From NCBI GenBank assembly GCA_001184205.1, contig LBMP01000005.1, positions 186,001 to 250,000 on the forward strand: DNA of 64,000 nucleotides, written 5' to 3'. This stretch comes from Desulfocarbo indianensis. GTDB taxonomy: Bacteria; Desulfobacterota; Desulfarculia; Desulfarculales; Desulfarculaceae. The stretch's first letter is position 1; every line of letters starts with the position of its first letter. Shown here in pieces: positions 1-64,000 of this stretch. A model generated the notes under the pieces. It was given only the letters and a program-made list of their open reading frames with translations, ran no database searches and was not told where the DNA came from. Both the position numbers and the translations under genes were made by a program.

Positions 1-977
1 CGCATGGCCCGGTTGACCGGATTCTGGCGCACCGCCTCCACCAGCTCCCGCTTGCCCAGGATGATGCCGGCCTGGGGGCCTCCCATGAGCTTGTCGCCGC
101 TGAAGGTGACCAAATCCGTGCCGGCGGCCACGGCCTCCTGCACCGTGGGCTCCTTGGCCAGGCCGTACTGGGAGAAATCCACCAGGGTGCCCGAGCCCAG
201 GTCTTCCATGACCGGCAAATGATAGCGGTCGGCCAGTTGGCGCAGTTCGGGCAGGGTCACCTCGGTATGGAAACCCACCACCGCGAAATTGGAGGTGTGC
301 ACTTTGAGCAGCAAGGCGGTTTGCGAGGTGATGGCCTCCTCGTAATCGTGCAGGTGGGTCTTGTTGGTGGTGCCCACTTCTTTCAGGATGGCCCCGGAAC
401 GCGCCATGACGTCGGGTATGCGGAATGACCCGCCTATCTCCACCAATTGCCCCCGGCTCACGATCACCTCGCGGCCCTGGGCCGCGGTTTGCAGGCAGAG
501 AAACACCGCGGCCGCGTTGTTGTTCACCACGATGGCCGCCTCGGCGCCGGTGAGATCGGCCAGGAGCTGGGCCGCGTGCACGTAGCGCGAGCCCCGGCGG
601 CCCTCCTCCAGGTCGTATTCCAGATTGGTATAGGTGCGGTTGAGGCTCAGCAGGCGCTCCAAGGCGTTTTCCGCCAAAAGGGAGCGGCCCAGGTTGGTAT
701 GCACCACCACCCCGGTGGCGTTGACCACGCCCCGCAGGGAAGGCCGGGCCAATTCCCGCGCCAGCCGGGCCGCCTGGGTCGCCACGGCCGCCAAGGCCAG
801 CCGGCTCTCGTCCACCGCCTCGCCGGCCAGAATGGCCTCCCGCAGGTCGTCCAGGCCGCGGCGCACGGCCTGCTTGACGATGCCGCGCGGCAGTTCCTCT
901 TCCAGGGAGACCAGTTCCGGGCGGGCCAGGAGCTGGTCCACCTTGGGTAAGCGCGCCAATAGCTTTTGATCGGGCAT
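1..977 (-). CDS. selA: L-seryl-tRNA(Sec) selenium transferase (SelA), 3' end cut by window
   Basis: PLP enzyme that converts Ser-tRNA(Sec) to Sec-tRNA(Sec) with selenophosphate, in the cytoplasm. The reverse strand reads open from the left edge and contains SelA signatures: an N-terminal helical region, the stretch VVNNNAAAVFL, the motif EVGTTNKTH, and the PLP-lysine block FSGDKLMGGPQAG followed by NPVNRAMR. The C-terminal part lies outside the window. ATG codons occur at 986 and 977. I chose 977 because AGGA sits 8 bases upstream; the difference is three residues. selB, selD and tRNA-Sec are not in view. The gene matters here because two reading frames in this window contain in-frame UGA codons at Cys positions (28046-28048 and 41754-41756). 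Confidence 0.93.
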   Translation of the reverse strand, partial: MPDQKLLARLPKVDQLLARPELVSLEEELPRGIVKQAVRRGLDDLREAILAGEAVDESRLALAAVATQAARLARELARPSLRGVVNATGVVVHTNLGRSLLAENALERLLSLNRTYTNLEYDLEEGRRGSRYVHAAQLLADLTGAEAAIVVNNNAAAVFLCLQTAAQGREVIVSRGQLVEIGGSFRIPDVMARSGAILKEVGTTNKTHLHDYEEAITSQTALLLKVHTSNFAVVGFHTEVTLPELRQLADRYHLPVMEDLGSGTLVDFSQYGLAKEPTVQEAVAAGTDLVTFSGDKLMGGPQAGIILGKRELVEAVRQNPVNRAM

Positions 978-1038
978 GGGCTTCATCCTAAACCAGGCCG
1001 GCGCGGGCCAACCGCCGCCGGATGCATGATCTTCTGGC

Positions 1039-1599
1039 TTACAACAATTCAGAGCCCCGGGCAAGCCCCCCGTGCGTCAGCCAAAAGCGGGCAAAGGCCG
1101 CCACCACCAGGCTGTGGCTTATCCGGCCCTGCCGGATCAGTTGGGGGATATGGTCCAGGGGGTGCAGTTCCACCTTGATCTGCTCGGTGTCATCCGGCCG
1201 CGGCGGACCCGCCAGCCTGCAATCCAGGGCCAGACAGGTGTAGCAGCGGTTATCGAACAGGGCCGGATTGGGATGCACCCAGCCCAAGGGCTCCATTTTT
1301 TCGCCTTGGTAGCCGGTCTCCTCGGCCAATTCCCTGGCGCCGGCGATCATGGGCGATTCGCCGGGATCGATCAAACCGCCGGGAATCTCCAGGGTCACCT
1401 CGCCGGTGCCGTGCCGCCATTGGCGGATGAGCACCACCTGGCCGTCGGGGGTAAGCGGCACCACGTTGACCCAATCCGGCGAGCTGAGCAGCACGAACTC
1501 GTGGGACGGCCCGTCTCCCAGGCTGCGTTGGGCCAGGTCCACTTGCAATACCGGATGATCCAGCATCCGCCTGCGTTTCAAGGTCTGCCAAGCGCGCAA
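1039..1599 (-). CDS. Nudix hydrolase, ADP-ribose pyrophosphatase-like
   Basis: Predicted to hydrolyse a nucleoside diphosphate linked to another moiety, most likely ADP-ribose. The complete Nudix box G-x5-E-x7-REUxEExGU is visible as GLIDPGE...RELAEETGY around residues 75-97, preceded by the beta strands VVPLTPDGQVVLIRQWR typical of ADP-ribose pyrophosphatases. Length is 186 aa, usual for the family. The start is a TTG at 1599, supported by GAGGAGG about 7 bases upstream; the first in-frame ATG (1566) has no such site. It lies 60 bases upstream of selA on the same strand and may be cotranscribed. The substrate is inferred only from the family. Confidence 0.88.
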   Translation of the reverse strand: MRAWQTLKRRRMLDHPVLQVDLAQRSLGDGPSHEFVLLSSPDWVNVVPLTPDGQVVLIRQWRHGTGEVTLEIPGGLIDPGESPMIAGARELAEETGYQGEKMEPLGWVHPNPALFDNRCYTCLALDCRLAGPPRPDDTEQIKVELHPLDHIPQLIRQGRISHSLVVAAFARFWLTHGGLARGSELL

Positions 1600-1730
1600 T
1601 ATCCGACCTCCTCTTAGCCTATCAGCCAGCGATGAGCTTATAGCATCCGTCTCCGAAATCGGTTAGTATTACCAATAACATTTACCATTCGCCGCCCCTT
1701 GGCCTCTACTCCTAGCTTGGATGGTTATTC

Positions 1731-2192
1731 ATGAATGTTGAGTATATCAACCCTTTTCTGCGAGCAACCCTGAACGTGCTTAAAACCATGGCTTTCACCG
1801 AAGCCATCGCCGGCAAGCCTTACGTGAAAAAGGAACAGGTCGCCGGCGGAGACGTCTCGGGCATTATCGGCATAACGGGGGAAACCGATGGCTCGCTGTC
1901 CATATCCTTCAGCGAATCCTGCATCTGCTACATCGTCTCCAACATGTTCGGCGAAACCATCGGCAAGCTCAATCAAGAGGTGGAAGACGCGGTAGGCGAG
2001 ATAACCAACATGATCTCCGGCGACGCCCGCAGGGAGCTGGCCGAAAAGGGCATGGTGCTGCACGGCGCCATCCCCACCGTGGTGAGCGGCAAGAACCATA
2101 GCGTGAAGCACATGGCCAAGGGACCTTCCATTGCCATACCGTTTTCCACCAAGGCCGGCCACTTCGTGGTGGAGGTGTGTTTTAACAAATGA
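1731..2192 (+). CDS. cheX: CheX-type chemotaxis phosphatase
   Basis: 153 aa protein of the CheC/CheX/FliY family, which dephosphorylates CheY-P. The N-terminus INPFLRATLNVLKTM and the catalytic helix DAVGEITNM match CheX; E and N of ExxN are the expected catalytic residues, and a Pro lies about 22 residues downstream (AIPTVV). It is a stand-alone gene; no other che genes are in the window, so the partner response regulator is unknown. No convincing Shine-Dalgarno is seen before the ATG, but the protein aligns with the family from residue 1. Confidence 0.85.
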   Translation: MNVEYINPFLRATLNVLKTMAFTEAIAGKPYVKKEQVAGGDVSGIIGITGETDGSLSISFSESCICYIVSNMFGETIGKLNQEVEDAVGEITNMISGDARRELAEKGMVLHGAIPTVVSGKNHSVKHMAKGPSIAIPFSTKAGHFVVEVCFNK

Positions 2193-2201
2193 CCCCTCGC
2201 G

Positions 2202-2254
2202 GCACGCTGCGGGGTATCGGCGGGAACCAAATCATACCGAAGCAAGCTGCGGGG
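2202..2254. repeat. Two direct copies of a 13-mer GCAMGCTGCGGGG
   Basis: GCACGCTGCGGGG at 2202-2214 and GCAAGCTGCGGGG at 2242-2254, in the gap between cheX and yggT. The first copy also closes a small imperfect hairpin with CCCCTCGC at 2194-2201. No uridine tract follows, so it is not an obvious terminator. It may be the remnant of a dispersed repeat; this is low-confidence pattern recognition. Confidence 0.3.
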
Positions 2255-2294
2255 CGTTAGACCCGCGACAAAAGAATAAAACCGCGCGGGCGGC

Positions 2295-2597
2295 CTAACG
2301 GGCGATGCTGACCGGCGTGCCCACTATCATGGTTATCAGGCCGTCTATGACCACCAACTGCACGAAAAGAATGGCGAAGATCAAGAGCATCGGGGCGATG
2401 TCGATACCGCCGAAATTGGTGGGGATGATCCGCCGAATGCGGTAGAGCACCGGCTCGGTGACGCCATAGAGAAAACGCACTATGGGGTTGGAAGGATCGG
2501 GGCTGACCCAGGAAATGAGGGCGGCCGCGATGACCACCCACATATAAGCGCCCAGCACCCAGCTAATGAATTGTAGAATCTTGATCATGAAAACCAT
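2295..2597 (-). CDS. yggT: YggT family membrane protein
   Basis: 100 aa integral membrane protein with two hydrophobic segments (about residues 8-29 and 68-93) flanking the loop SWVSPDPSNPIVRFLYGVTEPVLYRIRR in pieces such as SPDPSNPIVRFL and TEPVLYRIRR, the hallmark of the YggT/CCB3 family. The exact role is unsettled; relatives are linked to cell shape, osmotic stress or cofactor assembly. AAAGGTG lies 8 bases before the ATG at 2597, which fixes the start. It is divergent from the PilZ gene at 2712. Confidence 0.85.
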   Translation of the reverse strand: MVFMIKILQFISWVLGAYMWVVIAAALISWVSPDPSNPIVRFLYGVTEPVLYRIRRIIPTNFGGIDIAPMLLIFAILFVQLVVIDGLITMIVGTPVSIAR

Positions 2598-2711
2598 GTC
2601 CCGTCACCTTTTCATCGCTTGATCATAGTGTGACCTATAGTGATGCTTGGGCTTGTCCCTGTCAAGGCCCGGCAAGGAGGAGACGGACGCCAGGAGGATT
2701 AAGCCAATAAG

Positions 2712-3449
2712 ATGAGCCAAAAAGACCTGCCCCCCCAAAGCGTATTAATGTCCACCTGTTTGCGTCCCGGCCGCCCCGTGGAACTCATCTTGGACACCAG
2801 CCTGGACCAGAATCAAATCGACGTGCGGCCCGCGCTGCTGCACGACCTGGACCCCAAGGGCCGTCTGGTTTTATCCCAGACCGCGCCGCCCCTGGGGCGC
2901 CGTTGGATCGGCCGCCAGGTCGAGATCACCTTTTTGGCCCGCTATCTCGACGTGCCAGGCGGCCGCTGGCTGCGGGTGGGTTACCGGGCCCCCATCGCGG
3001 ATTTGGTGGCGGATTACCGGCTGGATTCCACCAGGGTGGAATCGGTGATCATCGCGCCCAAGCCCCAAAAGCTCCAGCAAACCACCATCCGCCTGGCTTT
3101 CCGCTTGACGCCGTCGGCGGAAAGCCATCTGAGCCTTTGCTTTCGATCCGATGATAATCCGCTGGGCATCCTGGATATCTCGGCGGGCGGCGCGCGTTTC
3201 TCCCATCCCGATGCCTGGAGTTTCACTCCCGGCCAAAAACTCAACCTGGTCTTGAAAAGCCGGGAGGAGGTTTTGGATTTGCCCGGCCAGGTGATCCGCA
3301 GCGGAGAAAAAGAAGGGCCCTCCGTGCGGGGTTTGAGCATCACCGCCGTGCAGTTCATGATCCAGGACCTGGCCACCCGCCAGCGCCTGGGGCAGCTTTT
3401 GCAGAAAGAGCTGCGCCGGCAATTGGCCCGGCGTTCCGGACTATCTTGA
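2712..3449 (+). CDS. PilZ domain protein, probable c-di-GMP receptor
   Basis: 245 aa cytoplasmic protein. The N-terminal half resembles the YcgR-type flagellar brake or other PilZ-associated beta domain (about residues 15-110). The C-terminal PilZ domain shows the c-di-GMP binding arginine motif as RLAFR and the second motif DISAGG (D/N-x-S-x-x-G). The domain continues to VRGLSITAVQF and ends in a basic helix. AGGAGG lies 14 bases upstream of the ATG, slightly long. Together with cheX it suggests motility or surface-behaviour control, but no flagellar genes are in view. Confidence 0.85.
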   Translation: MSQKDLPPQSVLMSTCLRPGRPVELILDTSLDQNQIDVRPALLHDLDPKGRLVLSQTAPPLGRRWIGRQVEITFLARYLDVPGGRWLRVGYRAPIADLVADYRLDSTRVESVIIAPKPQKLQQTTIRLAFRLTPSAESHLSLCFRSDDNPLGILDISAGGARFSHPDAWSFTPGQKLNLVLKSREEVLDLPGQVIRSGEKEGPSVRGLSITAVQFMIQDLATRQRLGQLLQKELRRQLARRSGLS

Positions 3450-3626
3450 ATGGTTTTCCGGCTGTGCGGCGGCCCGGCCCGCCTTGGCCCATGGTGCGGC
3501 TTGAGATACGCATTTTAGGCTGTTATACTGAATCGTGATAATTCCGAATAACGGTCAACCAAAAAAGTGGCGGCTCTTACAGGTAATTATGGGCACGCCG
3601 TTTCCGGAAGGGGAGGACCTATCAGC

Positions 3627-4067
3627 ATGAGGCTTAATCGCGCGCTGGTTGCCCTGGGTTTGGCTTTGGTCTTGGGCATGGGCGTCAGCCTGGCGGTGGA
3701 AGCGGAAGTAAACAAACCCGAGGTTTGCCTGGATAAGGAACTCTGCGCCGAAAAGCTGCGCCACGGCAGCGAGGCGTTCAACCGCGGGCGCTACTCGGAG
3801 GCCAAGGCCTTTTTCCGCCAGGCGGTGCAGGCGGACCCCACTTCCATAAAGGCCTGGAGTTATTACGACCTGACCATCATGTACGACGCGGCGGAGCAGG
3901 TTAAGCGGGCCGGCCAGGTGAAGACCTCCGGCGCCCCCAAGCCGGGCTGCCCCGAAGGCGTGGGCGCGGCTCCGCCCATCCCCGGCGGCGGCGCGGCCAG
4001 CGCTCCGGCCCCCGCGCCCGCCGCCCCGGCCGCCATTCCGGCCATACCCAAGGACGAAGGCTGCTAG
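3627..4067 (+). CDS. Small exported TPR-like protein
   Basis: 146 aa. Residues 1-25 form a signal peptide (basic MRLNR, hydrophobic core, cleavage probably after a VEA-type site). The mature part has two Cys (VCLDKELCAEK) and one tetratricopeptide-like helix pair (HGSEAFNRGRYSEAKAFFRQ followed by AVQADPTSIKAWSYYD). The C-terminal third is Pro/Ala/Gly-rich and low complexity and ends with Cys. An upstream in-frame start at 3567 exists, but GGGGAGG 10 bases before 3627 and the signal peptide select 3627. Function unknown; likely periplasmic scaffold or lipoprotein-like, without a clear lipobox. Confidence 0.7.
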   Translation: MRLNRALVALGLALVLGMGVSLAVEAEVNKPEVCLDKELCAEKLRHGSEAFNRGRYSEAKAFFRQAVQADPTSIKAWSYYDLTIMYDAAEQVKRAGQVKTSGAPKPGCPEGVGAAPPIPGGGAASAPAPAPAAPAAIPAIPKDEGC

Positions 4068-4236
4068 GCCGGGCAGGCTGGTTTGAAACTGTTATCTTGT
4101 CGAACCAAGCTTCTTAAGCGCGCCCCGTCGGGCCATGAGATCGGCCGTGGAGCCGCTAAGACAAAAAGGTGTGGCGGCCACCGCTTTTAACGGTCCCGCC
4201 AACATGCAACCACATTAGTTTTAGGAGGGATTGCAC

Positions 4237-4836
4237 ATGAAAAAGGTATTCGTGGCCATCTTGGCGGTAGCCATGGTTATGACCTTCAGCGCGGTGGCGA
4301 TGGCGGCTGACAATCCGTTGGTGGACGCCGAAAAGAAAGTCCACGCGGAATACACCAAAATGATACCCAAAGAGAAATACGTCACCATCGACGATCTCTA
4401 TAAGAAATGGCAGGAGGTCATCGCCGGCAAATCCAAAGCCATCCTGCTGGACGTGCGCAGCCACCCCGAGTTCGACGCTTTCCATATCGAGGGTTCCAGC
4501 CACATCCACGCCGGTCACATGTACACCATCCCCAAGGCCATCAAAGACGCCAACGCCGAGATCTGGGTCTACTGCCGCACCCAGCACCGGGCCGGCTACG
4601 TGGCGGGCTTCCTGTATAAGTACGGCTACAAGAACGTGTATTACGTGGTCAAGGACAAGGACGGCGTGTCCGGCGGCATCGTGGGCTGGGTCAAGAAGGG
4701 CTACCCCATCGTGAACTACTGGTTCGGCTATGTTGACAAGGCCGGCATGCACTATGCCAAGCCTCCCCTGCAGGAGCGCAACTGCCAGAACTTCATCCGC
4801 GAGTTCACCGACCAGCGCGGAGAGAAATGCAAGTAA
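4237..4836 (+). CDS. Exported rhodanese-like sulfurtransferase
   Basis: 199 aa with a signal peptide (MKKVFVAILAVAMVM ... AMA/AD). The mature protein is one rhodanese domain: ILLDVRSHPEFDAFHIEGSSHI and the active-site loop VYCRTQHRAGYVAGFL with catalytic Cys. Predicted periplasmic transfer of sulfane sulfur or sulfur-binding. AGGAGG lies 8 bases before ATG 4237; a TTG six bases upstream is not needed. It is followed by a strong terminator, so it is probably monocistronic. Periplasmic rhodaneses are common in sulfur-metabolising anaerobes; the physiological substrate is not visible. Confidence 0.85.
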   Translation: MKKVFVAILAVAMVMTFSAVAMAADNPLVDAEKKVHAEYTKMIPKEKYVTIDDLYKKWQEVIAGKSKAILLDVRSHPEFDAFHIEGSSHIHAGHMYTIPKAIKDANAEIWVYCRTQHRAGYVAGFLYKYGYKNVYYVVKDKDGVSGGIVGWVKKGYPIVNYWFGYVDKAGMHYAKPPLQERNCQNFIREFTDQRGEKCK

Positions 4837-4860
4837 TCCGCTGAGTTTCGCCTAAGGACT

Positions 4861-4901
4861 AAAGGGGGAGGCCTCCTTGGCGGGCGCCTCCCCCTTTTTT
4901 T
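4861..4901 (+). terminator. Rho-independent terminator after the rhodanese gene
   Basis: Perfect 12-bp stem AAAGGGGGAGGC (4861-4872) with GCCTCCCCCTTT (4886-4897), 13-base loop, then a run of T to 4901. It separates the rhodanese gene from glycerate kinase, whose start is only 26 bases downstream. Confidence 0.9.
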
Positions 4902-4926
4902 CAACCCGCCTGCCCAGGAGCGAAAA

Positions 4927-6264
4927 ATGACGCCCGATTCCCTGCGACAGGACGCCAGCCAAATCCTCCAGGCCGCCCTCAAGGCGGCGGACCCGGCCTG
5001 GGCCGTGAAACAGGCCTTGCGCCTGCAAGGCGGGGCGCTCACCCTGGACGGCCGCAGCCTGGACTTGGCTCGCTTCGACCGTATCGTGGCGGTGGGCGCG
5101 GGCAAGGCCGGGGCCCCCATGGCCCAGGCCCTGGAAGAAGTCCTGGGCGACCGCCTGGCCGGAGGCCTGGTGGTGGTGAAAGACGGCCACGGCGGAGCCA
5201 CCCGAAAAATTCGCGTCATTGAGGCCAGCCATCCGGTTCCCGATGAGCGCGGCGTGGCCGCCGGCCAGGAGATCGCCGCTTTTCTGCAAGCCAACGCCGG
5301 CCCGCGCACCCTGGTGATCTGCCTCTTGTCCGGCGGCGGCAGCGCGCTTTTGGTAAGCCCGGCTCCGGGCTTGAGCCTGGCCGACAAGCAGGAGACCACC
5401 CGCCTGCTTCTGGCCTGCGGGGCGGACATCGCCGAGATCAACGCCATCCGCAAGCATCTCAGCCAATTGAAGGGGGGCGGCCTGGCCCGGCTGGCGGGCG
5501 AATCCCAAGTGGCGAGCCTCATCGTGAGCGACGTGGTGGGCGACCGCCTGGACACCATCGCCTCCGGCCCCACGGTGCCGGACCAGACCACCTGGGCCGA
5601 CTGCCGGGAAATACTCACCCGCCATGGCGTGTGGCAGCAAACGCCCGAGCCGGTGCGCCGCCGCATACAAGAGGGTCTTGACGGCAAGCTGCCGGACACT
5701 CCCAAACCCGGCCAGGCGCAATTGGCCAAGGTCATGAACCTGATCGTGGCCGGCAACCGCCAGGCCCTGGACCACGCCGCGGCCACGGCCGGGCAATTGG
5801 GCTATGCCCCCCTGATACTCAGTTCGAGCATCGAGGGCGAAACCTGCGACATCGCCCGCATGCACGCGGCCATGGCCCGCGAGGTGCGCGAGAGCGGCCA
5901 CCCCCTGCCGCCGCCCTGCTGCCTGATCAGCGGCGGGGAAACCACGGTGACCCTGAACGCCAGCCCAGGCAAGGGAGGCCGCAACCAGGAGTTCGCCCTG
6001 GCCTGCGCCCTGGATTTGGCCGGCCTGGCGGGCGTGCTGGCCCTTTCGGCCGGCACCGACGGCACCGACGGCCCCACCGACGCGGCCGGGGCCCAAGCCG
6101 ACGGCGACACGGTTTCCCGCGCCAAAGAACTGGGCCTGGAGCCGAGGCGCTTCCTGGCCGGGCACGACGCCTATAATTTCTTTGAGCCCTTGGGGGATTT
6201 GCTGATCACCGGCCCCACCCGCACCAACGTCATGGATATCCGCCTGATGCTCATCGGCCAGTGA
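4927..6264 (+). CDS. Glycerate 2-kinase (GckA/TtuD, MOFRL family)
   Basis: 445 aa enzyme predicted to phosphorylate D-glycerate to 2-phosphoglycerate. The N-terminal DUF4147 region has VAVGAGKAGAPMA, the nucleotide loop CLLSGGGSALL and the lysine-containing INAIRKHLSQLKGGGLA. The C-terminal MOFRL domain has the motif GGRNQEFALACAL and SAGTDGTDGPTDAAGA. Length fits the family. AGGAG lies about 6 bases before the ATG. The gene is alone on its strand segment, so the glycerate source (serine, tartrate or glyoxylate routes) cannot be told from context. Confidence 0.92.
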   Translation: MTPDSLRQDASQILQAALKAADPAWAVKQALRLQGGALTLDGRSLDLARFDRIVAVGAGKAGAPMAQALEEVLGDRLAGGLVVVKDGHGGATRKIRVIEASHPVPDERGVAAGQEIAAFLQANAGPRTLVICLLSGGGSALLVSPAPGLSLADKQETTRLLLACGADIAEINAIRKHLSQLKGGGLARLAGESQVASLIVSDVVGDRLDTIASGPTVPDQTTWADCREILTRHGVWQQTPEPVRRRIQEGLDGKLPDTPKPGQAQLAKVMNLIVAGNRQALDHAAATAGQLGYAPLILSSSIEGETCDIARMHAAMAREVRESGHPLPPPCCLISGGETTVTLNASPGKGGRNQEFALACALDLAGLAGVLALSAGTDGTDGPTDAAGAQADGDTVSRAKELGLEPRRFLAGHDAYNFFEPLGDLLITGPTRTNVMDIRLMLIGQ

Positions 6265-6347
6265 TAAGGCCGTTAAACCGCTGCCCGCCTGAATAGCGCC
6301 TCGTCTGCCAAGACGGCGCGGCCCTCTGACACCCCGCAGGCGTCGTC

Positions 6348-8030
6348 TCAGCTGGGCGTTTTGCGTCTGAGCAGCGTCCAATAGCGGTCGCGGGCCGCTT
6401 CCGCGAAATCTCTCCGTAAAACCGGCGCGAAGATTTGCAGCAGGGCGTTTCGCTCGGCCAACTCAATGGGATAGTTGGGTATCATGACCAGGCTGGCCTC
6501 GGCCAGCGCTGCCGGCTTGGGCCTGGCCTTAGCCAGATTAAAGGTGCGGTTAAGGTGGAAGAACGAATAAGCGCCGCGGGGAGGATGCAGATCCAGCAGA
6601 AAATTAAAGGGATTCACCATGTCCATGATGGCCACGCTGTCGCCCGGCCGGCTGTTTTTCTTGAGCAGGGCCACGCCGTCCTCGATGGTTTCCACATATT
6701 CCAGCTCGGCCAGCCAGCCGCGGCGCTGCCGCTCGCGTATGGTGAAGAGCTCAGCCAGGCCGTAGGAATCGCGGTCAATGCCGGAGATATAATCGCTATC
6801 TTTGTAGACGTATGCGTTTGGCAGCTTATCCAGCGCCATAGGCCGGCTTTGGGCCATGGGCCGCGACCGCGCGTTCATGATGACCAGCCCATAGGCCCTG
6901 TCCAGGAAAGGCTGCGCCAGCAGCAAAACCGACAAGGCCACCAAGCCGGCATAGGCAAAGCCGTTTCCTTTGGCCGAGCCTTCCCGCTGGTTGCCAACCG
7001 CCTGGCCTGATTGGGAGCGCGCCTTTTCCATCGCCCAAAGGCAGATCGGGAACAAGGCGACCAAATTGCTGTTTTGCGCGTTCTGGTTCAAGATCGCGCA
7101 GGAACTCAGAGTCACATAGGACACGAAACAGGCGTCTAGCAAACGGAATTTTATTATTCTTGTCGAAAACCAGATCACGGCGCTTATCAAAAGCAATTCA
7201 AACAGATTTTTATAAATGAAGTTTATGGCGGCGTATTTTCCTCCCCGCACGGCTCCGCTGGATTGCAGGGCCAAGCGGAGGTCGTGAAAATACGCCAGGT
7301 TCAGGCCGGGCATGATCAATTCAAGCGAAATAACGCATACCGCCAAAATCAAAAAGCAATAAAACGCCACCTTTCGATGATATTTGGATTTCAAACAAAG
7401 CATGGCCAGAAAGGCCAAGACTACGGCGAAGTAGGAAACCTTTAGATATAAAAGCATGACCAAGGCAATGGCTCCCACGCAGACGTCGGATAGCGCCTTT
7501 TTCTTATCAGTGCTTTGGGGGTCAATATACAAGGTAAAAACCACCAGCAGCAGCGCCCAGCCATAGCGATTGTAAAACATGGAATAGCTAATATAGTTGG
7601 CCGTGTCTCCCGCGTTCAGCGGCGCCGCCGACACCAGCCATACGTAGGTGACCAGGAGAAGGCCGCTCAAGGTTCCCAGCCTTTGCCAGGCGGCCGCCAG
7701 GCATAGCCCAAGGGCGATGGCCATGAATATCAGATCGGTCAGGGGCAGCATCAAGGTATATGAGCCGGTGATTTTCAATCCCAGGAAGGGCAGGACATAG
7801 CCCCACAATCCTATGGGCGTTATAAAGTCAAGATGAGGCAATTGGCCTTGGGTCAAGCGATAGGCCCCGTCCATATATGTAAAATTATCGTGCACCCATA
7901 CGCTGAGATAAATCGCCTGGTTTTTCCAGAGCAATAGCGCAGAAAAGCCCAACAACAACAAGCTGTAGCCGGCTGCGAGCCAGGTTGCGCGCTCTCTCAA
8001 CCAAGCACGCAGTTCCCCAAATAAAGGCAT
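6348..8030 (-). CDS. Multi-pass membrane protein, GT-C glycosyltransferase-like
   Basis: 560 aa from the ATG at 8030, which has AAGGA 8 bases upstream; a longer open frame to 8189 adds a non-conserved Gly/Lys-rich extension running through an 11-T tract and is rejected. About ten hydrophobic segments occupy residues 15-390, with a loop after the first (HDNFTYMDGAYRLTQGQLPH then DF) resembling the first periplasmic loop of ArnT/PMT-type GT-C enzymes, where acidic residues bind the lipid-phosphate sugar donor. A soluble C-terminal domain follows. It is divergent from two glycosyltransferases and a flippase, which supports a role in surface polysaccharide or lipid modification. Donor and acceptor are unknown. 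Confidence 0.6.
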   Translation of the reverse strand: MPLFGELRAWLRERATWLAAGYSLLLLGFSALLLWKNQAIYLSVWVHDNFTYMDGAYRLTQGQLPHLDFITPIGLWGYVLPFLGLKITGSYTLMLPLTDLIFMAIALGLCLAAAWQRLGTLSGLLLVTYVWLVSAAPLNAGDTANYISYSMFYNRYGWALLLVVFTLYIDPQSTDKKKALSDVCVGAIALVMLLYLKVSYFAVVLAFLAMLCLKSKYHRKVAFYCFLILAVCVISLELIMPGLNLAYFHDLRLALQSSGAVRGGKYAAINFIYKNLFELLLISAVIWFSTRIIKFRLLDACFVSYVTLSSCAILNQNAQNSNLVALFPICLWAMEKARSQSGQAVGNQREGSAKGNGFAYAGLVALSVLLLAQPFLDRAYGLVIMNARSRPMAQSRPMALDKLPNAYVYKDSDYISGIDRDSYGLAELFTIRERQRRGWLAELEYVETIEDGVALLKKNSRPGDSVAIMDMVNPFNFLLDLHPPRGAYSFFHLNRTFNLAKARPKPAALAEASLVMIPNYPIELAERNALLQIFAPVLRRDFAEAARDRYWTLLRRKTPS

Positions 8031-8272
8031 CGCCATATTCCTTGATTTCGCGCGGTGTTTGTCCCCAGGCGTTCGCGTGGCCACACCACTCTCGTTTTTT
8101 TTTTTGCCGCCGGGCCGGTGGGGCCTCACTCCTACTGCGCAATAGCCGTGCGGGCCGCCGTCAGGGTCATTTAGGCAAGGCCCCGGCAACCCCCTGGCCG
8201 CGATTATGATTCATGATATTATAGCAAAGCCGTTAGCCTGCGCAGTCCTAAGTGGCCGGGAGCAAGTCCTTC

Positions 8273-9469
8273 ATGCGCATCGCCATCGCCAGTTCGGGCC
8301 TGGGCCATGTAACCCGGGGCATTGAAACCTGGGCGGCCGATACCGCCCAAGCCTTGGCCGAGCACGGCGCGGACGTCTCCCTGTTCAGCGCCGGTCCTGT
8401 TGCCGGCTCCGCCACTTCCCCGGCCAGGCGGCGACCACGCGTAATATCCTGCCTGCCCAGGGGAGGTCAAGCGGCCCAGCGCCTGGCCCGGCTGGTGCCC
8501 GGCCCCTTGTGGCGCTGGGGCCTGAATTCAGCTTACGGGTGGGAGCAGTTCAGCTTTTGGCTCAGGCTGTGGCCCAGGCTCAGAGCGGGCGGCTATCATA
8601 TCCTGCACGTGCAAGACCCCATGCTGGCCTATTGGTGCTTGCGCTTCCGCCGGGCCGGCCTGCTGGGCGCCCGCGAGATTCTGGGGCATGGCACCGAGGA
8701 GCCTCTGTGGTTTCTCGCCCGCTTTCCTTTTGTGCAGCAATTGGCACCCTGGCATTTGCAAACGGCTCTGCAGGAGCTGCGCAACCAGGGCCGCGAGGCC
8801 CTCGCCTTGCACTGGACGGCCATGCCCAATTTCGTGGACACGGAACTATTCCGCCCCCGGCAAGGTGCTCCCAGCCCCTTGCGCCGCGAACTGGGCATCC
8901 CCGAGCAAGCCCTGGTGGTGGGCATTTCCGCGGCCGTGAAAAAGGAGCACAAGCGCCTGGATTATTTTGTCAAGGAAACCGCGGCCTGGCTGCAGGCCAG
9001 GGAGTCGGCGGGCCAGGGGCCGGCCCATGTGCTCATCGCCGGGGCCAGCCATTCCCAATCCGCCGGGATCATCGCCGCCGCGGAAGCCCTGCTGCCCGGA
9101 CGCGCCCACGTGCTCCTGGATCATCCCCACCAGCGCATGCCCCAGTTCTACCAGGCGCTGGACCTGTTCGTCCTGACCTCGCTTTTCGAAATGATGCCCA
9201 TCGCGGTGCTGGAGGCCCTGGCCTGCGGGCTGCCGGTGGTCTGCCACCAGCACCCGGTGCTGGCCTGGATGAACCACGCGCCCCAGGGCGGCGCTTGCCT
9301 GGACATGTCGCGGCCAGGCGCTTTGGCCGGTTTTTTATCCCGGCTGAGGCCGCAATGGCTCGCCCAGACCGGGGCCGGGGCCCGCGCCCGCGCCGAAGCC
9401 GCCTTTGCCTGTAAACCGGTCATCGCGCAATACCTGGCCTACTACAGGCGGGTATTGGCCGCGGCTTGA
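8273..9469 (+). CDS. Glycosyltransferase family 4
   Basis: 398 aa GT-B fold enzyme. The N-terminal domain begins MRIAIASSGLGHVTRGIETWA, with the glycine-rich acceptor loop; the C-terminal Rossmann domain shows PNFVDTELFRP, VGISAAVKKEHKRLDYF and the donor-binding ExxxxxE block as FEMMPIAVLEALACGLPVV. The GTG at 8252 is in frame, but ATG 8273 has GGGAG about 10 bases upstream and starts the conserved strand directly. First gene of a plus-strand run with the GT2 enzyme (8 bases between stop and next ATG) and the flippase, so it likely acts in the same glycan pathway. Confidence 0.88.
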   Translation: MRIAIASSGLGHVTRGIETWAADTAQALAEHGADVSLFSAGPVAGSATSPARRRPRVISCLPRGGQAAQRLARLVPGPLWRWGLNSAYGWEQFSFWLRLWPRLRAGGYHILHVQDPMLAYWCLRFRRAGLLGAREILGHGTEEPLWFLARFPFVQQLAPWHLQTALQELRNQGREALALHWTAMPNFVDTELFRPRQGAPSPLRRELGIPEQALVVGISAAVKKEHKRLDYFVKETAAWLQARESAGQGPAHVLIAGASHSQSAGIIAAAEALLPGRAHVLLDHPHQRMPQFYQALDLFVLTSLFEMMPIAVLEALACGLPVVCHQHPVLAWMNHAPQGGACLDMSRPGALAGFLSRLRPQWLAQTGAGARARAEAAFACKPVIAQYLAYYRRVLAAA

Positions 9470-9477
9470 GGAGGCCC

Positions 9478-10422
9478 ATGCAGCCCGGCCTGGTAAGCGT
9501 GGTGGTGCCCACCTACAACCGCGCGGACATCATCGCCCAGACCGTGGATTCCATCCTGGCGCAGACCTACGCGCCGCTGGAGGTCATCGTGGTGGACGAC
9601 GGCTCCTCGGACGCCACCGAGCAGGCGCTGCAACCCTGCCTGGCCCGCGACCAGCGGGTGCGCTACCTGGCCAAGCCCAACGGCGGCGTGGGTTCGGCCC
9701 GCAATCTGGGGATAAGCCAGGCGCGGGGTGAATTCATCGCCTTTTGCGACAGCGACGACCTTTGGCTGCCGGAAAAGCTCAGCCGGCAGATTACCTTGTT
9801 CGACGACCCGAAAGTGACCCTGGTTTATTCCGGCGTTTTGCTGCTAAAGCCCGACGGCTCCACCAGCCAGCCCCAGGGCAGGGAATTTTATGAAGGCGAT
9901 TGCTTCGCCGACCTGCTGCGGCAAAACCGGGTGCCCACCTCCACCGCGGTGGTGCGCGCCTCCGCCCTGGCGAGGAGCGGGCTTTTCAATGAACGCCGCG
10001 ATTTACAGGGAGTGGAAGACAAGCATTTATGGGCGCGCCTGGCCAGGATCGGCAGCCTGGCCGCGGTGCGCCAGCCCTTGATTCTTTACCGCCTGAGCCC
10101 GGCCAGCGTATCCTCGGACCAGGAGCGGATGCTCAAGGCCGAACTCATCTGCCTGGACGACCTGCGCGAGATTTTCGCGCCCTTGTCCGCAAGGGACCGC
10201 GAGCTTTTCCGCCAGGCCTACCGGGAGGCCTACCGCGCCTATGGGCACAACTTGTTCAACCAAAAGCTCTACCGCGCCGCGCGTGAAGCCTTTGCCAACG
10301 CCAGGCGCTTGGGGCCGTTCCACTGGCGCACCCAGCTTTATTACCGGGCCAGCTTCCTGCCGCCGGCGCTTATCCAAGGCCTCCGCCGCCTGAGAGCGGC
10401 TCTGGTGCGGGGAAGGTCATGA
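9478..10422 (+). CDS. Glycosyltransferase family 2
   Basis: 314 aa. GT-A nucleotide-sugar domain: VSVVVPTYNRADIIAQTVDS, VIVVDDGSSD, KPNGGVGSARNLGI and the metal-binding FCDSDDLW (DxD). Acceptor region around GVEDKHLWARLA (ED). Start ATG 9478 has GAGGAGG 4 bases upstream; it follows the GT4 stop closely and its own stop overlaps the next ATG by 4 bases (ATGA), indicating translational coupling. Predicted cytoplasmic membrane-associated enzyme adding one sugar to a lipid-linked glycan. Confidence 0.9.
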   Translation: MQPGLVSVVVPTYNRADIIAQTVDSILAQTYAPLEVIVVDDGSSDATEQALQPCLARDQRVRYLAKPNGGVGSARNLGISQARGEFIAFCDSDDLWLPEKLSRQITLFDDPKVTLVYSGVLLLKPDGSTSQPQGREFYEGDCFADLLRQNRVPTSTAVVRASALARSGLFNERRDLQGVEDKHLWARLARIGSLAAVRQPLILYRLSPASVSSDQERMLKAELICLDDLREIFAPLSARDRELFRQAYREAYRAYGHNLFNQKLYRAAREAFANARRLGPFHWRTQLYYRASFLPPALIQGLRRLRAALVRGRS

Positions 10423-11921
10423 TCCTCAAGAACGCGGTGATGGGCTGGACCTCCAAGGCGGTCAACTTCCTGACCGCCATTATCGCCACGCCCATTTTCA
10501 TCTCTTATCTGGGCCAATCCAGCTACGGCGCCTGGCTGCTCCTGATGAACATCTGGGTGCTCATGGCGCTTTTCGACATGGGCGTGTTCCTGGCCTTCAC
10601 CCGTTTCATCGCCCATGACCTGGCCAACGACGACCGCCAAGCCGCCCTGGCCACCGCGGCCAACTCCTTTTCCCTTTATCTCTTATTATCCCTCGCGGTG
10701 CTGCTGGCCTACCTGGGGGTGGCGTTCACCGCTGAAACCCTCTTGAACATTCCGCCGGAGATGCACAGCGCTTTCCGCTGGGCTTTGCTGCCCCTGGGCC
10801 TGACCTCGGCCTTGGGCCTGCCTTCCCGGGTTTTCGAGGGCGTGCTGTTCGCCAGGGAAAAGCTCTATTTCATCAGCTGGGTCAACCTGAGTTTCGCCTT
10901 GGCCCGCGTGGTCATCACCATCTGGTTTCTGACCCTGGGCTGGGGCCTGATGGGCATCGCCCTGGCCCATTCGCTCACCACCATGGCCGAATACATGCTC
11001 ATCAACTGGGCCGGCTGGCGGGAGATGCCTTACAAGGGCTGGGTGCGCCTGTCCTGGCATTGGCCGCTGGTGAAAAAGCTGGCCACCTACGCGCGCGACA
11101 CCATGTTCGCCCAGTTCATGGGCCGGGCGCGCGGCCAGGCCCCCAGCCTGCTGCTGGGCGCCTTGGCCAGCCCGGCGGCGGTGGCCGTCTTCGGCATCGG
11201 CCTGCGCCTGCTCAATCACGCCATGGACCTGATCAGCGCCCTGGTGGTCTCGGCCCAGCCCAGGTTTTCCTCCCTGGAATCAGCCGGCCAATACGAGACC
11301 TGGCGCGCCATCTTCCTCCGCACCACGCTCTACACCTCGTTCATCGCGGCCTATCTCTGCCTGGGCATCCTGCTGCTCTCCCGTCCCTTCATCCATCTAT
11401 GGCTGGGGCCGGATTTCGCGTTGAGCGCGCCGGTGGCCATGATCCTGGCCGCGCCCATGGGCCTCTTGATGTCGCTCTACCCTTGCGAATCGGTGATGGT
11501 GAGCCTGCACGCCCAGGGCAAGCTGGGCTGGCTGTGCCTGGCCGAGTTGGCCCTGCTTTTGGCCCTGGCCTGGTTCAGCCTGGCCAGATGGGGCGCGCTG
11601 GGCGCGGCCTGGTCGCTGGCTTTGTCCCTATTGGCCTTCCGCCCCTGGTGGCTCTCCCTGCATGTATGCCGCCGCCTGGGAATCGGCTGGGTCTGGTTCT
11701 GGACGGACACCGTGGGCAAGGTCTGGCTCAGCCAGGCCCTGGCCGGCTTGCCGCTGTTTTTCCTGCTGGGCCCCTGGACCGACCGGAGCTGGCTCCATTT
11801 CCTGTCGGGAGGTTTGCTGCTGAGCGCGCTCAGCGGCCTGCTCTTCTGGCTGGTGGCCTTGGATAGAACCGAAAGGCGTTTCTGGCTGGCCAAGCTGCGG
11901 CGAAGAGAGGCCGCGCCCTAG
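10419..11921 (+). CDS. Wzx/MATE-type polysaccharide flippase
   Basis: 500 aa membrane protein with about 12-14 hydrophobic segments, starting MILKNAVMGWTSKAVNFLTAI, typical of the polysaccharide transport (Wzx/RfbX) branch of the MOP superfamily. It would flip an undecaprenyl-linked glycan across the inner membrane. It overlaps the GT2 stop by 4 bases and ends the polysaccharide run. No polymerase, ligase or initiating sugar transferase is in view, so the locus is minimal or continues elsewhere in the genome. Confidence 0.85.
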   Translation: MILKNAVMGWTSKAVNFLTAIIATPIFISYLGQSSYGAWLLLMNIWVLMALFDMGVFLAFTRFIAHDLANDDRQAALATAANSFSLYLLLSLAVLLAYLGVAFTAETLLNIPPEMHSAFRWALLPLGLTSALGLPSRVFEGVLFAREKLYFISWVNLSFALARVVITIWFLTLGWGLMGIALAHSLTTMAEYMLINWAGWREMPYKGWVRLSWHWPLVKKLATYARDTMFAQFMGRARGQAPSLLLGALASPAAVAVFGIGLRLLNHAMDLISALVVSAQPRFSSLESAGQYETWRAIFLRTTLYTSFIAAYLCLGILLLSRPFIHLWLGPDFALSAPVAMILAAPMGLLMSLYPCESVMVSLHAQGKLGWLCLAELALLLALAWFSLARWGALGAAWSLALSLLAFRPWWLSLHVCRRLGIGWVWFWTDTVGKVWLSQALAGLPLFFLLGPWTDRSWLHFLSGGLLLSALSGLLFWLVALDRTERRFWLAKLRRREAAP

Positions 11922-11940
11922 CCCGCATATTTCATGAGGG

Positions 11941-12924
11941 CTAGCGAAAATGGCAGGCGCAGAGCCGGCCCGGCTCCACTTCCCTGAGGGGCGGCTCCTG
12001 CTGGCCGCAGATGTCCTGCCGCTCCGGGCAGCGGGGATGAAAGCGGCAGCCAGGGGGCGGAGCCAGGGGGCTGGCCACGTCGCCCTCTATGGCCGGCGGG
12101 CGGAAGCGTCTCTTGGGATCGGCCACCGGCGCGGCGGCCAGCAGGGCCTGGGTGTAGGGATGCTGGCCCTGGCCGGTATAGGCCGCGGCCGGGGCCAACT
12201 CCACGATCTTGCCCAGATACATCACCGCCACCCGGTCGGACAGATGCAGCACCACCGAGAGATCGTGGGCCACGAACAGGTAGGTCAGGCTGAAGCGCTC
12301 CTTCAGCTCCATGAGCAGGTTGAGCACCTGGGCCTGGATGGATACGTCCAGGGCGCTCACCGGCTCGTCGGCCACCACCAGGCTGGGCCGCAAGGCCAAG
12401 GCCCGGGCTATGCCGATGCGCTGGCGCTGGCCGCCGCTGAACTGGTGGGGATAGCGGCGGGCGTGCTCCGGCCGCAGGCCCACCTCCTCCAGGAGCGCCG
12501 CCACCTGACGCCCGGTCTCGGCCCTGCCGTATTTGCCGTGAATCGCAAAGGGCTCGCCCAAAAGCGACCCCACGGTGAGCCGGGGGTTGAGGCTGGTCAT
12601 GGGGTCCTGGAACACTATCTGCATCTGGCGGCGCAGGGCCTGCAATTGGCGGCGGCCGAGATCGGTGATGTCCGCGCCCTCGAAAAATACCCGGCCCGCG
12701 CTGGGGCGCAGGAGCCTCAGCGCCAGGCGGCCCAGGGTGGACTTGCCGCAGCCGCTCTCCCCCACCAGGCCCAGGACCTCGCCGGTCAGCACCGCCAGGT
12801 CCACCCCGTCCACCGCCTTCAAAAAGCGCTTGCGGGAGCCCAGAAAACCGGTGCCCACCTTGAAGCTCTTGGCCAGGCCCTCCAGCTTGAGCAGGGGCTC
12901 CGCGTTCTGATACCCCTGACTCAT
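11941..12924 (-). CDS. oppF: Oligopeptide/dipeptide ABC transporter ATPase, OppF/DppF type
   Basis: 327 aa. Walker [11 protein letters not shown]-loop [11 protein letters not shown], signature FSGGQRQR, Walker [12 protein letters not shown] and H-loop VAHDLSVV are all intact. The C-terminal Cys motif [14 protein letters not shown] is the oligopeptide/dipeptide-transporter extension. The start overlaps the OppD-type stop by 4 bases. No permease or substrate-binding protein gene is in the window, so the substrate (peptide, nickel or sugar oligomer) is undetermined. Confidence 0.9.
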
Positions 12925-13940
12925 GCCGCCAACCCCTGCCGGGTCCGCGCCCGGTCGTGATGCAGAAAACAGCGCACCTTGCGCCCCGGCGCCACCTCCA
13001 CCAGGGCCGGCTCCGCCTCCTGGCAGCGCGGGAAGCGCTGCGGGCAGCGGTCGCTGAAGGCGCAGCCCGGCGGCAGCGCGTCCGGCGCGGGCACCGTGCC
13101 GGGTATGGTGGGCAGCCGCTGGCCGCGCTTTTCCGCGCGGGCGGGCAGGCAGGCCAAAAGGCCCCTGGCGTAGGGGTGCAGGGGCTCTGCGAAAAGCTGG
13201 CCCACCTCGGCCTCCTCCACCAGGCGGCCGGTGTACATCACCGCCACCCGCTCGGCCATCTGGGCCACCACCGCCAGGTTGTGGCTGATGAGCAGAAAGG
13301 CGGCCCCGCTTTCCTCTTGCAGGCGGCGCATCAAGCCCAGGATCTGGGCCTGGATGGTCACGTCCAGGGCGGTGGTGGGTTCGTCGGCCATGACCAGGCG
13401 CGGGGTGAGCGCCAGGGCCATGGCGATCATCACCCTCTGACGCAGGCCGCCGGAAAGCTCGTGGGGATAGGCCCGCGCCCGGCGGGCCGGTTCGGGGATG
13501 CCCACCTTGGCCAGCATCTCCTCGGCCCGGGCCCAGGCCTCCCTGGCGCTCACCGCCAGGTGGGCCTGGACGGCCTCGGCCACCTGGCGTCCCACCGTGA
13601 ACACCGGGTTCAACGAGGTCATGGGCTCCTGGAAGATCATGGAGATTTCCGCGCCGCGCAGTTGGCGCAGGCGGGCGGCCGGCGCGGTGAGCAGCTCCTC
13701 GCCGTTGAAGGCTATGCTACCCCGCGCCACCTTGCCCGGCGGCGGCACCAGGCCCAGCACGCTGAGCGCGGTGAGGGACTTGCCGCAGCCGCTTTCCCCC
13801 ACCAGGCCCACCACCTGGCCGGCCCCCACCGTGAGGTCCAGGCCGTCCACCGCGGCCACCAGGGGAGGTCCGCCGGGCTCGGCCGCCTCGCGGGGAAAGG
13901 CGGTAACCAGATCGTCGATTCGCAGCAGGGGGTGCGCCAT
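12921..13940 (-). CDS. oppD: Oligopeptide/dipeptide ABC transporter ATPase, OppD/DppD type
   Basis: 339 aa. Walker [11 protein letters not shown]-loop [11 protein letters not shown], signature LSGGLRQRV, Walker [13 protein letters not shown]-loop ISHNLAVV, and the C-terminal [14 protein letters not shown] motif. It forms a coupled pair with OppF (4-base overlap). It lies 97 bases downstream of malQ in the same direction, so it may be read from the glgB-malQ transcript. A 17-codon ORF with a strong ribosome site ends six bases before its ATG. A GTP-free, ATP-driven heterodimeric motor is expected, but the membrane subunits must be encoded elsewhere. Confidence 0.9.
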
Positions 13941-13945
13941 GGCGG

Positions 13946-13999
13946 TCAGGCCTCGTTAAAGCGGGGCGGGCGTTTCAGGTCGTCCGGGCTGGCTCCCAT
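13946..13999 (-). CDS. Possible 17-aa leader peptide ahead of oppD
   Basis: ATG at 13999 preceded by AAGGAGG with a 6-base spacer, reading MGASPDDLKRPPRFNEA then TGA at 13948-13946. It ends 5 bases before the oppD ATG (13940). The oppD start itself has no good Shine-Dalgarno, so ribosomes may arrive by termination-reinitiation from this short frame. No attenuator structure or run of one amino acid is seen. It could also be chance. Confidence 0.4.
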   Translation of the reverse strand: MGASPDDLKRPPRFNEA

Positions 14000-14037
14000 C
14001 AGCCGCCTCCTTGCGCCATCAGGCCGTGAGCCCATGG

Positions 14038-15534
14038 TCAGGCGCGCCCGTACATCTTGGTCAGCGCCTGCAGGCGAGCCTCGATCTCGGGGCTGAGCGC
14101 GTCGCCGGCCATGCGCCAGCCCCAATTGCCCTGGGAGTGGGAGGGCCGGTTCATGCGGGCCTCCGCCCCCAGGCCCAGCACGTCCTGCAGGGGAAAAATC
14201 ACGGTGTCGGCCACCGAGGCCGTCACCGCGCGCAGGGATTCCCAGGCCACGTTGTCGGCGCTCAGTTCGCGGCCCAGGTAATCGCTCAGCCGCTGCCGGG
14301 TGGCCTCGTCGGCCTCGCCCTCGAACCAGCCGCGCATGGTGTTGTTGTCGTGGGTGCCGGTGTAGGCCACGCAGTTGCGCGGGTAATTGTGGGGCTGGTA
14401 GGGGTTGTCCGGGTTGTCCTCGCCAAAGGCGAAGATAAACAGCTTCATGCCCGGCAGGCCCAGGAGGCAGAGGGTCTCGCGCACGTCGGGGGTTATGTAG
14501 CCCAAATCCTCGGCCACGATGGGCAGGGAGGGGAAGCGGCGCTGCAGCGCGCGGAAGAAATCCATGACCGGCGCTTCCCGCCAATGGCCGTTGATGGCGG
14601 TGGTTTCGTTGGCCGGAATTTCCCAATAGGCCACCAGCCCGCGGAAATGGTCGATGCGCACCAGGTCGTACAGGGCCAGGTTGCGCTCCAGGCGTTTCTG
14701 CCACCACTCATAGCCCGCCGCCCGCATGGCCTCCCAATTGAACACGGGGTTGCCCCAGAGCTGGCCCGTGGCGCTGAAATAATCCGGCGGCACCCCGGAG
14801 ACCACCTCGGGCCGCTTGTCGTGGTCCAGCTTGAACAGCTCCTGGTGGGCCCACACGTCGGCGCTGTGGAAATCAACGTAGATGGGCAGATCGCCCAGGA
14901 GGCTCACCCCGCGCCGGTTGGCATAGGCCTTGAGTTCCCGCAACTGGAGTTGGAACACGTACTGATAATAGGCCTCCTCCTCCATGCGGCCGGCCGACTC
15001 GGCCCTGGCCTGCTCCAGGGCGCCTGGGTAGCGGTCGCGCAGCTCAACCGGCCATTGGCTCCAGGGCCGGTGGTCGAAGCGTTCCACCAGGGCCTCGAAC
15101 AGGCAAAAATCATCCAGCCAATAGGCCTCCCCGGCCAGGAAGCGCTGAAAATCGTTGTCCCGCCCCTGGGTGCGCCAGTTTTGATAGGCGCGCTGGAGCA
15201 GGCCGCGCTTGAAGGACATGGCCGCGTGGTAGTCCACCTCGCCAGCCGGGAACCGGGGGCAGCCGTTCAGGTCGTCGTCATAGAGGTGGCCTTGGCGGGC
15301 CAGCCATTCCAGGCTGATGAGGAGCGGATTGCCGGCAAAGGCCGAGGAGCTGTTATAGGGCGAATTGCCCCGGCCCGGCTCGGTGGGGCAGAGGGGCAGC
15401 ATCTGCCAATAGCTCTGCGCGCTCCGCTCCAGAAAATCCACGAACTCATAGGCCTTGGGACCCAGGCCTCCCACCCCGAAGCTTCCGGGCAGGCAAGTAG
15501 GGTGCAATAATATGCCGCTGGCTCTTCTTCGCAT
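14038..15534 (-). CDS. malQ: 4-alpha-glucanotransferase (amylomaltase, GH77)
   Basis: 498 aa cytoplasmic enzyme transferring alpha-1,4-glucan segments. N-terminus RRASGILLHPTCLPG is typical. Catalytic residues are visible: nucleophile Asp in RIDHFRGL, acid/base Glu in AEDLGYITPDV, and the third Asp in YTGTHDNNTMRGWF. Length fits bacterial MalQ. It lies 167 bases downstream of glgB on the same strand, consistent with a glycogen synthesis and turnover unit, although glgA, glgC and glgP are not in view. Confidence 0.95.
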   Translation of the reverse strand: MRRRASGILLHPTCLPGSFGVGGLGPKAYEFVDFLERSAQSYWQMLPLCPTEPGRGNSPYNSSSAFAGNPLLISLEWLARQGHLYDDDLNGCPRFPAGEVDYHAAMSFKRGLLQRAYQNWRTQGRDNDFQRFLAGEAYWLDDFCLFEALVERFDHRPWSQWPVELRDRYPGALEQARAESAGRMEEEAYYQYVFQLQLRELKAYANRRGVSLLGDLPIYVDFHSADVWAHQELFKLDHDKRPEVVSGVPPDYFSATGQLWGNPVFNWEAMRAAGYEWWQKRLERNLALYDLVRIDHFRGLVAYWEIPANETTAINGHWREAPVMDFFRALQRRFPSLPIVAEDLGYITPDVRETLCLLGLPGMKLFIFAFGEDNPDNPYQPHNYPRNCVAYTGTHDNNTMRGWFEGEADEATRQRLSDYLGRELSADNVAWESLRAVTASVADTVIFPLQDVLGLGAEARMNRPSHSQGNWGWRMAGDALSPEIEARLQALTKMYGRA

Positions 15535-15700
15535 TTACCTTGCGCTTTTTCCATCGCCGGTTGCCGTTTACAGCCTTATCCCGCCGGGGGGGAGCGGGCT
15601 CTCCAACCCATCGCCGGCCCTGGCCGTCCGCCTATTCTTGGCGATGCCGGCCCAGGCCGTCAAGTGTTTGTCCAAGCCGGCCGGGGCCGCTTGCCAACGC

Positions 15701-17629
15701 TCAGCCCTGGCCAGGGTTTTCCAGCTTGAAAAACAGAATGGCCAAGGGCGGCAGGGTGAGGGATAGCGAGGCCGGCCGGCCGTGCACCGGCCGGGCGCCG
15801 GCCTCCACGCCGCCCAGATTGCCCACGCCGCTGCCGCCGTATTCCGGCGCGTCGCTGTTCAATATTTCCACCCACCTGCCGGCCCTGGGAGCGCCCACCT
15901 GATAGCCGTAGCGCGCCACCGGGGTGAAGTTGGCCGCCACCAGGATGGTGTTGGCCTCCGACGAGCTGCGGCGCAGGAGGCTCAGGGCGCTGCCGGCGGA
16001 GTCGTTGCAATCCACCCACTGGAAGCCCTCCGGGCTGAAGTCCAGTTGGTGCAGGGCCGGCTCGGCGCAGAGCAGCCGGTTTAGATCGCGCATCCAATTC
16101 TGCATGCCCTGGTGCCAGGGGTGCTCCAAGAGATGCCACTCCAGGCTCTCGTCGTGGTTCCACTCGCGGCCCTGGCCGAACTCGCCGCCCATGAACAAAA
16201 GCTTCTTGCCGGGCTGAGCGTACATGTAGCCCAAGAGCAGCCGCAGGTTGGCGAACTTCTGCCAGCCGTCGCCCGGCATCTTGTCCAGGAGCGAGCGCTT
16301 GCCGTGCACCACCTCGTCATGGCTCAAGGGCAGCACGAAGTTTTCATGAAAGGCGTACATCATGCGGAAGGTGAGCTGGTTGTGGTGATAGGAGCGGTGA
16401 ATGGGATCGTGGGACATGTAATCCAGGGTGTCGTGCATCCAGCCCATGTCCCATTTCATGCCGAAGCCCAGCCCGCCCACGTAATTGGGCCGCGAGACCA
16501 TGGGCCAGGCGGTGGATTCCTCGGCCATGGTCTGCACGTCGGGCCGGACCTGATAGATGGCCTGGTTCATCTGGCGGATGAAATCGATGGCCTCCAGGTT
16601 TTCATTGCCGCCGTATTGGTTGGGAATCCATTCGCCGTCCTCGCGGGAGTAATCCAGGTAAAGCATGGAGGCCACCGCGTCCACCCGCAGGCCGTCGGCG
16701 TGGTACGTCTCCAGCCAGAAAAGCGCGCTGGACATGAGGAAGCTTTTCACCTCGTTGCGGCCGTGATTGAAAACATAGGATTTCCAATCCGGCTGAAAGC
16801 CCTTGCGCGCGTCGGCGTGCTCATAGAGATGGGTGCCGTCGAAATAGGCCAAGCCGAATTCATCGGTGGGGAAATGGGAGGGCACCCAGTCCAGGATCAC
16901 CCCCACGCCGGCCTGGTGCAGGCTGTCCACCAGATGCATGAAATCCTGGGGCGCGCCGAAGCGGCTGGTGGGGGCGAAATAGCCGGTGGTCTGGTAGCCC
17001 CAGGAGCCGTAAAAGGGGTGCTCCATCACCGGCAGGAACTCCGCGTGGGTGAAGCCCAGGTCCTTCAGATAGGCGGGCAGCCTTTCGGCCAACTCCCGGT
17101 AGGTGAGAAAGCGGTTGTTCTCGCCCCGCATCCAGGAGCCCAGATGCATCTCGTAGATGGCCCAGGGCGCGTTCAGGGAATTGCGCCCCCGGCGTTCGGC
17201 CATCCATTGGTCGTCGTGCCAGGCGTAGGAGATGTCCCAAACCTTGGAAGCGGTTTTGGGCGGCGTCTCGGTGTGCACGGCAAAGGGATCGCATTTGTCC
17301 ACCCGGTAGCCGTGGTAGCGCGAGCGCACGTGGTATTTATAGGCGTCGCCCTGCTTGACGCCGGGCACGAAGGCCTGCCAGATTCCGCTGGAGCCGGTGG
17401 AACGCAGGGCGATGGAGCCCTTGTCCCAGCCGTTGAAATCGCCCATCACGTGGACCGACTCCGCGTCCGGAGCCCAAACCGCGAAACGCACGCCTTCCAC
17501 GCCGCCCTCGCTGGTCAGATGGCTGCCCAGCTTTTCCCACAGGCGGCTGTGGGTGCCCTCGTTGAAGAGATAGAGATCGTGCTCGCCGATAACGTGCCCG
17601 TTGGGGCCCGCCTTCTCGCTGCTTGCCAT
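15701..17629 (-). CDS. glgB: 1,4-alpha-glucan branching enzyme
   Basis: 642 aa from the ATG at 17629 (GGGAG about 10 bases upstream; a TTG nine codons earlier is also open). N-terminal CBM48 domain (FAVWAPDAESVHVMGDFNGWD region in residues 40-130), then the GH13 barrel with DGLRVDAVASMLY (nucleophile Asp), MAEESTAWP (acid Glu) and PLSHDEVVHGKRSL (third Asp), and a C-terminal beta domain ending ILFFKLEN. It makes alpha-1,6 branches in glycogen. Family length is about 630-730 aa, so this is the shorter type lacking the extra N1 domain. Confidence 0.95.
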   Translation of the reverse strand: MASSEKAGPNGHVIGEHDLYLFNEGTHSRLWEKLGSHLTSEGGVEGVRFAVWAPDAESVHVMGDFNGWDKGSIALRSTGSSGIWQAFVPGVKQGDAYKYHVRSRYHGYRVDKCDPFAVHTETPPKTASKVWDISYAWHDDQWMAERRGRNSLNAPWAIYEMHLGSWMRGENNRFLTYRELAERLPAYLKDLGFTHAEFLPVMEHPFYGSWGYQTTGYFAPTSRFGAPQDFMHLVDSLHQAGVGVILDWVPSHFPTDEFGLAYFDGTHLYEHADARKGFQPDWKSYVFNHGRNEVKSFLMSSALFWLETYHADGLRVDAVASMLYLDYSREDGEWIPNQYGGNENLEAIDFIRQMNQAIYQVRPDVQTMAEESTAWPMVSRPNYVGGLGFGMKWDMGWMHDTLDYMSHDPIHRSYHHNQLTFRMMYAFHENFVLPLSHDEVVHGKRSLLDKMPGDGWQKFANLRLLLGYMYAQPGKKLLFMGGEFGQGREWNHDESLEWHLLEHPWHQGMQNWMRDLNRLLCAEPALHQLDFSPEGFQWVDCNDSAGSALSLLRRSSSEANTILVAANFTPVARYGYQVGAPRAGRWVEILNSDAPEYGGSGVGNLGGVEAGARPVHGRPASLSLTLPPLAILFFKLENPGQG

Positions 17630-17800
17630 ATGGGTGCGGCTCCCGGTGAAAAGCAATTGATCGCGACAGACTAGTTAATAGCCTATCAGAGCCGCGCACA
17701 TCGGCAAATCAATACTTTGCCAAAACGAGCCCCTCGCGCTTGGCGCGCCATGGCGGGCGCGCCCCGGCGCGGGGCCCGCCCTAAGGCCGGGCGTCATTTT

Positions 17801-18223
17801 CTAAACCAGGTCCAATCCGTTTTGGCGGAGATAGTCCTTTATCCGCTCCCGCAAGGCGCCGGGGTCCAGGGGCGGCTGCAAGCCATAGCAGGCCTCGATG
17901 AAAGTCACCCGCCGGCAGGGCTGATTGGCCCGCCAGCAGCGGCAGGGGCCTTCCGGCGAGTAGGGATCCGGCTGGCAGGGGCCGTCGCCCGGGCAACGCC
18001 GCAAACGTTCGCTTTGCAGCTCCTCGAATATCCACCCCAGGGCCTTTTCGGCTCCCTTCAGCCGGCGCTGGGCGCCCGGCACCCTGCTTTTGGCCTGGTC
18101 CAAAACCGGCAGGCAGGCCCCCCGCAATATATCCCGCACGGCGCGGGCGATCATCTCGGCGTAAAGAGCGCTCTCCGGATGCAAGGGGGTGCCGGCGCCT
18201 CCCCCGGTCGTCAAGCTGAGCAT
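17801..18223 (-). CDS. Cys-rich conserved protein of unknown function
   Basis: 140 aa. The N-terminal half is helical (ESALYAEMIARAVRDILRG). The C-terminal half holds seven Cys, six of them within residues RCPGDGPC, GPCRCW, QPC and EACYG, suggesting a metal or Fe-S site. Another frame (17781-18242) overlaps, but the Cys pattern, the ATG at 18223 and overlap of 13 bases with the STAS gene stop (18211) favour this one. I do not recognise the family. The tight overlap suggests joint expression with the STAS protein. Confidence 0.6.
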   Translation of the reverse strand: MLSLTTGGGAGTPLHPESALYAEMIARAVRDILRGACLPVLDQAKSRVPGAQRRLKGAEKALGWIFEELQSERLRRCPGDGPCQPDPYSPEGPCRCWRANQPCRRVTFIEACYGLQPPLDPGALRERIKDYLRQNGLDLV

Positions 18224-18663
18224 CGTTTAAACCTCGCTTCATCCATGTCCATGACGCCTCGCCAATCCCGGCCTAAAAGATTCTCGGCCCCGGTATCGCG
18301 CAGACGGGCGCTGCTCCAGACCGGCAAGCCCTTCAGGGTGATGTTGCCGAAACCCTGGCCGTAATTGCGCAGGAGCACAATCAGGGCGCTGAGGGCCAAA
18401 TCATCGAAATCGCTGACCTGGGAAAGGTCGACCCGAAGCTCGTGGCATTCCCTGGCCGCGCGGAGCGCCGGGGGCAGTCCGCTGAGCAGCGCCTCCACGT
18501 CCAGTCTGCCATGGGGCCTGATGGCCAATTTATGCCGGCCCAATTCCAGATGAATGGGACCCGCGGCATGGTCCGGTTCCTTGGTTCGGTTGGTTCTTTT
18601 TGGCACGGCCGCCGCCGGCCGGAGCAAACGCATCTCCAACTCATCCACTTTTTCTGTTTCCAT
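18211..18663 (-). CDS. STAS domain protein (anti-sigma-antagonist-like)
   Basis: 150 aa from ATG 18663 (METEKVDELEM...), with GAGAGG just upstream. Residues about 50-140 resemble a STAS domain: LDVEALLSGLPPAL, the strand LRVDLSQVSDFDDLALSALIVLLRN, and NITLKGLP. In the position where SpoIIAA-like proteins have the phosphorylated Ser (DxSG), this protein reads DFDDLALSAL, so the switch is probably not phosphorylation-based. The N-terminal 45 residues are basic and Pro/Arg-rich. It overlaps the next gene by 13 bases. Confidence 0.7.
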   Translation of the reverse strand: METEKVDELEMRLLRPAAAVPKRTNRTKEPDHAAGPIHLELGRHKLAIRPHGRLDVEALLSGLPPALRAARECHELRVDLSQVSDFDDLALSALIVLLRNYGQGFGNITLKGLPVWSSARLRDTGAENLLGRDWRGVMDMDEARFKRCSA

Positions 18664-19114
18664 AAACCTCTCTCGGTGTTGGGAACGGACACGTTCCCGA
18701 GGGCAGAACGCCGAAAAGGTCCGGCTGCAAATTATCATTTAATATTATTAAGTTAATGGAACCAATCTCGCGCCTTCCCTTGGGGGGTTTTTGGGCCTCG
18801 GCTGCTGGTTGATCGGTCAGTTTCATCACGGCCGAGCCTTTTCCCACAACGCGAAACCGTTTCCTGACAAGTAAAGAGTCAAATTGAATACCTCGTGCGC
18901 CATAATTAAAAGGCTAACCAAAAGGGAGGTCGCTTGGAATAGTTTCCGCTGACTAATCCTGTTTGCGCTTTGGCTTGATTTTTATCTAAGAAAAAGTCTT
19001 AGACCGGCATGGCGGCCCCGGTCTTGACCAGCATGGGAAGGCGACCTCATACTGATTTTAGACCAGCGTGTCCTGATCCGACATTGGGCCCGCAACCAGC
19101 AACCGGAGAACAAC
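18664..19114. other. 451-base divergent intergenic region, STAS gene / CBS gene
   Basis: No coding frame is supported. It is markedly AT-richer than its surroundings (for example ATTATCATTTAATATTATTAAG near 18735 in two pieces), so it probably carries the promoters of both divergent genes. Small inverted repeats: GGGAACGG/CCGTTCCC-like hairpin near 18681-18698 and TCTAAGA...TCTTAGA at about 18986-19004. No riboswitch or small RNA is recognised. Confidence 0.5.
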
Positions 19115-19564
19115 ATGCCGAAAGTAAAGGACATAATGACCAGCGCCCCGGTGACGATCTCGCCCGGCGCCGAAGTTGCCCAGGCGGCCAGGGTGCTCCT
19201 GGAGCACAGGATAAACGGGCTGCCCGTGGTGGATGAGAAAGGGCGGTTAGTGGGCATAATCTGCCAGAGCGACCTGATCGTCCAGCAAAAGAGCTTTCCC
19301 CTGCCTTCCTTCTTCACCCTGCTGGACGGCATAATCCCCTTGAAATCCAGGGAAAGCCTGGAGGCGGAGGTCCGCAAGATCGCGGCGGTCACCGTGGGGG
19401 AGGCCATGACCCCCCAGCCGGTCACGGTGGGCCCGGAGGACTCCGTGCAGACCGTGGCCAATCTCATGGTGGAGAAGAAATTCCACACCCTGCCCGTGGT
19501 GAAGGACGGCAAATTGATCGGGGTGGTGGGCAAGGAAGACGTGCTGCGCACCCTTTTGCCCTGA
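19115..19564 (+). CDS. CBS-domain-pair protein
   Basis: 149 aa made only of two CBS motifs (residues about 7-60 and 92-149): VKDIMTSAPVTISPGAEVAQAAR, HRINGLPVVDEKGRLVGIICQSDL, then VGEAMTPQPVTVGPEDSVQTVA and KFHTLPVVKDGKLIGVVGKEDVL. Such Bateman modules bind adenosine nucleotides and sense energy state. GGAG lies 6 bases before the ATG. It stands alone and converges on the NuoF-like gene, so its target is unknown. Confidence 0.9.
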   Translation: MPKVKDIMTSAPVTISPGAEVAQAARVLLEHRINGLPVVDEKGRLVGIICQSDLIVQQKSFPLPSFFTLLDGIIPLKSRESLEAEVRKIAAVTVGEAMTPQPVTVGPEDSVQTVANLMVEKKFHTLPVVKDGKLIGVVGKEDVLRTLLP

Positions 19565-19586
19565 GTTCCACAGCGTCTGGCCCTTA

Positions 19587-19640
19587 AAAAAGGCTTTAAA
19601 AAAGCGAACCCGGCTCTCCTGCCAGAGAGCCGGGTTCGCT
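19587..19640 (-). terminator. Rho-independent terminator of the nuoEF-like operon
   Basis: Perfect 16-bp stem: AGCGAACCCGGCTCTC (19603-19618) with GAGAGCCGGGTTCGCT (19625-19640), 6-base loop. On the minus strand it is followed by T-rich sequence (complement of the A runs at 19587-19602). It lies 18 bases after the NuoF-like stop. Confidence 0.9.
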
Positions 19641-19657
19641 GGCCTGGGCAAACGAAA

Positions 19658-21541
19658 TCAGTAAATCGCGTCGTATTTACAGTTCTCTATGCAGGTCTTG
19701 CACTTGATGCATTTTTCCAGATCGATGTGGGCCGGCTTTTTCTTTTCCCAGGTGATGGCCTCCACCGGGCAGTTCTTGAAGCAAAGTCCGCACATCTTGC
19801 ACTTTTCCTCATCCACCTTGAACTTGACCAGGGCCACGCAGGAGCGGGCCCGGCATTTCTTTTCGAAGATGTGCTCCTCGTACTCGTGGCGGAAATAGCG
19901 CAGGGTGCTGAGCACCGGGTTGGGGGCGGTCTGGCCCAGGCCGCACAGGGAGGACTGGCTGATCATGGCGGCCAGTTCCTCCAGGGTGTCCAGATCTCCC
20001 GCCTCGCCCTGGCCCCGGGTGATCTTTTCCACGATCTGCAGCATGCGGCGGGTGCCCTCCCGGCAGGGGGTGCATTTGCCGCAGGATTCATCCTGGATGA
20101 AATCCAGGAAATAGCGGGCCATGTCCACCATGCAGGTGGAATCGTCCATCACGATCATGCCGCCGGAGCCCACGATGGCGCCGGCCTTGATGATGGCCTC
20201 GTAATCGCAGGGCAGGTCCAGGTGCTCCTCCGGCACGCAGCCGCCGGAAGGCCCGCCCAGCTGCACCGCCTTGAACTTGCGGTGTTTCTTGGGCAAGCCC
20301 CCGCCGATGTCATAGATGATGGTGCGCAGGGAGGTGCCCATGGGCACCTCCACCAGGCCGATGTTGTTCACGTGGCCGGTGAGGGCGAAGACCTTGGTTC
20401 CCTTGCTGGTCTCGGTGCCCATGGAGGCGTACCACCGGCCGCCCTTCAGGATGATCTGGGGCACGTTGGCCCAGGTCTCCACGTTGTTCAGCACGGTGGG
20501 CCGGTTCCACAAGCCGGCTTGGGCCGGAAACGGCGGCCGGGGCCGGGGCATGCCCCGCTTGCCCTCGATGGAGCGCATGAGCGCGGTTTCCTCGCCGCAG
20601 ACAAAAGCGCCCGCGCCCTGATAAATGGAAAGCTCGAAGGAGAACCCGGTGTTCAGTATGTTCTCGCCCAAGAGCCCGTGCTCGTTGGCCTGGTCGATGG
20701 CCTTTTGCAGCCGGTGCACGGCCAGGGGATATTCGGCCCGGCAATACACGTAGCCCCGGTGAGCGCCGATGGCCTTGGCCGCGATGATCATGCCCTCCAC
20801 CACCGAGTGGGGGTCGGCCTCCAGGATGGAGCGGTCCATGAAGGCTCCGGGGTCGCCCTCGTCGGCGTTGCACAGGACATATTTGATCTCGCCCGCGGCC
20901 TTGGCGCAGAACTCCCACTTCAGGCCGGTGGGAAAGCCGGCGCCGCCGCGCCCGCGCAGGCCGGAGGCCTTCACCTGGCCGATGATGTCCTCGGGAGTCA
21001 TCTCGGTGAGCGCCTTGGCCATGGCCCGGTACCCGTCGCGGCCTATGTATTCGTCGATGCTCTCGGCGTCCAACAGGCCCCGGTTCCGGAGCGCCACCAG
21101 CTTCTGATGGGCGAAAAAGGGGATTTCGTGCATCAGGGGGATGCGCTCTTTGCTGGTGGGGTCCTTGAAGAGCAGCCGCTCCACCGCCTGGCCGCCCTTG
21201 AGGTGGCTCTCGATGAGTTCGGGGATGTCCCGGCTTTCCAGGTTCACGTAAAAAGTGCCCTCCGGATAGACCACCATCACCGGGCCCATGGCGCAAAAAC
21301 CGTTGCAGCCGGTTTCGATCACCTTGACCTCTTCGCTCAGCCCCTGGGCCGCCAGCTCGTTGATGAGGGTCTCCTTGACATTCTTGCTGCCCGCGGCGTG
21401 ACACCCGGTTCCGCCGCAGATCAGAAGGTGCCGGCGGGCCTTATGGGAGCCCGGCTCCGGCACCTCGCCGAGCCGCAGGGCTATGCCCTGGCGGTGCTGA
21501 TCCCGCAGGGCGGACAGTTCGTCCAGCTGAATCTTGGGCAT
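19658..21541 (-). CDS. nuoF: NuoF/HndC-like NADH-binding flavoprotein with extra Fe-S domains
   Basis: 627 aa. Order: N-terminal thioredoxin-like [2Fe-2S] domain (Cys 42, 47, 79, 83 in CGGTGC and TGCNGFC), NADH/FMN domain (GLRGRGGAGFPTGLKW; ADEGDPGAFMDR), SLBB region, [4Fe-4S] site (ESCGKCTPCREGT) and a C-terminal 2x[4Fe-4S] ferredoxin (CKMCGLCFKNCP, CIKCKTCIENC). This is the architecture of HndC and HydB in bifurcating hydrogenases or formate dehydrogenases, larger than the Nuo complex subunit. It would oxidise or reduce NAD(P)H with FMN. The NuoE-like partner is upstream; no HydA, NuoG or FdhA is adjacent, so the third partner is unknown. Confidence 0.92.
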   Translation of the reverse strand: MPKIQLDELSALRDQHRQGIALRLGEVPEPGSHKARRHLLICGGTGCHAAGSKNVKETLINELAAQGLSEEVKVIETGCNGFCAMGPVMVVYPEGTFYVNLESRDIPELIESHLKGGQAVERLLFKDPTSKERIPLMHEIPFFAHQKLVALRNRGLLDAESIDEYIGRDGYRAMAKALTEMTPEDIIGQVKASGLRGRGGAGFPTGLKWEFCAKAAGEIKYVLCNADEGDPGAFMDRSILEADPHSVVEGMIIAAKAIGAHRGYVYCRAEYPLAVHRLQKAIDQANEHGLLGENILNTGFSFELSIYQGAGAFVCGEETALMRSIEGKRGMPRPRPPFPAQAGLWNRPTVLNNVETWANVPQIILKGGRWYASMGTETSKGTKVFALTGHVNNIGLVEVPMGTSLRTIIYDIGGGLPKKHRKFKAVQLGGPSGGCVPEEHLDLPCDYEAIIKAGAIVGSGGMIVMDDSTCMVDMARYFLDFIQDESCGKCTPCREGTRRMLQIVEKITRGQGEAGDLDTLEELAAMISQSSLCGLGQTAPNPVLSTLRYFRHEYEEHIFEKKCRARSCVALVKFKVDEEKCKMCGLCFKNCPVEAITWEKKKPAHIDLEKCIKCKTCIENCKYDAIY

Positions 21542-21623
21542 GGTTTCCTCCGCTATGGCGCCGGTCTCCCGCCAATCCCGCGGGCGGTCGGCTTATCCTG
21601 GCCGTGGCCAGGTTGAGAGACGC

Positions 21624-22130
21624 TTATTTGTACTGCTCCACCAGATTCACCACCTGGTCGGCCATGACCTTGCGGTGGGTGTCCTGATTCACCACCACCA
21701 CCGGAGCCACGCCGCAGGCCCCCAGGCAGCGCACCTGCTCCAGGGTGAAGCGCCGGTCATCGGTCATGCTGTCCACCGGCACGCCCAGATGCCTTTCCAG
21801 GCGCTCCAGGGCCTCCTTGCCGCCCCGCACGTAGCAGGCGGTGCCCATGCACACCCGGATCACGTGCCTGCCCTTGGGTTTCATGGAAAAAAACGAATAA
21901 AAAGTGGTGACCCCGAACACCTCGTGACCCGGCACTCCCAGGCCCTCGGCTATGCGGTTTTGAATGGCCTCCGGCAGGTAGCCCACCACCTCCTGCACCT
22001 TCTGCAAAACCGGTATCAAGGCCCCGGGGCGGCCCCGGTGGGCTGCGCATATTTGGTCAACTTTTTCGAGCATTTCAGGAGTTATGCCCTCAGGCATGCT
22101 CACTGCTTCCGCTGACTGTACCCGGCTCAT
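21624..22130 (-). CDS. nuoE: NuoE/HndA-like [2Fe-2S] subunit
   Basis: 168 aa thioredoxin-fold electron-transfer subunit. Helical N-terminus with GALIPVLQKVQEVVGYLP, then VFGVTTFYSFFSMKPKG and the [2Fe-2S] ligands in CMGTACYVRGG and RCLGACG. It is 82 bases upstream of the NuoF-like gene on the same strand and forms the NADH-oxidising module with it. An AATTGTGCAATT palindrome lies at 22178-22189 in its upstream region. It may serve an NAD-linked complex with HdrA/MvhD or a hydrogenase encoded elsewhere; this is inference. Confidence 0.92.
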   Translation of the reverse strand: MSRVQSAEAVSMPEGITPEMLEKVDQICAAHRGRPGALIPVLQKVQEVVGYLPEAIQNRIAEGLGVPGHEVFGVTTFYSFFSMKPKGRHVIRVCMGTACYVRGGKEALERLERHLGVPVDSMTDDRRFTLEQVRCLGACGVAPVVVVNQDTHRKVMADQVVNLVEQYK

Positions 22131-22287
22131 GGCTCGCTCCTTAAAAACGGTTCGCGGCGGGCTCTAGGCGATAACTAAATTGTGCAATTCCACACCGCCT
22201 TTTTCTAGCCATAACGAGTAATTCTCGTGATTCAAGATAGTTATGTACCAGGGGCCAGGCAAAGGCGCAACGGGAACCGTGATTTTT

Positions 22288-23025
22288 TTAAAAAGCGAGC
22301 AGAGTGGCCAGGGCGAGGCATTCGGCGAGTTCGATGGAGGCGCCTAGGCAGTCGCCGGTCACTCCCCCCAGCCGGCGCAAATACCAGCGGCCCAGGACCA
22401 GGCCCAGGACCAGCACCGCCAGGCCGGCGGCCAGGCCGGCCAGGCCGCAGCACAGGCCGGCCACGGTCAGGGCCGAGCCGGCGGCTATTAGCATACCGCC
22501 CACCCCGGCCTGGCCCTGGGCGGTGGCCGCGCCCAGGCCCTTGCCCGGCGTGGCCGGCGGCAGGAGCACGGAAAGGCCCGCCGCCAGGGCGCGGGCCAGG
22601 GCCGGCGCGGCGATGAGGGCCCCCAATAGGCGCGGGGCCTCCAGGGAGGCCAGCAGGCCGAACTTGATGACGAGCACCGAGGCCAGGGCGGCCACGCCGA
22701 AAGCCCCCAGGCGGGTGTCCTTCATGATGGCCAGGGAGCGCTCCCTGGGCGCGGGATAGACCAGGGCGTCGGCGGTGTCGGCCACGCCGTCCAAATGCAA
22801 AAAGCGGGTGGCCATGGCCCAGGCCAAGACCAGGGGGCCGGCCAGGGCCAGGGGAGGCAGGGCCAGGCCCAAGAGCCAGGCCAGGGCGGCCAGCACCAGG
22901 CCCAGCAAGGCCCCCACCACCCCGAACCAGGCGCGGGCCCTGGCCAGATCGCCCGGCTCGGCCCGCAGGTCCGAGCGCAGGGTGGCCACGGTGAGGAATT
23001 GCAGAGCCAGGATAAAGGGTTTCAC
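22288..23025 (-). CDS. cobS: Adenosylcobinamide-GDP ribazoletransferase
   Basis: 245 aa membrane enzyme that joins adenosylcobinamide-GDP and alpha-ribazole in the last assembly stage of adenosylcobalamin. The CobS motif FLHLDGVADTADAL and the C-terminal GGVTGDCLGA are present, with several Ala/Leu-rich transmembrane helices. It is last in the order methyltransferase-cobU-cobT-cobS. Cobamide supply fits corrinoid methyl transfer in the Wood-Ljungdahl pathway suggested by the neighbouring C1 genes. Confidence 0.93.
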   Translation of the reverse strand: MKPFILALQFLTVATLRSDLRAEPGDLARARAWFGVVGALLGLVLAALAWLLGLALPPLALAGPLVLAWAMATRFLHLDGVADTADALVYPAPRERSLAIMKDTRLGAFGVAALASVLVIKFGLLASLEAPRLLGALIAAPALARALAAGLSVLLPPATPGKGLGAATAQGQAGVGGMLIAAGSALTVAGLCCGLAGLAAGLAVLVLGLVLGRWYLRRLGGVTGDCLGASIELAECLALATLLAF

Positions 23026-23064
23026 GCCGCTCCCTTTCGCGGGGAAAGCCTGGCGCGCCCGGCG

Positions 23065-24117
23065 CTAATGGCCGGTGACGCCGGCGGATTCAAAGGTGGC
23101 CATCTCGTTGTAGATGGCCACCGCCGCCTGAATGATGTTCACGGCCAGGGCCGCGCCGCTGCCCTCGCCCAGGCGCAGCTCCAGATCCACCAGGGGCCGC
23201 GCGCCCAGATCGGCCAGGATGGCCTTTTGGCCCGCCTCCACCGAGGCGTGCCCCGCGATGAGCCAAGCCTTGACGCCGGGGCAGATGCGCGTGGCGCACA
23301 GGCAGCCGGCCGCCGAGATCAGGCCGTCCATCAACACCGGCACCCGGTTGGCGGCGGCGGCCAGGGCGTAGCCGGCGATGGCCGCGATCTCCAGCCCGCC
23401 CAGGGCGGCCAGCACCCCCAAGGGGTCGGACATATCCGGCTGGTGCTTTTGCAGGGCGCGCTCCACCATGCCGATCTTGCGGGCCAGGCCCTCGTCGTCC
23501 AGGCCGGTGCCCCGGCCGGTGACTTCCCTGGCGGGCAGGCCCAGAAAGGCCGCGGCCAGGGCGGCCGAGGGCGTGGTGTTACCGATGCCCATCTCGCCGG
23601 GGATCAAAAGATCATGGCCCGCCTTGATGAGATCGCCCGCCACCTTGGCCCCGGCGGCCATGGCCTCCAGGGTCTGCTCGCGGGTCATGGCCGGCTCCTC
23701 CAGGAGATTGGCGCTGCCCCTGGCCACCTTGGCCTGGATCAGGCCCGGCATCTCCGGAAAGTCGTGATCCACCCCCACGTCCACCACCTGCACCGTGGCC
23801 CCCACCTGGCGGCACAGCACGTTTATTCCCGCCCCGCCGTTCAGGAAATTATAGACCATCTGGGCGGTGACCTCGCGGGGGTAGAGGCTGGAGCCGGCCA
23901 GGGCCACGCCGTGGTCGGCGGCGAACACCGCGGCGGCGGGCCTGGGCTGGGCCAGTTGCAAGCCGCCGCGCAGGATGCAGAGCCGCTTGGCCAGCTCCTC
24001 CAAGCGGCCCAAAGCGCCCAGGGGCTTGGTCAGGTTGTCCAGGCGGGCCTGGGCGGCTTCGGCCAGGCCGTGGTCCGGGGCCTTGACCGCTTGGATCAGA
24101 TTTTGGATTCGCTGCAT
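23065..24117 (-). CDS. cobT: Nicotinate-nucleotide-dimethylbenzimidazole phosphoribosyltransferase
   Basis: 350 aa. It activates the lower-ligand base of cobamides. Typical features: RLDNLTKPLGALGRLEELA near the N-terminus, VFAADHGVALAGSSLYPREVT, FLNGGAGINVLCR, GEMGIGNTTPSAAL and the C-terminal HxSVEAG (GHASVEAGQKAIL) block. The ATG at 24117 has GGGAG 8 bases upstream; an upstream TTG would add ten residues overlapping cobU. It follows cobU by 19 bases. Confidence 0.93.
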   Translation of the reverse strand: MQRIQNLIQAVKAPDHGLAEAAQARLDNLTKPLGALGRLEELAKRLCILRGGLQLAQPRPAAAVFAADHGVALAGSSLYPREVTAQMVYNFLNGGAGINVLCRQVGATVQVVDVGVDHDFPEMPGLIQAKVARGSANLLEEPAMTREQTLEAMAAGAKVAGDLIKAGHDLLIPGEMGIGNTTPSAALAAAFLGLPAREVTGRGTGLDDEGLARKIGMVERALQKHQPDMSDPLGVLAALGGLEIAAIAGYALAAAANRVPVLMDGLISAAGCLCATRICPGVKAWLIAGHASVEAGQKAILADLGARPLVDLELRLGEGSGAALAVNIIQAAVAIYNEMATFESAGVTGH

Positions 24118-24136
24118 GCTGTTTTCTCCCACGGGC

Positions 24137-24676
24137 TCACTGGCCAAGCGGCGGCCCCTTCAGCGCCAGGGGCAGGCCGGCGGTTACCAGGATGACCCGG
24201 CCGCAGACCTGGGCCAGGCGCTGGTTGAGCGAGCCGGCCAGATCGCGGTAGGCCCGGGCCAGGGCGTTGTCCGGCACGATGCCCAGGCCCACCTCGTTGG
24301 CCACCAGGATGACCTGGGCTTGCAGGCCGGGCAGGAGTCGGGCCAGCTCGCGGCATTTGTCTTCTATCTGGTCATTGGCCAATTGGGCCACGGTCATCAG
24401 GTTGGAAAGCCAGAGGGTGAGGCAATCCACCACCATTACGGCGCCCTCGGCGTCCGCCCCCCTTAAGGCCCCGGCCAAATCCAGCGGCTCCTCCAGGGTG
24501 GACCACTGGGGCCCGCGCTCGGCCTGGTGGCGGCGTATGCGCTCCCGCATCTCGCCGTCGCCGGCCTGGGCCGTGGCCAGGAACACCCGGCGGCCGCCGG
24601 CCGCCTCGGCCAGGGCCAGGGCCAGGCGGCTCTTGCCGCTTTTGGCCCCTCCCAATATCAAGGCGTGTTTGGACAT
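24137..24676 (-). CDS. cobU: Adenosylcobinamide kinase / guanylyltransferase
   Basis: 179 aa. P-loop LILGGAKSGKSRLA at the N-terminus, guanylylation-loop region RIRRHQAERGPQWSTLEEP (the His is the expected GMP acceptor), VVDCLTLWLSNLM and VANEVGLGIVPDNALARAYRD are all diagnostic. It phosphorylates adenosylcobinamide and attaches GMP, giving the CobS substrate. First cobalamin gene of the run; it starts 9 bases after the methyltransferase stop. Confidence 0.94.
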   Translation of the reverse strand: MSKHALILGGAKSGKSRLALALAEAAGGRRVFLATAQAGDGEMRERIRRHQAERGPQWSTLEEPLDLAGALRGADAEGAVMVVDCLTLWLSNLMTVAQLANDQIEDKCRELARLLPGLQAQVILVANEVGLGIVPDNALARAYRDLAGSLNQRLAQVCGRVILVTAGLPLALKGPPLGQ

Positions 24677-24685
24677 GCGGGTTAC

Positions 24686-25624
24686 TTAGCCTAAAACCGC
24701 CCGGCTTGCAACGTTCAAGCAGGGCTGCGTCGCTTCCGGAGCCAAAAGAAACCAGCCGCTCATGGGCAGCAGCTCGCGGGAGGGCCTGTTCAGGAACTGG
24801 GCGGCCAGGGGCTGGGCCAGGATGGCGCGGGAGGCCCCTTCCGGCACCTGGGCCTCCTGGCGCAGTATCTTGAAGCCGCCGGCCCGGAAAAGCGCGGCGT
24901 AATCCCGATGGCGCAGGCGGTTTTGATAATGCACCGGCGGGTTGAAGAAACGCCAGGCTCCGGGGCTGTAGCGCAGGAAATGATAGCCGCTGATGGCCGG
25001 GTCGGCGTAGGAGTAGTGATCCCCGTAATCAATGCGGAAGCTCAGGCCCCCGCCCGGAGCCAGCAGCCGGCGGCACTCGGCCAGGATGGCGCTGATCTCC
25101 GCGGGCGGCACGTGCTCCAGGGTGTTGGTGGAGAGGATGAAATCCAGGGAGGCGTCCGCCAGGCCGCCGCGCCCCAGATCAAAGGGCGCTTGGTAGGCGA
25201 TGCCGAAGCGCTCCCGCAGGGCCTCCGTTATCCCAGCCAGGGGCATGGGCCCGCCGGGCCGCCGCGCCAGGCAGTCGTCCTCCATGAGGCTTAAGCTTTG
25301 CAGCGCCTGGTTCAGCAACTCGGGCCGCAGCAGTGGGTATAGATCCACCGCCAGCTGGCGCTCCACCCCCAGGCCCCACAGGCACAGGTTGTTGATGAGG
25401 TCGCGGCCCGCGCCGAATTCCAGGCAGCGCGCCCGGGCCGGGTCCAGGCCCAGGTGATCCCGCAGATGGCGGAAATGGCCGCGGGCCATGGCCAGGTCCG
25501 CCCGCAGCTCGGCCGGGGAGCGGAACACCGTCCGCGCCAGATGGCGCTTGAAGGGGTAGTAGAGCCGGTCCATTCCCGGCAGGCTGAACAGCCAATGGGC
25601 CGCGCATTTGATCCGCCAGTCCAT
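24686..25624 (-). CDS. Class I SAM-dependent methyltransferase, target unknown
   Basis: 312 aa. SAM-binding motif I CLEFGAGRDLINNL (about residues 67-80), acidic motif II AVDLYPL, motif IV DFILSTNTLEHVP and post-motif RRLLAPGGGLSFRID. The type-11 methyltransferase pattern is clear, but the substrate is not. It is directly upstream of cobU (9 bases), so it may be cotranscribed; it does not resemble a corrin ring methylase, and a role in glycan or lipid methylation is equally possible. Confidence 0.75.
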   Translation of the reverse strand: MDWRIKCAAHWLFSLPGMDRLYYPFKRHLARTVFRSPAELRADLAMARGHFRHLRDHLGLDPARARCLEFGAGRDLINNLCLWGLGVERQLAVDLYPLLRPELLNQALQSLSLMEDDCLARRPGGPMPLAGITEALRERFGIAYQAPFDLGRGGLADASLDFILSTNTLEHVPPAEISAILAECRRLLAPGGGLSFRIDYGDHYSYADPAISGYHFLRYSPGAWRFFNPPVHYQNRLRHRDYAALFRAGGFKILRQEAQVPEGASRAILAQPLAAQFLNRPSRELLPMSGWFLLAPEATQPCLNVASRAVLG

Positions 25625-26037
25625 GCAGACTCCTAAATGACGAGCTGGCCCATTCTATAGCACAAAACCGCCGGGGAATCCGGAAGCGCGCTCCGGGCAA
25701 AGAGAGGAGCCGCCTCCAGACGGCGGCTCCCAGGCTGCTGATAAAACCCCATCTGCGTCGTTGCTGCGGAAAAGGCTGAAACTCGCGTAGGTCCCACTAC
25801 GCTTCGTTACAGCCTTTTCCTCGCGCCTAGCATCCGGGGCTTTCTGAGCAGCCTGGTCAGCTTGGCTTTGTCATCAAGGCGGGAGCCGCCTCCGGACGGC
25901 GGCTCCCATGCTTGGCGGTCATTTTTTCAAGACGCTGCCCAGCGGCCCGCCCAAAACCGTCCACGCTCGGACCGGGCTTGCGCTACGCACGGGCCGGGCG
26001 CGTCAGGCCGGCGCCGGCTGCCGGGCCTCGGGGCCGG
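25625..26037. other. 413-base intergenic region with palindromic repeat element
   Basis: No gene is supported between the methyltransferase start and the metF stop. It contains the repeat element described separately (25706-25907). From about 25930 to 26037 the sequence is GC-rich and non-coding, without an obvious terminator for metF apart from the hairpin at 25881-25907. Confidence 0.6.
25706..25907. repeat. Compound palindromic repeat element
   Basis: Two near-identical hairpins frame the element: GGAGCCGCC/GGCGGCTCC at 25706-25730 and GGGAGCCGCC/GGCGGCTCCC at 25881-25907. Between them lies a long imperfect inverted repeat, from CTGCTGATAAAACCCC (25735 on) to the arm ending GGGGCTTTCTGAGCAG (to about 25851), with an inner GCGTAG...CTACGC hairpin near 25785-25802. 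The structure resembles dispersed REP/MITE-like intergenic elements; no transposase or coding frame is present. Confidence 0.75.
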
Positions 26038-26964
26038 TTAGTCCACCTTGGGCCGGGGCAAGAGGCCCGCCCCCTCGATGATCTCCTTAGCACGGTGCTC
26101 CCATTCAATGGCCATGACGTGCACCCCGGCCACGCCTTCCATCTCCTTGAGCTGATGGATGCTCTCGATGGCGATCTTGATGCCCTCCTCGGCCGCGTTT
26201 TTCTTGCCCGCGTCGGTGAGGCGCTTGACGATCTCCTCGGGCACGTCCATGCCGGGCACGAACTTGGCCATGTACTTGGCCATACCCACGGACTTCATGG
26301 GAGTCACGCCCCCCAGGATGTAGCATTTCTCATGCAGGCCCAGATCCACCACCCGCTTCATGAACTCGCGGAACTTGTCCATGTTGTAGATGCACTGGGT
26401 CTGGATGAAATCGGTCCCGGCGGCCACCTTCTTGGCCAGGCGCATGGGGCGGAAGCTGAAGGGATCGCCAAAGGGATTGGAGGCGGCGCCGATGAATATC
26501 TCGGGCGCTCCGTCCAGCTCCTTGTCGTTCAGGAATTTCTTCTCGTCGCGCATCTTCTTGCAAAGGGCGATCCACTGCATGGAATCCAGGTCGAAGACGT
26601 TCTTGCCCTCCGGGTGGTCGCCGAAGCGCTGATGGTCGCCCGAAAGGCAAAGCACGTTCTTGATGCCCAGGGCGGTGGCCCCCAGGAGATCGCTTTGCAG
26701 GCCGATTCGGTTGCGGTCGCGCACGGTCATCTGGAAGTTGGGCTCCAGGCCCTCGTCCAGAAGAATCTTGCAGGCGGCCCAGGAAGACATGCGCACCACG
26801 GCGGTCTGGTTGTCGGTGATGTTGACCGACTCCACGATGCCCTTCAAATGGGCGGCCTTGTGGCGCACCTCTTCCACGTTGTTGCCACGGGGAGGACCCA
26901 GTTCGCCGGTGACGGCGAAATGGCCCGCTTCCAGCACTTTCTCCAGATTGCTGCCGGCTTTCAT
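26038..26964 (-). CDS. metF: 5,10-methylenetetrahydrofolate reductase
   Basis: 308 aa FAD-binding TIM-barrel enzyme reducing methylene-THF to methyl-THF. Family signatures: HFAVTGELGPPRG at the N-terminus (catalytic Glu), ESVNITDNQTAVVRMSS, NVLCLSGDH, AAGTDFIQTQCIYNMDKF and GVTPMKSVG. The ATG at 26964 overlaps the MetV stop by 4 bases; a much longer open frame (to 27420) runs through MetV in another frame and is spurious. With MetV, MvhD and HdrA upstream, it is the catalytic part of a MetVF-Hdr-type complex in the methyl branch of the Wood-Ljungdahl pathway, probably not an NADH-only MetF. Confidence 0.95.
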   Translation of the reverse strand: MKAGSNLEKVLEAGHFAVTGELGPPRGNNVEEVRHKAAHLKGIVESVNITDNQTAVVRMSSWAACKILLDEGLEPNFQMTVRDRNRIGLQSDLLGATALGIKNVLCLSGDHQRFGDHPEGKNVFDLDSMQWIALCKKMRDEKKFLNDKELDGAPEIFIGAASNPFGDPFSFRPMRLAKKVAAGTDFIQTQCIYNMDKFREFMKRVVDLGLHEKCYILGGVTPMKSVGMAKYMAKFVPGMDVPEEIVKRLTDAGKKNAAEEGIKIAIESIHQLKEMEGVAGVHVMAIEWEHRAKEIIEGAGLLPRPKVD

Positions 26965-27629
26965 TGCTTCAAGTCCTCCCTCACCCGCTTGCGGGGGCCG
27001 CCGTCGCGGGAGGTGAGCCAATTCTTGACGGGCCACACCTCGGCCAGCTCTTGCAGCCTGCCCATCTTTTCCATCTTCTCCACGATCAGATGCCACACGC
27101 AGTCCACGTTGGGATCGATCTCGCACTTGGCGTTGGCCGAGCCGCCGCAGGGCCCGTTCATGAGGCTCTTGGAGCAGCGGGCGATGGGACACAGCCCGCC
27201 GAAATGGTGCACCAGGCAGTTGCCGCAGGATTGGCAGCGCTCGACCCACACCCCGTGTTCCAAGGCGCCGCCGATGAAGGTGGTGTTGATGCCGGGGTAA
27301 ACCCGAATTTCCGGGAAACGCTCGGAGACGAATTGGGGGCCCACGCCGCAGGCAATGGAAACCACGGCGTCGTAATCCTCGATATCGTCCGCCAGTTCCT
27401 CGATGTACTCCGGATCGCACTGGCGCTCCAGGGTGCGCTCCCCGATTTCGGTTTGCCAGCCTTGTTTTTTAACGGCTATGCGCAAGGCGGTGGCCAGGAT
27501 GCCCACCTCCTTTTCGCCGCCCACGTTACAGACCGTCACGCAGCCGCGGCAGCCCAATACCAGGACCTTGCCCTTGTCCCTTATCATCTCCAGAATCTCT
27601 TCCAGAGGCTTGCTGTCCCCTACGATCAT
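26961..27629 (-). CDS. metV: MetV, zinc/Fe-S partner of MetF
   Basis: 222 aa from ATG 27629, which has GAGGTG 7 bases upstream (a GTG three codons earlier is also open). N-terminal VLGCRGCVTVCNVGGEKEV and central ERCQSCGNCLVHHFGGLCPIARCSK give about ten conserved Cys, as in the MetV subunit of acetogen methylene-THF reductases. The motif MNGPCGGS is typical of the C-terminal MTHFR-associated domain. It is coupled to metF by ATGA overlap and follows mvhD by 41 bases. Expected to pass electrons between HdrA/MvhD and MetF. Confidence 0.9.
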   Translation of the reverse strand: MIVGDSKPLEEILEMIRDKGKVLVLGCRGCVTVCNVGGEKEVGILATALRIAVKKQGWQTEIGERTLERQCDPEYIEELADDIEDYDAVVSIACGVGPQFVSERFPEIRVYPGINTTFIGGALEHGVWVERCQSCGNCLVHHFGGLCPIARCSKSLMNGPCGGSANAKCEIDPNVDCVWHLIVEKMEKMGRLQELAEVWPVKNWLTSRDGGPRKRVREDLKQ

Positions 27630-27670
27630 AGGAATCACCTCGCTCGTGAAGCCGCGCTAAACAATTCGCA

Positions 27671-28096
27671 CTATGCCGCCTTGGCCTTGGGCACCGGGCT
27701 GGGCCCCAGCCCGCGAATGGTCTCGGTGAATTCGCGGGCCACCTGGGCGAAACGCGGCCCTTCGGCCGACGACATATTGAACATCTCGATGCGCTCTGGC
27801 TCTATGCCCAAGGCCTCCAGCACCTTTTTGACGTACTCCACCTTGCGCCTGGCCTTCAAGTTGCCGGTCAGGAAATGGCAGTCGCCTTCCATGCAGCCGG
27901 CCACGTAAACGCCGTCGGCTCCGTCCTCGAAGGACCGCAACAGGTGCAGGATGTCCACCCGACCGGAGCAGGGAAGCTGGATCACCCTAACGTTGGTGGG
28001 GTACTGGAGTCTCATCGAACCTGCCAGGTCCGCTGCCGAATAGGCTCAGTATTGGCAGCAGAAAGCTACGATGGTCGGTTCAAAGCTATTGTTCAC
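27671..28096 (-). CDS. mvhD: MvhD-type electron-transfer subunit, selenoprotein with in-frame UGA (Sec17)
   Basis: 141 aa when read from GTG 28096 (GGGAGG 7 bases upstream) through an in-frame TGA at 28048-28046. The start of the protein then reads NNSFEPTIVAFCCQY-U-AYSAADLAGS, followed at the ATG 28015 by MRLQYPTNVRVIQLPCSGRVD, GADGVYVAGCMEGDCHF and the rest of a normal MvhD. In the family the UGA position is the second Cys of a CCxxC motif. Stopping at the UGA, or starting at 28015, removes the conserved N-terminal cluster site. A 7-bp stem with loop GGC at 28016-28032, 13-14 bases after the UGA, is a candidate bacterial SECIS. MvhD normally carries a [2Fe-2S] cluster linking HdrA to its electron donor. 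Known VhuD selenoproteins support the reading. Confidence 0.88.
28016..28032 (-). promoter_or_regulatory. Candidate SECIS hairpin in mvhD mRNA
   Basis: On the minus strand CGGACCU-GGC-AGGUUCG forms a 7-bp stem (one G-U pair) with a G-containing apical loop. It begins 13 bases after the UGA at 28048-28046, matching the geometry of bacterial SelB-binding elements. Folding energy was not computed. Confidence 0.6.
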
Positions 28097-28172
28097 CTTT
28101 CACCCTCCCTCGCTCGCGCTCCCCCTCATGGGGGCGTTCGGTTTCCGTGGTCGCCTCACCAACTATGCTTGC

Positions 28173-28195
28173 CCGGGGCCCCGGCGGGGCCCCGG
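28173..28195 (-). other. GC-only hairpin between hdrA and mvhD
   Basis: Perfect 10-bp stem CCGGGGCCCC/GGGGCCCCGG with loop GGC, five bases after the hdrA stop. No T tract follows on either strand, so it is not a classical terminator. It could stabilise the 3' end of hdrA mRNA or set the hdrA:mvhD expression ratio. Confidence 0.6.
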
Positions 28196-28200
28196 AGGGC

Positions 28201-31200
28201 TCACTTGGCAAACGCCGCCAATTCCTTGGCCAGGATTTGGGCGTCGGTGAAATGCTGCAGGGTGATGGCCTTGCCCGGACATTCGGCCGCGCAGGCCCCG
28301 CAGCCGTAGCAGGAGGCCACCTCGATGTAGGCGGCGCCGTCCTTGATGCGCGGCACGTTGTAGGGGCAGGTGCGCACGCAGGTGAGACAGACCGAGCACT
28401 TGGACGGGTCCACCACCGCCACCACCCCGCCCACGCGGATCTTTTCCTTGGCCAGCACGGTGAGCGCGCGGCCCACCGCCGCGTCGGCCTGGGCGATGGC
28501 CTCGTCCATGGGCTTGGGGAAGTGGGCCAGGCCGGCCAGGTAGAGACCCTCGCTGGCGAAGTCCACCGGCCGGAGCTTCATGTGGGCTTCCAGGAAGAAG
28601 CCCTCGGCGTTGAGCGGCGTCTTGAAAAGCTCGGCCAGCTCGGTCACCTGGTTGGGCGCGATGGCCGCGGCCAGCACCAGGCGGTCCACCTCGAAGCTCA
28701 CCGGACGGCCCAGCACATGGTCATGGGCGGTGACCAGGACCTTGTCGCCGCTGGCTTCCACCCGGGGCTTGTTGTCCAGGGTGTAGCGGAAGAAGAGCAC
28801 GCCCGCTTCGCGGGCCTTCTTGTACAGGTCCTCGCGCACGCCATAGGTGCGGATGTCGCGGTAGATGATGTAGACGTTGGCGTCGGGATTCTTTTCCTTT
28901 ACCTTGATGGCGCTTTCCACGCTGTGGGCGCAGCACAGCCGCGAACAGTAGGGCCGCTCCGGCTCCCGCGAGCCCACGCACTGGATGAAGGCCACCGCGC
29001 CCAGCTGCTTGGGCAGGTCGGCGTCGGCCTTCAACTGGCCGTCGAAGCCCAGGGCGGTGGTCACCGCCTGATGCTCGTTGTAGAGGTATTCGCCGGGCTG
29101 GGTCTCGTGGCCGCCGGTGGCCATCACCACCACGCCGAACTCGATGTTGGTGTCCTTGCCGGCATGGCTGGTGATGGTGCCGGTGAAGTTGCCCACGAAG
29201 CCCTTGGCCGCGCTGAGTTCGCTTTCCAGGTGCAGGGTGATGCCCCGGTGCTTCTCCGCCTTTTTGGTGAGCTGCTCCAGATAGGGCGACACCGCCTCGC
29301 CCTTCCAGGTGTTGAGCAGGTAATGGGCGTTGCCGCCCAGCCGGCCGGACTTTTCCACCAGGTGCACGGGATAGCCCGAATCGGCCAGGCGCAGGGCCGC
29401 ATTCATGCCGGCCACGCCGCCGCCCACCACCAGGGCGCTCTTGGTCAGCTCCAGATCCACCTGGTGCAGGGGCTCGATGAGGGCGGCCTTGGCCACGGCC
29501 ATGCGGACCAGGTCCTTGGCCTTGGCGGTGGCCTTTTCCGGCTCCTTCTGGTGCACCCAGGAATCCTGGTCGCGGATGTTGGCCATCTCGAAGAGGTATT
29601 TGTTGAGGCCGGCCTCGCGGATGGTCTCCTGGAACAGAGGCTCGTGGGTGCGCGGGCTGCAGGAGGCCACGATCACCCGGTTCAGGTCGTTCTCCTCGAT
29701 CTTTTCCTTGATCTTGTTCTGGGTGTCCTGGGAGCAGGTGAACAGGTTGTCGTCCACAAAGGCCACATAAGGCAGAGTGGCGGCGTATTCGCGCACCGCC
29801 GGCACGTCCACCACCCCGCCGATGTTGATGCCGCAGTTGCACACGAACACGCCGATGCGCGGGGTTTTGCCGCTCACGTCCTTTTCCACCGGATACTGCA
29901 CGGCCTTGGTCAGGGTGCCGCGGCTCTCGGCCAAATCCACGCTGGAGGCGCAGGCCGCGGCCGAGGCCTCCATAACCGCCTGGGGGATGTCCTTGGGCCC
30001 GGCGAAACAGCCGCAGGCGAACACGCCCGGCTTGGAGGTGCCCACCGGCGCGAAGGAGCTGGTCTCCGAGAAATTATAGCCGGTCAGCTCCACGCCCAGC
30101 CGCTTGGCCAGTTGCACGGCGTCCTTGCCGGTCTGCAGGCCCACCGAGAGCACCACCAGGTCGAAATCCTCGGAAAGCGGCTCGCCGCTCTCGGAAGCGT
30201 AGTTGATGCGCAGGTTGCCGCCCTCCACCGGGTCGATGGTGTGCACCCGGCTGCGGATGAAACGCACGCCGTGCTCGTTGCGGGCGCGGTCGTAGTATTT
30301 CTCGAAATCCTTGCCGTAGGTCCGCATGTCCATGAAGAAGATGGCGGTGTCCAGGGGCTCGTGGGAATGCTCCTTGGCGATGACCGCCTCCTTGATGGCG
30401 TACATGCAGCACACCGCCGAACAGTAACCGTTGTCGCAACGGTTGATGTCGCGGGAGCCCACGCATTGCAGCCAGGCCACCTTCTTGGGTTCGGCGCCGT
30501 CGCCGGGCCGCTGCAGATGGCCCTGATAGGGCCCGGAGGCGGAAAGCACCCGCTCGAACTCCATGGCGGTGAGCACGTTGGGATGCTGGGCATAGGCATA
30601 GGTGTCGTATTTGGAGGGGTCGAAGGCGTCGAAGCCCGGCGCCATGATGACGCTGCCCACCTTGAGGTCAAGGTCCATGGGCTTCTGGTCGTGGGCCGGG
30701 GCGTGGGCCTTGCACACCGCCACGCACTGGTAACACTCGCAGCACACCCCGCAGTTGAGGCAGCGCTCGCCCTCGGCGGCGGCCTGCTCCGGGGTGAGCC
30801 CCAGCTCGAATTCATTGAAATCCTTTTTGCGCTGGGAGGCCGAGCGCAGCTCCATGTGGGCCCTGGCCTTCTTGGCGACGTTCAAGGGAATGGGGTTCCA
30901 GTTCCCCTCCGCCGGCATCTTCAATTTTTCGCGGCCCGCCGCCAGGTCCTCGCCCTTGAACAGGCGCTCCATGCTGATGGCGGCCTCGCGCCCGGCGGCC
31001 ACCGCGCCGATGGCGATCCAGGGCCCGGTCACCGCGTCGCCGCCGGCGAACACGCCCTTCAGGCTGGTGGCCATGGTCACGGGGTCGGCCTGGATGAGCC
31101 CGCGGGGAGTCGTCTCCAGGCCCGATCCCTCCAGGAAGCCCAGTTCGGTGCGCTGGCCGATGGCGGTGATGATGAGATCGGCGGATAAATCCACCAGGGA

Positions 31201-32628
31201 ACAGGTCTCGTCGAACTCGGGCGCGAAGCGGCCCTCGCCGTTGAACACGCTGGTGCATTCCTTCAAGGCAAGCCCGGTGGCCCGGCCGCCCTGGGCCAGC
31301 ACCTGGCCCACGCCCTTGCGGTGCACAAAGGCCACGCCCTCGTCCAGGGCCTCCTGGATCTCCCAGGGGCTGGCCGGCTGCTCCTCGGCCGATTCCAGCA
31401 TGACCATGGTGACCTTTTCGGCGCCCTTGCGCAGCGCGGTGCGCGCCGCGTCGATGGCCACGTTGCCGCCGCCCACCACCACCACGTTCCGGCCCTGGGG
31501 CAGGTCCTCACCCAGGCTGGCCTTCTTGAGGTATTCCAGGGCGGGGATGATGTTGGCGGCGTCCTCGCCGGGCACGTTGAGCTTGAAGCTCTGGGGCGCG
31601 CCCACGCCCAGATACACCGCGTCGTAGTCCTTTTGCAACTGCTGGAAGGGCAGGTCCTTGCCGATGGGGGTGTTCAGCTTGATCTCCACCCCCATGGTCT
31701 TCAAGAGGTCGATTTCCTTTTGCAGGCCCGCCCTGGGCAGCCGGTATTCCGGCACTCCAACTGCCAAGGCGCCGCCCGCAACGGGCAGCGCCTCGAAAAT
31801 CACGCTCTTTATTCCGCGCCGAGCCAAATGGTAGGCGCAGGATAAGCCGCCTGGCCCGGAGCCTATGATGGCCACCTTTTCGGAACGTGGCTCCACCTCC
31901 GGCTGAACCACGTTTTCTATGCCGGCCTGGTCGGCCACGAAGCGTTTGATATCGCGGATGGCCACCGCCTCGTCCACCTCCAGGCGGCGACACTCGCTTT
32001 CGCAGGGATGGGGACAGATGCGGCCGATGGTGCCGGGCAGACAGAGGTCCTCCATGACGATGGAAAGCGATTCCAGATTCTTGCCCACCTTGGCCATCTG
32101 CACGTAGCCCTGCACGTTGAGATTGGCCGGGCAGGTGATCTTGCAGGGCGCGCGGTCCAGCTTGGTTATGGCGTAGGCGTTGGGATAGGCCTGGGCGTAG
32201 CGCTTGAAGGTGGCCTTGCAGGTGTTGAGGCCCTGGTTGAACTCGCTGGGCACCTCCACCGGGCAGGCGTCGATACAGTCGCCGCAGGCGGTGCAGGCCT
32301 CCATGTCGATGTAGCGCGGTTTCTGGTGCACCTTCACCGAGAAGTTGCCCGGCTCGCCCTCGATGCCCTGCACCTCCGCGTTGGTGATGATCTCGATGTT
32401 GAGGTGGCGCCCGCACTCCACCAACTTGGGGGAGATGATGCACATGGCGCAATCGTTGGTGGGAAAGGTTTTATCGAGCTGGGCCATGCGCCCGCCGATG
32501 GCGGAAGTCTTTTCCACAAGGTAGACGTAATAGCCCGCGTTCGCCAGATCCAAGGAAGCCTGCACGCCGGCGATGCCAGCGCCTACCACCATTACCGCTC
32601 CGACCTTGCCGCTCTTTGCTTCTGCCAT
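28201..32628 (-). CDS. hdrA: Giant HdrA: HdrA-GltD-HdrA fusion flavoprotein
   Basis: 1475 aa from ATG 32628 (AAGGTGAGG upstream). Order: first HdrA FAD domain (GAGIAG, residues 16-21) with a ferredoxin site (CTACGDCIDACP, 112-123); GltD/NfnB-like NAD(P)H-FAD module, about 155-585 (CPANLNVQGYV, GSGPGG 256-261, GGGNVA 386-391); Cys cluster CLNCGVCCECYQC (623-635); the remainder of the first HdrA (QCVGSRD 721-727, YCSAVCC 735-741); a second complete HdrA from about 925 (VCNCGINIGG, GGGVAGMNA 1069-1077, QCVGSRE 1216-1222, YCSRLCC); and two C-terminal [4Fe-4S] sites (1411-1421, 1440-1450). Expected to be the flavin electron-splitting or branching hub with MvhD and MetVF. No hdrB or hdrC is adjacent. 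Confidence 0.9.
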   Translation of the reverse strand: MAEAKSGKVGAVMVVGAGIAGVQASLDLANAGYYVYLVEKTSAIGGRMAQLDKTFPTNDCAMCIISPKLVECGRHLNIEIITNAEVQGIEGEPGNFSVKVHQKPRYIDMEACTACGDCIDACPVEVPSEFNQGLNTCKATFKRYAQAYPNAYAITKLDRAPCKITCPANLNVQGYVQMAKVGKNLESLSIVMEDLCLPGTIGRICPHPCESECRRLEVDEAVAIRDIKRFVADQAGIENVVQPEVEPRSEKVAIIGSGPGGLSCAYHLARRGIKSVIFEALPVAGGALAVGVPEYRLPRAGLQKEIDLLKTMGVEIKLNTPIGKDLPFQQLQKDYDAVYLGVGAPQSFKLNVPGEDAANIIPALEYLKKASLGEDLPQGRNVVVVGGGNVAIDAARTALRKGAEKVTMVMLESAEEQPASPWEIQEALDEGVAFVHRKGVGQVLAQGGRATGLALKECTSVFNGEGRFAPEFDETCSLVDLSADLIITAIGQRTELGFLEGSGLETTPRGLIQADPVTMATSLKGVFAGGDAVTGPWIAIGAVAAGREAAISMERLFKGEDLAAGREKLKMPAEGNWNPIPLNVAKKARAHMELRSASQRKKDFNEFELGLTPEQAAAEGERCLNCGVCCECYQCVAVCKAHAPAHDQKPMDLDLKVGSVIMAPGFDAFDPSKYDTYAYAQHPNVLTAMEFERVLSASGPYQGHLQRPGDGAEPKKVAWLQCVGSRDINRCDNGYCSAVCCMYAIKEAVIAKEHSHEPLDTAIFFMDMRTYGKDFEKYYDRARNEHGVRFIRSRVHTIDPVEGGNLRINYASESGEPLSEDFDLVVLSVGLQTGKDAVQLAKRLGVELTGYNFSETSSFAPVGTSKPGVFACGCFAGPKDIPQAVMEASAAACASSVDLAESRGTLTKAVQYPVEKDVSGKTPRIGVFVCNCGINIGGVVDVPAVREYAATLPYVAFVDDNLFTCSQDTQNKIKEKIEENDLNRVIVASCSPRTHEPLFQETIREAGLNKYLFEMANIRDQDSWVHQKEPEKATAKAKDLVRMAVAKAALIEPLHQVDLELTKSALVVGGGVAGMNAALRLADSGYPVHLVEKSGRLGGNAHYLLNTWKGEAVSPYLEQLTKKAEKHRGITLHLESELSAAKGFVGNFTGTITSHAGKDTNIEFGVVVMATGGHETQPGEYLYNEHQAVTTALGFDGQLKADADLPKQLGAVAFIQCVGSREPERPYCSRLCCAHSVESAIKVKEKNPDANVYIIYRDIRTYGVREDLYKKAREAGVLFFRYTLDNKPRVEASGDKVLVTAHDHVLGRPVSFEVDRLVLAAAIAPNQVTELAELFKTPLNAEGFFLEAHMKLRPVDFASEGLYLAGLAHFPKPMDEAIAQADAAVGRALTVLAKEKIRVGGVVAVVDPSKCSVCLTCVRTCPYNVPRIKDGAAYIEVASCYGCGACAAECPGKAITLQHFTDAQILAKELAAFAK

Positions 32629-32792
32629 TTGCCTCACCTTCGCAGGATTAGCGAGGCCAGGACGGCCTCTCAAATGAACAGTTCGCTCCGCGCAACTATG
32701 CCGCGGCGCCCAGCGCCAAATGTACCGGAATTCCTACTGTACCGCTATTGAATAAGATCATTATCTCCCCGGTTCTAATAGGCACCATATAC

Positions 32793-32824
32793 AAAAAAAC
32801 TCGGGGGGGTCAAGCCCCCCCGAG
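32793..32824 (-). terminator. Rho-independent terminator after fhs
   Basis: Perfect 10-bp stem CTCGGGGGGG (32800-32809) / CCCCCCCGAG (32815-32824) with 5-base loop; on the minus strand it is followed by seven T. It lies 31 bases after the fhs stop and separates fhs from hdrA, so the hdrA operon probably has its own promoter in 32629-32790. Confidence 0.93.
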
Positions 32825-32854
32825 TAGGGATTACTTGTTCGCTTGTGCGTTTTT

Positions 32855-34633
32855 TTAGAAGATGCCCTTGATCTTGCCGCTCTTGGTGTCCACGTCCACG
32901 CGCCGGTAGGCGGGGTTGGAGCCGCTGCCGGGCATCAGGCTGATGGTGCCGGCCACCGGTACCACGAAGCCCGCGCCGCCGTAGGTCAGCACGTCGCGCA
33001 CGTAAAGCTTCCAGCCCTTGGGCACGCCCTTCATGTTGGGGTTGTCCGACAGGGACAGGTGGGTCTTCACCATGCAGGTGCCCAGCTGGCTCAGCTCGGG
33101 GTCCTTTTCGATGCGGGCGGCCTTGGCGGCGGCCTCGGCGGAGTATTCCACGCCGTCGGCGCCGTAGACTTCCTTGGCGATCTTATCAATGCGCTGGCGC
33201 AGAGGCATCTTCAGCTCGTAGAGCAGCTTGAAGTTGTTCTTCTCCTCGCAAGCCTCCTTGACCGCCTCGGCGAACTCGATGGCGCCTTCGCCGCCCAGCT
33301 CCCAATGGCGGCTCACCGCCACGCGGGCGCCGGCCTTTTCAGCCAGCTTGCGCACCGCGTTGATCTCGTTCTTGGTGTCGGTGTAGAAGGCGTTGACGCA
33401 CACCACCGGGTTGATGCCGGCTTTCTTCACGGTCTCGATGTGATGTACCAGGTTCTTGCAGCCGTCTTCCACCCAGCCCACGTTCTCCTTGCCGTACTCG
33501 GGCGGCATGGGCTTGCCGGGCACCGGGATGGGCGCGCCGCCGTGGCACTTGAGGGCGCGGATGGTGGCCACCACCACGGCGCAATGGGGCTTCAGGCCGC
33601 TGAAGCGGCACTTCAGGTTCCAGAATTTCTCGAAGCCGATGTCCGCGCCGAAGCCGGATTCGGTCACGTGGTAGTCGGAGAGCTTCAAAGCCACGCGGTC
33701 GGCCAGGATGGAGCTCTGGCCGATGGCGATGTTGGCGAAAGGACCGGCGTGCACGAACACCGGCTGGCCTTCCAGGGTCTGCAGCAGGTTGGGGTTGAGA
33801 GCCTCGGCCATCCAGGCGGTCATGGCGCCGGCCACCTCGAGATCCTCGGTGGTCACGGGGGTGCCCTTCTTATCGTAGGCCACCACGATCTTGCCCATGC
33901 GCTCCCGCATGTCGGCCAGGTCCTTGGCCACGGCCAGGATGGCCATGACCTCGGAGCTCACCGCGATGCCGAACTTGGAGTGCATCATGTAGCCGTTGGT
34001 CTTGTTGCCCATGTCCAGGCCCACGATGATGTGGCGCAGGGCCTGGGCGCAGAAGTCGATGATCCAGCCCATCTCGATGTTGGTGGGGTCGATGTCCAGG
34101 CGGCGCATCTTGGAGAGCCGCTTGAGCTGCTCGTCATTGTAGTTGCGCTCGTGCTGCAGGCGGCTGGTCAGGGCCACCATGGCCAGGTTGTGGGCGTTCA
34201 TGATGGCGTTGATGTCGCCGGTGAGGCCCAGGCTGAAGGGGGTCAAGGGGATGCACTGGGCCAAGCCGCCGCCGGCCGCCGAGCCCTTGATGTTCATGGT
34301 GGGGCCGCCAGAGGGCTGCCGGATGGCCGCGGTGACGTTCATGCCCAGCTTGCCCATGCCCTCGACCAGGCCCATGGTGCTGGTGGACTTGCCCTCGCCC
34401 AGGGGCGTGGGGGTGATGGCGGTCACGTCGATGTACTTGCCATCCTTCTTGTTCTCCAGCCGAGCCAAGACCTTCTTGAAGTCCACCTTGGCCACGTAAT
34501 GGCCGTGGGGCAGAAGCTCCTCGTCGGTGAGGCCGAGTTGCTCGGCGATCTCCTTGATGGGCTTCATGTACTTCTCGGCCGCTTGGGCGATTTTCCAATC
34601 TGGGTTTTTAGTCGGGTCCGGCAGCTTGGGCAT
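32855..34633 (-). CDS. fhs: Formate-tetrahydrofolate ligase
   Basis: 592 aa enzyme making 10-formyl-THF from formate, THF and ATP, a key step of the Wood-Ljungdahl methyl branch. P-loop [46 protein letters not shown], and the C-terminal [16 protein letters not shown] are diagnostic. TTAAGGAGG lies before the ATG. It is slightly longer than the usual 555-560 aa through an N-terminal extension. It is upstream of and codirectional with the hdrA-mvhD-metV-metF operon but separated by a terminator; nfnAB is divergent. folD/fchA are not in view. Confidence 0.97.
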
Positions 34634-35099
34634 TATTTTCCTCCTTAAGAGCGAGACTGTAACGGTTCCGTCGGGGTGTCCGCTCCTTTTCCGGCCGGTC
34701 CCCGTCGGGGCTTGAACCTATAGGCACCCGCCACCCCGCCCGCGCTAGGGGGGGACAAGTCGCGGCGCCCTTGCTTTAAATTGCACAAACTAACCGTTGG
34801 GGAGAATTGCACGCTTTTTAACCCGTAGTCAAGAGAATTCAGGCACAAAGCCCATACTTTGGCCCCTGGGCCGCCAGGGACCCCCGCGGGCGGCCCGCGG
34901 AGGGTATTTAAGCGGCCTTTGAGGGCCGTTTTGCCTTTGACAGTGCTACCAAGCGGTGGTATGTGGAGGCGGATAGATAAAAAGGCTGGAAAATAGTTTA
35001 CATTCCCAAAGGCGTACAGCACCGAGCGGCGGCCCCTGTATCGTCCAGGCGGCCGTTTTTGGTCGGTAACCATATGCCATAGAGATCTACGGAGGCGCT
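34634..35099. other. 466-base divergent region between fhs and nfnA
   Basis: No gene is supported. It carries the nfnA promoter (34937-34965), two direct copies of AATTGCAC (34779-34786 and 34805-34812), and three hairpins in a row: CCCTGG/CCAGGG (34864-34879), CCGCGGG/CCCGCGG (34884-34900) and CGGCC/GGCCG followed by TTTT (34913-34932). The hairpins lie upstream of the predicted nfnA start site. Regulatory proteins acting here cannot be named. Confidence 0.55.
34937..34965 (+). promoter_or_regulatory. Sigma-70-type promoter for nfnAB
   Basis: TTGACA at 34937-34942, 17-base spacer, TATGTG at 34960-34965. Transcription would begin near 34972, giving a leader of about 130 bases before nfnA. 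Confidence 0.6.
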
Positions 35100-35945
35100 A
35101 TGTTCAAAATCCTCACCAAGCAAGAACTCGCCCAGGGAACCGTGGTGGCCAACGAGATCCACGCCCCCAGGATAGCCGGCAAGGCCAGGCCGGGTCAGTT
35201 CATCATACTCAGAGTCAACGAAAACGGTGAACGCATCCCCCTGACCATGGCCGACAGCAACCCGGAGCGGGGAACCATCACCATCATCTACCAGGTGGTG
35301 GGCAAGTCCACCGCGCTCCTCAAATCCCTGAACGTGGGCGATACCATTTTGGATATCGCCGGACCCCTGGGGCAGCCCACCCCCATAGAGAAAAAGGGCA
35401 CCATCATCTGCGTGGGCGGCGGCACCGGCGTGGCCGTGCTGCACCCCATCACCCGCGGCTTCAAGCAGGCCGGCAACAAGGTCATCGCCATCATCGGAGC
35501 CCGCAACAAGGACCTCCTGATTATGGAAGACAAGATGAAGGCGGCCTCCCACGAGCTGTACGTATGCACCGACGACGGCTCCTACGGCCATCACGGCTTC
35601 GTCACCGACGTCCTGAAAGCGCAGTTGGAAAAGCTGGGTTCCGAGGTCAAGGAAGCGGTGTGCATCGGTCCGGTGCCCATGATGAAGTTCTGCGCCAAGG
35701 TCACCAAGGAGTTCGGAATCCCCACCATGGTCAGCCTGAACGCCATCATGGTGGACGGCACCGGCATGTGCGGCTGTTGCCGCGTATCGGTGGGCGGCGA
35801 AACCAAATTCGCCTGCGTGGACGGCCCCGAGTTCGACGGCCACAAGGTGGACTTCGAGGAGTTGGGCCAGCGCCTGACCGCCTATCAGCCCCAAGAGCGC
35901 CAGGCCATGGACCTCTACCAGCGCAAGTGCTCCTGCTCCTCTTAA
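35100..35945 (+). CDS. nfnA: NfnA: NADH-dependent ferredoxin:NADP oxidoreductase, small subunit
   Basis: 281 aa ferredoxin-NADP reductase-like protein. FAD-binding beta barrel with PGQFIILRVNENGERIPLT, NAD domain with ICVGGGTGVAVLHPI, and the C-terminal [2Fe-2S] site in MCGCCRVSVGG and KFACVDGPEFDGH, as in NfnA and dihydroorotate dehydrogenase PyrK relatives. GGAGG lies before the ATG. It is 23 bases upstream of nfnB; together they would bifurcate electrons from NADPH to NAD and ferredoxin or run in reverse. This is consistent with NADPH supply to the adjacent C1 pathway. Confidence 0.9.
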   Translation: MFKILTKQELAQGTVVANEIHAPRIAGKARPGQFIILRVNENGERIPLTMADSNPERGTITIIYQVVGKSTALLKSLNVGDTILDIAGPLGQPTPIEKKGTIICVGGGTGVAVLHPITRGFKQAGNKVIAIIGARNKDLLIMEDKMKAASHELYVCTDDGSYGHHGFVTDVLKAQLEKLGSEVKEAVCIGPVPMMKFCAKVTKEFGIPTMVSLNAIMVDGTGMCGCCRVSVGGETKFACVDGPEFDGHKVDFEELGQRLTAYQPQERQAMDLYQRKCSCSS

Positions 35946-35968
35946 GACACGAAAGGGATTGCTTCATC

Positions 35969-37372
35969 ATGTCCGATAAAAAAGAGAAAACTCCGCGCCA
36001 GAAAATGCCCGAGCAGGCCCCGGACGTGCGCCGCCGCAATTTCGAGGAAGTGCCCCACGGCTACACCGCCGAACAGGCCCAATTGGAAGCCAGCCGCTGC
36101 CTGCAATGCAAAAAGCCCTCCTGCGTGGAAGGCTGTCCGGTGAACGTGGGCATCCCGGCCTTTATCGGCCGCATCCAGGAAGGCGACTTCGTGGGCGCCA
36201 TCCTGAAGCTCTGGGAGAAGAACTCCTTCCCGGCGGTGTGCGGCCGGGTGTGCCCCCAGGAAAGCCAGTGCGAAGGCCGCTGTATCGTGGGCAAAAAGGA
36301 CGAGCCCGTGGCCATCGGCAACCTGGAGCGCTTCGTGGCCGACTGGGCCCGCTCCCAAAGCGACATCCCCATGCCCCCCATCGCCGAGAAAACCGGCAAA
36401 AAGGTGGCCGTGGTGGGTTCCGGCCCCGGCGGCATCACCGTGGCCGGCGATTTGATCCGCAAGGGCCACGAGGTGACCATGTTCGAGGCCTTCCACAAGC
36501 CCGGCGGCGTGTTGGTCTACGGCATCCCCGAGTTCCGCCTGCCCAAGGAGATCGTGGCCCACGAGGTCAATTTCCTGGAGAGGCTGGGCGTCAAGGTGGA
36601 GTGCAACATAGTGGTGGGCCGCGTGGTAACCGTGGATGAACTCCTGAACGAGGAAGGCTACGACGCGGTTTATCTGGGCGTGGGAGCCGGCCTGCCCACC
36701 TTCCTGGGCGTGCCCGGCGAAAACCTCATGGGCATCTACAGCGCCAACGAGTACCTCACCCGCTCCAACCTCATGAAGGCCTATCTCTTCCCCGAATACG
36801 ACACTCCCCTGGTCAAGGGCAAGAACGTGGTGGTCTTCGGCGGCGGCAACGTGGCCATGGACGCCCTGCGCACCTCCATGCGCATGGGGGCCGAAAGCGT
36901 GAAATGCATCTATCGCCGCTCCCATGACGAGCTGCCCGCCCGCGCGGCGGAAATTCACCACGCCGAGGAGGAGCAGATCGAGTTCTTCTTCCTGCACAGC
37001 CCCTTGCGCTTCCTGGGCGACGACAAGGGCTGGCTCAAGGGCGTGGAGCTGCAGGAGATGAAGCTGGGCGAGCCCGACGCCAGCGGCCGCCGCCGGCCCG
37101 AGCCCATTGCCGGCAGCACCAAGACCGTGGAATGCGACATGGCCATCATCGCGGTGGGCTCCGGCGCCAACCCCCTGGTCACCGCCACCACCCCGGGGCT
37201 GGAAGTGAACAAGTGGGGCTATATCGTGGCCGACGAGGCCGGCAAGACCAAGAAACCCGGCGTGTGGGCCGGCGGCGACATCGTCACCGGCGCCGCCACC
37301 GTGATCCTGGCCGCCGGCGCCGGCCGCAAGGCGGCCGACTCCATACACGAGTACTTGACCTGGGGCTGGTAG
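35969..37372 (+). CDS. nfnB: NfnB: GltD-like large subunit of the NADPH-bifurcating complex
   Basis: 467 aa, start ATG 35969. The open frame extends 135 codons upstream into nfnA, but that part is an out-of-frame shadow. N-terminal double [4Fe-4S] region (CLQCKKPSCVEGCPVNVGIP; CGRVCPQESQCEGRC), FAD motif GSGPGG, NADPH motif GGGNVAMDALR and C-terminal GGDIVTGAATVILA. The fold is shared with GltD (NADPH:glutamate synthase beta), but pairing with NfnA identifies it as NfnB. The same module is built into the giant HdrA of this window (residues 155-585). Confidence 0.92.
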   Translation: MSDKKEKTPRQKMPEQAPDVRRRNFEEVPHGYTAEQAQLEASRCLQCKKPSCVEGCPVNVGIPAFIGRIQEGDFVGAILKLWEKNSFPAVCGRVCPQESQCEGRCIVGKKDEPVAIGNLERFVADWARSQSDIPMPPIAEKTGKKVAVVGSGPGGITVAGDLIRKGHEVTMFEAFHKPGGVLVYGIPEFRLPKEIVAHEVNFLERLGVKVECNIVVGRVVTVDELLNEEGYDAVYLGVGAGLPTFLGVPGENLMGIYSANEYLTRSNLMKAYLFPEYDTPLVKGKNVVVFGGGNVAMDALRTSMRMGAESVKCIYRRSHDELPARAAEIHHAEEEQIEFFFLHSPLRFLGDDKGWLKGVELQEMKLGEPDASGRRRPEPIAGSTKTVECDMAIIAVGSGANPLVTATTPGLEVNKWGYIVADEAGKTKKPGVWAGGDIVTGAATVILAAGAGRKAADSIHEYLTWGW

Positions 37373-37413
37373 AGCCCGGCCCAAGGGTGTATTAAGAATT
37401 CATGAACGGGGGG

Positions 37414-37440
37414 ACGGACGGTCCTGCCAGACCGTCCGTT
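37414..37440 (+). terminator. Hairpin after nfnB, probable weak terminator
   Basis: Perfect 10-bp stem ACGGACGGTC (37414-37423) / GACCGTCCGT (37430-37439) with a 6-base loop, followed by a T-containing stretch (TTCCTGTTT). It lies between nfnB and folE2 and may only reduce read-through. Confidence 0.6.
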
Positions 37441-37485
37441 CCTGTTTACAAACACAATCCCTGGCCAGCGGGTCGGGTAGGAATC

Positions 37486-38271
37486 ATGAAAGACGTACAA
37501 AGCCAGCCGGACCACCGCAACATAGCCATCGACAAGGTGGGCGTGAAAAATATCCGCCATCCCGTCACCGTGCTGGACCGGGCCAACGGCACGCAGCAAA
37601 CCGTGGCCAACATCAACATGTATGTGGACCTGCCCCACCTATACAAGGGCACCCACATGAGCCGCTTCATCGAAGTCCTGTCCGAGCATTCCAACAACAT
37701 CAACCTGCGCAACATTCCGGGCATCCTGGAGGAGATGAAGAAACGTCTGGACGCGGCCTGCGCCCACATAGAGGTGGAGTTTCCCTACTTCATCAAAAAG
37801 GCCGCGCCGGTTTCCTCCGCCCAGGGGCTCATGGAATACAACGTGGCCTTCAGGGGCAGCGTCAACGGCGAGGGGCTCGATCTGGTGGTGGAGATGCGGG
37901 TGCCGGTCACCACGCTTTGTCCCTGTTCGCGGGAGATCAGCGAGCACGGCGCCCACAACCAGCGGGGCATGGTCAAGCTGGCCGTGCGCTTCAAGCGGTT
38001 CTTCTGGATCGAGGACCTGATTCAACTGGTGGAGGAATCGGCCAGCTCGGACGTGTTTTCCCTGCTCAAGCGCGAAGACGAAAAATACGTCACCGAGCGC
38101 GCCTATGAGCACCCCATGTTCGTGGAGGACGTGGTGCGCGAGGTGGCCCGCAAGCTGGAGGACGACCCCAACATCGTGTGGTTTTCCGTGGACAGCGAAA
38201 ACTTCGAGTCCATCCACAACCACTCGGCCTACGCCTTTATCGAGCGCGACAAGCGTTCAGCCCAAGCCTAG
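37486..38271 (+). CDS. folE2: GTP cyclohydrolase FolE2 (MptA/FolE2 family)
   Basis: 261 aa from ATG 37486 (TAGGA just upstream). It converts GTP to 7,8-dihydroneopterin triphosphate, the first step of folate synthesis, using a metal bound by Cys and His. The FolE2 hallmark CPCSREISEHGAHNQRG is present, as are EVEFPYFIKKAAPVS and SVDSENFESIHNHSAYA. Position beside fhs and nfnAB fits a heavy need for tetrahydrofolate. It replaces zinc FolE; FolE2 is often used under metal limitation. Confidence 0.95.
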   Translation: MKDVQSQPDHRNIAIDKVGVKNIRHPVTVLDRANGTQQTVANINMYVDLPHLYKGTHMSRFIEVLSEHSNNINLRNIPGILEEMKKRLDAACAHIEVEFPYFIKKAAPVSSAQGLMEYNVAFRGSVNGEGLDLVVEMRVPVTTLCPCSREISEHGAHNQRGMVKLAVRFKRFFWIEDLIQLVEESASSDVFSLLKREDEKYVTERAYEHPMFVEDVVREVARKLEDDPNIVWFSVDSENFESIHNHSAYAFIERDKRSAQA

Positions 38272-38432
38272 ACCGCGCCTTTCGCGGCGGACGGGCGGCA
38301 GCGAGTAACTATGCCTGGGACCCTGAGAAAAAAAGCCGCGGCAACATGGGGGAGCGGTGGGCTTCCCAGCCCGGTGCGGCCCGCCGCCGGCGCGGCCGGA
38401 CGCGCGGCTTTCCTGGGACAGGCGGGCTAGCC

Positions 38433-38774
38433 ATGCGCCGGAGAAGACCGCCTGCAAGTGAGCTGGCCTGGAGCTTCTTCAAGGCCTCCGGACCGGGGGG
38501 CCAGCACCGCAACAAGACCGAAACCGGCGTGCGGCTGACCCATTTGCCCACCGGCGTCACCGTCTCGGCCACCGAGCGCCGCTCCAGGGAGCGCAACCGG
38601 ATCATGGCCCTGGAACGCCTCATGGAGCGCCTGGCCCTCCTGAACCGCCCCCCGCGCAAGCCGCGCAAACCCACGGCTCCCGGCCAGGCCGCCCGCAAGC
38701 GCCGCCTGGAAGCCAAGCTGCGGCGCGGCCGCGTGAAAGCCCTGCGCCAAAAGCCTCCGGCCAGCGGGGAATGA
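38433..38774 (+). CDS. Peptide chain release factor-like GGQ protein
   Basis: 113 aa. It carries the catalytic GGQ loop of class I release factors: KASGPGGQHRNKTETGVRLTH, then TGVTVSATERRSRERNR, and a Lys/Arg-rich C-terminal tail. It lacks the codon-recognition domains, as do ArfB/YaeJ ribosome-rescue hydrolases, which use the basic tail to enter the mRNA channel. A longer open frame begins at 38178, inside folE2, but the family start is ATG 38433. It may hydrolyse peptidyl-tRNA on stalled ribosomes. The exact subgroup is not certain. Confidence 0.85.
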   Translation: MRRRRPPASELAWSFFKASGPGGQHRNKTETGVRLTHLPTGVTVSATERRSRERNRIMALERLMERLALLNRPPRKPRKPTAPGQAARKRRLEAKLRRGRVKALRQKPPASGE

Positions 38775-38798
38775 GCCCCCCACCCATTCCCTTGGGGA

Positions 38799-39080
38799 TC
38801 AGTCTTCCAGGTCGGTTATATCGCCCTCGCTGAACAGGTAGGTCTTCAGCTCCTTGTCCCAGCCGGGCATGTTGCGCCGCAGCCATTCCAGAGTCATACA
38901 GGCGTGCTCGATCTCCTCGTCGCGGTTGTGGGCCATGATCTTGGCCAACTGGGGGTCCTGGCTGGCCGCCACCCGCTGGTGATACCAGTCTATGGCCTCG
39001 ATCTCCTCTTTCAGGCTGTTGAGGGCCCTTATGAAATTGCGGTCTTTCTCGGTGAGCTGCTCCACTGGTTCGTGATACAT
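38799..39080 (-). CDS. Encapsulin-type ferritin (EncFtn) without cargo-loading tail
   Basis: 93 aa from ATG 39080 (AGGAG 8 bases upstream). Two helices carry the EncFtn pattern: EEIEAIDWYHQRVAASQDPQL and AHNRDEEIEHACMTLEWLRRN, including ExxH (E56, H59), followed by TYLFSEGDIT. This half-ferritin assembles into ring-like decamers and oxidises Fe(II), normally inside an encapsulin shell. The protein stops at ITDLED, so the usual C-terminal targeting peptide is absent, and no encapsulin shell gene is in the window. It may be soluble and non-encapsulated, or loaded by another means. Confidence 0.85.
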   Translation of the reverse strand: MYHEPVEQLTEKDRNFIRALNSLKEEIEAIDWYHQRVAASQDPQLAKIMAHNRDEEIEHACMTLEWLRRNMPGWDKELKTYLFSEGDITDLED

Positions 39081-39256
39081 TAGCGGTCTCCTTTCAATGA
39101 TGCTTTCAGCTCCAAAGATGGCAGGCTCCGCCCGGGGCCTGAACACAGTCCTTTACCGATAAAGAATAACAAGCCGGGGCTTTTCCGCCCAGTAAAATAC
39201 TCTAGGGAATAGGCGGGTTTCGCTCCGCGCATAAACCAGGCGGCCCCGCGGACATG

Positions 39257-39283
39257 AAAAAGCCCGCCCCTTAAGGGACGGGC
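39257..39283 (-). terminator. Terminator of the GDSL hydrolase gene
   Basis: Stem GCCCGCCCCTT (39262-39272) / AAGGGACGGGC (39273-39283) with a short loop; on the minus strand it is followed by TTTTT (complement of 39257-39261). It lies 23 bases after the stop. Confidence 0.85.
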
Positions 39284-39305
39284 CCGGGAAAAGCGATCAA
39301 TAGCT

Positions 39306-39974
39306 CTAGCGGTAGTTGTTCACCTTCTCCGTGAAGGGGTCGGCCTGGGCCGAGAGGATGACCTGGAACCAGTTGTCGGCGATCATGTCGTAACCGGTAT
39401 CGTTGGGATGAATGCGGTCCCCCATGAATACGCCCTTGGCGGTGTCGGTGTTGGGGTCGTAGAAATCGTTCCAGTTGGTTTCCATGAAATAATCCACCCC
39501 CACCAGGCGCTCCCGCATGCGCTGATTGTAGCTCTTGGCCCAATCGGTTTCCTGCAGGCTCAAGGAGGGCAGGATGAAAGCCACCACCACCTTGCTGGAG
39601 CCCCGGCGCATCATGTTGATCATGTCCTGCATGGCGCCCACGCTGGAATCCAAGCCGTAGAAATGCACCATGTCGTTGGTGCCGGCCATGATGAGCGTAT
39701 AGGTGGGACGCGAACACCACCAGCAGTCGGCGGACATGGCGTCCCGCAGGTCGTGGGTGGTGTAGCCGCCGATGCCGTGGTCATAGGTGGTCCAGGTATC
39801 GCCGGTGGCGTTTTGCAGCATGGGTTTCAATTGAGAGGCCAGGCGGTTTTCGGTGATGCTGTCGCCCACGCAGGCCACGCTGTAGGAGCCCGCCGCCGCC
39901 ACCGAAGCCAGGGCCGGCAAAAACAAGCAAACCAGGGCCATGCTGATAATGGCGCGTAGCCTGAGGCCGTTCAT
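39306..39974 (-). CDS. Exported SGNH/GDSL hydrolase
   Basis: 222 aa with an N-terminal signal peptide (MNGLRLRAIISMALVCLF ... AAAG). SGNH blocks are complete: block I CVGDSITE (Ser), block II GIGGYTTHD (Gly), block III GTNDM (Asn) and block V DRIHPND (Asp, His). Predicted periplasmic or secreted esterase or acetyl hydrolase acting on a carbohydrate or lipid ester. GAGG lies 5 bases before the ATG. Monocistronic with its own terminator. Three extra Cys (CWWC region) might form a disulfide. Confidence 0.85.
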   Translation of the reverse strand: MNGLRLRAIISMALVCLFLPALASVAAAGSYSVACVGDSITENRLASQLKPMLQNATGDTWTTYDHGIGGYTTHDLRDAMSADCWWCSRPTYTLIMAGTNDMVHFYGLDSSVGAMQDMINMMRRGSSKVVVAFILPSLSLQETDWAKSYNQRMRERLVGVDYFMETNWNDFYDPNTDTAKGVFMGDRIHPNDTGYDMIADNWFQVILSAQADPFTEKVNNYR

Positions 39975-40246
39975 GCTATCCTCCCCGAAACCCGCCCCGC
40001 CGCCTTAAGGGCCGGCGGTGAAAAACTAGTCAGCCGATGATGTTATCGCCGGCCAATGGCTTATCACAAAACCGGCGGCCTGGCAACACGGCCCTGAGGC
40101 GGCCCGCGCCAGCCGCTTTGGCCGTTTGGGGTCTAAGGCATTGACGCGGAGCCAGGAATGGGTAGTATCTAGGGCGAACCTATCCTCCCGACCAGGAGCC
40201 GCCAAAGGCTCCGGCCGGTTTCCCGCGCTTTTCTTGGGGAGCTAAC

Positions 40247-41461
40247 ATGGCTTATCGTGACGGACATTGCATGGCGCGCCGGACAAGGGCCGCCTGGTTC
40301 CTGCCCATCTTCATTCTGCTCATATCCCTGGCGGCCCTGCCCCCCGCGCCGGCCCAGGCCTTTGGCCCCAATCTGCCCGGCCTCACCGGCGGCGACCAGC
40401 TCCGGCCCGAAACCTCCAACCTGGCCAACGGCGGCTTTGTGGTCGCCTGGATCGACCGCGGAGACGGGGTCAAGATCAAGGCCCAGCGCTACGATTCCGG
40501 AGGCAGCCCCCAGGGCGGCGAGATCGAAGTGGCCAGCCCCGGCAACTCCCAGGCCGTGGGCGTGGCCGGCCTGGCCGACGGCAACTTCGTGGTGGTCTGG
40601 GACGCCTACATCGATGGAGCCAACCTCTACGACGTCAACGCCCAGGTCTTCGACGGCGACGGCAACCCGGTGGACGGCGCTTTCTGGCCCGGAGCCACCA
40701 CTGATTACGAATACCTGCCCTCGGTGGGCGCGCTGTCCTCCGGCGATTTCGTGGTCTCCTGGACCAAGGCCCCGGCCGACGGCTCCCGCAGCGCCCGCGT
40801 GTACGCCCGGCGCTATTCCTCCAGGGGCGAGGGCAAGAGCGGCGAGCTCTTGGTCGATTCCAACGCCGATTCCCAGTCCAACAGCTCGGTGGTGGGCTTG
40901 GCTGACGAGGCATACGTGGTGGTCATGGACCGGGTGAACTGGGGCATCACCGGCTGGGACGTGGTGGGCTACAAGTTCAACGCCTCCAACGGCCAGGTGG
41001 CCAGCTTCGTGGCCTCCTCGGACACCCTGAACATCCAATGGTATCCCTCGGCGGCCAGGCTGAACGACAACCGGTTCGTGGTGGTCTGGACCGACGTTAA
41101 CCGGGAAAAGGCCACCAGGGTGCAGGGCCGGATTTTCGACTTCGACTGCAACGCCATCGGCGGCGAGGTCACCATCAACGGTTCGCCGCCCTGGGACCGC
41201 AGCCGCCCCGGCGTGGCCAGGCTGGATGACGGCGGTTTTGCCGTGGCCTGGTCGGGCGTCAACGCCGAGGGCAACCGCGACGTCCTGGTGCAGCGCTGCG
41301 ATTCCTCGGGAGGCCGCGCCGGCGACGAGACCCGGCTTTCCCATGGCGGCAGCGACCAGCAGCACGCCAGGGTGGCCAAGCGCGACGGCGGCTTCGTGGT
41401 GGTTTGGGAATCGGACGGCGAGGACGGCAGCGGCTGGGGAGTCATGGGCCGCCTCTTCTGA
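40247..41461 (+). CDS. Exported repeat protein, beta-propeller-like
   Basis: 404 aa. N-terminal extension MAYRDGHCMARR then a hydrophobic signal segment (FLPIFILLISLAAL ... AQA). The mature protein consists of about seven repeats of roughly 50 residues with the core GGFVVAWxxxxDG...VxAQRYDSGGxxxGGE, for example around residues 62-100, 108-150, 160-205, 275-320 and 330-395. Such repeats form blade-like beta sheets and occur in secreted or surface proteins. No enzyme motif is seen. GGGAG lies 6 bases before the ATG. Function unknown. Confidence 0.75.
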   Translation: MAYRDGHCMARRTRAAWFLPIFILLISLAALPPAPAQAFGPNLPGLTGGDQLRPETSNLANGGFVVAWIDRGDGVKIKAQRYDSGGSPQGGEIEVASPGNSQAVGVAGLADGNFVVVWDAYIDGANLYDVNAQVFDGDGNPVDGAFWPGATTDYEYLPSVGALSSGDFVVSWTKAPADGSRSARVYARRYSSRGEGKSGELLVDSNADSQSNSSVVGLADEAYVVVMDRVNWGITGWDVVGYKFNASNGQVASFVASSDTLNIQWYPSAARLNDNRFVVVWTDVNREKATRVQGRIFDFDCNAIGGEVTINGSPPWDRSRPGVARLDDGGFAVAWSGVNAEGNRDVLVQRCDSSGGRAGDETRLSHGGSDQQHARVAKRDGGFVVVWESDGEDGSGWGVMGRLF

Positions 41462-41483
41462 TTCTATAGCGCGAAAAAAATAA

Positions 41484-41524
41484 AGGCTCCCCGGTACCTT
41501 ATGGCCCCGGGGAGCCTAGTTTTT
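41484..41524 (+). terminator. Terminator between the repeat protein and hesB genes (likely bidirectional)
   Basis: 11-bp stem AGGCTCCCCGG (41484-41494) / CCGGGGAGCCT (41507-41517), then AG and five T on the plus strand. An A run at about 41474-41483 gives T on the minus strand, so it can also end transcription of the convergent HesB-like gene. Confidence 0.88.
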
Positions 41525-41531
41525 CAAGCCG

Positions 41532-41855
41532 TTAACAGCTACAGGAGCTGCCGCAGGCGCTGGCCCCGCTGAACAGCGGTTTCTCCGCGGTCACGCTGAA
41601 TCCCTGCTGCCAGCCGTTATCTATGAAGTCAACCTTGACGGTGCCGCTTTGGGTGGCCAAGTCCTTGTTGATCAAGTAGGTAAGGCCCTCGAACTCGTAG
41701 GAGTCGTCATCGTCTTTTGGTTCGTCCAGAACCAAGCGCAAGCTGGGACCGCCTCAACCGCCGCTCTGCATATACACCCTGAGGGCGCTGTCCAGATTTT
41801 TTTCCGCCATGAAAGCCTTGATGGCCTTGCTGGCGCTCTCGGTCACCTCTATCAT
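41532..41855 (-). CDS. HesB/IscA-like selenoprotein with in-frame UGA (Sec34)
   Basis: 107 aa when read from ATG 41855 through TGA at 41756-41754 to TAA at 41532. The frame gives MIEVTESASKAIKAFM, then RVYMQSGG-U-GGPSLRLVLDEP, GLTYLINKDLA and a C-terminal ACGSSCSC. In HesB/IscA proteins the position of U34 is the first conserved Cys of the SGGCxGxS loop that binds Fe or an Fe-S cluster. HesB-like selenoproteins are an established family in anaerobic Proteobacteria. The region after the UGA can form a bulged hairpin (41724-41749). Downstream of the UGA only, a 69-aa frame starting at 41741 would be called, losing the loop. Confidence 0.9.
41724..41749 (-). promoter_or_regulatory. Candidate SECIS hairpin in the HesB-like mRNA
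   Basis: On the minus strand GUCC-C-AG (41749-41743) pairs with CUGGAC (41729-41724), one bulged C, enclosing a 13-base loop in which CCAGC/GCUUGG offers an alternative upper stem. It starts 4 bases after the UGA, close for a bacterial SECIS, so the functional stem may be the inner one. Not computed. Confidence 0.45.
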
Positions 41856-42027
41856 TGTTGCTTCCTTTCCTAAAGCTCTAAAGCAATCGTTCTTATTTAT
41901 AATAAATATGGCAATCTAAACGGCCCACTGCAATGGTTCAAGCGAATTTTTTTCTAGCTTTTCCGTATGGAATACCCTATCTTTAGTGCGTCTTTCAGTC
42001 TACCGCGAAAGGGACCGCCGGGAAACC

Positions 42028-42897
42028 GTGAATAATATCGCCAGAATAAACCATGAGATAAGGCCCTGGCTCGACGTCAGGGCCCGGCTGGAGAACAGCG
42101 CGCAGGCCCAAAGGCTGGGCGGGCTCTTGCGAAAGGCCGGGGCGCTGCGGGTCATGGTTCAGGAGCTGGAGCTGTGGTCGCTCTGGCCCGACCGGGAGCT
42201 GGGCCAGGAGGCGCTGGCCAGGCTGGCCCAGGAGGAGCCCGGCGTGCGCTGGCGCTCAAGGGTGGTGGAGGCCGCCGACCCGGCGCGGGTCTGGCAGGAG
42301 CCCTTTCCCGAGGAGGTGGGTGAGGGGCTTTGTCTGGCCCCGGCCTGGACCGGCTGCCCGGCCGGGCCGCAAGCCCTGGTCATCGACGCGCTCATCGCCT
42401 TTGGCGGCGGCGACCACCCCAGCACCCGGCTCAACCTGAACCTCATCTGCCAGGTATGCCAGAGGGAAATACCCGCCGGCGGCTGGCTGGCCGACGTGGG
42501 CAGCGGCACCGGGGTCTTGGCCCTGGCCCTGGCCCTGAAAACCGGCCGCCGGGTGGTGGCGGTGGACCCCGACCCGGCCGCGGGCCGGGCCATGGCGCGC
42601 AATCAAGCCTTGAATCCCCTGGCCGGGCCCTTGACCCATTTCGTGCGCGCCACCCACGCCGCCCTGGCCGGGCCCCTGGCCCTGGCCGCGGCCAATCTGC
42701 CGGAGCCCATCTTGCGAACCGCGGCCGGGCATTTGGCCGCCCGGCTTCTTCCCGGCGGCTGGCTGCTGGCCAGCGGCTTCAGGCGCGAGGCGGAATCCGG
42801 CCTGGCCGGCTATTTGGCCGGCCTGGGCTTGATTCCGCGCTTGGCTCAGGGCTCGGAAGGCTGGTCCGGCCTGGCCCTGCAAAAGGGTATGGCTTAA
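42028..42897 (+). CDS. PrmA-like (ribosomal L11 methyltransferase family) protein
   Basis: 289 aa if begun at the GTG 42028; a GTG at 41986 would add 14 residues and the true start is uncertain. The C-terminal SAM domain has IAFGGGDHPSTRLNL (compare FGTGxHPTT of PrmA), WLADVGSGTGVLALAL, VVAVDPDPAA and the catalytic-loop equivalent LAAANLPEPILRTAAGHLAARL with GGWLLASGF. The N-terminal domain is weakly conserved and Leu/Glu-rich. It may methylate L11 or a related protein; the Asn-Leu-Pro-Glu in place of the usual N-I-L-A makes this a divergent member. Confidence 0.75.
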   Translation: MNNIARINHEIRPWLDVRARLENSAQAQRLGGLLRKAGALRVMVQELELWSLWPDRELGQEALARLAQEEPGVRWRSRVVEAADPARVWQEPFPEEVGEGLCLAPAWTGCPAGPQALVIDALIAFGGGDHPSTRLNLNLICQVCQREIPAGGWLADVGSGTGVLALALALKTGRRVVAVDPDPAAGRAMARNQALNPLAGPLTHFVRATHAALAGPLALAAANLPEPILRTAAGHLAARLLPGGWLLASGFRREAESGLAGYLAGLGLIPRLAQGSEGWSGLALQKGMA

Positions 42898-43283
42898 TTG
42901 CCCGCCATGTCCTTGGCAACGGTGCTTTTCAGCTTTTCACGCTGCTTGACAAGCCATTCCAATGACTTGTCCGCGTCTTTCGTGAACTTGGCCTTTTGCT
43001 CCTCCTCGTCCTCGCCCATGTGCTCCAGGACGGTGTTGCTGGCCAGGTTCTTGCCGGCCAAAGACTGCAACTCATCCAGGTAAGAGCTTACTTTTTCGCT
43101 GAAAAGAAATTCGCCCTTGAGCTTTTCCTCTTCAAAGGCGTGCAGGCTGGGGCCGCTGACCCGGCCATCGCGCGACACCTGGCTCAAAAGCTCGTGCGCG
43201 GCCAAATACACCTTCAATCGGCGGTCGTAAAGCTCGCCGTCGAACCTGGCTGTCTTTTCCTTGCTGCTCTCGGATTTGCCCAT
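42894..43283 (-). CDS. Uncharacterised charged helical protein
   Basis: 129 aa from ATG 43283 with AAGGAG 7 bases upstream (a longer frame to 43313 is less likely). Soluble, Lys/Glu-rich, all helical, with RFDGELYDRRLKVYLAAHELLSQVS, FSEKVSSYLDELQSL and a predicted coiled-coil KDADKSLEWLVKQREKLKSTV. No catalytic motif or Cys. Its 3' end overlaps the convergent PrmA-like gene by 4 bases. I do not recognise the family. Confidence 0.65.
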   Translation of the reverse strand: MGKSESSKEKTARFDGELYDRRLKVYLAAHELLSQVSRDGRVSGPSLHAFEEEKLKGEFLFSEKVSSYLDELQSLAGKNLASNTVLEHMGEDEEEQKAKFTKDADKSLEWLVKQREKLKSTVAKDMAGN

Positions 43284-43502
43284 GGCCTTACTCCTTAGGC
43301 TGTTTCGAGGCATTATCCGGCCAGTGGCCGCCCGGCGGCAACCGTTAGCTGGGGGCTATGGACCCTGTAACTGAAATGTAATAAGCGGGGAAGCGTGAGG
43401 GAAACCGCAGGCGCGTCTCGAAAAAATTAAAGATCGCACGGCACTAGGCCGATAAAACCCAAAGAGGGGATTCATGGTTCGTAACAAGCCCGGGAGCTTA
43501 TC

Positions 43503-43688
43503 ATGAGCGGCGTTAGCTCAGTGGGCGGCGTTCAACAAGTCATGGCCGCGGCCGCCCAGGTCATGCAGCAAAACACCCAGGAACTGGCCGCCTCCTTGAT
43601 TCAACAGACCCTACAGGAATTAAACAACATGTCGCAGACAGCCGCCCAGATCACGGGCAAGGGGCTGAATTTGGACGTGACGGTTTAA
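43503..43688 (+). CDS. Small YjfB-like putative motility protein
   Basis: 61 aa with GGGAG 6 bases before the ATG. It is Gln/Ala-rich and helical (VQQVMAAAAQVMQQNTQELA), then LIQQTLQELNNM and the C-terminal ITGKGLNLDVTV, which resembles the ending LGxxIDxxV of the YjfB family of putative motility proteins. No enzyme motif. Assignment rests on length and the tail only. Confidence 0.55.
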   Translation: MSGVSSVGGVQQVMAAAAQVMQQNTQELAASLIQQTLQELNNMSQTAAQITGKGLNLDVTV

Positions 43689-43721
43689 CGGGCAGCCGGC
43701 GGGGTCGGAATTAATGGGGAC

Positions 43722-43756
43722 GAGTCGGGCTGCTTGGCCTGCAAGCAGCCCGACTC
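43722..43756 (+). other. 14-bp perfect hairpin between small gene and tRNA-Pro
   Basis: GAGTCGGGCTGCTT (43722-43735) pairs with AAGCAGCCCGACTC (43743-43756), 7-base loop. On the plus strand it is followed by A, not T, so it is not a classical terminator for the small gene; on the minus strand it comes after the tRNA terminator and its T tract. Confidence 0.6.
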
Positions 43757-43791
43757 AAAAAAACGAGGGGCTGGGCTTTTCGCCCAACCCC
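43757..43791 (-). terminator. Terminator downstream of tRNA-Pro
   Basis: Minus strand: GGGGTTGGGC/GCCCAGCCCC stem (plus-strand 43767-43776 with 43782-43791, one mismatch), then TCG and seven T (43763-43757). It begins 15 bases after the tRNA 3' end. Confidence 0.88.
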
Positions 43792-43806
43792 TTGGCTTTT
43801 ATTATC

Positions 43807-43883
43807 TGGTCGGGACGACTGGATTTGAACCAGCGGCCCCATGCTCCCGAAGCATGTGCGCTACCAGGCTGCGCCACGTCCCG
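43807..43883 (-). tRNA. tRNA-Pro (anticodon CGG), CCA encoded
   Basis: The minus strand gives a full cloverleaf: acceptor CGGGACG/CGTCCCG, D arm GCGC-AGCCTGGTA-GCGC, anticodon stem CATGC/GCATG with loop TTCGGGA (anticodon CGG), T arm CTGGTTCAAATCCAG, discriminator A and encoded CCA. 77 bases including CCA. It reads CCG codons, which are abundant in this high-GC DNA. Confidence 0.95.
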
Positions 43884-43894
43884 ACAAGCTGATA

Positions 43895-43923
43895 TTTCTA
43901 CACGAGCGGCCAGGGGCTGTCCA
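43895..43923 (-). promoter_or_regulatory. Promoter of tRNA-Pro
   Basis: On the minus strand TGGACA (43923-43918), 17-base spacer, TAGAAA (43900-43895), ending 11 bases before the tRNA 5' end. Spacing is ideal for sigma-70. Confidence 0.55.
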
Positions 43924-43930
43924 CCCCTTT

Positions 43931-44545
43931 TTAGGCTTCGCCCTGGCCCACCGAGGCGATATTTTTCGCTGAATCGCCCAGACGATCCAACAGGTTCAAA
44001 AGTATGCGCGCCGTGGCCCCCCAAATGACGTCGCCGTTGTGGCTGAGCGCCTCCTGATGAAAGCTCATGCCCTGCCAGCGCACCTCCGTGGGCTGGTAGG
44101 AGGCGCGGTCCAGCACCTTGGCCAGGGGCACCACCACCAGCCGCTCGACCTCCTGGGGATTGGGGGAAAATTCCACCCCCGGCTCCAAGAGCCCCACGAA
44201 AGGCGTCACCAGAAAATTGGTGACGGTCACCACCTGGTCCAGGCGGGCCACCACCCGGGCCGCGTCCAGGCACACCCCGATCTCCTCGCAGGTTTCGCGC
44301 AGGGCGGTGAAGGCCAAATCCGGGTCATCGGGATCGCTGGCCCCGCCGGGAAAGGAAATCTGGCCGGCGTGGGTGGGCAGGCTCTTGGTGCGCTTGGTGA
44401 ATACCACCTGGGCCTGACCTTGGTCCTCCCAAAGCGGCATCAGGACCGCGGCTTCGCGGGCTTGGGGATTTTCAAGCAGCTTGGGCGGGCGGGCGGCCAA
44501 GGCCCGGCTAAAAGCCCGAGCTGTATCTTCCAATAATTTGCTCAT
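43931..44545 (-). CDS. Nudix hydrolase, CoA pyrophosphatase-like (NudL/YeaB type)
   Basis: 204 aa from ATG 44545; an open frame extends to 44710 but that part is the antisense of the DUF1178 gene. The family motif QISFPGGASDPDDPD runs into a Nudix box with ALRETCEEIGV. The UPF0035/CoAse subfamily pattern (LLxxRT, HxGQxxFPGG) is visible as FTKRTKSLPTHAGQISFPGG. Predicted to split CoA or its derivatives to 3',5'-ADP and phosphopantetheine. It is divergent from the DUF1178 gene and ends just upstream of tRNA-Pro on the same strand. Confidence 0.87.
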   Translation of the reverse strand: MSKLLEDTARAFSRALAARPPKLLENPQAREAAVLMPLWEDQGQAQVVFTKRTKSLPTHAGQISFPGGASDPDDPDLAFTALRETCEEIGVCLDAARVVARLDQVVTVTNFLVTPFVGLLEPGVEFSPNPQEVERLVVVPLAKVLDRASYQPTEVRWQGMSFHQEALSHNGDVIWGATARILLNLLDRLGDSAKNIASVGQGEA

Positions 44546-44634
44546 GGCGGGTATTCTACCCCACCGGGGGCAAAGACTCCAGGCAACCTGGTCTTGCACA
44601 AAATGGTATGATATAAAATAATGAGGGAGGGCCC

Positions 44635-45099
44635 ATGCTGGTTTTCGACTTGCAATGCGACCAGGGCCATAGATTCGAGGGCTGGTTCGACAGCCATAAG
44701 GACCTGGCAAAACAGATTAAAAACAAAATGATCGCCTGCCCGGTCTGCGGAGCGGAATCCGTGCGCCAGGTGCCGAGTTCCTTTGCCATCGCCAAGCGGG
44801 GCCAAGCCTCTCCCCGGCCCAATGAAGGGGATTCTCCTGATCCCGACGCCGCCGCCAGGCTGCTGGGCGAGGCGCTCAAGCGCTATCTCAAGGAAAACTT
44901 CGAGGACGTAGGCGCCAAGTTCGCCAACGAAGCCTTGAAAATGCATTTCGGCGCCACGGAAACCCGCAACATCCGCGGCGTCTCCACGCCGGAAGAGGAA
45001 AAGATGCTCCAGCGGGAAGGGGTGAACTTCTTCAAGGTGGGCCCGCCCCCAAGCGCGGAAACGACCGTAACCAGCGGCGGCGAAGAAGAGGACGACTAG
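44635..45099 (+). CDS. DUF1178 family zinc-ribbon protein
   Basis: 154 aa. The N-terminus MLVFDLQCDQGHRFEGWFDS and CPVCGAESVRQVPS form a probable zinc ribbon (Cys8, His12, Cys36, Cys39). The C-terminal KRYLKENFEDVGAKFANEAL, KMHFGATETRNIRG and EEKMLQREGVNFFKV are typical of DUF1178. GGGAGG lies 4 bases before the ATG; a GTATGATATAAAAT stretch just upstream is AT-rich and may include the promoter. Function unknown. The end is an acidic tail (GGEEEDD). Confidence 0.88.
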   Translation: MLVFDLQCDQGHRFEGWFDSHKDLAKQIKNKMIACPVCGAESVRQVPSSFAIAKRGQASPRPNEGDSPDPDAAARLLGEALKRYLKENFEDVGAKFANEALKMHFGATETRNIRGVSTPEEEKMLQREGVNFFKVGPPPSAETTVTSGGEEEDD

Positions 45100-45131
45100 G
45101 CTTCCGGGACCGGCCGCGCAGGCAGGCCGGC

Positions 45132-45320
45132 CTATTCATCAGACCGGCTTTTATCCCCGCGGGACGTCCCATCCTGGAGGGCGCAGGGAGCGTTCTTGGC
45201 CACCAGGCGGCCCAATTCCCGGCAATACAAGGCCACGAAGGTCCGGCAGGAACCGGCCCCATCCACCGCCTCCTCCTGGGGAAAGCTGGCATGGGGGCAG
45301 CTGAGATCGCACCAACGCAT
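45132..45320 (-). CDS. Small Cys-rich protein of unknown function
   Basis: 62 aa with a strong ribosome site (GGAGG 6 bases before ATG 45320). Five Cys at residues 4, 8, 25, 33 and 46: RWCDLSCPHASFP, DGAGSCRTFVALYC and KNAPC. The spacing suggests a structural zinc or Fe-S site. It converges on the DUF1178 gene. I have seen similar short Cys proteins in other sulfate-reducer-type genomes but cannot name the family, so this recall is weak evidence. Confidence 0.65.
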   Translation of the reverse strand: MRWCDLSCPHASFPQEEAVDGAGSCRTFVALYCRELGRLVAKNAPCALQDGTSRGDKSRSDE

Positions 45321-45611
45321 GATCGCCCTCCGTTTTTATGCTGGCCAGACGCCCGGTTCGCGGCTTATCGCCACCATACCTACGCCAGGCGGCGCGCCCG
45401 GTCAAGCCCCGGCGGCGGGAGGCGGCCGCGGTTGACAAAGCCACGGGGGGCTGCTAGCTTCAACTGTCTAGTTTTTATCATAATCGCTGTCGCGGCCGGC
45501 TTGGGCGCCGGGCTTTGACCGGGCGAAGCGCCAGAGGCAAAAACCCAGTATCGCCAACCAGCTGGCCGACTTGCCGGAAGCATCGCGAGCAGGAGGCCCT
45601 GGAGTCACACA

Positions 45612-46874
45612 ATGCGCGGCGAGATAATCTGCATCGGCGACGAACTGATGAGCGGCCGGGTGGCCGACACCAATTCACGCTACGCCGCCCGCAGGCTCTG
45701 GCCCCTGGGCGTGGAGATCGGCGCGGTGGTGCTGGTGGGCGACGAGCCAAACGCCATCAAGGACGCTCTGTGCCGCGCCCTGTCCCGGGCCGATTTCGTT
45801 TTGGTCTCCGGCGGGCTGGGCACCACGGACGACGACATAACCGCCCGCACCGCCGCCGAGGTTTTCGAGCTGCCCCTGGCCGAAAGCCAGCGCATGGTGA
45901 GAAACCTGCGCGAATTCCTGGCCAAGCGCGGCCGGGAAGCCTCGGAGGAAGTGCTGAAAATGGCCTGGCTGCCCGAGGGCGCGGAGATACTCTGCGCCAC
46001 CTGCGCCGGCTTCCGTTTAATAGGCCCGGATGGCCAGCCGGTGTATTTCCTGCCGGGCGTGCCCAGGGAAATGCGCAAGATCACAGACGAAACCATCGTG
46101 CCCGAGCTTGTGAGCCTCCTGGCGGGCCAGGGCGAGGCCGTGGTCAGCCGGGAGATACGACTCTTCGGGGTGCCCGAATCCGAGGTGGGGACGCGTCTGG
46201 CCGGCCTGGCCGACCGGGGCCGGCGACCGGGGGTGAGTCTGGGCTATTATCCGGTGTTCCCCGAGGTGCGGGTCACGGTTACCGTGCGCCGTCTGGCGCG
46301 GGACGAGGCCGAGAGCGAGGCCCAGGCCCTGGTGGATGATATCCGGGCGCGCCTGGCCCAGTTCGTGGTTTCCCTGGACGGCGAATCCCTGGAGCAGAAA
46401 GTGGGCCGGCTCCTGGCCGAGCGGGGGCTCAGCCTGGCTTTGGCCGAGAGCTGCACCGGCGGCCTCATCGGCCACCGCCTGACCAACGTGGCCGGCTCCT
46501 CGGCCTATTTCGAGCGCGGCATGGTGGTCTACTCCAACCTGGCCAAGGAAGAGCTTTTGGGCGTGAGCCCGCAGACCCTGGCGGACCACGGCGCGGTGAG
46601 CCCCGAGACCGCCCGCGAGATGGCCCTGGGCGCGCGCAGCAGGGCGGGCACCGACCTGGCCCTGGCGGTGACCGGCATAGCCGGGCCGGAGGGCGGCACC
46701 CCGGAAAAGCCGGTGGGCACGGTTTATTTCGGGCTGGCCCACGGCGATGAGGTGGAAACCCATCACAGGCGATTCAGGGGCAACCGCTCCCAGGTCAAGG
46801 CCCAGTCGGCAGAAACCGCCCTGGACCTTCTGCGCCGCCATCTGGAGGAGCATGCGCCTGTTCATAGCGCTTGA
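45612..46874 (+). CDS. cinA: CinA-like protein (NMN deamidase / MoCF domain)
   Basis: 420 aa. N-terminal molybdopterin-binding-like domain with MRGEIICIGDELMSGRVADTNS, VSGGLGTTDDDITA and FLPGVPREM; C-terminal PncC amidase with ALAESCTGGLIGHRLTNVAGSS, VVYSNLAKEELLGV and VTGIAGPEGGT. It recycles NMN to nicotinate mononucleotide and hydrolyses ADP-ribose in relatives. It overlaps thpR by 23 bases and sits directly upstream of thpR and recA, a common neighbourhood. Confidence 0.95.
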   Translation: MRGEIICIGDELMSGRVADTNSRYAARRLWPLGVEIGAVVLVGDEPNAIKDALCRALSRADFVLVSGGLGTTDDDITARTAAEVFELPLAESQRMVRNLREFLAKRGREASEEVLKMAWLPEGAEILCATCAGFRLIGPDGQPVYFLPGVPREMRKITDETIVPELVSLLAGQGEAVVSREIRLFGVPESEVGTRLAGLADRGRRPGVSLGYYPVFPEVRVTVTVRRLARDEAESEAQALVDDIRARLAQFVVSLDGESLEQKVGRLLAERGLSLALAESCTGGLIGHRLTNVAGSSAYFERGMVVYSNLAKEELLGVSPQTLADHGAVSPETAREMALGARSRAGTDLALAVTGIAGPEGGTPEKPVGTVYFGLAHGDEVETHHRRFRGNRSQVKAQSAETALDLLRRHLEEHAPVHSA

Positions 46875-47433
46875 GCTGCCGCCCGAGGCCGTCCAGGCGG
46901 CCGGCCAGATCGCTAAAGAGCTGAAGGCCAGCGGCGCGGACGTGAAATGGGTCAAGCCCGAGGCCATGCATCTGACCCTGAAATTCCTGGGCGAGACGCC
47001 GGAAGACCAGGTGGCGGGTGTGAGCGAGGCTCTGGGCGAGGCCTGCCAGGGCCGCGGAAGCCTGGCGCTGGCGCTGAAGGGCTGCGGCGCTTTTCCCAGC
47101 CCCCAAAAGCCCCAGGTGGTCTGGCTGGGGCTGGACGGACAAACCAGCGCCCTGACGGACCTGGCGCGGGAGGTGGAAGAGCGCCTGGAGCTCTTGGGTT
47201 TTCCGCCCGAGCGGCGCTCCTTCAAGGCCCACCTCACCCTGGGCCGGCTGCGGCGGGGTCCCAGGGGCGGCGGCAAGCGGAACGCGCCCACCGCGCCGCT
47301 CGCGCGGGCCCTGGCGGCCCGGGCGGATTATCAGGGCCCTGATTTCAGGGCCGGCAAGATGGTTCTGATGCAAAGCACCCTCACCCCGGCGGGGCCCATA
47401 TACAAGCCTTTGGCCGAGTTCGAATTGGCGTGA
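46852..47433 (+). CDS. thpR: RNA 2',3'-cyclic phosphodiesterase (ThpR, 2H family)
   Basis: 193 aa from ATG 46852 (GGAGGAG directly upstream), within the last 23 bases of cinA. The two HxTx catalytic motifs are present as [10 protein letters not shown] and [11 protein letters not shown]. It opens 2',3'-cyclic phosphate RNA ends and may act in tRNA or RNA repair. Start [12 protein letters not shown] is typical. Located between cinA and recA, with the recA Shine-Dalgarno eight bases after its stop. Confidence 0.93.
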
Positions 47434-47453
47434 GTTTATCTAAGGAGGTAGGC

Positions 47454-48500
<1,047 letters not shown>

Positions 48501-48655
48501 ACCCGGCCCGGCCGGCCTGGCGGCGGCGGATGCCCGGCGGCTTGCTTTAAGCCGCCGCCTCTGATAGGAAGCTCGGCAGGATGTGCGTGAGTCGGGCGAA
48601 TATTCTCTAACCACCGTATTTGCCGGGCCGGGCCCGGCGGCGCAAAGGATGTCCC

Positions 48656-51310
48656 ATGGCCTTGACCGGCAATGAGATAAGGCAAAAGTTCCTGGACTAT
48701 TTCAAGGCCCAGGGCCATACCGTGGTGAACAGCTCTTCCCTGGTGCCCAAGGACGACCCCAGCCTGCTCTTCACCAACGCGGGCATGGTGCAGTTCAAGC
48801 AGGTTTTCGTGGGCCAGGAAAAGCGGGATTACCAGCGCGCCGCCACCTGCCAAAAATGCTTCCGCGCCTCGGGCAAGCACAACGACCTGGAAAACGTGGG
48901 CCGCACCCCCCGCCACCACACCTTTTTCGAGATGCTGGGCAACTTCAGCTTCGGCGATTATTTCAAGAAGGACGCGGTGCGCTTCGGCTGGCAGCTTTTA
49001 ACCGAGGGCTTCGGCCTGGACCCGGAACGGCTCTGGGTCAGCGTGCACGAGAGCGACGACGAGGCCGAGTCCCTGTGGCAAAGCGAGGTGGGGGTGCGCA
49101 AGGAGCGCATCGTTCGCCTGGGCGACGAGGAAAACTTCTGGGCCATGGGCGACACCGGCCCCTGCGGACCCTGCTCGGAGATACACATCGACCAGGGCCC
49201 CGAGGTGGGCTGCGGCCGGCCGGATTGCGCGGTGGGCTGCGATTGCGACCGCTATCTGGAGCTGTGGAACCTGGTGTTCATGCAGTACAACCGCGACGCC
49301 GCGGGCAAAATGACCCCCCTGCCCAAGCCCAGCATCGACACCGGCATGGGCCTGGAGCGCATCGCCGCCACGGTGCAGGGCAAGCTGAGCAATTACGACA
49401 GCGACCTTTTCACGCCCATCCTGGCCAGGGCCGGCGAGCTGGCCGGCCAGGCTTACGGCCAGGCCGCCGAAAGCGACGTGAGCCTGCGGGTGATCGCCGA
49501 CCACGCCAGGGCCTGCGCCTTCCTCGTCGCCGACGGGGTCATGCCCAAGAACGAGGGCCGGGGCTACGTGCTGCGCCGCATCCTGCGCCGCGCCGCCCGC
49601 CACGGCCGCAAGCTGGGCATTGAAAAGCCCTTTCTCCACCTGGTCTCCCAGACGGTCATGGACGAGATGGTCCAGGTCTATCCCCAGTTCAAGGACTCGC
49701 GGGCCTTTGTGGACAAGGTGATCCACACCGAGGAGGAACGCTTCGGCGAGACCCTGGACACCGGGCTCAAGCTTCTGTCCGACGCCATGGGCGAGGCCAA
49801 GGCCAAGGGCGCGAGCGAGCTTTCCGGCCAGGTGGCCTTCAAGCTCTACGACACCTACGGCTTCCCCCTGGACCTCACCCAGACCATCTGCCAGGAGGAG
49901 GGCCTGGGCGTGGACGAGGCCGGCTTCCAAAGCGCCATGGAGGGTCAGCGCACGCGCAGCCGGGCCGCCTGGAAGGGCTCCGGCGAGGAAGAGCTGCCGC
50001 CCGCCCTGGCCAGGCTCAAGGCCGGCGGCTTCCAAACCGGGTTCACCGGCTACGAGGGCCTGAGCGCCGCGAGCCAGGCTGCCGCGCTCCTGGTGGAGGG
50101 CGAGGAGGTGGACGCGGTGGGCCAGGGCCAGGAGGCCGAGCTGGTGGCGCCCAAAACGCCGTTTTACGGCGCGGCCGGCGGCCAGGTGGGCGACGTGGGC
50201 GAGATAAAGGGTCCCGAAGGCCGGGCCGTGGTGCGGGACACCATGAAGCCCGGCGGCGAGATGATCGTGCACCGCATCAAGGTGACCGGGGGCGTCATCA
50301 AAAAAGGCGACGCCATCGAGCTGTTGGTGGATCACCGGGCCCGGGCCGCCACCGCCGCCAACCACACCGCCACCCATCTGCTGCACGCCGCCCTGCGCGC
50401 GGTGCTGGGCGAGCACGTGAAACAGGCCGGCTCCATGGTTTCGCCCCAGCGCCTCAGGTTCGATTTCAGCCATTTCGAGGCGCTGACCCCGGAGCAGCTG
50501 GGCGACATCGAGCGCCGGGTCAATGAAGGCGTCCGGGCCAACATCGCCCTGGAGACCCAGGTGATGGACCTGGAAGAAGCCATGGCCACCGGCGCCATGG
50601 CGCTGTTTGAGGAACGCTACGGCAACCGGGTGCGCCTGGTGCAGATTCCCGGCGTGAGCAAGGAGCTTTGCGGCGGCACCCATTGCAACCGCACCGGCGA
50701 CATCGGGCTGTTCAAGCTGGTGAGCGAATCCTCGGTGGCCGCCGGGGTGCGGAGGGTGGAGGCGCTCACCGGCGCGGCCGCGGTGGAGGCCATGCAGGCG
50801 GTGGACGAGGAACTCAACAAAACCGCCGCCCAATTGAAAGCCCCCCGCTCCGAGGCCAGCGCCAAGGCGGCCGCCCTGCAGGCCCAGCTCAAGCAGGCCC
50901 GTAGCGAGATCGAGGCCCTCAAGGTGAAGCTGGCCAGCGGCGGCGGCGGGCGCGATCTTTTGTCCGAGGCCAAAGAGATCGCCGGCGTCAAGGTCATCGC
51001 GGCCCAGGTGGAGGCCGACACCCCCAAGGCCCTGCGCGAAGCGGCCGACAACCTGCGCGACCGCCTGGGCTCCGGCGTGGCGGTTCTGGGCGCGGCGGTG
51101 GAAGGCAAGGCCATGCTGCTGGCCCTGGTGACCAAGGACCTGGTCAAGCGCTTCCACGCCGGCAACCTGGTCAAGGTGCTGGCCCCCCTGGTGGGCGGCG
51201 GCGGCGGCGGCAGGCCGGACATGGCCCAGGCCGGCGGCCAGAACCCCGAAGGCCTGGAAGCGGCCCTGGCCAGGGTGCCTGAACTCGTCGAAGAACAGGC
51301 CAAGAGCTGA
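48656..51310 (+). CDS. alaS: Alanyl-tRNA synthetase
   Basis: 884 aa from ATG 48656 (AAGGA 7 bases upstream). Class II aminoacylation core begins LTGNEIRQKFLDYFKAQGH; motif 2 region RTPRHHTFFEMLGNFSFGDYF; Zn-dependent editing site AANHTATHLLHAAL and CGGTHCNRTGDIGLF; C-terminal coiled-coil and a Gly-rich DHHA1 domain (VGGGGGGRPDMAQAGG). It charges tRNA-Ala and removes mischarged Ser/Gly. recA-alaS adjacency is common. 155 bases separate it from recA. Confidence 0.98.
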   Translation: MALTGNEIRQKFLDYFKAQGHTVVNSSSLVPKDDPSLLFTNAGMVQFKQVFVGQEKRDYQRAATCQKCFRASGKHNDLENVGRTPRHHTFFEMLGNFSFGDYFKKDAVRFGWQLLTEGFGLDPERLWVSVHESDDEAESLWQSEVGVRKERIVRLGDEENFWAMGDTGPCGPCSEIHIDQGPEVGCGRPDCAVGCDCDRYLELWNLVFMQYNRDAAGKMTPLPKPSIDTGMGLERIAATVQGKLSNYDSDLFTPILARAGELAGQAYGQAAESDVSLRVIADHARACAFLVADGVMPKNEGRGYVLRRILRRAARHGRKLGIEKPFLHLVSQTVMDEMVQVYPQFKDSRAFVDKVIHTEEERFGETLDTGLKLLSDAMGEAKAKGASELSGQVAFKLYDTYGFPLDLTQTICQEEGLGVDEAGFQSAMEGQRTRSRAAWKGSGEEELPPALARLKAGGFQTGFTGYEGLSAASQAAALLVEGEEVDAVGQGQEAELVAPKTPFYGAAGGQVGDVGEIKGPEGRAVVRDTMKPGGEMIVHRIKVTGGVIKKGDAIELLVDHRARAATAANHTATHLLHAALRAVLGEHVKQAGSMVSPQRLRFDFSHFEALTPEQLGDIERRVNEGVRANIALETQVMDLEEAMATGAMALFEERYGNRVRLVQIPGVSKELCGGTHCNRTGDIGLFKLVSESSVAAGVRRVEALTGAAAVEAMQAVDEELNKTAAQLKAPRSEASAKAAALQAQLKQARSEIEALKVKLASGGGGRDLLSEAKEIAGVKVIAAQVEADTPKALREAADNLRDRLGSGVAVLGAAVEGKAMLLALVTKDLVKRFHAGNLVKVLAPLVGGGGGGRPDMAQAGGQNPEGLEAALARVPELVEEQAKS

Positions 51311-51335
51311 GGCGGGAGGGGTAGGCGAAGCGACC

Positions 51336-51716
51336 ATGGAACAATCCCTCCCCATGCATGGCGAACTGGAGTTCTTCATAACCGAGCTCAGCGCCGAGCA
51401 CGCCACCAGCCGCATGCCGGTCAAGGCCGGCATGTGCAATCCCTTCGGCACGGTGCACGCGGGCGCCATGTTGTGGATGGCCGACGTCACCGCCACGGTT
51501 TTGGCCCTGGGCAAGACCCAGGCCTCGCCCGGCCAAAAGGGTTTTCCCCTGGCCGTCAATCTGCATTGCTCGCTCTTGGGCAACGTGGGTTCCGGCGAGA
51601 TCAGGGCGGAGGCGCGCTACGTGCGGCGCGGCCGCCGGGTCTCGGTGATACGCACCCTGGTCACGGCCGATGGCAAGCTATTGGCCGAGGTGACCACCAG
51701 CCATTTGCCGGCCTGA
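51336..51716 (+). CDS. PaaI-family hotdog thioesterase
   Basis: 126 aa single hotdog fold. The helix and strand motif NPFGTVHAGAMLWMADVTA includes the His-Gly-Gly-like region with the PaaI catalytic Asp in the following helix. C-terminal VRRGRRVSVIRTLVTADGKLLAEVTTSHLP. Predicted acyl-CoA thioesterase, possibly for phenylacetyl- or hydroxyacyl-CoAs. 25 bases after alaS; probably cotranscribed and ended by the hairpin at 51739-51765. Confidence 0.85.
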   Translation: MEQSLPMHGELEFFITELSAEHATSRMPVKAGMCNPFGTVHAGAMLWMADVTATVLALGKTQASPGQKGFPLAVNLHCSLLGNVGSGEIRAEARYVRRGRRVSVIRTLVTADGKLLAEVTTSHLPA

Positions 51717-51735
51717 TACAAGCGCCACGCCGATT

Positions 51736-51765
51736 AAAAAGCCGGGACCCCCAGGGCCCCGGCTT
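51736..51765. terminator. Convergent terminator between thioesterase and activator genes
   Basis: 12-bp stem with one mismatch: AAGCCGGGACCC (51739-51750) / GGGCCCCGGCTT (51754-51765), 3-base loop. The A5 at 51736-51740 gives a T tract on the minus strand, where the activator gene ends at 51802; the T tract on the plus side is weaker (GGTCGTTTT). Confidence 0.8.
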
Positions 51766-51794
51766 GGTCGTTTTAGCGGCTTGGTCGTTTTAGC
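51761..51794. repeat. 17-bp perfect tandem duplication
   Basis: GGCTTGGTCGTTTTAGC occurs at 51761-51777 and immediately again at 51778-51794, followed by GGCTGG. It duplicates the plus-strand flank of the terminator and lies 7 bases from the stop of the activator gene on the minus strand. Likely replication slippage; no function is suggested. Confidence 0.85.
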
Positions 51795-51801
51795 GGCTGG
51801 C

Positions 51802-54800
51802 CTATTTGGCGGCGGGCCGGTAATGGGAAACCTGGTGCATAAACGCCTCCAGGCGGGTATGGGTGCCGCTCTGCTCCTGCCCGTCCATGGCCAAATGCAG
51901 ATAGGGCAGGTTGCCGTGATCCTCGCGGAAGCGCTTCATCAGGGCGTTCACGATGTTGCCCGGCATGCAGGTGAAGGGGATCACGTTGACCACTCCCGCC
52001 GCGCCCCGCAGCATCATGTCCCGCGACTTGCCCACGCTTAAAATGGCCTCGCCCTCGTAGTTGGGGTCCAGATAGGGCTGGGCCATGCTCAGGATGCGCG
52101 CGGTCTTGGGCTCCTCCAGGGTCTTCAGAAAACCTTCCCAGGGCTTGCCCAGGTGGTGCTCGTCCTTGTGCTGGAAATAGTCTTCTATGACGAGGCTCTT
52201 GAGGGCTCCCAGGTTGCGCAGCAGCTTGGCCCGCTGCCAGGAGGTGTAGTTGGTGTAGAGCACCCACTCGCAGAAGCCCGCCATCCAGGCCTCGCCGCCC
52301 AATTCCTCGATGGAACGCACCACGTTCTCGTTGGCGAAGCGGTTGAGCCTGGTGTAGATCTCGCCCACGATGCCCACCACCGGCCGCCGGTGGCCGTTGT
52401 TCTTGGGCACCGCGGCGAACTCGCGCCGGGCCTCGCCCATCATCGCGCCCAGGTCGGCGCGCCCCTCGATGGCCCGGTTCAACAGGGCCAGATGCTTTTG
52501 ATAGACCCGGTCGGTGTCGCCCTTATGGGCCTCGTAGGGCCTGGTTTCGTGCAGCGCCTTGAGCAGCAAATCCACCGCCACGCAGCCCTGCCAGCCCTGG
52601 CGCGCGAAATCGCCGTTGCCCACCATGCCCAGTTCCTCGTAAAACACCTCGGACTGGTCCGGCGCGTAGATGGGCACCTCCTGGTAGCCCAGCTCGTCCA
52701 TGACCAGCCGGTGGAAGCGGTGGTATTGGCCGAAGCGGCAGGGCCCCGTGCCCGAAGGCATGAAAAAGGCGGCCTTGGCCGGGTCCGCGCCGTCGTCCAT
52801 GAGCTTTTTCAGCATGTCGCCGGTGGTCAGGGCGCAGGGGTAGCACTCCTTGCCCGAGGTGTGGCGCCGGCCCAGTTCCAGGGTGCGGGCGTCGCTTTCG
52901 GGCATCACCTCCGCCTCCACCCCGCAGGCGCGGAAGGCGGCGGCCACGGGATAGGCGTGGTCGGTCATGTTGGGCAGGTAGATCACCCTCCCCTTGGCCT
53001 GTATATTGCGGCGGCGCACCGGCCGCGCGGCCGGCTCCTTGGGCGGAGCGTTCTTCAGGGAATCCAGGAAGGCCTCCAGCCGGGTGATGGCCCCCACGTC
53101 GGCGGAGTGCTCGTCGATCTCGATCTCCAGATAGGGCTTGCCCGCCATGATGTCCTGGAAGAAATGGCCGATGAAGCTATCCGGCCCGCAGCCGAAATTG
53201 GTGATGTACACGGCGTAGAGCCGCGGGTCGCGGCGCACCAGGCGGGCGGCGGCCAGGATTTTCTGGCCGTAGCGCCAATACATCTCGGCCAGGTCGTCCT
53301 GGTCCATCTCCGCGTCCAGGTCCAGGAAATCCATGGGAATGGACCAGACGCCCAGGTTCTGCATCTTCTGGGGCAGGCCCAGGTTGATGCCGGGGTCCGC
53401 GCCGTTGTAGGGCCGGCTGACGACCACCATGGCCAGGTCCTCGGGGCCCATGGCCTCCAGCACCTGGCGGCCCCTGGCCTTCAGGCGGTCGTAGAAATCC
53501 TGCTGGGCGGCCTGGGCGGCTTCCATGGCCGCGTTGACCTGCCAGGCATTGGCCCCCATTTTCCTGGCCAACTCCCGCAGGTCCCGGCGCAGCACCCTCT
53601 CGCCCCAGCCGAAGCGCAGCGGCGCGCTGATCAGCTCCGCGCCCGCCCCGGCGAAATCCAGGGCGGCCGGCGCGGTGTAGGCCAGGGTCTGCACATAGGG
53701 GCAAACCTGGCCGTAGCCCAGCTCGTGATTGGGCGCGGCCAGGTTAACCACATGGGGCATGAGTATGCGCTTGACGCCCTGGCCCAGAAGCTCCTTTATG
53801 TGGCCGTGGGCCACCTTCAGGGGGAAGCAGGGCTCGTTGACCACCGCCTCCACCCCCTGGTGGATGATCTTCTTGTTGGTAACCCCGCTCACCGCCACCT
53901 CGAAGCCCAGGCGCTGGCAAAACACGCTGAAGAAAGGCAGCATCTCCCGGAAGAACATGGTGCGGGGGATGCCGATCACGCCGCGCTTTTTATTTTCGGA
54001 CACCGGCGCGATATAGGCGGCGAGCATCTCCTCCCGCTCGGCGAAAAGATCGGGCAGGTCGCGCTTGGGCTTGTCGTCGGTCTGGGCCACGTCGTATTTT
54101 TCGCAGCGGGAGCCGTAGAACAGGGGCCGCTTTTCGCCCTCCACCTTTACCTTGCGGATGGTGCAGGTGTTGGGGCAGCCCTGGCATTCAAAGGTGGAGA
54201 TGCTGTAAGCGGTCTCCGAGACCTTAAAGCCCTTGAACTTGGATTTTTGCCAGGTGCGCTCGCGCATGGCCAAAAGCGCCGCGCCGATGGCCCCGGTCAC
54301 GTCGTGATGGGGCGGCACGGTGATGGGCCGGCCCACCACCGCCTCGAAGGCGGCCACGATGCCCCGGTTGGCCGCGGTGGCGCCCTGGTAGAAAATCTTC
54401 CGGCCCACCGGCCGGTTCTCCACCACCTTGTTCAGGTAGTTGTAAACGATGGAGTAGCTGAGGCCGGCCACCAGGTCGTCTATCTCCGCGCCGGCGGCCT
54501 GGTGGGAAACCAGATCCGATTCCATGAACACGGTGCAGCGCTCGCCCAGGCGCACCGGGGCCGGGGACCTCAGGGCCCGCTCGCCGAACTCGCCCTTGAT
54601 CTGGATGCCCAGCTTTTCCGCCTGCTCCTCCAGGAAAGAGCCGGTGCCCGCCGCGCAGACCTTGTTCATCATGAAGTCCACGATGGCGCCGTCTTTGAGG
54701 GAGATGTACTTGGAATCCTGGCCGCCGATCTCGAAGATGGTGTCCACCTCCGGGTCGATGGCCGCCGCCGCCGTGGCCTGGGCGGTTATCTCGTTGCGCA

Positions 54801-56016
54801 CGATGTCCGCGCCGATGAAATCGGCGGTGAGATAGCGGCCCGAGCCAGTGGTGCCCGCGCCCAGGATGGTTACGCGGTCGCCCAGTTCCTGGCCGGTCAG
54901 GCGCAGGCCCTCCTTCACCGCCTCCAGGGGCCGCCCCGCGGTCATGAGATATTGCTTGGCGAGAAGCTTGCCGTTCTCGTCGATGACCACCACGTTGGTG
55001 GAGATGCTGCCCACGTCGATGCCCAGGTAGCCGGTCAGGGGGCCCTCGGGCACCTGGATCTCTTGCAGGTCCTTGGCGTGATGGGCCCCCCATTGCAGCC
55101 TGGCCAGGCGCTTGGCCTCCTTGCCGGATTCGGCGGCGCGTTGGCGCAGGGCTTCCAAGCCGGCGATTGCCTGGGACCAGCCCTGATCGCGGGCGGTGAG
55201 CGCCGCGCCCAGGGCCCCCATGCAGCCGAAATGCTCCGGCACGATGAACTGGGCATCCTCCAGGTTCATGACTTCCTTGAGCGCCCGGTGCACGCCCTGG
55301 TTGGCCGCCACCCCGCCGGTGAAGCAGACCGGCGGCACCACGGTCTTGCCCTTGGCGATGTTGCTTTTCAGGTTGCGGGCCATGGCGAAGCACAGGCCGG
55401 CCACTATGTCGTAATCCGGGGTGGCGTCCTGTTGCAGGTGGATCATGTCGGTCTTGGCGAAAACCGAGCAGCGCCCGGCCAGGCGGGGCGGGTTTTCGCT
55501 TTGCATGGCTATGGCGCTGAACTCTTCTATGCTGAGCTGCAGGCGGTGGGACTGCTGGTCCAAAAAGGAGCCGGTGCCCGCCGCGCACATGGTGTTCATG
55601 GCGAAGTCGTCGATCTTGAGGCCCTCTTTGCCGTCGGGCGAGACCAGGATCAGCTTGGCGTCCTCGCCGCCCATGTCGATGATGGTGCGCGTCTCGGGGT
55701 GCAGGTGGCCCACGCCGCGGGTCTGGGCGATGATCTCGTTCACCACCAGACCGCCCAAGAGGCCGGCCAGGGCCGGGGCCACGGTGCCGGTCACCGCGCA
55801 GCCGGCAAAGGTGTCCCTGGGGAAGCGGCTGAAAATGTTTTCCAGCACCTGGGCGGTGACCGCCAGGGGCCGGCCCTTGGTGCGGGTGTAGTCGGCCCAG
55901 AGTATCTCGCCCCGGGGCCCCAGCACCACGCTGTCCACGCTCACCGAGCCCACGTCCAGGCCCAGATACAACTCGCCCTTGATGTCCAAAGCCTCGCTAT
56001 CCGCCATGTTGGCCAT
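51802..56016 (-). CDS. Giant 2-hydroxyacyl-CoA dehydratase activator-like protein (BcrA/D ATPase x2, DUF2229, HgdB-like)
   Basis: 1404 aa. Two ASKHA ATPase domains of the BadF/BcrA/HgdC family: residues about 15-290 (YLGLDVGSVSVDSVVL; CAAGTGSFLDQQ) and 328-590 (GYLGIDVGSISTNVVVI; IFEIGGQDSKYISL; CAAGTGSFLEEQ). Each has the Cys of the bridging [4Fe-4S] cluster. A short Cys-rich linker follows (CQGCPNTCTI; C at 620-640), then a DUF2229 region (RGVIGIPRTMFFREMLPFF, NEPCFPLKVAHGHIKEL) and a C-terminal HgdB-like domain (CYPCALTTGDMLKKLMDDG, FMPSGTGPCRFGQYHR). The class couples ATP hydrolysis to low-potential electron transfer. AGGA lies 7 bases before ATG 56016. No dehydratase subunits are adjacent, so its target is unknown. 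Confidence 0.88.
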   Translation of the reverse strand: MANMADSEALDIKGELYLGLDVGSVSVDSVVLGPRGEILWADYTRTKGRPLAVTAQVLENIFSRFPRDTFAGCAVTGTVAPALAGLLGGLVVNEIIAQTRGVGHLHPETRTIIDMGGEDAKLILVSPDGKEGLKIDDFAMNTMCAAGTGSFLDQQSHRLQLSIEEFSAIAMQSENPPRLAGRCSVFAKTDMIHLQQDATPDYDIVAGLCFAMARNLKSNIAKGKTVVPPVCFTGGVAANQGVHRALKEVMNLEDAQFIVPEHFGCMGALGAALTARDQGWSQAIAGLEALRQRAAESGKEAKRLARLQWGAHHAKDLQEIQVPEGPLTGYLGIDVGSISTNVVVIDENGKLLAKQYLMTAGRPLEAVKEGLRLTGQELGDRVTILGAGTTGSGRYLTADFIGADIVRNEITAQATAAAAIDPEVDTIFEIGGQDSKYISLKDGAIVDFMMNKVCAAGTGSFLEEQAEKLGIQIKGEFGERALRSPAPVRLGERCTVFMESDLVSHQAAGAEIDDLVAGLSYSIVYNYLNKVVENRPVGRKIFYQGATAANRGIVAAFEAVVGRPITVPPHHDVTGAIGAALLAMRERTWQKSKFKGFKVSETAYSISTFECQGCPNTCTIRKVKVEGEKRPLFYGSRCEKYDVAQTDDKPKRDLPDLFAEREEMLAAYIAPVSENKKRGVIGIPRTMFFREMLPFFSVFCQRLGFEVAVSGVTNKKIIHQGVEAVVNEPCFPLKVAHGHIKELLGQGVKRILMPHVVNLAAPNHELGYGQVCPYVQTLAYTAPAALDFAGAGAELISAPLRFGWGERVLRRDLRELARKMGANAWQVNAAMEAAQAAQQDFYDRLKARGRQVLEAMGPEDLAMVVVSRPYNGADPGINLGLPQKMQNLGVWSIPMDFLDLDAEMDQDDLAEMYWRYGQKILAAARLVRRDPRLYAVYITNFGCGPDSFIGHFFQDIMAGKPYLEIEIDEHSADVGAITRLEAFLDSLKNAPPKEPAARPVRRRNIQAKGRVIYLPNMTDHAYPVAAAFRACGVEAEVMPESDARTLELGRRHTSGKECYPCALTTGDMLKKLMDDGADPAKAAFFMPSGTGPCRFGQYHRFHRLVMDELGYQEVPIYAPDQSEVFYEELGMVGNGDFARQGWQGCVAVDLLLKALHETRPYEAHKGDTDRVYQKHLALLNRAIEGRADLGAMMGEARREFAAVPKNNGHRRPVVGIVGEIYTRLNRFANENVVRSIEELGGEAWMAGFCEWVLYTNYTSWQRAKLLRNLGALKSLVIEDYFQHKDEHHLGKPWEGFLKTLEEPKTARILSMAQPYLDPNYEGEAILSVGKSRDMMLRGAAGVVNVIPFTCMPGNIVNALMKRFREDHGNLPYLHLAMDGQEQSGTHTRLEAFMHQVSHYRPAAK

Positions 56017-56082
56017 GTTTCGTTCCTGTTTCTATAAGGAAAAATCAGACCAAGGCCCGGCAGGGAGCCTTATCTTATTTTT

Positions 56083-57024
56083 TTATATCCCTCGAAAAAA
56101 AATCTCTTCGCCGAAACGCTCCTCGCGCACCTTGCCCCGCTCCACCAGCCCCTCCAGCAGCCGCCGGGCCTCTTCATCCTCCAGGTCGAAGGCGGCCGCC
56201 ACGTCCCGCAGGGTGAGGGGCCGGCGGCGGGTCATTTCCACCACCTCGCGGTCCTGGCTGCCCTTATCGCCGCCCACCTTGCCCTGGGGCGGCGCGATGA
56301 CCTCGGCCGGACAGGCGAACAGCTCGGCGATCGCGGCCAGGCGCTCATGGCTCAGGGCCCTGGTCCCCGCCAAGGCCGGGGGCCGCACCACGGTGTTGAG
56401 CTGCACCTTGTCCGGCCGGATGCGCCCGGCCGCCTCCACGATGCCTTTCACCTCGTCGGCTGAATCATTGAGGCCTTCCACCAGAAGCACCTCCAGCCAA
56501 AGCTGGCCCGGGTACTCCCGGCGCAAGGCTTCCAGTCCCTTGATTATTTCCTCTATGGCCAGGCCGGGGGCCGGGCGGTTGACCGCCTGGAAGGCCGCCT
56601 GGCTCGCCGCGTCCAGGCTGGGCACCACCACGTCGGCCGCGGCCAGCTCCTGGCGCACGCCGGGGTCGGTGCAAAGGGTGCCGTTGGTCAGCACCGACAC
56701 CTGGGAAGGGCTGAGTTTCTTTATTTCTCTTAGCACCAGGCCCAAATCCTGGTGCAAGGTGGGTTCGCCCGAACCGGCCAGGGTGATGAAGTCGGGGGGG
56801 TAGTCCAGCTCCGCCAGACGCCTTTCCAGCGCCGCCAGCACTTCCCTGGCGTCGCGGTAGCGGCCCCTTTGCAGGGTGCGGCGGGTGGTGGGGCCCAGCT
56901 CGCAATAGACGCAGTCCAAGGTGCAAATCTTGGGCCGCAGCAAGTCCACCCCCAGGCTCAAGCCCAGCCGGCGGCTGGGCACCGGGCCGAACACGGCCTG
57001 ATCGTTTTTCGGTACGCCGCTCAA
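56083..57024 (-). CDS. Radical SAM protein (COG0731-like) with C-terminal winged helix
   Basis: 313 aa from the TTG at 57024 with GGGAG 8 bases upstream; another TTG at 57039 is open. The N-terminal region AVFGPVPSRRLGLSLGVDLL leads into the CxxxCxxC motif CTLDCVYCELG, followed by FITLAGSGEPTLHQDLG, VSVLTNGTL and LEVLLVEGLNDS. The C-terminal 60 residues form a winged-helix-like segment. Members with this FGPVPSRRLG start are annotated as radical SAM or wyosine-type proteins; the substrate is unknown. It is 66 bases downstream in map terms from the activator gene start, and both are on the minus strand. Confidence 0.82.
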   Translation of the reverse strand: MSGVPKNDQAVFGPVPSRRLGLSLGVDLLRPKICTLDCVYCELGPTTRRTLQRGRYRDAREVLAALERRLAELDYPPDFITLAGSGEPTLHQDLGLVLREIKKLSPSQVSVLTNGTLCTDPGVRQELAAADVVVPSLDAASQAAFQAVNRPAPGLAIEEIIKGLEALRREYPGQLWLEVLLVEGLNDSADEVKGIVEAAGRIRPDKVQLNTVVRPPALAGTRALSHERLAAIAELFACPAEVIAPPQGKVGGDKGSQDREVVEMTRRRPLTLRDVAAAFDLEDEEARRLLEGLVERGKVREERFGEEIFFRGI

Positions 57025-57161
57025 GAAGTCCGCTCCCAAGGTGGGGCCCGCTGGCGGCCGCCCCTTTTAAGTTAAGAATGGTGCAATCCATAAAGCGGTG
57101 TCAAGGGGCACCTGATGGCATTTAGTTTACACTATCAAGGGCCTAGGGTACACTTCCCCCC

Positions 57162-58166
57162 ATGCGTATTGGGAGATTAACATTGCAGGGGCCCTTTGTC
57201 TCCGCGCCCATGGCCGGGGTGAGCAGCCCGGCCTTCCGGCTCATGGCCCGGCGCGCCGGGGCCTCCCTGGTCTACACCGAAATGGTGAGCGCCGTGGGTT
57301 TGGTGCGCGGGCACAAGCTGACCCTGGACCTGTGCCAGGTGGAGCCTCGGGAGCGGCCTCTGGCCTTGCAGCTTTTCGGAGCCGACCCGGAGATCATGGC
57401 GCAGGCCGCGCGCCTGGTGGCGCAGATGCCGGTGGATGTGGTGGACGTGAACCTGGGCTGCCCGGCCAAGAAAATCCGCCGCCAGGGCGCGGGCTCGGCG
57501 CTTTTGGACCAGCCCGCCCTGGCCGCCGAAATCGTGGAGGCGGTGGCGCGGGCCTCCCAGGCCCCGGTGACGGTCAAGCTGCGTTTGGGATTTAAATCCG
57601 ATCAGTTAGAAGAGATACTCCCCGGCATCCTCAAGGCCGGGGCCGCAGCGGTCTGCCTGCACGCCCGCACCGCCAAGCAGGGCTTTGCCGGCGCGGCCGA
57701 TTGGGGGGCCATCGCCCGCCTCAAATCCTGGTGCCCGGTGCCGGTGATCGGCAACGGCGACGTGCGCGGCGGGGCCCAGGCGGTGGAGATGCTCCGGCAA
57801 ACCGGCTGCGACGGGGTGATGATCGGCCGGGCCGCCCTGGGCAACCCCTGGATTTTCGAGCGCGCCCAGGCCCGGCTGCAAGGCCGGGAGCCCCGCCGGG
57901 TGCCGGCCGGGGAACGCCGGGCCGCGCTTTGGGAGCACATGGAGCTGGCCCGGCTGCACGGCGGGCCCAACCAGGCCATGCATTTCGCCCGCCAGTTCAT
58001 GATGTGGTATTCCAAGGGCCAGCCGGAAAGCGCGGCCTACCGCCGCCAGGCCGGCCGGGCCCAGGAGCTGGCCAGCCTTATCAGCCTCACGGGTCAGTAC
58101 TTCGACCGGCTGGAAGAGTTGGAACCGGCCGAGCAGGCGCCCGCGGCCTGGGAGGCGGCCTCATGA
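57162..58166 (+). CDS. dusB: tRNA-dihydrouridine synthase (DusB type)
   Basis: 334 aa FMN enzyme reducing uridine in tRNA. N-terminus LQGPFVSAPMAGVSSPAFRLM, catalytic Cys in VDVNLGCPAKKIRRQGAGSALL, LRLGFKSDQ, ARTAKQGFAGAADW and GVMIGRAALGNPWIF. C-terminal helical tRNA-binding region is Arg-rich. The ATG is 15 bases before a GGGGCCC stretch with weak Shine-Dalgarno. It overlaps the IspH fusion by 4 bases (ATGA), so the two are coupled. Confidence 0.93.
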   Translation: MRIGRLTLQGPFVSAPMAGVSSPAFRLMARRAGASLVYTEMVSAVGLVRGHKLTLDLCQVEPRERPLALQLFGADPEIMAQAARLVAQMPVDVVDVNLGCPAKKIRRQGAGSALLDQPALAAEIVEAVARASQAPVTVKLRLGFKSDQLEEILPGILKAGAAAVCLHARTAKQGFAGAADWGAIARLKSWCPVPVIGNGDVRGGAQAVEMLRQTGCDGVMIGRAALGNPWIFERAQARLQGREPRRVPAGERRAALWEHMELARLHGGPNQAMHFARQFMMWYSKGQPESAAYRRQAGRAQELASLISLTGQYFDRLEELEPAEQAPAAWEAAS

Positions 58167-59908
58167 AGGTGCGCCTGGCCCGCACCGCCGGCTTCTGCAT
58201 GGGCGTGCGCCGGGCCATGGAATTGGCCCTGGGCGCGGCCCACGAGGCCGAGCGGCCCATCTTCACCTACGGGCCCCTGATCCACAACCCCCAGGTGCTG
58301 AGCCTCCTGGAGGGCAAGGGCATCAAGGCCCTCAAGGAGCTGCCCGAGCCGGGCTCGCTCAAGGGCGGCACGGTCATCATCCGGGCCCACGGCGTGCCCC
58401 CCCAGGACAAAGCCAGATTGCGCGAGGCCGGCTTCGCCAAGGTGGTGGACGGCACCTGCCCGCGGGTGGTGCGGGTGCAGGCCATCATCCGCCGGGCGGC
58501 CCGCGAAGGCCGCCAGGTGGTGATCGTGGGCGACGCGGCCCATCCCGAGGTGGTGGGGCTTCTGGGGCACGCCGGGGGGCAAGGCCACGTGGTTTCCCGG
58601 CCCGAGCAGGTGGCCGAGCTGCCCGAGTTGCAGCAGGTGGTGGCGGTGGCCCAAACCACCCAGAGCGAAAAACTTTTCAGCCAGGTGGTGCGGGCCCTGG
58701 AGGAACGCTTCGGCCGGGTGGAGGTGCACGACACCATTTGCGAGGCCACCCACCGCCGCCAGGACGAGGTCAAGCGCCTGGCCCGCGACAACGACGGGGT
58801 GGTGGTGGTGGGCGGCAAGGCCAGCGGCAACACCAAGCGCCTGGCCGAGGTGGCCGCCGAGATCGGCAAGCCCGTGTTTCTGGTGGAGAGCGAGGAGGAC
58901 CTGGACCGGAGCCGGCTGGCCAAGCTGGGCTCGGTGGCGGTGACCGCCGGGGCCAGCACCCCCAACTGGGTGATCAAAAGGATGCTCAGGGAGCTGTCCT
59001 TCATCCGCTCCCTGCGGGAAGGAGGCTTTCGCTTCTGGCTCAGGCGCAGCTTCCGCTTCCTGGCCCTCAGCCAGTTGGTGGTGGCCCTGGGCGCGGCGGG
59101 CATGGCCCTGGCCAGCCAGCTCTTGCAGGGCCTGCGGCCGGATGGGGACCTGGTGGGCGTGGCCTTTTGCTACATCTACGCCATGCACATCCTCAACCAG
59201 TTTCTGGATAAGGAAGCCGGCCAGTACAACGACCCGGACCGGGCGCATTTTTTGAGCAAGCACCGGGTGTTTCTCATCGGCACCGGCGTGGCCGCCGCCT
59301 CGGCGGCGGTGGTGCTGTGCGCGCTGTTGGGCGCCGTTCCCTTCGCCCTGGTGGCCACCATGAGCGTCCTGGGGCTGTTGTATTCCGTGCCCGTGGTGCC
59401 GCGCCGCCTGGAAAAGAAGATCGGCATCCAGAGGCTGAAGGACATTCCCGGCTCCAAGACCCTTTCCGCCGGCCTGGCCTGGGCCTTTATCGTGGTGGTG
59501 CTGCCGGCGGTGGCCATGGGCCTGCAATCCCTTTCCGGCACGGTGTTGGCCTTTGTCTTCACCCTGGCGCTGGTGTTCGTGCGCTGCGCCTTGTTCGACG
59601 TGCTGGACGTGCAGGGCGATCTCATCGTGGGCAAGGAAACCATCCCCATCATGCTGGGCGAGGCCCAGACCCGCCGCCTTTTGTGGTGGCTCACCTGGGG
59701 GCTTTGCGGGCTCCTGGCGCTTTGCGCCTGGGCGGGGGCGGCGCCCAGCCTGGCCTGGTGGCTGATCCTGCCGGTTGCGGGCATAGCCGCCATGCAGCTC
59801 TTGTGGGCCCGCTCCTGGATAATGCCGGGCTCCGTCAGCGAGGGCCTGGTGGATTTGAATTTCTGGCTGGCCGGGCTGGTGGCCCTGCTCTGGCTGGCAA
59901 TGCAATAA
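58163..59908 (+). CDS. ispH: IspH-UbiA fusion: HMB-PP reductase joined to a prenyltransferase-like membrane domain
   Basis: 581 aa. Residues 1-280 are a complete 4-hydroxy-3-methylbut-2-enyl diphosphate reductase: Cys12 (GFCMGVRRA), Cys99 (DGTCPRVVRV), Cys193 (DTICEATHRRQ) for the [4Fe-4S] cluster, His41 (HNPQV), His76 (AHGVP), HPEV (127-130) and SGNT (221-224). Residues 300-581 form a UbiA-type membrane domain with about eight helices and both polar motifs: NxxxD...NDPD (345-359) and DVLDVQGDLIVGKETIPIML (478-497 region), equivalent to DxxDxxGD. The frame is continuous with no stop or frameshift. A longer open frame to 57701 is a shadow of dusB. The join would place IPP/DMAPP production next to a prenyl acceptor; acceptor unknown. 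Confidence 0.9.
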   Translation: MKVRLARTAGFCMGVRRAMELALGAAHEAERPIFTYGPLIHNPQVLSLLEGKGIKALKELPEPGSLKGGTVIIRAHGVPPQDKARLREAGFAKVVDGTCPRVVRVQAIIRRAAREGRQVVIVGDAAHPEVVGLLGHAGGQGHVVSRPEQVAELPELQQVVAVAQTTQSEKLFSQVVRALEERFGRVEVHDTICEATHRRQDEVKRLARDNDGVVVVGGKASGNTKRLAEVAAEIGKPVFLVESEEDLDRSRLAKLGSVAVTAGASTPNWVIKRMLRELSFIRSLREGGFRFWLRRSFRFLALSQLVVALGAAGMALASQLLQGLRPDGDLVGVAFCYIYAMHILNQFLDKEAGQYNDPDRAHFLSKHRVFLIGTGVAAASAAVVLCALLGAVPFALVATMSVLGLLYSVPVVPRRLEKKIGIQRLKDIPGSKTLSAGLAWAFIVVVLPAVAMGLQSLSGTVLAFVFTLALVFVRCALFDVLDVQGDLIVGKETIPIMLGEAQTRRLLWWLTWGLCGLLALCAWAGAAPSLAWWLILPVAGIAAMQLLWARSWIMPGSVSEGLVDLNFWLAGLVALLWLAMQ

Positions 59909-59923
59909 AAAGGAGTGATGGCA

Positions 59924-60526
59924 ATGGACGTAAGCCAAGCGGCGAGGCAAAGGCGGTCGGTGAGGAGCTTCGGCCCCCAGGAGGTCCCGGCCGGGCTGCT
60001 GGAGGAATTCATCGACGCGGCGCGGGGCGGCCCCTCGGCGGCCAACCGCCAGCCCCTGGAATACGTGGCGGTGACCGACCCCGGGGTGCGGGCGGAGATA
60101 TACCCGTGCCTAAAATGGGCTGCCTATATCGCGCCCCACGGCGACCCCCAACCCGGCCACGAGCCCACGGCCTATATCGTGGTGCTGCGGCGGGCGGATT
60201 ACGAGCTGGGCGGCATGGCCCTCTATGACGTGGGCGCGGCCTTGCAGACCATCATGCTCCTGGCGGTGGCCAAGGGCCTGGGCTCCTGCTGGATCAAGTC
60301 GGTCAATTACCCCAAGGTGGCGGGAATTCTGCAAGTCCCCAAGAGCCTGGAGGTGGACAGCGTGCTGGCCCTGGGCTATCCCGGCGAATTCCCCAGCCAG
60401 GTGGACCTGAAGCCGGAAGACGCGGGTCTGGAAGTCATCAAATACTGGCGCGACGAGGAAGGCCGGCATTTCGTGCCCAAGCGGGCCCTGGCCGCGGTGC
60501 TGCACAAGGATCGCTACGGCGGCTAG
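59924..60526 (+). CDS. Nitroreductase-family FMN protein
   Basis: 200 aa from ATG 59924 (AGGAG 8 bases upstream). N-terminus RQRRSVRSFGPQEVPAGLLEEFIDAARGGPSAANRQPLEYV is the standard FMN-binding start; YDVGAALQTIMLLAVAKGLGSCWI and ALGYPGEFP complete the fold. Predicted NAD(P)H-dependent reductase, dimeric, cytoplasmic. It follows the IspH-UbiA gene by 15 bases and may be cotranscribed. Substrate unknown. Confidence 0.88.
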   Translation: MDVSQAARQRRSVRSFGPQEVPAGLLEEFIDAARGGPSAANRQPLEYVAVTDPGVRAEIYPCLKWAAYIAPHGDPQPGHEPTAYIVVLRRADYELGGMALYDVGAALQTIMLLAVAKGLGSCWIKSVNYPKVAGILQVPKSLEVDSVLALGYPGEFPSQVDLKPEDAGLEVIKYWRDEEGRHFVPKRALAAVLHKDRYGG

Positions 60527-60559
60527 CCCGCAGTCCGGCCGCGCCAGGGCTCGGCACAC

Positions 60560-60640
60560 TGCGTTGCTGGCCGCGCTCGGGCCTCGACGTAGCTTAAGCT
60601 ACGCCTGCGGCCCTCGCTTGCCAGACGCCTTGTTTGCCGG
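60560..60640. repeat. Imperfect palindromic element
   Basis: Arms GCGTTGCTGGCCGCGCTCGG (near 60561) and CCCTCGCTTGCCAGACGC (near 60612-60629) fold around the perfect core GTAGCTTAAGCTAC. Architecture resembles the element at 25735-25853 (GCGT...ACGC stem, then CTAC core), but the sequence is not identical. Non-coding; probably a dispersed intergenic repeat. Confidence 0.6.
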
Positions 60641-60756
60641 TCCGGGTGAAAGAATGCGATCTTCGCATGCGAGGCTTGTTCTTTAATCAGCTCATCATGA
60701 TCGACCAATCCGCTAACGACCGCCCAACCCTCATGAAATATGCGGGCCGCGGCGGG

Positions 60757-60848
60757 ATCGGGCCAAGCGCGGGGCGTGTCCCAAGAAACGTCGTAATCGG
60801 GCGAAGCGGGGGCTGCAAAAAGCGCCGGCATCGGGCCAAGCGAGGGGC
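60757..60848. repeat. Three degenerate direct repeats, ATCGGGCCAAGCGCGGGGCG
   Basis: Copies at 60757-60776, about 60796-60813 (ATCGGGCGAAGCGGGGGC) and 60830-60848 (ATCGGGCCAAGCGAGGGGC), spaced 39 and 34 bases. Too degenerate and too few for CRISPR. They sit between the convergent nitroreductase and large-protein genes. Confidence 0.5.
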
Positions 60849-60856
60849 GGGCCGCC

Positions 60857-63800
60857 TCAGCTCTTTTGGGACAGCTCCCAGGCGCGGCGGTCAAAGCGTT
60901 GGGCCACGATCAGATCGAAATCCTGGCCCAGGTTGCGGTCCTGGCTGGCCAGGTCCTTCTTGACCCGCGCCCACAAGGAATCCAGCTCTTCGAGATTGCT
61001 CACCTCGTTGAGTTGGCTGGACACGCTGCCCAGGAAATTGGTGCGTATGCGTTCGCTGTTCAGCTCATAGATATCCCGCAGGCTTTGCTGGCGGTCGCGG
61101 CTGAGGGGAAGCTCCAGGCCCTCTTCCCAGGCCTGCCTGAACAGGCCTTCCAAGGATCCCAGGCTTTCGGTTCGGGCCATTTTCTCCCGCGCCCGCTCCA
61201 TCATCTGCTCGCCCAGGCGCGCCAGGTTCTCCTGAAACGCCTTTTCCAGGCGTTCGCCGAAATCCAGGGTGTGATAGTGGGTGAGCTTTATCTTCTTCAA
61301 CTCCTGGTGATAGAGCCGCTTCAGCTTCTGGGGATCCTTGGCCCGGCGCACCGCCTCCAGCTTGCGGTCCAGGCTGACCGGATCGGCGATGGCCAGGGAC
61401 AATTCGCGCGCGGCGGGGTCGTAACGCAGGCGCAGGCCCTCCTTGGCCCCTTGCAGGCGGCTCAGGCTCTGGGGCCGCGCTAGCACCTCGTCCATGCTCA
61501 GCGAGGTTATGGCCTCGTTGACCATCTCGAACTTGCGCTCCATGACCCTGGCCAGGGGCGCGTAGCTCACCCGTTCCGGCGGGCGGTCCCATTGCAGCTC
61601 CTGGGCCGCCGCCAGGCCCAATAGCAGCAGCCTGACCTGGTTGGGATAGGCAAGGCGCTCGGCGGCCTGGGCGTAATCGCCGAAGCTCAGAGCCCGCTGG
61701 GGATCGCCCAGGTTCATGAGCAGGTAGGAGCGGTGTTCCTGCCGCAGGCCGGCCAGGCCCCGGTGTATGCGCAGGGCTTCGTAAAGGTCGCGCTCGAAGT
61801 GGGTTATGCCCATGGAGCGCATCCCCTTCAGCCGATATATGTAGACCACGGGCACGTGCTGGCGGAGGAGTTCCAAATCCAGCCAGCTCACGAATAGCAG
61901 GCCCCGCATTTTCAGAATCCGCTCCACCCCGGCCTGCTCCGCGCCGCGGCGCAGCCATTGCTCCCGATCCTGGGCTGGCAACTGAGTGGTCTCCAAAAGG
62001 TGGCGCAGACTGGAGGTGGGCGCTTCGCCGTTCTGGATGTCGCGGTAGTGGGCCAGGGCCAGTAATTGGCGCGCGTATTCCTCCAGGGAAGCCTGATGGG
62101 CCTGGCGGGCCTCCTTGCCCTGGCGGACCAATCCGCGCACCTTTTGCAGCAGCCAGAAAAAGCGCTCCAAGAGATCCTCGGTGAACGAGCTCTCCTGGCT
62201 GGCCGCGGTGAATATTACCGAAAGCAGGAAAAGGGCCTCCAGCAGGGGCTGGTCCTGTTCGCCCAGCAGGCTTTCCAGGTTGAGCGAGGTGCTTTCGCCG
62301 TTGATGATCTGGCCGAAAACGCCGTGGTGCTCCAAAAGAAAGCTCAAGTCGGCCAATTGCCGCTTGCCGAGCCCCTGGGCCCGCACCAGGGGATGGATGG
62401 CCAAATCGTGGCCGGAGAGCGTATTGGGCCCTTGGCCGCGCAACAGGACCGCCAGCATGAGCAACTCGGCCAGCTGGTATTTGGCGCCGCCCGCCAGGAG
62501 TTGGGCCAGGCTGGCGGTGAGCGTCTGGAACTGCAAGGGGCTGACCCCCACGATGCCCGCGGCGGTGGCCCCGAACTCGGCGCGGGCCGTCTCATGGCTC
62601 TTGTACATGTCCTGAAACAGATCGAGCCGCCGCATGTACAGGGCCGAGAGCTTCTGGGCCGCCCGCAGGCAGCGCCAGGTCCGCGGCTGCCCGGCCGGCC
62701 GGGGCAGCAGCCGATCCATTACCCGCGGACAGTTAAGCATGAGCCGCTTCAAGTTGACCGCGAAGCGGGGGAGATCGAACAGCTCGCTCAGCAGATAGTT
62801 TTCCAGACGCCGGCTGAGCCGGTTTTCCTGGCGCACCATCTCCAGCAAGCGCTCCGCGCCCAAATCCTTGCCCGGCCGGCGCCTGCCCTGCGCCGCCAGA
62901 AAACGCTGCACCTCGTAGAGGCCGCGGTCCAGGGCCTGCAGGCGCTCGTCGGAAACCTGGCTCAGTTCCACGGCCAGGCCGTGATCCATCTCCGCCTTTA
63001 CCCGGCCCAGCTCGTCGGCCACGTCCAGAAAGCGGGGGGTGAGCGCGCCGGTGGTTTTATCCAGGGTCAGGTAAATGCCGGAATCCAGGATATAGGCTTC
63101 GCTGCCCTCGGCCATGGCCCCCCGCAGGGAGGCCAGCCACCGCGGGCTCAACTGGCCGGGCTCCAGGCGGTTGAGAGCCAGGCGCAGCTTGTCCAGGCGC
63201 TCGTCAAGCTCGGACTGGCCGCCCACCTCTATGAGGCGGTTGAAGTTCAGGAGCCGCTTTTCGCTGGTGTGCACGCAGATCCACAAAAGCTTGAAACCGG
63301 CGGTGGCTCCCAGGCGGGGCAGCAGGCGGCCGGTTCCGTGCATTTCGCAGTTCAGGAGCGCCCGCAAGAAATAAGGACGGGCCATGGAATCGCCGGCGTA
63401 AAAGCGCTCCACGAACTGGCGCCCCTGGTTGGCCAGTTCCACCACCTGGCCGATGCGCTCCAACTTGGCGGGATCGAAGCCGGCCATGGCCTCTTTCAAG
63501 CGGGGGCCGGCCTGCTCCAGAGCCTGCCAGCTGTCCAGATATTCGAACAGGTTGAACAGCTTGAGCATCTTGCGAAAGGCCTTGGCCTGCACGCCGCCCA
63601 GCCGGCTGATCTGTTGGTTGAGCAGGTCTTGCCAATCAAACCCAAGGTCGGTGACCACCCTGATGGCGTCGTCATAGAGGGAAAACAGCTCGGCGACCTG
63701 CTCGTTGGTGAGCCCGCTGGGGCTGGCGGCCGCCGCCTCGGCCACCGACAGCAGGCGGTAGAGCCTGATCATGGTGACCGCTTCCTCCAGGTTGCGGTAG

Positions 63801-64000
63801 GAGCCCAGATCGGTCAGCGGCTCCAGGGTGGTCTCGGGCAGCTTGCCGAAGGTCACCCGGGCCATGGTGGAGTGTCCCAGCACGATGAGGGAAAGCTGCA
63901 GCAGGGGCCCCTCTTCCAGGCCCATGAGCGAGAGTTTTTCCAGGTTGCTCAAAACCGGGGTGCGCGGACCGGCCAGTCCTTCGGGATTCAGCCGGTTTTC
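60857..64000 (-). CDS. Large uncharacterised helical protein, 5' end beyond the window
   Basis: The minus frame is open to the right edge, giving at least 1047 residues (the TTG at 63952 is probably internal, since coding-like sequence NRLNPEGLAGPRTPV precedes it without a stop). The protein is almost entirely helical, rich in Leu, Arg and Glu, with Leu-repeat stretches such as RLENYLLSELFDLPRFA, LTASLAQLLAGGAKYQLAELLMLAVLL and a C-terminal coiled-coil (LEKAFQENLARLGEQMMERA). No membrane segment, nucleotide motif or Cys cluster stands out. I do not recognise the family. Convergent with the nitroreductase gene. Confidence 0.75.
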   Translation of the reverse strand, partial: ENRLNPEGLAGPRTPVLSNLEKLSLMGLEEGPLLQLSLIVLGHSTMARVTFGKLPETTLEPLTDLGSYRNLEEAVTMIRLYRLLSVAEAAAASPSGLTNEQVAELFSLYDDAIRVVTDLGFDWQDLLNQQISRLGGVQAKAFRKMLKLFNLFEYLDSWQALEQAGPRLKEAMAGFDPAKLERIGQVVELANQGRQFVERFYAGDSMARPYFLRALLNCEMHGTGRLLPRLGATAGFKLLWICVHTSEKRLLNFNRLIEVGGQSELDERLDKLRLALNRLEPGQLSPRWLASLRGAMAEGSEAYILDSGIYLTLDKTTGALTPRFLDVADELGRVKAEMDHGLAVELSQVSDERLQALDRGLYEVQRFLAAQGRRRPGKDLGAERLLEMVRQENRLSRRLENYLLSELFDLPRFAVNLKRLMLNCPRVMDRLLPRPAGQPRTWRCLRAAQKLSALYMRRLDLFQDMYKSHETARAEFGATAAGIVGVSPLQFQTLTASLAQLLAGGAKYQLAELLMLAVLLRGQGPNTLSGHDLAIHPLVRAQGLGKRQLADLSFLLEHHGVFGQIINGESTSLNLESLLGEQDQPLLEALFLLSVIFTAASQESSFTEDLLERFFWLLQKVRGLVRQGKEARQAHQASLEEYARQLLALAHYRDIQNGEAPTSSLRHLLETTQLPAQDREQWLRRGAEQAGVERILKMRGLLFVSWLDLELLRQHVPVVYIYRLKGMRSMGITHFERDLYEALRIHRGLAGLRQEHRSYLLMNLGDPQRALSFGDYAQAAERLAYPNQVRLLLLGLAAAQELQWDRPPERVSYAPLARVMERKFEMVNEAITSLSMDEVLARPQSLSRLQGAKEGLRLRYDPAARELSLAIADPVSLDRKLEAVRRAKDPQKLKRLYHQELKKIKLTHYHTLDFGERLEKAFQENLARLGEQMMERAREKMARTESLGSLEGLFRQAWEEGLELPLSRDRQQSLRDIYELNSERIRTNFLGSVSSQLNEVSNLEELDSLWARVKKDLASQDRNLGQDFDLIVAQRFDRRAWELSQKS

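Follow-up and report, generated by a model that had tools for sequence, protein, structure and literature searches.

A predicted selenocysteine-containing MvhD in an HdrA–MetVF operon of Desulfocarbo indianensis

Gene content of the locus

The window analysed here, a 64,000-nt stretch of the Desulfocarbo indianensis genome, carries hdrA, mvhD, metV and metF next to one another and all on the minus strand (Table 1), which is the gene order by which an Hdr-type methylene-tetrahydrofolate (methylene-THF) reductase is recognized. The same order is conserved across more than 30 family codes. The HdrA protein contains an inserted GltD-like FAD/NAD(P)H domain at about residues 170-575. No NCBIfam profile matched MetV, which is named from its context and from its similarity across loci, in most of which MetF linkage is found downstream of MvhD; the PDB matches obtained for MetV were designed coiled-coil-like proteins only and were judged spurious. 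None of the genome's CCG-domain matches falls in the operon, which leaves it without the HdrB and HdrC of the Moorella cluster, and 32 such matches lie elsewhere in the genome. A plasmid search gave no match.

Table 1 Genes and features of the mvhD locus in window coordinates
Feature	Position	Strand	Remarks
selA	1..956 (G000:C279:185592-186956 = window -408..956)	-	3′ end outside window; TIGR00474
metF	26038..26964	-	Start ATG 26964, sharing ATGA with the metV stop; PRK08645 3.5e-62, TIGR00676 3.7e-20
metV	26961..27638	-	Start GTG 27638, more likely ATG 27629; named by position and linkage
mvhD, 141 aa, predicted Sec at codon 17	27671..28096	-	Start GTG 28096; readthrough translation and profile matches
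Predicted SECIS hairpin CGGACCU-GGC-AGGUUCG	28016..28032	-	Starts 13 nt past the UGA; 3-nt loop, G first; codons 22-26 frozen
In-frame UGA (predicted Sec codon) in CCQYU	28046..28048	-	TGA also in 16/16 same-family orthologues
hdrA, Moorella/HdrL type	28201..32673	-	1490-aa ORF; translation likely begins at ATG 32628
fhs, formate-tetrahydrofolate ligase	32855..34633	-	Upstream, same direction; NF010032 1121 bits, above cut-off

Elsewhere in the window, two adjacent plus-strand genes (35100-35945 and 35942-37372) match two NfnAB-like subunits (PRK06222 and gltA profiles) and point away from the fhs–hdrA operon. On the minus strand, 19658-21541 encodes a NuoF-type protein extended by 2Fe-2S and ferredoxin domains, beside which lies a small gene (21624-22130, minus strand) for a putative protein of NuoE-like appearance.

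An in-frame UGA in mvhD

Without readthrough, an ORF finder reported only 27671-28015 (114 aa) at the position of mvhD. Translation through the single TGA, which forms codon 17 (28048-28046, minus strand), yielded the 141-aa product VNNSFEPTIVAFCCQYUAYSAADLAGSMRL... and bore out the proposal of the initial annotation that this frame encodes a complete MvhD/VhuD-type protein in which CCQYU is followed by AYSAADLAG. The Pfam FlpD profile (PF02662) matches both sides of the TGA and spans it in a full-length match above its cut-off (171.8 bits against 22.3, positions 1-123). Because the NCBIfam VhuD profile (NF045873; 3.7e-48, residues 6-135) fell short of its cut-off of 215 with 163 bits, the predicted product is VhuD-like and distinct from methanogen VhuD itself. 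The TGA stands for the last Cys of a CCxxC motif (C13-C14-x-x-U17); it had been described as replacing the second Cys of this motif, and its place at a Cys of the motif holds, but strictly that Cys is the third. The GTG start proposed earlier, at 28096, is the only one possible, with an in-frame TGA two codons upstream and a purine-rich AGGGAGGG on its 5′ side.

The genome encodes the machinery for selenocysteine (Sec), namely tRNA-Sec (75 bits), SelB (393 bits), SelD (376 bits) and SelA (TIGR00474, 605.6 bits, over cut-off), and selA does lie about 27 kb from mvhD as first reported, the gene being cut by the window edge. The selD gene (G000:C1:157070-157993, minus strand) itself contains an in-frame TGA and probably encodes a selenoprotein too. 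Co-occurrence with SelB was dropped as a decisive test: SelB matches were found in 370 of 395 genomes, and the search returned none in five genomes with a TGA gene (G029, G058, G061, G179 and G253), four of them 67-85% complete and G058 98%. G058 thus has a TGA-bearing MvhD but no SelB match at the search threshold; its selB may fall in a gap between contigs or have diverged.

Conservation of the TGA codon

Besides 16 orthologues from the same family, the homologue sample comprised 80 regions from the phylum and the genome itself and another 80 loci taken from named GTDB genomes, with some genomes in both. All 16 same-family orthologues, 84-90% identical, retain the TGA, and a correction to TGC, which the initial annotation had considered, finds no basis in these relatives. 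Across about 160 loci, codon 17 is TGA, TGC or TGT and in no case TAA or TAG. Among all MvhD homologues scanned, each of the 101 interruptions at codon 17 is a TGA, with no TAA or TAG; this and the TGA shared by the 16 close orthologues put the codon beyond chance. Further TGA codons in the scanned homologues lie at codon 68 (five) and near the C-terminus (one). In the alignment the UGA site is occupied by Cys in homologues, and C14, C17, C43, C68 and C73 are invariant in 182 of 182 rows when Sec is counted as Cys. The first 16 codons are likewise conserved at the protein level among orthologues.

A SECIS signature downstream of the UGA

The hairpin that follows the UGA has seven pairs, one of them G-U, and its loop begins 20 nt after the UGA. 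The features ascribed to it in the initial annotation (a 7-pair stem, a G in the loop and the 13-nt distance) are present and its codons are frozen, but its stability is not unusual: folding of the window hairpin gave an ordinary energy (z = -0.41). A synonymous-shuffle test separated Sec rows (mean z -1.05) from Cys rows (-0.50) only modestly, and stability was therefore dropped as proof of a SECIS element; support for the hairpin comes from codon-level conservation, not from folding energy.

For the codon comparison, 85 non-redundant, MetV-linked TGA genes were set against 46 Cys genes that encode a nearly identical peptide. All 85 TGA genes read GAC CTG GCA at codons 23-25, and 82 of them have GGT next, at codon 26; the Cys genes use GCA in 6 and GGT in 9 of 46. 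The core GACCTGGCAGGT is found in 82 of 85 TGA genes and in 0 of 46 Cys genes (Fisher p 3e-32, uncorrected for kinship), the exact core being absent from three TGA genes. Synonymous entropy over codons 22-26 is 0-0.25 bits in the TGA genes and 0.86-1.91 bits in the Cys genes. Kinship does not account for the frozen codons, judging from two comparisons: in pairs at 65-75% MetVF identity, 0.14 of the five codons differ between Sec genes as against 2.47 between Cys genes, and on a MetV+MetF tree with 9 Sec/Cys changes the core tracks Sec in ~6/6 independent pairs (p ~0.03). The outer hairpin pair in the 85 TGA genes is C-G in 49, G-C in 14 and C.C in 18; since most of the G-C pairs belong to a single clade, they were not counted as many covariation events. 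At two distant Sec MvhD-MetVF loci (L104 and L112) the hairpin sequence, GCTGACCTGGCAGGCTCAGC, departs from the frozen core, and reading by hand suggests that a stem is kept there in a shifted register with a bulge. As judged from these codon comparisons, the pattern at the hairpin is a SECIS signature, which makes selenocysteine close to certain.

Decoding of the UGA

Together, the reading frame, the conserved TGA, the frozen SECIS codons, the Sec machinery and the operon context with its own conservation argue that MvhD in the window almost certainly contains selenocysteine. Were the TGA a real stop, translation would have to restart at ATG 28015 to give a 114-aa protein without the CCxxC segment. 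This ATG is in frame, has CAGGT just on its 5′ side and matches the ORF-finder call; a restart is nevertheless highly improbable: orthologues preserve the amino acids of the first 16 codons, two of the five Cys that never vary would be lost with the segment, and only TGA genes have the hairpin codons frozen. The draft state of the genome (333 contigs) could suggest a sequencing error or a decayed gene, yet the same TGA in 16 genomes of the family and at many wider loci refutes this in practice, the remaining frame shows no break and is conserved, and the chance of either is negligible. The open frame by itself would also fit decoding of the TGA as another amino acid, either Trp by reassignment of the code or Cys by suppression. 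This is very improbable, given that Cys occupies the site in other family members, the genome has a full Sec machinery and table 11 gives open frames for those flanking operon genes that were scanned.

Proposed role of the selenoprotein

In the reading that we favour, and consider highly probable, SelB and tRNA-Sec would decode the UGA as selenocysteine at the SECIS hairpin 13 nt downstream, and the product would be a Sec-form MvhD, which as a small subunit with a [2Fe-2S] cluster would dock on HdrA and transfer electrons. HdrA, with its NAD(P)H-binding GltD-like domain, is followed in the operon by MetV and MetF as in the Moorella Hdr-type methylene-THF reductase. By analogy, MvhD would move electrons to or from the HdrA flavin, perhaps with NAD(P)H input through the GltD domain, and MetVF would interconvert methylene-THF and methyl-THF in the Wood-Ljungdahl pathway. 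In sulfate reducers this pathway can run oxidatively, so that electrons could flow either way. Actual Sec insertion, ligation of the cluster by selenium, complex formation and the direction of electron flow are inferences.

Within MvhD, Sec would substitute for one of the invariant Cys residues, either at the cluster or beside it. Solved relatives exist for MvhD and HdrA, and in the PDB alignment the MvhD chain 9sfi_K carries 'X' (non-standard residues) at the positions of both codon 17 and codon 68, which are most simply taken as Sec. These residues, the five invariant Cys and the occurrence of Sec at codons 17 and 68 make it fair to place Sec at or beside the [2Fe-2S] cluster. A Se-ligated cluster on the electron route with HdrA and MetF, as the initial annotation had envisaged, is plausible; its position 'between HdrA and MetF', however, may be the wrong side for MvhD, because in methanogen complexes the [2Fe-2S] cluster of MvhD feeds the bifurcating FAD of HdrA (PMC12350162) and so lies on the electron-input side of the flavin. 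The operon differs from that of Moorella in having no HdrBC genes, which counts against the proposed electron route to MetVF.

It is conceivable, though we rate it as the weaker case, that Sec MvhD works mainly with another partner, such as a membrane or quinone link as proposed for Sporomusa or a soluble HdrBC encoded elsewhere, and not in a tight HdrA–MetVF unit. The lack of hdrBC from the operon and the CCG-domain matches elsewhere in the genome would fit such a partner, as would the finding that S. ovata MvhD is 75% membrane-bound and that HdrBCA-MvhD and MetVF did not co-purify (PMC9430772). Against it stand the gene order kept in the >30 family codes and pull-downs from S. ovata, in which MvhD bound HdrA, HdrB and MetF, although no stable complex was purified (PMC9430772). 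The electron partner of the methylene-THF reduction step is an open question even in acetogens.

Distribution of Sec and Cys forms

The Sec form in a MetVF-linked HdrA operon had been singled out as what is special to this locus; it proved to be the majority form, with TGA in 95 of 140 MetV-linked copies and TGC/TGT in 45. MetV-linked copies are spread over 33 family codes, 24 with Sec and 12 with Cys. Outside the deltaproteobacterial groups the best matches mostly carry Cys (Bacillota 5/5, Chloroflexota 3/3), including the copy of Moorella mulderi (L209, TGT). The Myxococcota in this last tally are MAGs named 'Deltaproteobacteria bacterium' and are not to be taken literally.

Two Cys MvhD modules lie in the D. 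indianensis genome itself. One (C268:75391-75792; L245, G000:C268:69500-81500) has MetV at 57% and MetF at 65%, in an hdrA-mvhD-metV-metF cluster with another MetF-like gene lying upstream of hdrA; the other (C279:294556-294975; L246, G000:C279:289000-302500), likewise next to hdrA, has MetV at 46% and a partial MetF match at 35%. These MvhD-MetV(F) modules are possible selenium-free counterparts. Two further MvhD paralogues of this genome bear a TGA (L162, G000:C222:180000-188500; L163, G000:C111:706500-715000), one at codon 68 and one at CxxU, and both adjoin HdrA. Three MetV-linked MvhD genes (L185, L191 and L200), which group next to Sec17 clades, carry their TGA at codon 68 (VAGU-xEGEC) and a Cys codon at position 17, which suggests a shift of Sec from one invariant Cys to another while the operon type stayed the same. 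Tentatively, and with less confidence than we would need to favour it, the Desulfobacterota might hold a standard selenium-dependent isoenzyme of Hdr-type methylene-THF reductase, for which the Cys modules of the same genome would serve as a selenium-free back-up (compare Vhu/Vhc of methanogens) and in which Sec could move from codon 17 to codon 68 with the module unchanged.

Sec and Cys have replaced each other 8-9 times in a single conserved operon, and this offers natural pairs for testing the role of selenium at the cluster. For finding such genes, which ORF finders shorten at the TGA, the 12-nt hairpin core, frozen as it is, can serve in practice as a marker.

Comparison with known systems

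Sec-containing FrhD/MvhD is an established bacterial family, reported in 2006 with 19 cases, three Sec-to-Cys and three Cys-to-Sec events (PMC1794560), and with a CxxU motif and up to two Sec (PMC13188914). Syntrophobacter fumaroxidans has eight FrhD/MvhD selenoprotein copies (PMC1794560), and Desulfobacterium autotrophicum has four Sec MvhD (mvhD1,2,3,5) beside HdrA/HdrL, HdrL being the name used in that organism for Hdr/glutamate-synthase fusions (PMC2702500). The initial annotation was thus right that Sec MvhD relatives occur in Deltaproteobacteria, where they have long been known (PMC1794560, PMC2702500). They belong to the same family as the window MvhD, come from its wider lineage and adjoin HdrA/HdrL; in these papers, as read here, the links given are to FrhA/FrhG, GlpC, formate dehydrogenase or Dsr, and one to MetVF is unstated. 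Among the open-access papers searched, none places a Sec MvhD in an Hdr-type methylene-THF reductase or with MetVF. The protein type itself is known, and what seems new is its wide, conserved tie to MetVF, apparently undescribed.

Hdr-type methylene-THF reductases have been described from Moorella, Sporomusa, marine Chloroflexi and others (PMC5736913, PMC7325909). The HdrCBA-MvhD-MetVF of Moorella thermoacetica and Sporomusa ovata shares its module order with the window operon, and the GltD insert gives M. thermoacetica HdrA the same layout as the window HdrA (PMC9430772). The two differ in that the window operon has a predicted Sec MvhD and no hdrBC, whereas the Moorella cluster has hdrBC and the M. 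mulderi copy has Cys.

The VhuD-type MvhD of methanogens belongs to the same family as the window MvhD, has Sec at CxxU and is a partner of HdrA. The methanogen form sits with VhuG/A/U or formate dehydrogenase and with HdrBC, whereas the window form sits with MetV and MetF in an operon that, unlike the methanogen complexes, has no hydrogenase or HdrBC genes. The predicted SECIS element of the window is of the bacterial type, within the coding region, and in this it differs from the methanogen system.
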